IMG/VR virus record: IMGVR_UViG_3300038505_000010
Span: 12,586-35,477 of that record
DNA length: 22,892 nucleotides
Source: a virus
Strand: one strand, 5' to 3'
Within the stretch, counting starts at the first letter, position 1. Each line of letters starts with the position of its first letter. The notes beneath the pieces were generated by a model that ran no database searches, was not told the DNA's origin, and saw only the letters and a list, made by a program, of their open reading frames with translations. Shown here piece by piece: positions 1 to 22,892 of the stretch. Both the position numbers and the translations under genes were made by a program.

Positions 1-1
1 A

Positions 2-34
2 TCTAATAATCATACAGAAAATAAAATAGAATAG
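2..34 (+). CDS. C-terminal end of an upstream gene (partial)
   Basis: Only the frame starting at base 2 is open from the left edge until a TAG at 32-34; it reads SNNHTENKIE then stop. The stop is followed by TT and then the ATG of the next gene, the same TAGTTATG junction seen at 1183-1190 and 6991-6998, which supports a real gene end. In crAss-like phages the portal and other head genes lie upstream of the capsid gene, but ten residues cannot identify this protein. Confidence 0.35.
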   Translation, partial: SNNHTENKIE

Positions 35-36
35 TT

Positions 37-1185
37 ATGGATTTTAATGGAACAGATATAATAGATGCAAGTTCAGTAAAAGATTTAATAGAACTTGCTA
101 AACAAAATTCTGAAATCATTACCGAAGATGGGGAAACTATAAAGATTGACCCAGGGGTTGATATTACCAAAGAATTAGAAGAAGAAAAAACAGAAGAAGA
201 AATTATAGAAAGTATTGTAAAAGGAAGTGAAGATGATGATAACTATGATGATGATGATAATGATGAAATAGAAAATGATAATAATAGTAGTAACAAAGGA
301 AGAATAGAAAACAAAGGTTTAGTATCTGTTATATCTTATCTTGCAGATAAATTTGATATAGACGATAATTTTTTGCAAAGTGATGCTATCAAAAAAGAAC
401 CTTTGCAAAAAATATTAGATTTTATTTATGAGGAAGCAGAAGATAAGATATTAGAAAAAAATAGTGATAAGCTATACAAATCAGAACTATCTTACCAACT
501 TGACAATTATTTATCAAAAGGAGGAAATATACAAGATTTTTTTTATGAATTTTTGACATCTACCGACGAATTAGGTAAGCAACAAGAAATAATAGCAGAT
601 TTAAGTGATAAAGAATTGTTGTATGCAGATTTCATTAACAAAGGTTTTTCAGAAGAAGAAGCAATAGAGTTTGTAGAAGATTTAGAAAAGAAAGGTAAAT
701 TAGGAATAAAAGCTAAAAATTTAAGAAACCAAATAGAGGAAGGAATAGAAATACTTAAAAGAGAAAAGTTAAACAATATTCTTAAAGAGAAAAACGAAGT
801 ATTAAGTGAGATAGAAAAGAAAGAATATGAACGTATAGAACAAGAAAAAGTAGATTTAGCAAATAAGTTAAGCAATATAAATAGTATTTACAATTTTCCT
901 ATTACAGAAGAACAAAAAGAGGAGTTATTTGAGTTTATTACAGAAACAGATAAAGATGGCTATACAGGATTAGATAAAGCATTGCAAAGCAATGAAAACT
1001 TAATCTTTATTAGCTTTCTTCTGAAATATGGTAACAACTTCATAAATTACTTGCAAAATGCTTTCAAGGAAAGAAGCAAGAAAATATTTTATGATAAGTT
1101 ACTAAAAGAACCAATTGTTACACAATCTAAAAGTAGATTAGCTGTAAAAGACAATTTAAATGTTCAAAAGTTAAACGAATTTTAG
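37..1185 (+). CDS. Putative capsid scaffold / head-assembly protein, 382 aa
   Basis: No recognised enzymatic motif. The protein is highly charged and apparently mostly helical, with long Glu/Lys runs. An extremely acidic patch at about residues 66-84 (EDDDNYDDDDNDEIEN and following) precedes a Ser/Asn linker and then amphipathic helices; residues 235-285 could form a coiled coil. The last 20 residues are comparatively basic (KSRLAVK). An acidic helical protein with a basic C-terminus encoded directly before the major capsid gene fits a scaffolding protein, whose C-terminus usually contacts the coat. That role is inferred from position and composition only. The gene is joined to its neighbours by TAGTTATG junctions on both sides, suggesting coupled translation. 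It could instead be another minor head protein. No protease signature was seen. Confidence 0.7.
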   Translation: MDFNGTDIIDASSVKDLIELAKQNSEIITEDGETIKIDPGVDITKELEEEKTEEEIIESIVKGSEDDDNYDDDDNDEIENDNNSSNKGRIENKGLVSVISYLADKFDIDDNFLQSDAIKKEPLQKILDFIYEEAEDKILEKNSDKLYKSELSYQLDNYLSKGGNIQDFFYEFLTSTDELGKQQEIIADLSDKELLYADFINKGFSEEEAIEFVEDLEKKGKLGIKAKNLRNQIEEGIEILKREKLNNILKEKNEVLSEIEKKEYERIEQEKVDLANKLSNINSIYNFPITEEQKEELFEFITETDKDGYTGLDKALQSNENLIFISFLLKYGNNFINYLQNAFKERSKKIFYDKLLKEPIVTQSKSRLAVKDNLNVQKLNEF

Positions 1186-1187
1186 TT

Positions 1188-2594
1188 ATGAGAATACTGA
1201 AAAAAATAGTTGGCGACTATAATGGTCAGCTTTCTTATGAAAAGCTCGCAGATGCTTTTAAGGTTGCACCAGCATTAAGTAGTAAAGCGGTGAGATTGTA
1301 TCCTCAATTTTCTCTCACAAACCTAACAGAAGGATTAGGATATATCTATGCAACAGATAAAGCAAAAGAGGAAAATATCAATGGATATTATGCCGAATGG
1401 AAACTAATTGGTGAGCCTAATATGCTATGCAACTTTGTTGCAGGTGGTAGTACAGGTACTAACTTGGGTGTTAATAATAGCTCTTTTTATGTATGTTTAG
1501 ATGAGCAGTTTTTTAATTCAGAAGAAGTAGGTAAATTAGAAAACGGCAAACTTATCTATTTTGAAGATAATGGGACTATGCTTACTTCGGGTGTATTTCG
1601 TTATCGTGTAAAACTGCTTACTAATTCACCATCAGATAGCGTATCCGATATTTGGATAAGTGCTGGAAGAAAGATACAATATATGTATCCTGCAACCAGT
1701 GAGTTCAATGATAGAGGCTATTTTAAGATGCGTTATAGCGAAGAGCTACATAGAGAGTATGTTACAATGTTCCGTTCACAAGTAAGTATTTCTGGTACTG
1801 CTAATATGACCAAATATATTCTAATGGACGATATTAGCAAAGAAAGATTTATTATGGACGAGTATGAAAAACAGCTTTTGCAAAAAGTTGCTTATGACAA
1901 AGAAAACATACTTATCTATGGTAAAAGTACTGTAAATGAAGATGGGGTAGTTCATTTAACCAATCCTAATACAAAACAAAAACTTTACACAGGCAACGGA
2001 TTAGAAAATCAAATTAGCTCATCTTCAAGGGTTTCTTATACTTCACTTTCTAAACAACTGCTAAAAGATATTATTGGCGAAGTGGAATATAGGGCAGGTA
2101 AAGCAGAAGACGGAGTAAATATCTTGCTTGTAACAGGTAGCCGTGGTAAGCGTATCTTTATGGATTTAATGGAAGATAGCTTAAAAGTAGGGGATAGTGT
2201 ATATGCTACACGTTCAGGGAACAACATAACTCTTGGTGGTAACTTTACCAAGTTTATTTATGGTAATAGCACTATTACGGTAAGTGTAAGTCAGCTACTT
2301 GACTACAAAAACCAAGCTGATGAACTTGATGAATATGGTTATCCTTTAAGCAGTAGCAAGATGTTTTTTATAGATAGAGGCACTTATGATGGGCAACCTA
2401 ACATTAGTGTATTCTATCAAAGTGGCTTAAAACTTATTATCAATGATATTATTGGGGTAGGTGGTAAAGATGGAAAAAGCAGTGGTGTTGTTAGCTCTCC
2501 TATTCATGGCTCAAGTAAGATAGCATTAGGAACAATAGGATTAAAACTATTAAATCCTGATAGCTGTATGCTTTTAGAACGTTCTATTATTTAA
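1188..2594 (+). CDS. Major capsid protein, crAss-like (HK97-fold family), 468 aa
   Basis: Forms the icosahedral shell. The length suits crAss-like major capsid proteins (roughly 470-500 aa). The segments that suggest the family are MRYSEELHREYVTMF (about residues 180-195), LIYGKSTVNEDG (about 242-253), then YTGNGLENQISSSS (about 266-280) and the following LLVTGSRGKRIFMDLM (about 313-328). This is the order GKS...G, tGaGl-eQI, LLTGe-G...F that I associate with this family. The C-terminal part is rich in Gly/Ser and beta-strand-like. The start lies 2 bases after the preceding stop. Codon choice differs from the flanks: CGT and GGT are frequent, whereas later genes prefer AGA/AGG, as expected for a very highly expressed gene. 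The family call is from memory of conserved patterns, not a search. Confidence 0.88.
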   Translation: MRILKKIVGDYNGQLSYEKLADAFKVAPALSSKAVRLYPQFSLTNLTEGLGYIYATDKAKEENINGYYAEWKLIGEPNMLCNFVAGGSTGTNLGVNNSSFYVCLDEQFFNSEEVGKLENGKLIYFEDNGTMLTSGVFRYRVKLLTNSPSDSVSDIWISAGRKIQYMYPATSEFNDRGYFKMRYSEELHREYVTMFRSQVSISGTANMTKYILMDDISKERFIMDEYEKQLLQKVAYDKENILIYGKSTVNEDGVVHLTNPNTKQKLYTGNGLENQISSSSRVSYTSLSKQLLKDIIGEVEYRAGKAEDGVNILLVTGSRGKRIFMDLMEDSLKVGDSVYATRSGNNITLGGNFTKFIYGNSTITVSVSQLLDYKNQADELDEYGYPLSSSKMFFIDRGTYDGQPNISVFYQSGLKLIINDIIGVGGKDGKSSGVVSSPIHGSSKIALGTIGLKLLNPDSCMLLERSII

Positions 2595-2606
2595 ACTTTG
2601 TAATCT

Positions 2607-3449
2607 ATGCCAAGGAAACCTATGAATAAAATAGTAGAAGAAACACAAGCAGAAACAGAAACATCTATACTATCTGTATTAGACCAAAAGGAACAAGCTA
2701 TACTGGAAGGTTTGCATAAAAAGTATGTTGTTCCTATAAAAGATGAAAAGATAGTATTGGTATGCAAAGATGTTAAAATGCGAATAAAGTCGATAAGATG
2801 TATGATACAACCCCCTGTAGAACGTAGTACAGGTAAGCTATTTACAGGTCAGCCTATTTTTACAGAAGAAGAAAAACGATATGTACCACATATAGTTACC
2901 AAAGATACTACACGCATATTGCAGGGGAAAATTGTATTAGACTTATCTAATCCGATAGATGCAATTGACTGGGTCTGGATGCGAGAACACCCTTATATCA
3001 ATCCCAAGTTTGGTAAAAATTTATGGGAAGTAGAAGATACAGAAAAGCAAGTAAAAGAAAAGTTAAGCAAAGAAAAGAAAGCTATTAAACTCAAATCTGC
3101 TTTGTTAGAGCTTGCTTTAAGTGAAAAACGTAAAATAGTAAGGGTGTTTGCTGGTAATTCAGAAGACACTGAAAATGCTATTGATACATTCTTATTAGAT
3201 TTAGTAGATAAAAATGTAAAAATGGCAACAGGTAGAGATGTAAGTCAAATTTATGAAGACAAAGAGTATCTAAACAATTGCTATTTTGCTTATTTGCTTA
3301 TAGATAAAGGCGAAGTAAATATTAACTTGTCTAATTATCTATTTAGAGATAAAGTAATAGCAACTGATTTTGAGGGATACTTAATGTGGCTTAATGAAGC
3401 ATCTAACAAAGAGGTAGTATCTGTATTACGTAGCAAGTATCGTGTATGA
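2607..3449 (+). CDS. Conserved virion protein following the capsid gene, 280 aa
   Basis: Function unknown. Residues 1-40 are a polar, Glu/Lys-rich leader. The middle holds PPVERSTGKLFTGQPIF (about 69-85) and a NPIDAIDWVWMREHPYI stretch (about 114-130). Helical charged sequence follows (EDTEKQVKEKLSKEKKAIKL), then a C-terminal part with GRDVSQIYED. I associate the D-W-x-W/L-x-x-H-P pattern followed by Glu/Lys helices with uncharacterised structural proteins next to capsid genes in Bacteroidota phages. A capsid-accessory or head-completion role is inferred from position only. The ATG lies 12 bases after the capsid stop. The end overlaps the next start by four bases (ATGA at 3446-3449), so the two are probably translationally coupled. 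Confidence 0.75.
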   Translation: MPRKPMNKIVEETQAETETSILSVLDQKEQAILEGLHKKYVVPIKDEKIVLVCKDVKMRIKSIRCMIQPPVERSTGKLFTGQPIFTEEEKRYVPHIVTKDTTRILQGKIVLDLSNPIDAIDWVWMREHPYINPKFGKNLWEVEDTEKQVKEKLSKEKKAIKLKSALLELALSEKRKIVRVFAGNSEDTENAIDTFLLDLVDKNVKMATGRDVSQIYEDKEYLNNCYFAYLLIDKGEVNINLSNYLFRDKVIATDFEGYLMWLNEASNKEVVSVLRSKYRV

Positions 3450-4084
3450 ATAGTTTAGAGATATATGAGCGTTGTGTAATAGATTTAGATAAGTATGATA
3501 CACCTACTTTTGAGATAGTAGATTTTAACAGGTATGCTGAAAGAGCTTTATACGAATATATTAACGAAAAGTATAAAGAGTTTGAAATGGTTCAAAAGCG
3601 TACTGATGATTTACGTCAATTTGTAGTGTTTAATACTTTTCCTAATACAAACAACGTTTATATTACTTTACCTAACGATTATTTAAGGCTATTGTCTGTT
3701 TGGTATTACATAGAAGATTTTGATTGTAATACTGATAGGTGGGTAATAGTGCAAAAGACAACAGCGGATAAATTAGGGTATAGCGAGAATAACTACTATT
3801 GGAAACCTAAGCTTACTAATCCGCAATATCAGATTATAGGAAACAATTTGTATTTTAGAGTAGGAGATGATGATGCTTCAAGAATATTACAAGTAAGATT
3901 GGAGTATATTGCAATACCTACTTTATATTACATAGACCCTATAACCTTAGTGCCAAGTAATCCACCTTATACTGATGAAGTAGATATGCAGATAATAGAT
4001 AAGATTGTTAGGATATTTCAAAGTGCTACGAATATACAGGGTTATCAAGTTTCTACACAAGAGTTAAGTTTCAAAAATAATTAA
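3446..4084 (+). CDS. Neck/tail ring (connector) protein, probable first ring, 212 aa
   Basis: Probably forms a ring beneath the portal. The N-terminal helical half (IYERCVIDLDKYD, then FNRYAERALYEYINEKYKEFE) is followed by beta-rich sequence (VVFNTFPNTNNVYITLPNDY, LYFRVGDDD) and a C-terminal helix (DMQIIDKIVRIFQ). This helix, beta-sandwich, helix layout and size resemble podovirus head-completion / tail-tubular A type proteins and the ring proteins of crAss-like virions. It is the first of three similar-sized proteins in the window (also 5199-5855 and 6355-6993). It starts inside the last codons of the preceding gene (ATGA overlap). The specific ring number is an inference from gene order. 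Confidence 0.68.
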   Translation: MNSLEIYERCVIDLDKYDTPTFEIVDFNRYAERALYEYINEKYKEFEMVQKRTDDLRQFVVFNTFPNTNNVYITLPNDYLRLLSVWYYIEDFDCNTDRWVIVQKTTADKLGYSENNYYWKPKLTNPQYQIIGNNLYFRVGDDDASRILQVRLEYIAIPTLYYIDPITLVPSNPPYTDEVDMQIIDKIVRIFQSATNIQGYQVSTQELSFKNN

Positions 4085-4096
4085 CCTTAAAAAAAT

Positions 4097-4888
4097 ATGG
4101 CAATCAATATTCCAACAAGACGAATGGTAGTGAATACATCACAACAACTACAAGTGTTTGTGTATAATAACACTACATTAGCACCTGCCGCCTGGGGTCC
4201 AAACACCTTTGTAAGAATGGTAGGGTTTGCAGAGTTTAAGCAAGCAGATTTGATAAGTAACACACAAGTACCTTATACTGCACCTGTAGCACACGTAGTA
4301 GATATAAATTTTCCTACTGCACCTGTTGTGGGAGATGAGGTAACTGTAAGCATAGTAAGCCGAAATATACAAGGTTTTGGCGCTTATGTATCTACTTTGG
4401 AAGCTAATAGAGATATGGTACATCATTTAGTACAAAGTCCTATGACAGCTACACAATTGCGAGATACTATATTTCAATTGTATCAGAACAAGTCAGACAT
4501 AGGTAGATTTTTTACACTTTCTACCATAGGTGCTACAACAATACGTGTAACTGCTCAATTGGGTATAGAGGTAGAGCCCAAAGTAATAGGATATAATGCT
4601 ACTGTAACTACTGTTACACCTTTCAACGTAGGTACAGGACATTATGATGTAATACACCCTTTTGTTACGGAGTGTAAAGCTATGCCTTATGCACCACTTG
4701 CAGAAAAGTATAATGTACCTATTAAAGGAAGACAATATAGGACATATCATTGGCTTGTAAGGGGATTAGATGGAAGTCCCGTAGGGTTAAGTATAGCTTC
4801 GCAAATTTCAGAAAGGCAGTTAGAGTATGTATTATATGTAGATACTACTTTGACTACGCTGATAACACAGCTGAATGCGATAGTTTAA
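4097..4888 (+). CDS. Beta-rich virion protein, possible tail-barrel/sheath component, 263 aa
   Basis: Sequence is dominated by alternating hydrophobic/polar beta strands rich in Thr, Val and Pro, with few long helices; one helix-prone stretch runs about 112-137 (MTATQLRDTIFQLYQNK). Composition is much less charged and less lysine-rich than neighbouring proteins, typical of a stable structural protein. Its place after the first ring protein and before the other ring genes corresponds to a barrel-forming tail component in characterised crAss-like virions; that assignment is positional and tentative, and a capsid decoration protein is an alternative. The start follows an A-rich leader with no Shine-Dalgarno. 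It is the last gene before the terminator at 4904-4936. Confidence 0.65.
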   Translation: MAINIPTRRMVVNTSQQLQVFVYNNTTLAPAAWGPNTFVRMVGFAEFKQADLISNTQVPYTAPVAHVVDINFPTAPVVGDEVTVSIVSRNIQGFGAYVSTLEANRDMVHHLVQSPMTATQLRDTIFQLYQNKSDIGRFFTLSTIGATTIRVTAQLGIEVEPKVIGYNATVTTVTPFNVGTGHYDVIHPFVTECKAMPYAPLAEKYNVPIKGRQYRTYHWLVRGLDGSPVGLSIASQISERQLEYVLYVDTTLTTLITQLNAIV

Positions 4889-4903
4889 TTTGGTATAAAA
4901 ATA

Positions 4904-4936
4904 AAAAAGGGGTATTCAGTGAATATCCCTTTTTTT
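4904..4936 (+). terminator. Rho-independent terminator after the head-gene block
   Basis: The arms AAAAAGGGGTATTC (4904-4917) and GAATATCCCTTTTT (4921-4934) pair over 14 positions with one G-T wobble around an AGT loop, and a run of seven T follows the C's (4930-4936). It lies 15 bases after the TAA of the 263-aa gene. Because the left arm begins with A's, it could also act on the opposite strand, though no gene is found there. Confidence 0.9.
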
Positions 4937-4999
4937 ATTGCTTTTTTGTCCAATCGCTCAGCTTTTTTTATTTTAATTCCATAGTGATACGACGAAAGA

Positions 5000-5029
5000 A
5001 AGCCCTACATACGTTTGTATGTAGAGCTT
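5000..5029 (+). terminator. Second hairpin, possible back-up terminator or RNA structure
   Basis: AGCCCTACATAC (5001-5012) pairs with GTATGTAGAGCT (5017-5028) at 11 of 12 positions around a GTTT loop, with an extra A-T closing pair outside. It is followed by TGTTATTATTATTAA rather than a clean T-run, so it would be a weak terminator. It may instead be an RNA-processing or protein-binding hairpin. Confidence 0.5.
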
Positions 5030-5057
5030 GTTATTATTATTAAAAGCGGATAGCTTT

Positions 5058-5113
5058 CAAGTTGTCTATTATACAAAGAACGATTTTATAAATAATAAAT
5101 AGGAGACAACTTG
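5058..5113 (+). repeat. Perfect 10-base inverted repeat (possible operator or hairpin)
   Basis: CAAGTTGTCT at 5058-5067 is exactly reverse-complementary to AGACAACTTG at 5104-5113. The spacer is 36 bases and AT-rich. Pairing can continue inward (CTATT with AATAG) if three bases bulge, giving a longer stem. A small AAAGC/GCTTT hairpin sits directly before it. It could be a regulator-binding site or an RNA leader structure for the downstream genes. Confidence 0.55.
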
Positions 5114-5142
5114 TTTGCTGTTGCAAATATAATACAGAATTT

Positions 5143-5171
5143 TTTTTATTGCAAATTTTTTTTTAGATTTG
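5143..5171 (+). promoter_or_regulatory. Candidate promoter for the tail-gene block
   Basis: TAGATTTG at 5164-5171 fits the Bacteroidota -7 consensus TAnnTTTG and lies 27 bases before the ATG at 5199. No good -33 box is at the usual distance. The stretch TTTTTATT, then CAAA, a T-run and TAGATTTG closely matches the sequence at 12205-12236. The motif may be read by a phage-encoded rather than the host polymerase. Confidence 0.4.
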
Positions 5172-5198
5172 TTAGTAATTTGAGAATATTGAAAAAAT

Positions 5199-5855
5199 AT
5201 GGCTACATTATCACAATTAGCATCTATTGTACAAAATACTATCAATGGGGGATATGGTGTTATCAATGAGAACATACATATCAATCAGATAAAAGATGAG
5301 ATAGTGATGACATCAAGGCGTTTGTATGATGAATACAGGCGTAATGGATTTTTCAGCGACTATGAGCTGAATATGATGTATCAAAGGCTTACGTGTATAG
5401 AGCTAATATGCAGGAGTTTAACAGAGTGTTGTGGTATAGATTTGCAAAGTGAGCAAAAGGTATTGTATGCAAAAATACCTGCTGTAATAGAGTTGAGATA
5501 TGTAGGTACAATAGAGTGGGATAAATCTTTTATTATAAAGACAGGTGTAATGACTAATTATGTGGGAGTTAGTCGTTTTACAAGGAATAAGACTATTGCT
5601 TGGTTAAGGGGTAATACGGAACTAATTATTTTCAATCCACCTACATACAATATGAAATACATAGCTATTGATGCTATGTTTCAAGACCCAAGAGATTTGT
5701 ATGCTTATGATTGTAGTGTATGTAAGAGTGATGAAGAAGCATTTCCTATACCTGATAAATTTGCTGATATTATTACAGGTAAGTTAATAGCTTCGTATAT
5801 GCAGTATAAACAAATTAAGCCTTTACAATCTAATACACAAGCAGACGTAATATAG
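5199..5855 (+). CDS. Neck/tail ring protein, probable second ring, 218 aa
   Basis: N-terminal helical half contains the pattern INENIHINQIKDEIVMTSRRL, then YDEYRRNGFFSDYELNMMYQ and a Cys-containing segment CIELICRSLTECCG (about residues 66-79). A beta-rich half follows (KIPAVIELRYVGTIEWDKSF, about 92-111; MKYIAIDAMFQDPRDL, about 150-165), then a closing helix DKFADIITGKLIASYMQYK (about 187-205). The order IP-x-V/L, I-x-YVGtI-D-x-F and FxDPxxL is what I recall for crAss-like ring/connector proteins. The gene is the first after the terminator island and follows a candidate promoter. The start is supported by the A-rich leader AAAAAATATGGC, nearly the same as before the gene at 4097. Confidence 0.72.
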   Translation: MATLSQLASIVQNTINGGYGVINENIHINQIKDEIVMTSRRLYDEYRRNGFFSDYELNMMYQRLTCIELICRSLTECCGIDLQSEQKVLYAKIPAVIELRYVGTIEWDKSFIIKTGVMTNYVGVSRFTRNKTIAWLRGNTELIIFNPPTYNMKYIAIDAMFQDPRDLYAYDCSVCKSDEEAFPIPDKFADIITGKLIASYMQYKQIKPLQSNTQADVI

Positions 5856-5864
5856 TAAAAGTTT

Positions 5865-6380
5865 ATGAGGGTATATAGAGATGGTGAAAGAAGGTTAGTG
5901 TATAACCATTTAGCGATTATAATATACAATATGATAAAAAGAACTTGCTATGTAAGGTTTAATGGTACACATTCTTTTTTTCTGATGGTTATTGCTTATT
6001 TGTTGTATATTGTAATAGGATTTAAGTATTTAAGAAAGTTGTTTAATAATAAACCTGAAAATGGTGTAAAGAATGAGAAACGTGTAATAGAGCATATTGT
6101 AGATTTAGGGATTTTAATGATACGAGAACCTTTGCTAAATGTAATAGAAAAAGGGCATATAGCTACCTATAGAAATTTTAGTTTTAGAAGAAGGGAAATA
6201 CACAATAAAGACAAGATATTAAATAGAAAGAAACAGGTATTAAGACAATACAGAGCAGATTTTATGTTAAAGAAAGAGGAGTTTTATGTTGTAGATGTAT
6301 TTTGCGATAAACGCAATAAGTATTTATTTTCAATGATAGTAAGAAAAAAGAGAAATGGAAACGCAACAAAACACTCATAG
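5865..6380 (+). CDS. Small basic protein with a membrane-like segment, possible third ring protein, 171 aa
   Basis: Unrecognised as a whole. A strongly hydrophobic stretch at about residues 38-60 (FFLMVIAYLLYIVIGFKYLR) looks like a transmembrane helix. After it comes a positively charged domain with a helix RVIEHIVDLGILMIREPL (about 73-90), a GHIATYRNFSFRRRE strand-like segment (about 97-111), and many Lys/Arg. The second half weakly recalls the helix plus basic beta-arm of HU/IHF-type proteins, which occur in crAss genomes; this is only a resemblance. Placed between two ring-type genes, it sits where another ring protein would be expected. The start is uncertain: later ATGs at 5931 and 5985 would shorten or keep the hydrophobic segment. 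Its end overlaps the next gene by 26 bases. Confidence 0.62.
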   Translation: MRVYRDGERRLVYNHLAIIIYNMIKRTCYVRFNGTHSFFLMVIAYLLYIVIGFKYLRKLFNNKPENGVKNEKRVIEHIVDLGILMIREPLLNVIEKGHIATYRNFSFRRREIHNKDKILNRKKQVLRQYRADFMLKKEEFYVVDVFCDKRNKYLFSMIVRKKRNGNATKHS

Positions 6381-6993
6381 ATATATTACGCATTTGCAAG
6401 TAATGGAAAAGTTGCAAGACTTTTATGGTATATACTTGCAAGAGCGTATTGTTCAAGAAATGGTTTATGATTGTCTATTAGATTTAGGCAGGATTACACC
6501 TATTAGGGATATGACTTGTTTAGATATAATAGACTATAAAATTGATAATGATAGATTGCCTTGTAATTTATACTATATTAAGTCTATCACAAAACATAGT
6601 AATATATTGTATGATAAATTACCTATTGGTAATGAGAACTATGTAGGGCAGGTATATGGTATATATGTTGATTACATATGGGATAATGAGGGAATAAAGT
6701 TTAATACCACAAATGAAAAAGTTTGTATAGAATGGGAAGGTATAAAAATTGATAAGGATAATAACATATTGTTTGAGGAGGATTTATTAAATGTATGTGT
6801 TGCTTATTGTGTGTATAAGAGTGATTATGCTAAGTTTAGGTCAAGACAGATAGACCCTGCGGTATATCAAGAAAGTTACAGGATATATCAGGAGGAATTT
6901 CAAAAAGCAAGACGTACAAGATTTAATAGAAACTATTTAGACAAAGCAGTAAAGACATTATTATCTTGGAATGCTAACAGATATTTTTATTAG
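6355..6993 (+). CDS. Neck/tail ring protein, probable last ring, 212 aa
   Basis: Helical N-terminus (HLQVMEKLQDFYGIYLQERI, then VQEMVYDCLLDLGRI) leads to a mixed region with DRLPCNLYYIKSITKH (about 63-78), a beta part with YVDYIWDNEGIKFN (about 103-116) and a C-terminal helical arm with VCVAYCVYKSDYAKFRSRQI (about 149-168) and YRIYQEEFQKARRTRFNRNY. This helix-beta-helix plan and the length match the other two ring-type proteins. It immediately precedes the muzzle-type gene through a TAGTTATG junction, as the last ring protein does in crAss-like phages. It overlaps the 171-aa gene by 26 bases in a different frame. Confidence 0.7.
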   Translation: METQQNTHRYITHLQVMEKLQDFYGIYLQERIVQEMVYDCLLDLGRITPIRDMTCLDIIDYKIDNDRLPCNLYYIKSITKHSNILYDKLPIGNENYVGQVYGIYVDYIWDNEGIKFNTTNEKVCIEWEGIKIDKDNNILFEEDLLNVCVAYCVYKSDYAKFRSRQIDPAVYQESYRIYQEEFQKARRTRFNRNYLDKAVKTLLSWNANRYFY

Positions 6994-6995
6994 TT

Positions 6996-9900
6996 ATGAG
7001 TGAAAGACCACATCAAATAACGGGTTTTAATAAAGGGTTAAATAAAGATGTACATATTTCTTTGTTAGAACCTGAATTTTTACGAGAGGCTTACAATTTT
7101 AGGTTATACACCGAGGATGGTAATGCTTTTATTACTGCTAATCTAAAAGGTACAGAACTTATTAGCTCGCTTACTGCTGATTTTGTACCAATAGGATATG
7201 TAGTAGCAAGAGAGTTTTGTTATATCTTTTCGCACAATCCTTTGACAGGTGAAGGCGAAATAGGAATGTTTCCAAGTTTAGACATATCTAATGTTGCTTT
7301 AATAGGTACAGCAGGAGTAGAAATAAACAATTTACCTATTAGCTATACATATAAGCCTTTGTACAATTTTTACTATCCACCTTCCACAAATAGAACAGCA
7401 TTAAGACATACAAACTTTAATTTTAGTTTAGAGTACCCTGTAGAAGCAGAAGCAAGATTAGATTATGATGGAAGCTATAATTTATATTTTGTAGATTTTA
7501 ACAATAAAATAAGAGTAATAAATACAGGAATAGCAAGACAAGAAAATGGTTTATACAAGCTAACAGAACGAATGTATGAACCTAATAATTTTTTCGATAC
7601 AATGCTACTTATACTAACATCAGACGAGGTAGCTAAAATAGATTATTTGTATCAAGAAGATATAGGAAGGTTAAGATGTGCTACATATATCTATCATATT
7701 GCATATAGTAATGATAAGATAAATAAGACGGCTATTATATCAAGTAGTATGCCAGTAGTGGTATATGAGAGGCGAAATAATAGTATAGATATGGGTAGTG
7801 AGGATAGTAGATATGGTAATACAGAAATAGCTTTTAGTACATCAGATAATTATGAAGAAACCTTTGCACAGATAACTAATGTAATGCAAGTAAGTGGTGT
7901 AGATACACAATTTAGGTATATGCACGTTTTTTTTGAAATTATCTATGGTATAGGCAATAAAGAGTATGGAGTATATGAGTTTCAAGAACCTATTGATATT
8001 ACAGGAAATACTATCAGTTTTAAGCATACAGGATTAGAACCGCTAAATAGCTTATCGGATAAAGCTATAAATATATTTTATGCACAAATAGCAACAGCCA
8101 AAAGTGTAGCACAATTAGATAGCAGGTTATTGCTTTTTCATACAAAGACTGATGATGCAGAAAAGCAGTTTAAGGCATTAGAAAACTATGCTCAAAGAAT
8201 ACAAGTAAGGCATATAAAGGTAGATTTAGGGAAGCTATCAGATTTTGAATATAGTTGGCAAAACGCTTATATAGAGCAGACTTTACCGCAACTAAACTTA
8301 TCTAATTCTGGGTATCAAAATCCTTATCATATCTATTACAATTTAGGTTATCATTATGGAGAAATATATCAATTTGGTATCCAATACATACTAAAAGGTA
8401 ATGTATTTAGCAATGTCTTTTTATTAAGTGGAGCAGATGATTTAAATTGTATTACATCATTTAGCAGTTTAACAAATGATAAAGGGATATATCGTTTTCC
8501 TAAGAGGGGAGTAAATGGATTTGATGGCAGTAGTTTTACAAGCAATTTGCATACAGACCATTTGGTAGCAATGTTTCCTACTTTCAGTTTCCCTGATTGG
8601 AACTTAACATTACCAAATCCTGATGAAAATGAAGCAAACGAGTTTGTCAGGGATAATGTAATAGGATTTCGTTTAGTAAGGTTAGAAAGAAAGAAAGATT
8701 GCTTTGGTCAAGGCATTGTTGTCCCTTGCTACTCTGTACCACCTTTTAAGTGGGGCTTTGATAGTCAGCCATTAAGAGAACTTACAGTTTTTTACAATTA
8801 TCATTATGGATATAGCACAAGATACCCCGCTTCGGATTTGTATTATTTTGTGAGCAATTCTACATATAGAAAAAGGTTAAGCGATTTTTTAAGGGATAGC
8901 AAGAACGTAAGGAAAGTAATACCTTTACCTTCGGGCTTGTTAGATGGAGCAGATAGATTAGAGGGAACTATAGAATTCAATAATTTTCAAAGTATTATTA
9001 TATCACAAGCCTACCGAGACCCTTTTAGGGTTGCTTATGTAAGTATGGATATAATAGCAGATGAGCGTTTATATGGAAGTGTTTTAAACAATAATGACAT
9101 TAGCTTTGAAGTAACAGGTAGTTATTTATTAAAGCCTACTTATCAGTTTGTTACTTTAACCGATTTTTATAATACAGGAAACAGTGCTGGTGTAAGTTAT
9201 TGTATGCAGATGGCTTTTTTTAATGAAGCCTATCCTCCTATATTTCCGCATTTAGCGGGCAATGAAAACGATAGTTATGCAAGGATAAATAATTATCTTT
9301 TTAAGGGGAAAAGTTATTTTGTTTATGCAGGCAGACCAGCAAGCAATGAAAAATTTACTTCTCAAATAAATACACACGACGAAGGAGGATTTAAGATTTT
9401 TCACCCTAATCAGAGTGGAGGTGAAAATGGTTGGGTAGTACCTATGCAGACAAATTGGAATGCTTATGTAGGAATAACTTTGGGATATGGTTGGGAAACG
9501 CATACTGCACCATTAAGTAGGACAGGAGCATTAGAAGTAAATGGAGTACCTACAAATTTATATTTTAGGGATACAGCATTAGAAGAGCTATACACACCAC
9601 CAAGCCTTAATATGATAAGTCCTCAACCAGGGGATACCTCTAATCCTATGGATTGTTATTATTTGAGTATAGGAACATCAGGGGGTTATTATTATGACCC
9701 AGGGAAACAATATATGAATTATGATATAAATTATCAAGATTTTCATATACACGACAGAGCTTGGATAGTAGATTTATTTACCAGCAGTACAGGTAGGACA
9801 ACTAATATATACAATTGGTATGATGGACTTACGCAAGTAAAGTTTTTCATTCCTATCACTTTAAACTTATCTAAACAAGAAGTAGCAAGTAATAGCTATT

Positions 9901-11492
9901 TTATCAGGGGGTATAATGGAGATAATTATCAGGGGGTATGGTATAGGAAGTTTTGGTTTAGCAATTACAGACATAGTTTTGGTGGTAGTAATGGAGATAG
10001 ATATGTATATGGTGGAGTAATAACAATGGCTAAATGCGACAACAATTACAATCCATATAGTAGGGTAAGGGAATTATGGAGTGTAACAGAAAGAGAGCCA
10101 ATGAGTGAGGGGACACAAGGTAATAGGAGAGCATTTTTTCCTGTATATGCTAATTCACTTATGTATAACCAAGCATCACCACCAAGAATAAAACCAAGTG
10201 ATGGAGTATATTTTTCTGCTACAAAACTAAATGTATTTTTCTATGCTAAAAACTATCATACTTTTGAGAGTTTGTTTTATGAGTTAGGGGGTAATTCACA
10301 ATGGGGCGGATATATTGTAAATTTGTTAAACGTAAAAGAAATATTAGAAATACAGAATTATTTTCCTACAAGATTATACTATTCAGAAAAGCATATTAAC
10401 AATAGTTTTATAGACAATTATAGAGTAGTATATCCATTTAGTTTTCAGGATTACGATTTAAGTTTGGGGAAAGGTACAGCAGTAAGAGTATTAAATAATA
10501 GGTTGTATATTATTCAGGAAGATGGAGTAAGTTTAGTAAGTTTTAATGAAAGGCAAGCTATTAGTGAGGAAGGTAGTGTATATATAGATACTACATCAGT
10601 ATTAAGTCCCTATCAAGCGACTTTGTCAAGAAAATATGGTAGTATTCATAGGGATAGTGTAATAGCTACAGACAATAGCATATATTTTATAGATGCTAAA
10701 CGCAGGTCTATATGTAGGATAGAAGAGGGAGGAGTTAGGGATTTAAGTGAAGGTAGGATAAGTAGTTTTTTAAATGAGATATTTGATGTATATGGAGAAG
10801 ATACGAGGGAATTATCAGGGGCGATATATGTAAGGAGTTTTTACAATAGGAGATATGATGAGATAAATTTTGTGATATATAAGAGGAGAAATCCTGCGGT
10901 AGCATACAATATAGTATTTAGTGAGAAGCTAAATGTGTTTATAGTACATAGTTATTTACCTGCAATAGGGTTTAGTATTTTTGATGATTATTATACTTTA
11001 TTTGACAATGAGCCTATTATTACATTTCCTAATGATAGTCCTGTATATCAGAATGGTTTATATAATATATATCAGAATGATGTAAGCAATATAAGGAATA
11101 GGTTTTACGGAACGGATTATCCTATGTATTTTCATTACATAGTAAATACAGATTATCAAATGCAAAAGATATTTGATAATATAACTATTTTATCTAATCA
11201 TATACTACCTACAAGGTTGTTTTATAGGATTACTAATGAAAATGGTATTGTATTACAAGATACTATTTACTATGCTAATGGAATACCTTTGGGAGTGATA
11301 AATAATATAGTAAATAGAATTAGTTATAGGGAACATACTGCAAGATTTGCTATACCATATACAGATAAAAGTTCTAATATAGTAGGTAGGAGGTATAGGG
11401 ATAAGGCAATAGAGATAGGTATATATTATGATACCAATGACTATGTAGAGATACAACGTATTATTACGTATTTCAGATATAGTTTTAGTTAG
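6996..11492 (+). CDS. Tail muzzle / stabilization-type protein, 1498 aa
   Basis: Closes the distal tail and probably gates DNA exit. The N-terminus has the characteristic QITGFNKGLNKDVHISLLEP followed by EFLREAYNFRLYTEDGN (about 7-44), as in crAss-like 'stabilization' proteins. Most of the chain is beta-rich with many Tyr, Asn and Gly. Near residues 1150-1265 a conserved-looking block reads PFSFQDYDLSLGKGTAVRVL, then SLVSFNERQ, YGSIHRDSVIATDNSIYFID and CRIEEGGVRDLSEGRIS, resembling repeated beta-propeller-like blades also seen in podovirus gp10-like proteins. The end (about 1310-1380) contains HSYLPAIGFSIFDDYYTLFD and fyg-type sequence typical of the family. The length is in the range expected for crAss muzzle proteins. 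Arg is mostly AGA/AGG. The start follows a TAGTTATG junction. Confidence 0.85.
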   Translation: MSERPHQITGFNKGLNKDVHISLLEPEFLREAYNFRLYTEDGNAFITANLKGTELISSLTADFVPIGYVVAREFCYIFSHNPLTGEGEIGMFPSLDISNVALIGTAGVEINNLPISYTYKPLYNFYYPPSTNRTALRHTNFNFSLEYPVEAEARLDYDGSYNLYFVDFNNKIRVINTGIARQENGLYKLTERMYEPNNFFDTMLLILTSDEVAKIDYLYQEDIGRLRCATYIYHIAYSNDKINKTAIISSSMPVVVYERRNNSIDMGSEDSRYGNTEIAFSTSDNYEETFAQITNVMQVSGVDTQFRYMHVFFEIIYGIGNKEYGVYEFQEPIDITGNTISFKHTGLEPLNSLSDKAINIFYAQIATAKSVAQLDSRLLLFHTKTDDAEKQFKALENYAQRIQVRHIKVDLGKLSDFEYSWQNAYIEQTLPQLNLSNSGYQNPYHIYYNLGYHYGEIYQFGIQYILKGNVFSNVFLLSGADDLNCITSFSSLTNDKGIYRFPKRGVNGFDGSSFTSNLHTDHLVAMFPTFSFPDWNLTLPNPDENEANEFVRDNVIGFRLVRLERKKDCFGQGIVVPCYSVPPFKWGFDSQPLRELTVFYNYHYGYSTRYPASDLYYFVSNSTYRKRLSDFLRDSKNVRKVIPLPSGLLDGADRLEGTIEFNNFQSIIISQAYRDPFRVAYVSMDIIADERLYGSVLNNNDISFEVTGSYLLKPTYQFVTLTDFYNTGNSAGVSYCMQMAFFNEAYPPIFPHLAGNENDSYARINNYLFKGKSYFVYAGRPASNEKFTSQINTHDEGGFKIFHPNQSGGENGWVVPMQTNWNAYVGITLGYGWETHTAPLSRTGALEVNGVPTNLYFRDTALEELYTPPSLNMISPQPGDTSNPMDCYYLSIGTSGGYYYDPGKQYMNYDINYQDFHIHDRAWIVDLFTSSTGRTTNIYNWYDGLTQVKFFIPITLNLSKQEVASNSYFIRGYNGDNYQGVWYRKFWFSNYRHSFGGSNGDRYVYGGVITMAKCDNNYNPYSRVRELWSVTEREPMSEGTQGNRRAFFPVYANSLMYNQASPPRIKPSDGVYFSATKLNVFFYAKNYHTFESLFYELGGNSQWGGYIVNLLNVKEILEIQNYFPTRLYYSEKHINNSFIDNYRVVYPFSFQDYDLSLGKGTAVRVLNNRLYIIQEDGVSLVSFNERQAISEEGSVYIDTTSVLSPYQATLSRKYGSIHRDSVIATDNSIYFIDAKRRSICRIEEGGVRDLSEGRISSFLNEIFDVYGEDTRELSGAIYVRSFYNRRYDEINFVIYKRRNPAVAYNIVFSEKLNVFIVHSYLPAIGFSIFDDYYTLFDNEPIITFPNDSPVYQNGLYNIYQNDVSNIRNRFYGTDYPMYFHYIVNTDYQMQKIFDNITILSNHILPTRLFYRITNENGIVLQDTIYYANGIPLGVINNIVNRISYREHTARFAIPYTDKSSNIVGRRYRDKAIEIGIYYDTNDYVEIQRIITYFRYSFS

Positions 11493-11511
11493 TAAAAAAA
11501 ACATTACATAT

Positions 11512-12204
11512 ATGAAGTGCAAAAGCAAGTTTAATAAAAGGTATTTACAAAATGGCGATATAATAGAGCAAAAAAGTATATTAGGCTATAAAAGACATAG
11601 TCCTTTTGTAGATGAAGAATATTTAGTAATAGATAGTCCTCGTGGCAAGATAACAATGAAAGAGGTAGATTTTCCTATATTAGGAATAGGAGAGAATGGA
11701 GAAAGTATAATAATGAAGCCAGAGAAAGAATATCAGTTTAGTAGTAAGAAAGTATTAGAAATACCTTTGCACAAGTTAAAGAGAAAAACAAAATTTAGTA
11801 GTGGTGGTCTATTTACTAATTTAACCAATAGCAATCCATTAGTATTTACTAATTTAGCCAATAGCAATCCATTAGCACCTAAACCTTTAAAGATGAGTGC
11901 AGGCAGTATAACGGAAGACAATGCGGATAGTGTATTAGATGGCTATAATAAAATGCAGGGAACAATAGGAACAGTAGGAGCAGGTATAAAAAGTGTAGGT
12001 AGTGTATTAGACACTTTTATTCCTGGTGCAGGTTTAATAGGAAATGTAGTAGGTGGTTTAGTAGAAGGGGTAGGAACTTTGGGAACAAAGTTATTGTATG
12101 GTGATAAAGTAAAGAGAGCTCAAGATTTGAAAGCCTATGGTATTTATGCAAATAAGATGAGAAAACAAGAAATAGATATGAAAAATGCTTTGGGGTACAT
12201 TTAA
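11512..12204 (+). CDS. Small cargo-like virion protein with glycine-rich hydrophobic tract, 230 aa
   Basis: Residues 1-90 form a beta-rich domain containing GYKRHSPFVDEEYLVIDSP and KITMKEVDFPILGI, then IIMKPEKEYQFSS. I associate this GYxxxSPf...ITM-x-x-V-x-x-P..k-M-P-g--Y-F pattern with uncharacterised virion proteins of Bacteroidota phages. KTKFSSGGL (about 92-100) is followed by an exact-frame tandem duplication (101-122). Residues 149-196 are rich in Gly with Val/Ile/Leu (TVGAGIKSVGSVLDTFIPGA and GLIGNVVGGLVEGVGTLG), a pattern suited to membrane insertion. A basic helical tail ends the protein. It is the first gene after the muzzle gene, so an ejected internal protein is a plausible role. 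The start shares TTACATATATGAA with the gene at 12271. Confidence 0.7.
   Translation: MKCKSKFNKRYLQNGDIIEQKSILGYKRHSPFVDEEYLVIDSPRGKITMKEVDFPILGIGENGESIIMKPEKEYQFSSKKVLEIPLHKLKRKTKFSSGGLFTNLTNSNPLVFTNLANSNPLAPKPLKMSAGSITEDNADSVLDGYNKMQGTIGTVGAGIKSVGSVLDTFIPGAGLIGNVVGGLVEGVGTLGTKLLYGDKVKRAQDLKAYGIYANKMRKQEIDMKNALGYI
11812..11877 (+). repeat. 33-base tandem duplication inside the 230-aa gene
   Basis: Two adjacent 33-base units, 11812-11844 and 11845-11877, agree at 31 of 33 positions. They encode FTNLTNSNPLV and FTNLANSNPLA. The low divergence points to a recent slippage or recombination event, kept in frame. Confidence 0.93.
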
Positions 12205-12236
12205 TTTTTATTTATCAAAAATGTTTTTTATATTTG
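12205..12236 (+). promoter_or_regulatory. Candidate promoter for the cargo block
   Basis: In the 66-base gap before the 485-aa gene, TATATTTG at 12229-12236 exactly fits TAnnTTTG and lies 34 bases before the ATG. It is preceded by TTTTTATT, CAAAA and a T-run, the same order as at 5143-5171. No convincing -33 box is present. Confidence 0.4.
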
Positions 12237-12270
12237 GTTGTTTTTATTACAAACTTAATTATTTACATAT

Positions 12271-13728
12271 ATGAAAAAGAAACTAAAATACTATCAAAAA
12301 GCTGGCAAATATACAAATGTAAAGCCAAGTGGAGGTGAAACAGGACAAGTGTTTCAAAGCATTGCAAGTCAAAATCCTGATTTGTTAAATTACAAAAATG
12401 CTTTTTTAAGCGAGTATCCTGATGCAGACGAAGATGTTGCAAATAGTGTAGCAATAATAGCTTATAGTAAGAAAGCAAATAATCCCGCTATTAGAAAGCA
12501 ATTTTTGACTAAATTAGGAGGTGGAGATTATTTTAAGGGATATTCTTTGTACAATGAGTTTATCAATCAAAACGAGGAAGTTTATGAAAAAGAGCCTAAA
12601 AGAGAAATTAAATATAATAAAAAGCAAAAAGGAGATAAGTATCAACAAGGAAATGAAACTATGAAAAAAGATTTTGAGTATATTTCAGAAGATATGTATA
12701 ACACTAACTTAAAAGATTTGTCAAATATGAAAAAGAAAATGCAAAAAGGACAAATGTTCCCTTCATTCCCTATTGCTACACCTACATCAAACAAAGGTGT
12801 TAGTGATGCTGAATATAATTCTAATAGAGAGTTATATTTAAGAGCAGACAAGCTAATATACGATTTAGCTAAGTTAGAAGAAGATATGAAAGAAAGTGCT
12901 TATTACTTGCAAAAAAATAAGAATTATGAAGTTGAAAACACTATATCTGCTTTGAAAAAAAGGAGAAATGAGATTTTAAGTGAGTATAATTTTATTAAAG
13001 ATAGAATAGGAGATGATATAGATGAGATTATCCCTAATGAAATGTTTAATCGTGTAATAAATTATGATTTTGTAAAAGGAGAAACTAAAAATCCTAAATC
13101 TAATGAAATAGCTTATGATAGAGCTATTGAAATGACAACGGATAAAAAACAAAGTAAAAAGCAGTCAAGGCAAGATTTAGCAAATGTTTCTACAAAAGAC
13201 TTATGGGAAATGCTAACCCAAAGTTCTTGGCAAGAAGCTAAAAAGCAAGGTTTAACAGATGGCAGTGCAGAACAAAATTTAGCTTTAAGAACAAAACTTA
13301 TAGAAGGCAATGCTGATTTGTTAAAACAAAAGTTTAGTGGTAAAGAATTGCAATTTGCCAAAGGTGGGAAAGTATATGGAGCAAGTCATCAAGAAGGAGG
13401 AGTACCTGCGGTAGATGCTAATACAGGAGAACAAGTAGCAGAAGTAGAAGGAGGGGAAAGAATATTTAGTAGAGAGGATACGCAAGCTATGGAGCAGATG
13501 GTTATGCAAATAGCAAATGCAAAAAGCGAGCAAGAAGGCAATCAACTTGCTATGCAATTAGGATATATGGTAGCGGAGATGATTATGGAACAAATGCAAA
13601 GACAGGGCAAAGAGAATATGGGACAAGATATGGAAGAAATGCCTATGAAAGAAGAAGCTATGCCTATGGCTATGGGTGGAAGAAAGCTAAAAGCAAATAG
13701 AGTATTAGAGTTATTAAATAGCTATTAA
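12271..13728 (+). CDS. Cargo-like virion protein with Met-rich C-terminus, 485 aa
   Basis: Function unknown. It starts MKKKLKY, like two neighbours. Residues 34-106 form a domain that recurs in the 821-aa protein (182-249), with core KLGGGDYFKGYSLYN. Residues 107-350 are charged and helical. Residues 361-403 contain LQFAKGGKVYGASHQEGGVP and, 13 residues on, EVEGGERIFSREDTQ; this GG..SH..GGV...EGGE layout recurs near the ends of many phage virion and tape-measure-like proteins as far as I recall. From about 407 to 468 the chain is unusually rich in Met, and it ends MGGRKLKANRVLELLNSY. The gene has a candidate promoter upstream and a tRNA gene 7 bases after its stop. The context suggests a packaged internal protein. 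Confidence 0.72.
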   Translation: MKKKLKYYQKAGKYTNVKPSGGETGQVFQSIASQNPDLLNYKNAFLSEYPDADEDVANSVAIIAYSKKANNPAIRKQFLTKLGGGDYFKGYSLYNEFINQNEEVYEKEPKREIKYNKKQKGDKYQQGNETMKKDFEYISEDMYNTNLKDLSNMKKKMQKGQMFPSFPIATPTSNKGVSDAEYNSNRELYLRADKLIYDLAKLEEDMKESAYYLQKNKNYEVENTISALKKRRNEILSEYNFIKDRIGDDIDEIIPNEMFNRVINYDFVKGETKNPKSNEIAYDRAIEMTTDKKQSKKQSRQDLANVSTKDLWEMLTQSSWQEAKKQGLTDGSAEQNLALRTKLIEGNADLLKQKFSGKELQFAKGGKVYGASHQEGGVPAVDANTGEQVAEVEGGERIFSREDTQAMEQMVMQIANAKSEQEGNQLAMQLGYMVAEMIMEQMQRQGKENMGQDMEEMPMKEEAMPMAMGGRKLKANRVLELLNSY

Positions 13729-13735
13729 AAGCTAA

Positions 13736-13809
13736 TCCCCCATAGCTCAATTGGTTAGAGCACCTGACTCATAATCAGAAGGTTGTAGGTTCAAGTCCTG
13801 CTGGGGGAA
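13736..13809 (+). tRNA. tRNA with anticodon CAU, probably tRNA-Ile2 (AUA decoding)
   Basis: A full cloverleaf can be drawn: acceptor TCCCCCA with TGGGGGA (7 pairs), D stem GCTC/GAGC, anticodon stem CCTGA/TCAGA with a C-A mismatch at 27-43, loop CTCATAA, variable loop AGGTT, T arm GTAGG-TTCAAGT-CCTGC, discriminator A. The 74-base gene does not encode CCA. It lacks the C1/A72 mismatch and GGG/CCC pairs of initiator tRNA. CAU can be elongator Met or the lysidine-modified Ile2; C4-G69 and C5-G68 are present, which I recall as recognition elements of the lysidine synthase TilS, favouring Ile2. It lies between two virion genes on the same strand, so it is probably cut from a longer transcript. Confidence 0.93.
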
Positions 13810-13825
13810 CTAAACAAGAAATATT

Positions 13826-16291
13826 ATGAAAAAGAAATCAAAATTTTCTGCTTATTTAAGAAAACCTACGTACTTAAGTGGAGGGTCTATTACAGGATTG
13901 TTAAGTAGTATGGGTGGTGGAAATATGTCAGATATAACAAACTTATTAGGGGGTTTATTAGGTAACAATCAGCAACAAGGTTCTGTAACCCCTGGATCTG
14001 GATTAGGAAGTATTGCAAAACCTTTTGTAGATAAGATAGAAGACCCTACAACAAATGCAATTCTTACAGGATTGACACAAGGAGCAGGAGGATTATTAAA
14101 CTTATTAAATCAGAATTTAGATAAGAAAATGCAACCTAATACGGATTTATTAGCGGAGATAAGCAAGGCACAACAATCTAAAAAGTTAAAAGAGCCACAA
14201 GCACAAACATTGTTTGAAACAACAAGAAGTAAATATAGAGATTTAGTAGAAGCATCTTTAATACAAGAACCTACGGATAGATTGTATTATAGAGCAAAAG
14301 GTATAGACCCAACAAAAATAGATTTTAGTAAATCTATTGATTTTGGAGATTATGATTTTGTTTTTAAGGACAATCCTGTTGCTATGTCTTATGCAAAAGC
14401 TATGAAGCGTAGCTTTCCTGATATGGACAATCAATTGATAGAGGTATCGGTAGGAGGTATGCTTGATGATGAAGATAGGTATAAGTTATTTGATAAGTTA
14501 GGGAAAGGAGACCATTCAAAAGGGTATGATTTATATAATGCTTTGATAAATAGGAATAAGGATAAGTATGAGTTTTTAGATATGGGTGGGCAAAATACAC
14601 ATAGTAAAGATGGGAGACTTACAGCGTTAAGTGAGAATGATAGGAGAATGAAGTTTGCCTCGTATGAGCCTATTGAACCAATAGAAGTTAAACCTGAACC
14701 CGAACCTGAACCCGAACCTGAACCCGAACCTAAACCTGAACCTGAACCTATTAAAGAACCTATTAAAGAGCCTATTAAAGAGCCTATTAAAGAAACAAAG
14801 GTAGAAACACCTATTGAAGAAAAACCTGTTGAGCCTACATTAACAAAGCAAAAATTGCCTTATACACCTTATCAATTGCAAAAGCAATACAATGCTTTGC
14901 AAGGGTTATTAAGTGGTGTAGATTTAGTGAGGGCAAGGTTATTAGGCAATGATGCTTTCAGAAAATTACAGAAGTTAAGAAGACCTGATGACCCTTTGCA
15001 AGTAAATGTAAAACCAGCAGAGAAAAGTACATTAGAAAATGAAAAGAGAACGATAGATGAAAATATAGACAAGGGATTAAGAGTAGTTAAAGGAGCAACA
15101 GGAAACTTGCAGAGTTTATTGTCTTCAGCACAAAATATGATTGGTAAGGGAGTAGAAGCAAAGCAAAAGTTAATGACAGAAGAAGAAAATAGGTTTAAGA
15201 ATGATTACTATAACAGAGAGTTTCAGCAATTAAAGGATATAGATATACAAAATCAATTGTATAAAAGACAACAAAATAAAGAGATGTATGATGAAGCAAA
15301 AGAGAATTTGAAAAATGCGGCATTAAAAGCATCTATGATGCAACAACAAAATTTGCAAAAATTAAATAATATATTAAGTGAAAATTTACAGAATAGACGT
15401 TTGCATAGTAAGCAGGTATATGATTCTATGCGGGTTTATCGTGGAGCAAAGAAAGACTATTTAGAGCAAATGAAAGCCTCTCACCCTGAATTTTTTTACA
15501 AGAAAGATAATAATGGAAATTATGTAAAGACAAGTGCAGAAGAGCAACAAAAGATGCTTGCAGAATGGGAAAAAGATTTTGATACGGGAGCAGGTAAAGA
15601 ATATGCTAATCTTGTTAATGATGTAATGAATTATGGAGGTAAAGGATTTTTAGGAGCATTTAGACGTAACAAAGGTTATTTACCATATAGTATTGAAGAA
15701 AGCAATGATAATACACTTACTTTGGAAAGTGGTACTATAAATGAACAAAATAATACAAATAATACAACTACAAATAATAGTGTATTATCTAATAATCAAA
15801 ACACACAATATAGTAATAACAATCAACAAAGGTATAATAGCATAGCAACAGACAACTATAATATAGGGGTTAATTTATTTTCAGGAAATAGTAGAATACA
15901 AACACCTTCTATTATATCTAATCAAAATACTACCTCTAATAACAATATATTTTCTAATAGTAATACAAACCCTAATTTGCAAATGCTATATCCTTACCTA
16001 TTTGGATATAATAATAATAAAGTATATCAGGGTTCAGGGAAAATGGATATAGACAATGAGTATAGAGAGGTAATGCAATTGATGAAACTTTTACAAGATA
16101 AAGAGCAAAGCAGTAAGAAAAGTAAAAGAAATAATGTTGTTATCAATAATAGTTATTTAGATAGGCTTATCGCAAATTTGCAAAAGACAGATGTTTTAAT
16201 GATGTCCCAGGACAATCAGTTCAGGCAAAACATTTATGATAGCATTAGACGTGCTACAGATGTAGCAAGAAGCACATTCTTAAAAATGTAA
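13826..16291 (+). CDS. Large modular cargo-like virion protein, 821 aa
   Basis: Function unknown. Domains in order: MKKKSKF start and TYLSGGS (15-21); a Gly/Leu-rich segment with ITNLLGGLLGNN (about 37-48); helical charged sequence; a segment at 182-249 shared with the 485-aa protein (core KLGKGDHSKGYDLYN); a Pro-rich linker of EP and PIKE repeats (281-337); a long helical, coiled-coil-like part (about 395-565) rich in Gln, Lys and Glu; an Asn/Gln-rich low-complexity region (about 635-731); and a helical C-terminal end. This build suits an elongated internal virion protein. It starts 16 bases after the tRNA, so it depends on the same transcript or on tRNA processing for its 5' end. Confidence 0.75.
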   Translation: MKKKSKFSAYLRKPTYLSGGSITGLLSSMGGGNMSDITNLLGGLLGNNQQQGSVTPGSGLGSIAKPFVDKIEDPTTNAILTGLTQGAGGLLNLLNQNLDKKMQPNTDLLAEISKAQQSKKLKEPQAQTLFETTRSKYRDLVEASLIQEPTDRLYYRAKGIDPTKIDFSKSIDFGDYDFVFKDNPVAMSYAKAMKRSFPDMDNQLIEVSVGGMLDDEDRYKLFDKLGKGDHSKGYDLYNALINRNKDKYEFLDMGGQNTHSKDGRLTALSENDRRMKFASYEPIEPIEVKPEPEPEPEPEPEPKPEPEPIKEPIKEPIKEPIKETKVETPIEEKPVEPTLTKQKLPYTPYQLQKQYNALQGLLSGVDLVRARLLGNDAFRKLQKLRRPDDPLQVNVKPAEKSTLENEKRTIDENIDKGLRVVKGATGNLQSLLSSAQNMIGKGVEAKQKLMTEEENRFKNDYYNREFQQLKDIDIQNQLYKRQQNKEMYDEAKENLKNAALKASMMQQQNLQKLNNILSENLQNRRLHSKQVYDSMRVYRGAKKDYLEQMKASHPEFFYKKDNNGNYVKTSAEEQQKMLAEWEKDFDTGAGKEYANLVNDVMNYGGKGFLGAFRRNKGYLPYSIEESNDNTLTLESGTINEQNNTNNTTTNNSVLSNNQNTQYSNNNQQRYNSIATDNYNIGVNLFSGNSRIQTPSIISNQNTTSNNNIFSNSNTNPNLQMLYPYLFGYNNNKVYQGSGKMDIDNEYREVMQLMKLLQDKEQSSKKSKRNNVVINNSYLDRLIANLQKTDVLMMSQDNQFRQNIYDSIRRATDVARSTFLKM
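14666..14836 (+). repeat. EP/PIKE tandem-repeat linker region
   Basis: The DNA has GAACCT/GAACCC hexamers (about 14689-14746) encoding an alternating Glu-Pro tract, directly followed by four 12-base units CCTATTAAAGA(A/G) at 14747-14794 encoding PIKE. Both stay in frame within the 821-aa gene. Such tracts are usually extended, stiff spacers and change length by slippage. Confidence 0.92.
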
Positions 16292-16296
16292 ATAGT

Positions 16297-18609
16297 ATGT
16301 CTTACAAAAAATATGTAAATAATAAACCTATACCAAAATTTGATTTAGGGGGTTTATATTTTCCTTATGGTACTACCATAGATGACCCAAGGAACCCTAT
16401 GAACTATTACGCAATAGACTATGTTCCTTTGCCTTATATGCCTTATGATTTAGAAAGTGAATTAGAATTATTAAAAGAACCTACTATTCCTAAACCTAAT
16501 TTAGATTTTGGTAAATTAAGAGAAAAGTTAGATAAAGACTTACTGCCTGCTGAAAAAGAAGCTATTTTAAGTCAATTTGACAATTTAGTAAGAGAAGCTA
16601 CACAAATAGCAGTATTTAATCCTTATGCAAACTTTGACCAAAACTTTATCAATCTTAATCATAAAATAAACGAGTTTGTTCATAATGCAGTATTACAAAG
16701 AGCAATAGACAATAAAAGAAACTTTGAAAAAACAGGTACAGAGCTTATCAAAACATCAGATAGCTATGCCTTAGACCCTACAGGTATTCCTATGCCTATT
16801 ACAAATGGACAAGTAGTAAAGCACTATACACAAACAGAATTTTACAGAGACCCTTTGTATGGTTCTATATCCAGAGCTGACAATGTAAATGGAGTATCTT
16901 TGGCTAATAATACTTCATTTACCGTAGCAGACCAAAAGTCTTTTTACGATTATTTAGATAAAGTAACTAATACAAAAAGCGATACAAAAGCAAGAGGACG
17001 TGAAAGAGGAGGTTATATAATAGGAGCTACCTTTTTTGAAGCAACGCCTATTATACATACAAGACAAGGCTATGATTTTCATTTAGAGAATAATTTGAGG
17101 CAGATGACAGAAGTAAAAGCAAAAATATTAACTGCTTTTCAAAATGCTAATAGTTTAGAAGATATGGAAAGAGATTTGCTTTCTATGTCTAATGAAAGTG
17201 TAGTAAATTCTTTTAAGACTAACTTACAAAAGGCAAAGCGTTTAGTAGCTAGCGATATGAATGAATATATTAAGCTTGCAGAAGGAATGAAATTAAAAAA
17301 GGAAGAAGATATAACACAAGCACAAAAACAACTTGAAGTTATTAAAAATAAATTAGCAAATAACCCTAATGATGAAGAATTATTACAACAAAAGGCTTAT
17401 TATGAGGGAATAGTAAAAAATAAAGACAAAAGTGATGTATTTAAGTTTAATAATATTAAAAATACTATTGATTTAATTTCTAAAAATGTACCTAAACAAT
17501 ATGCAGAAGGATTAGCCAATTTATTAGCCCAAGAAGACCCTTTGCGTTTGCAATATGCAATTAGAGCTTTAAGGAAAGACCCTAATTATGCTATCAATCA
17601 TATTGCTTCATCACCTTTTTTAAGAGCTTTGTATAGCTTAAAGAAACCTGAATTATTTAATGCAGTAGTACAAAACATTGGCAGTAGTTTAGAAGCTATG
17701 GACGTATTTGTAGGAACAAATATCTTTACAGATACTATGGACGTATTTAGAGCTCAAAAGATAGAGCTTATAGACAAGCTACAAGATAAATACATAGAAA
17801 CACTTAATTTAGAACGTGTAGGTGGTGGTGGTGGTTCAAGACAAGAAGATTCCTTGTTTAATTCAGTAGCCTATAATATTTTGACAGGAGCAGGTACAAA
17901 ATATGAAGAAGAAGACAAGAAAGCTATGTCTGTGCAAGAAGCTACTTCATTTTTTGGTATAACTTCAGCAGATATAGATGACAATGCAAAACAAGGAGAA
18001 GGTAGTGTATCTGTGTATAGAAAAGAGGAAGGGTTAAGTGGAATACTTGTAGATAGAATAAGAGATGGATTGTATAAGAAAAAAGAAGGAGATAAAACTT
18101 ATTCAGGATTTGTCCCAGGTAAAAACGTAGGAACGGTATATGCTATATTAGAAAATGGTGAAAGAGTAAAAATAGACCCAAATAGTTTTCCACAAGGACA
18201 AGTTGTATCAATATCAGATGTACAAAGTGCTAATTTAACATCAATATCTACTAAAAGTGGAATGGTATCTATTCCTACTATTACTGCTATACCTGATGCT
18301 AATGGAAATAATTACATTGTAAATGTTACGTACAGAAACGGAGAAACAAAAAGTATAAATTTAAAAGATGTAAAACTTTTTGAGGCAGTAGCTAATAGCA
18401 CAACTCAATACAACATTACTAACGTAAAGGCTAAAAAGGAAACATCAAGCATTAACGATAACGAACGTTTTGTAGATGAGTTACGTCATAAAGCCCAAGA
18501 TAAAAAAGGAACAGCTTTAGAAAATAGAACCATACACGATAATTTAGATGGTAATCAAACAAAATTTCATACACCCTATAATAGTAAAATACAAAGTGGG
18601 TTAAAATAA
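16297..18609 (+). CDS. Large cargo-like virion protein, 770 aa
   Basis: Not recognised at family level. The start MSYKKYVNNKPIPKFDLGGL resembles the basic/aromatic-GG motif of its neighbours (KFDLGGL, 14-20). Residues 1-508 are mainly helical and charged, with a probable coiled coil at about 300-375 (QAQKQLEVIKNKLANNPND). A run of five Gly (509-513) then separates a C-terminal part, of which residues about 600-715 look beta-rich (VGTVYAILENGERVKIDP and YIVNVTYRNGETKSINLKDV). The end is polar and possibly disordered. No enzymatic motif was found. The spacer to the previous stop is 5 bases and to the next start 21 bases, so it belongs to the same transcription unit. A packaged, ejected protein is inferred from context. 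Confidence 0.72.
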   Translation: MSYKKYVNNKPIPKFDLGGLYFPYGTTIDDPRNPMNYYAIDYVPLPYMPYDLESELELLKEPTIPKPNLDFGKLREKLDKDLLPAEKEAILSQFDNLVREATQIAVFNPYANFDQNFINLNHKINEFVHNAVLQRAIDNKRNFEKTGTELIKTSDSYALDPTGIPMPITNGQVVKHYTQTEFYRDPLYGSISRADNVNGVSLANNTSFTVADQKSFYDYLDKVTNTKSDTKARGRERGGYIIGATFFEATPIIHTRQGYDFHLENNLRQMTEVKAKILTAFQNANSLEDMERDLLSMSNESVVNSFKTNLQKAKRLVASDMNEYIKLAEGMKLKKEEDITQAQKQLEVIKNKLANNPNDEELLQQKAYYEGIVKNKDKSDVFKFNNIKNTIDLISKNVPKQYAEGLANLLAQEDPLRLQYAIRALRKDPNYAINHIASSPFLRALYSLKKPELFNAVVQNIGSSLEAMDVFVGTNIFTDTMDVFRAQKIELIDKLQDKYIETLNLERVGGGGGSRQEDSLFNSVAYNILTGAGTKYEEEDKKAMSVQEATSFFGITSADIDDNAKQGEGSVSVYRKEEGLSGILVDRIRDGLYKKKEGDKTYSGFVPGKNVGTVYAILENGERVKIDPNSFPQGQVVSISDVQSANLTSISTKSGMVSIPTITAIPDANGNNYIVNVTYRNGETKSINLKDVKLFEAVANSTTQYNITNVKAKKETSSINDNERFVDELRHKAQDKKGTALENRTIHDNLDGNQTKFHTPYNSKIQSGLK

Positions 18610-18630
18610 AAATTAGACAAATACAACGAT

Positions 18631-21600
18631 ATGTTTAGAGATATAGACCCCCAAGTGCTTTTTATACGTGATAAAGACTTACATTTTGATTTTAATAAGT
18701 TTTTAGAAAAGATTGATTACGACAATTTAGACAAACAAGATGCTATTGACTTTGTCATTAGCACAAAATCTTATCCTTTGTTAAATTGGAATAGAATAGA
18801 ATATGATGAAGATAGTGTAAAAAATACATTATTAGACAGGGGATTGTCTGAAAAGGAAGTACAAAACAAATTAAGTAAATACAAAAATTTCTTAAAGCAT
18901 ATAGGAGAATATGATGTAAGACCTATTACTTTGGAAGAATTGTTATTAGAAGAGTTAGAAAAAGAAAGATTATTAAGACAAGATGATGAGCTGAAAGAGG
19001 AAAACCAGGGAAATGATATTCCTAAACTTCAAAAAGGAGCTAAAATAGAAACTAAAACAGGAGAAGAAGAAGATAAAGAGCTATCAGCCTTAAAAAATGT
19101 AGGAAACGTTTTTAATTTGTTTAATAATAATCAAGGTTTTATTGTATATGACTATAACCCAAGAACAGCTAAAGACTTAAAATTGATTATCAATTTAGAT
19201 AATGAATTAGGGAAAATATCTTTGCAGGGAGAAAATGTTGCAGATTATTTAGGCTCTATGTTACCAAAAGATGCAGAATACTCGCCTTTACCTGTTGAGT
19301 TAAGAAACGTTCCTGATGCTACACTTACGAAAGATATACAAGAAGCCTTAAAGCAATTAGATAGAGGTTATTCTTATATTAACAATTTAGATGGCAATTA
19401 TTCATTAGATAGTTTAGGGAAAGATGAAGATTTGTATAAAAAATTTGGAGTAAGTGAAAATAAAGCATTAGATAAATCGGTAGAATTAGTAGAATTATTC
19501 GTTGAATTTGCAAACAAAGTACCTACTTGGATTTTTTCATCATATATAGAAGAAGAAGAAGAAAAGATAACTACAAATGCAAGGAATATAGATGTACTAA
19601 TGGCTTATGCAAGCAAAGATGAAAACATTAAGAGTTTAATAGAAAAGGAAGAGGGGGATACATTGTATAAGAAAGGTCAGGCTTTTTTAGCTAAGTTAGG
19701 GTTAAATCCTTACAATCCTTATACAAATAGATATGGTGAAGGTATGCCTATGGTTACTACTATTGGTCAGGTAGAAAAGCGTAGGAAAGAAGATGGAGCA
19801 TTGACTTTGCAAGTAAAAGGTGCAAGACCTGATTTAGAAAAGGGATTTTGGGAATACATAGGAGATAGAACAGTAGCAGGTATAGCTTCATCTCTTGATG
19901 TTATTAAACAATTCAGAGAAAATCCATTTACTACTACGGCAAGTATGTTATCTTTGGGTTTTTACAATCCTAAGAGAGATAGACCTTACTATGATGAGTT
20001 TTTATCAAAGGCAAGTACAGATTTTAGTCGTGATTTAAGTACAGGATTTAGCGCTATCTATAAAGATAGTTCAGGAGATCTTTCACTTTCTAAACTACTT
20101 GGTGGTGTAACAGAAATATTAGGTCAGCAATTAGTTTCTATTCCCGTAGTAGGGTTAGCAGGAAAAGCAATAAACTTAGGTAGTAAAGGATTAAAACTAT
20201 TAAATAATCCTGTATTAAATAATTCTATTATTAGAGGAATAACAAATAATTCTTTTGCAAAAGGTGTAGGTTCAGTAGTAAAAGGTGTATATGGTACAAA
20301 TTCTTATGCTGTATCATCAGGATTATTATTTGGACAGATGTCGTATATGCAAGGATATAATGAAGCAATGACAAATGGACATTCAGATGAAGATGCTCAT
20401 ACATTAGGGACAATGTATTCCTTGGTAACAAGGGGTACAATGCGGTTAATAGGAGGAGATATAAGTGAAAAATTACTTTCAGGTAATAAAGTATTAAAAA
20501 AGGAATATGATAATATTATGCGTTCAATGGCAGATGAGTATTTAAGTGGTATGCAGAAGGTAAAGACAGAAGCAGAAAAAGAATTATTAAAAACTAATAT
20601 TATCAGTAAATACACAAAAAGACTTGTAAATACTTTACAAAAAGCACCACAAGCTATTGGAGAGGGGATACAGGAAAGTTCAGAAGAATTGGGTTTTAAG
20701 TTAAGTAACAAGTTTTACAATATGTTTATTAAAGATGAGGGGAAGAAAGAGTTAGATGATGATATAAATTTTGATGAGCTTGCTTCAACATTTGTACTTT
20801 CAACATTAAGTACAGGAGCATTAGGAGTACCTAATACTGTACGGAATAGATTTTTTAACAACACACAAAGGGCTTTAAGTAAAACTACTTTTGATGATTT
20901 TTCAGAGATGGCGGCAAGCTATATAGCTTTGGGCAAGAAAGATGAGTTATTACAATCTTTGCAGGGTTCTTGGAAAGAGGGGAAATTAGCTTCAACGACA
21001 ACAGATGTGTATGGAAATGTAATAAAAAAGGGGGATAAAAAGATGACTGCAAATGATTTTGTGTATAAGAGTGCATTAACAGAAATAGATGCTATTGAGC
21101 AGAAGTTAGTAAATGAGCATATAGAAAGGCAGAAAAATAAAAAAGATGGTTTGTTTTATGAAGGAAAAAATAAAGATGTAGAAAAGCTAATTGCTAATTT
21201 TAGTGGCAATGAGCAATTAGGAGAAGATATTAGAAAGATTAGACAAGGATTAGTAAAGGGTTATTTAGATGAGTTTTCACTTGCAGAGAATTATGCTTTG
21301 GATAGCATAGGGAGTGGTAAGACATTAGCAAGACCGATAGTAAAAGATAAGGAAGGGAATTTATGGGTAAAAGAGATAGATAGAAAAGATGCAGGGAAAG
21401 CTATTGATATAGATATAGATAGTGATAACAGGGATTATGAAAAATCAGGATTTGTAAAGTATGATGCAAGCAAACACGTATTTGCTAATGAAGTAGTATT
21501 TAGTAAAGGAGATTTAAATGATGATATGTATAATAGGGTACTTTATAGCAATATAGAGAGAGCGAAAAACAATGGAAAGATAAATAATTTAAATATAAGT

Positions 21601-22892
21601 GATAGTGGTAAAAGTAGTTTTATAGAAGCTATAAAGAAACGTAAAGCAGAAGAGTTGTCGGAGAAAAAAGAGTTTTTAGCAAAGGAAGCAGAAAGCATAA
21701 AAAATGATTTTGTAGAAGGGCGTATTAGTAGAGAAGAGTTTGAAAATAGATTGCAGAATTTAAAGGATATAGTATTAAAGTTAGATTTATCTAATGTAGA
21801 TAGTAATGTAGAAGGATTAGTAAAGAATAAGTTATTAAGGGAGTTAGAAAGAAAAAAGAAAGAAGCAGAAACAGCAGCTGTAGCAGAAACAACAGAAGAG
21901 AAAGAAAAAAGAGAAGAAGCAGAAACAAAAGTAGCAGAAACAACAGCTGTAGCAGAAACAAAAGTAGCAGAAACAACAGCTGTAGCAGAAACAGCAGCTG
22001 TAGCAGAAACAGCAGAAGAGAAAGAAAAAAGAGAAGAAGAGAAAAAATTATTATTAGAAAAAGAAGCTAACAATTTGATAGAAGAATACAAGAATGTATT
22101 AAATGATAAATTTGAAAATATAGATAGGGAAGTAGAAAGTGATATAAATAGCATATCTTTTGGCAAAAGAGAGGTAGAAAGAGATAAATTTGCTAATAGG
22201 ATAGCAGATATATTGGAGGATTATGGGTTTAGTTATCCAAAAACAGACAAGACAAGGGAGAGTGTATTATTTGTAAATGGTACATTAGAGGGAGATGATT
22301 TTATTGTAAAAAGTAAAAAATCTACATATAGATATGATGTAAGGGATTTGGGCGAAGAAGGTAATGAGATAAACAATCATATGTTCCATTATACTGATAG
22401 GGATATTAAGTATAATAGTTTATCTAATGGTGGTAAGCTATTAGCTAAATTACAAATGCGTAGGAATTTAAATAAGTTTGTGTTGGAAGAAGAAATGAAG
22501 GATATGAAGGCTAAATCTGCTATTATAGATATGTTAATAGATTTAGCAAGACGTAAAGATAGCAGTTATATTTTTAAGCTATTATCAGAAAAATTTTCTT
22601 TGGATATAGATAGTGATATTAACATAGTAGATATAGTTAATATTCTTGGATATATAATACAATATGCAAAAGAAAACAAGTCTAATATAAGTAATTTTTT
22701 ATCCGAATATGGTAGGTTTATTTCAGATGAGTATAATAGCATAGAGCAAGAATATAATGATATAGTAAATAAAACACAAGTACAGGATATTGCAATTTCT
22801 ATCAAGGATATATTAGATAAAAGAAAAGATGGTCTAATAGATGTTAGATTAAAGTATGTATTAGATACATTAATTCAAAATCTAAATAATAT
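18631..22892 (+). CDS. Giant virion protein, partial at right edge (at least 1420 aa)
   Basis: An uninterrupted frame from ATG 18631 to the window end. Residues 1-130 are acidic and helical; IPKLQKGAKI (130-139) matches the motif shared by its neighbours. Residues 480-620 are Gly-rich with hydrophobic helices (LVSIPVVGLAGKAINLG, then SSGLLFGQM), suggesting a membrane-active or packing segment, followed by QGYNEAMTNGHSDEDAHTLG and GEGIQESSEELGF (676-688), patterns I recall from giant internal phage proteins. Residues 1000-1150 form a long charged helix interrupted by AETxAV repeats (1079-1136). The remainder is helical. In crAss-like phages giant virion proteins, including the packaged RNA polymerase, lie downstream of the muzzle gene; no polymerase signature is convincing in the visible part. 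The C-terminus is unknown. Confidence 0.8.
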   Translation, partial: MFRDIDPQVLFIRDKDLHFDFNKFLEKIDYDNLDKQDAIDFVISTKSYPLLNWNRIEYDEDSVKNTLLDRGLSEKEVQNKLSKYKNFLKHIGEYDVRPITLEELLLEELEKERLLRQDDELKEENQGNDIPKLQKGAKIETKTGEEEDKELSALKNVGNVFNLFNNNQGFIVYDYNPRTAKDLKLIINLDNELGKISLQGENVADYLGSMLPKDAEYSPLPVELRNVPDATLTKDIQEALKQLDRGYSYINNLDGNYSLDSLGKDEDLYKKFGVSENKALDKSVELVELFVEFANKVPTWIFSSYIEEEEEKITTNARNIDVLMAYASKDENIKSLIEKEEGDTLYKKGQAFLAKLGLNPYNPYTNRYGEGMPMVTTIGQVEKRRKEDGALTLQVKGARPDLEKGFWEYIGDRTVAGIASSLDVIKQFRENPFTTTASMLSLGFYNPKRDRPYYDEFLSKASTDFSRDLSTGFSAIYKDSSGDLSLSKLLGGVTEILGQQLVSIPVVGLAGKAINLGSKGLKLLNNPVLNNSIIRGITNNSFAKGVGSVVKGVYGTNSYAVSSGLLFGQMSYMQGYNEAMTNGHSDEDAHTLGTMYSLVTRGTMRLIGGDISEKLLSGNKVLKKEYDNIMRSMADEYLSGMQKVKTEAEKELLKTNIISKYTKRLVNTLQKAPQAIGEGIQESSEELGFKLSNKFYNMFIKDEGKKELDDDINFDELASTFVLSTLSTGALGVPNTVRNRFFNNTQRALSKTTFDDFSEMAASYIALGKKDELLQSLQGSWKEGKLASTTTDVYGNVIKKGDKKMTANDFVYKSALTEIDAIEQKLVNEHIERQKNKKDGLFYEGKNKDVEKLIANFSGNEQLGEDIRKIRQGLVKGYLDEFSLAENYALDSIGSGKTLARPIVKDKEGNLWVKEIDRKDAGKAIDIDIDSDNRDYEKSGFVKYDASKHVFANEVVFSKGDLNDDMYNRVLYSNIERAKNNGKINNLNISDSGKSSFIEAIKKRKAEELSEKKEFLAKEAESIKNDFVEGRISREEFENRLQNLKDIVLKLDLSNVDSNVEGLVKNKLLRELERKKKEAETAAVAETTEEKEKREEAETKVAETTAVAETKVAETTAVAETAAVAETAEEKEKREEEKKLLLEKEANNLIEEYKNVLNDKFENIDREVESDINSISFGKREVERDKFANRIADILEDYGFSYPKTDKTRESVLFVNGTLEGDDFIVKSKKSTYRYDVRDLGEEGNEINNHMFHYTDRDIKYNSLSNGGKLLAKLQMRRNLNKFVLEEEMKDMKAKSAIIDMLIDLARRKDSSYIFKLLSEKFSLDIDSDINIVDIVNILGYIIQYAKENKSNISNFLSEYGRFISDEYNSIEQEYNDIVNKTQVQDIAISIKDILDKRKDGLIDVRLKYVLDTLIQNLNN
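21865..22038 (+). repeat. In-frame AETxAV / KEKREE repeat array
   Basis: Ten short units follow in order: AETAAV, AETTEE, KEKREE, AETKV, AETTAV, AETKV, AETTAV, AETAAV, AETAEE, KEKREE. Most are 18 bases and two are 15. The pair AETAAV-AETxEE-KEKREE appears at both ends, showing a larger duplication. The array lies in a predicted helical stalk of the giant protein and inflates an antisense frame. Confidence 0.92.

Follow-up and report, generated by a model that had tools for sequence, protein, structure and literature searches.

The DNA analysed here is a stretch of 22,892 bases, referred to below as the window, and covers the late region of a Crassvirales-type phage. It contains one tRNA gene with the anticodon CAU, which its sequence identifies with good support as an AUA-decoding tRNA-Ile2. 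Phage Ile2 tRNAs have long been known, and what is unusual in this case is the address inside an operon of particle genes. Computation directly yielded the tRNA with its anticodon, the Ile2 character of the sequence, the location in the operon, and a high AUA usage throughout the genome. We consider it probable that the tRNA serves the phage as a reader of AUA. It would be co-transcribed with the virion genes, cut from the polycistronic transcript by host tRNA-processing enzymes, and provided with CCA by the host; host TilS would then convert C34 to lysidine, and the tRNA would be charged with isoleucine and read AUA. Selection for AUA-reading capacity may account for its presence.

The tRNA gene

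ARAGORN recognized positions 13736-13809 of the forward strand as a full cloverleaf tRNA, and the Rfam model RF00005 matched it over its full length with 70.7 bits (E 7e-14), above the gathering score of 29. With these two programs, it was the sole RNA feature in the window, and it was also the sole tRNA in the 35,477-base record containing the window, as was its counterpart in the 72,795-base record of a sister phage. No CCA is encoded. An earlier note, made from the sequence alone, had described a CAU tRNA with C4-G69 and C5-G68 at this location, and both pairs were indeed found, at 13739-13805 and 13740-13804 (Table 1). Only one of 74 nucleotides differs between the window and sister tRNAs: at 27:43, the sister has a U-A pair and the window has C x A. 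Since this pair is non-Watson-Crick in most reference Ile2 tRNAs, the mismatch need not harm the tRNA. Single-sequence RNA folding was uninformative, as natural tRNAs also fold poorly (Prevotella Ile2, z -0.07).

Table 1. Coordinates of the tRNA, its parts, and the surrounding genes in the window
Feature	Position	Strand	Basis
Major head (capsid) protein gene	1188..2594	+	PHROG 11589, 1e-34
crAss muzzle protein gene, 1498 aa; reference point for virion operon and lineage	6996..11492	+	Pfam crAss_MUZ, 5e-45
Upstream 485-aa ORF, putative virion protein	12271..13728	+	Position
7-nt spacer, stop codon of the 485-aa ORF to tRNA 5' end	13729..13735	+	Sequence
tRNA gene, CAU, most likely tRNA-Ile2	13736..13809	+	ARAGORN, Rfam, covariance models
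Acceptor stem, 5' strand UCCCCCA (U1 C2 C3 C4 C5 C6 A7)	13736..13742	+	Position table
C4 and C5, TilS/IleRS determinants	13739-13740	+	PMC9976931, PMC12514573
Anticodon arm; 27:43 pair = 13763 x 13779, C x A	13763..13779	+	Position table
Anticodon loop CUCAUAA; anticodon CAU at 13770-13772; A37, A38	13768..13774	+	ARAGORN, position table
Acceptor stem, 3' strand UGGGGGA, and discriminator A73 (13809)	13802..13809	+	G68 at 13804, G69 at 13805
16-nt A/U-rich spacer CUAAACAAGAAAUAUU, tRNA 3' end to ATG of the 821-aa ORF	13810..13825	+	Sequence
Downstream 821-aa ORF, putative virion protein	13826..16291	+	Position

Assignment to tRNA-Ile2

A CAU anticodon is common to tRNA-Ile2, elongator tRNA-Met, and initiator tRNA-fMet. 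The window tRNA was compared with CAU tRNAs from E. coli, T4, a Karamvirus, Aeromonas, Halomonas, Sinorhizobium, Latilactobacillus, Rossellomorea, Niallia, Cetobacterium, and several Bacteroidales. Each of the three classes is represented once in Niallia and once in Prevotella sp. oral taxon 299. The C4:G69 pair occurred in 14 of 14 reference Ile2 tRNAs and C5:G68 in 11 of 14, while neither was present in any of the 13 Met/fMet references, with class labels that were set in this analysis, partly from the same base pairs, for all references but those of E. coli, T4, and the Karamvirus. The window tRNA has both pairs. The Ile2 references without C5:G68, from Bacteroides, Phocaeicola, and Prevotella, have U5-G68. 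C4:G69 and C5:G68 are the TilS determinants of E. coli, and U4-A69/A5-U68 are Met determinants (PMC12514573, PMC9976931); TilS specificity varies between bacteria (PMC12514573), and the determinants of this phage's host may differ from those of E. coli. The minor Ile determinants U12-A23, A37, A38, and A73 are present as well. A further minor determinant, C29-G41, is absent, which speaks somewhat against Ile2; U29-A41 stands in its place, and the Bacteroidales Ile2 tRNAs likewise do not have C-G there. At position 32, Bacteroidales Ile2 tRNAs have C and Met tRNAs have U; the window tRNA has C32.

Covariance models for Ile2 and elongator Met, purpose-built here from few sequences, gave the window tRNA 85.2 bits as Ile2 and 75.8 bits as Met, with corresponding scores of 88.5 and 79.4 bits for the sister tRNA. 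The controls were classed as expected, with 62.0 vs 55.5 bits for the held-out T4 tRNA-Ile and 80.7 vs 96.5 bits for the E. coli tRNA-Met. Leave-one-out profiles rightly classed 26 of 27 references, the sole miss being the T4 tRNA-Ile with its shifted D arm, and assigned the window tRNA to Ile2 by 15 bits. The margin is below that of most Ile2 tRNAs because the Ile2 references have other pairs at 1:72 and 2:71 than the U-A and C-G of the window tRNA. Among E. coli tRNAs, tRNA-Ile matched best, and the nearest phage match was a Karamvirus CAU tRNA annotated as Ile or Met (88% over 69 nt). The determinants, covariance models, and leave-one-out profiles thus bear out the earlier suggestion of a likely Ile2.

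An initiator tRNA-fMet was ruled out, in agreement with the same note, which had seen no initiator features: U1-A72 is paired, 11:24 is C-G rather than A-U, and the anticodon stem (29-31:39-41) is not G-C rich and does not have the GGG/CCC form. It is very improbable that the tRNA is an elongator tRNA-Met(CAU) that delivers methionine to AUG codons. ARAGORN labels the tRNA as Met by default, but it gives the same label to the E. coli tRNA-Ile2 and the T4 tRNA-Ile. U29-A41 and C3-G70 are common to the window tRNA and the E. coli elongator Met, whereas the U4-A69/A5-U68 of proteobacterial Met and the G4-C69/G5-C68 of Bacteroidales and Niallia Met are both absent, and 2:71 is C-G instead of the usual G-C. 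The Met model scored 9.4 bits below the Ile2 model, and AUG usage is ordinary (22 per 1000 codons).

The anticodon loop also bears on the idea that the tRNA makes up for host tRNA-Ile2 that an anticodon nuclease has degraded. Such a role in defence evasion has been proposed for phage tRNAs in general, with support in mycobacteriophages (PMC10264068), and it predicts altered anticodon loops. Here, the loop CUCAUAA is identical to that of every Ile2 reference, and this analysis identified no nuclease that targets Ile2, which makes nuclease evasion an improbable role.

Operon setting

The assignment to Crassvirales follows from the crAss-type head (PHROG 11589) and muzzle (Pfam crAss_MUZ) proteins, and tblastn matched Crassvirales head proteins at 23-28% identity. 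A portal gene (P22_portal match) lies upstream of the major head gene, which is followed by small virion genes, the muzzle gene, and a series of long genes without assignment. At 3669-4118 of retrieved locus L047, the phage encodes a RepL-like plasmid replication protein (PF05732, 5e-10), and this gene lies upstream of the portal gene. The largest gap in the operon, 310 bases at 4889-5198 between virion genes, has no feature assigned.

The gap between the two ORFs flanking the tRNA was given as 90 bases in the earlier note and measures 97 nt (7 + 74 + 16). With the tRNA subtracted, 23 nt are left, which is close to the usual, tight spacing in the operon (mostly -26 to 21 nt). The 485-aa and 821-aa ORFs are probably virion genes, judging by where they lie, downstream of the muzzle gene. 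Neither protein had an informative PHROG or Pfam family match, and tblastn against annotated phages returned nothing for either. The PHROG and Pfam matches of the 821-aa protein were rejected as low complexity, since they fall on a Pro-Glu repeat (residues about 285-345). A domain of 72 aa is common to the two proteins (E = 5e-8 for the pair, at 35% identity), which may thus be related particle proteins. The tRNA accordingly separates two genes that carry copies of one domain.

Position among relatives

Seventy-two loci around muzzle homologues were retrieved, the sister included. Only the sister had a tRNA within 9 kb of the muzzle gene, compared with none of the other 71 loci. Among 40 relatives searched whole, 27 carry tRNAs, 330 in total, of which an even spread would place about 43 near the muzzle gene, where 0 were observed. 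Because tRNAs cluster, a more cautious test with one position per genome was used, giving P = 0.014. The depletion indicates that tRNAs generally avoid this module and that the window tRNA is an exception. Its location inside the virion operon, described in the earlier note, is a genuinely rare one. The sister record is 98-99% identical to the window in this region. A scan for a near-exact tRNA-core pattern gave no match in 84,980 bacterial genomes, hence no donor or host was identified, and among viral contigs it matched the sister only.

In the early region of the sister phage, a repeated gene family with the motif M[EK]FI[IV]EL..L...PCE[RK]YL..F was observed, the members of which lie close together (locus L048, 14947-15525, 18960-19538, and 19612-19998; locus L049, 232-1011).

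The position, unique among relatives, would suit a recently captured passenger tRNA of little function, as would the broken 27:43 pair and the one change between the sisters, a rate no slower than that of the neighbourhood. However, in both phages the fold is intact and the main Ile2 determinants are retained, the 27:43 pair is of little weight given the reference Ile2 tRNAs, and this is the only tRNA kept. We therefore regard a mere passenger as unlikely, although somewhat less so than nuclease evasion.

Transcription and processing

Scans found no terminator near the tRNA and no credible promoter close to it, so the tRNA is most simply co-transcribed with its neighbours and excised. A promoter of its own was considered and rejected, as sigma-70-like sites were fewer than in shuffled sequences and no Bacteroidota-type site was nearby. 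With an RNase P cut, 7 nt would remain behind the upstream stop codon, and 3' processing would leave the 821-aa mRNA with a 16-nt leader; this A/U-rich leader resembles those of other genes. For the suggestion of the earlier note that excision may set the relative amounts of the 485-aa and 821-aa proteins, the anatomy leaves room, but nothing supports it directly.

It is doubtful that the phage retains the tRNA chiefly for RNA processing, with an excision that cuts the mRNA and sets the relative amounts of the two proteins. The exact packing, 7 nt past a stop codon and 16 nt ahead of a start codon, the domain common to the flanking proteins, and the lack of a tRNA around the muzzle gene of 71 relatives would agree with such a role. 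On the other hand, an ordinary full Ile2 sequence is unnecessary for cutting, the 23-nt gap without the tRNA would be in line with the neighbouring gaps, and independent conservation is lacking, since the only conserved case comes from a sister that is nearly identical. Equally doubtful is a dual-purpose punctuation, in which a tRNA placed between domain-sharing virion genes would split the late mRNA on excision and tune the protein ratio in addition to decoding AUA.

AUA codon usage

Decoding of AUA, the function that we favour, was considered against the codon usage of the phage. AUA is its commonest isoleucine codon, with 43 per 1000 codons in the window and 49-51 per 1000 across the sampled genome, the highest usage among 11 crAss-like phages sampled. 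By comparison, the 39 per 1000 of Borrelia burgdorferi is at the upper end of the bacteria in PMC12514573. The AUA share of isoleucine codons was 0.59-0.63, compared with 0.48-0.52 expected from fourfold sites. The earlier note had described AUA as very frequent in the surrounding genes, which is true of the genome as a whole but not of the two genes flanking the tRNA, where the values of 22.6 and 25.5 per 1000 are among the lowest in the window. It had also proposed that the tRNA relieves a bottleneck in late protein synthesis. That proposal is borne out only in part. Usage is high, but it is high everywhere, equal in early and late genes, and not specially so in late or neighbouring genes; two other Ile2-carrying crAss-like phages, moreover, show no consistent AUA excess, with AUA at 0.25 (low) in cr7_1 and 0.47 (mildly raised) in cr272_1.

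The major head protein gene has only 19.2 AUA per 1000 (9 of 34 isoleucine codons vs 0.62, p = 9e-5), also avoids UUA and GGA, and has a codon usage unlike that of its neighbours. Highly expressed bacterial genes avoid AUA (PMC12514573), and the avoidance in the head gene fits AUA being a slow codon, indicating that strong expression still selects against it. The GUA share is 0.78, an enrichment as strong as that of AUA, and the phage has no GUA tRNA; the excess of A-ending codons is thus general, and AUA is not specially enriched. Since GUA is equally enriched and cr7_1 is Ile2-bearing yet AUA-poor, the AUA excess was dropped as proof of co-adaptation with the tRNA. The codon data fit a phage with a large AUA-reading need, without proving that this need selected the tRNA.

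Relation to known systems

The closest counterparts are the tRNA-Ile(CAU) genes of T4-like phages (T4 t002; tRNA-Ile of Karamvirus fGh-Ecl01), which are likewise phage CAU tRNAs with C4-G69 and C5-G68. The T4 gene is one of eight clustered tRNA genes, whereas the window tRNA stands alone in a virion operon, and its phage belongs to another order. Of the T4-like genomes with tRNAs examined in PMC1524935, all have an Ile2 tRNA. Within Crassvirales, the CAU tRNAs of cr7_1 and cr272_1 are also Ile2-type by profile, and that of cr7_1 also by covariance model. They are nearly identical to Bacteroidales Ile2 tRNAs (94.6%), differ from the window tRNA in sequence and lineage, and lie far from the major head gene. 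In cr272_1, the same CAU tRNA occurs at both record ends (2-75 and 98528-98601; loci L021 and L028), which is probably a terminal assembly overlap, and ARAGORN also calls a doubtful tmRNA at these ends.

A partial precedent for the placement of a tRNA in the late region is provided by cr52_1, whose single suppressor tRNA(CUA) is located in the structural and packaging region and ends some 14 nt ahead of the large terminase start codon. That tRNA is a stop-codon suppressor ahead of the terminase, while the window tRNA comes after the muzzle gene. The large terminase gene of cr52_1 itself has in-frame TAG codons (locus L038, tRNA region 1500-1590). The E. coli thrU-tyrU-glyT-thrT-tufB operon is a mixed tRNA-mRNA operon in which tRNA is cut from a transcript with protein genes; it is cellular, whereas the operon considered here belongs to a phage and excision of its tRNA is putative. 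The bacterial tRNA-Ile2/TilS system uses the same determinants and anticodon, but the window version is phage-borne, and the modifying enzyme must be that of the host; TilS had no match among the phage proteins scanned.

Outside the T4-like phages, the window thus contributes a crAss-like lineage that has a lone Ile2 tRNA and the top AUA usage in a small sample. With one tRNA and one codon, it is a simple case for the question of why phages keep tRNAs, and the position in the virion operon makes the effect of tRNA processing on late mRNA directly testable if the host is found.
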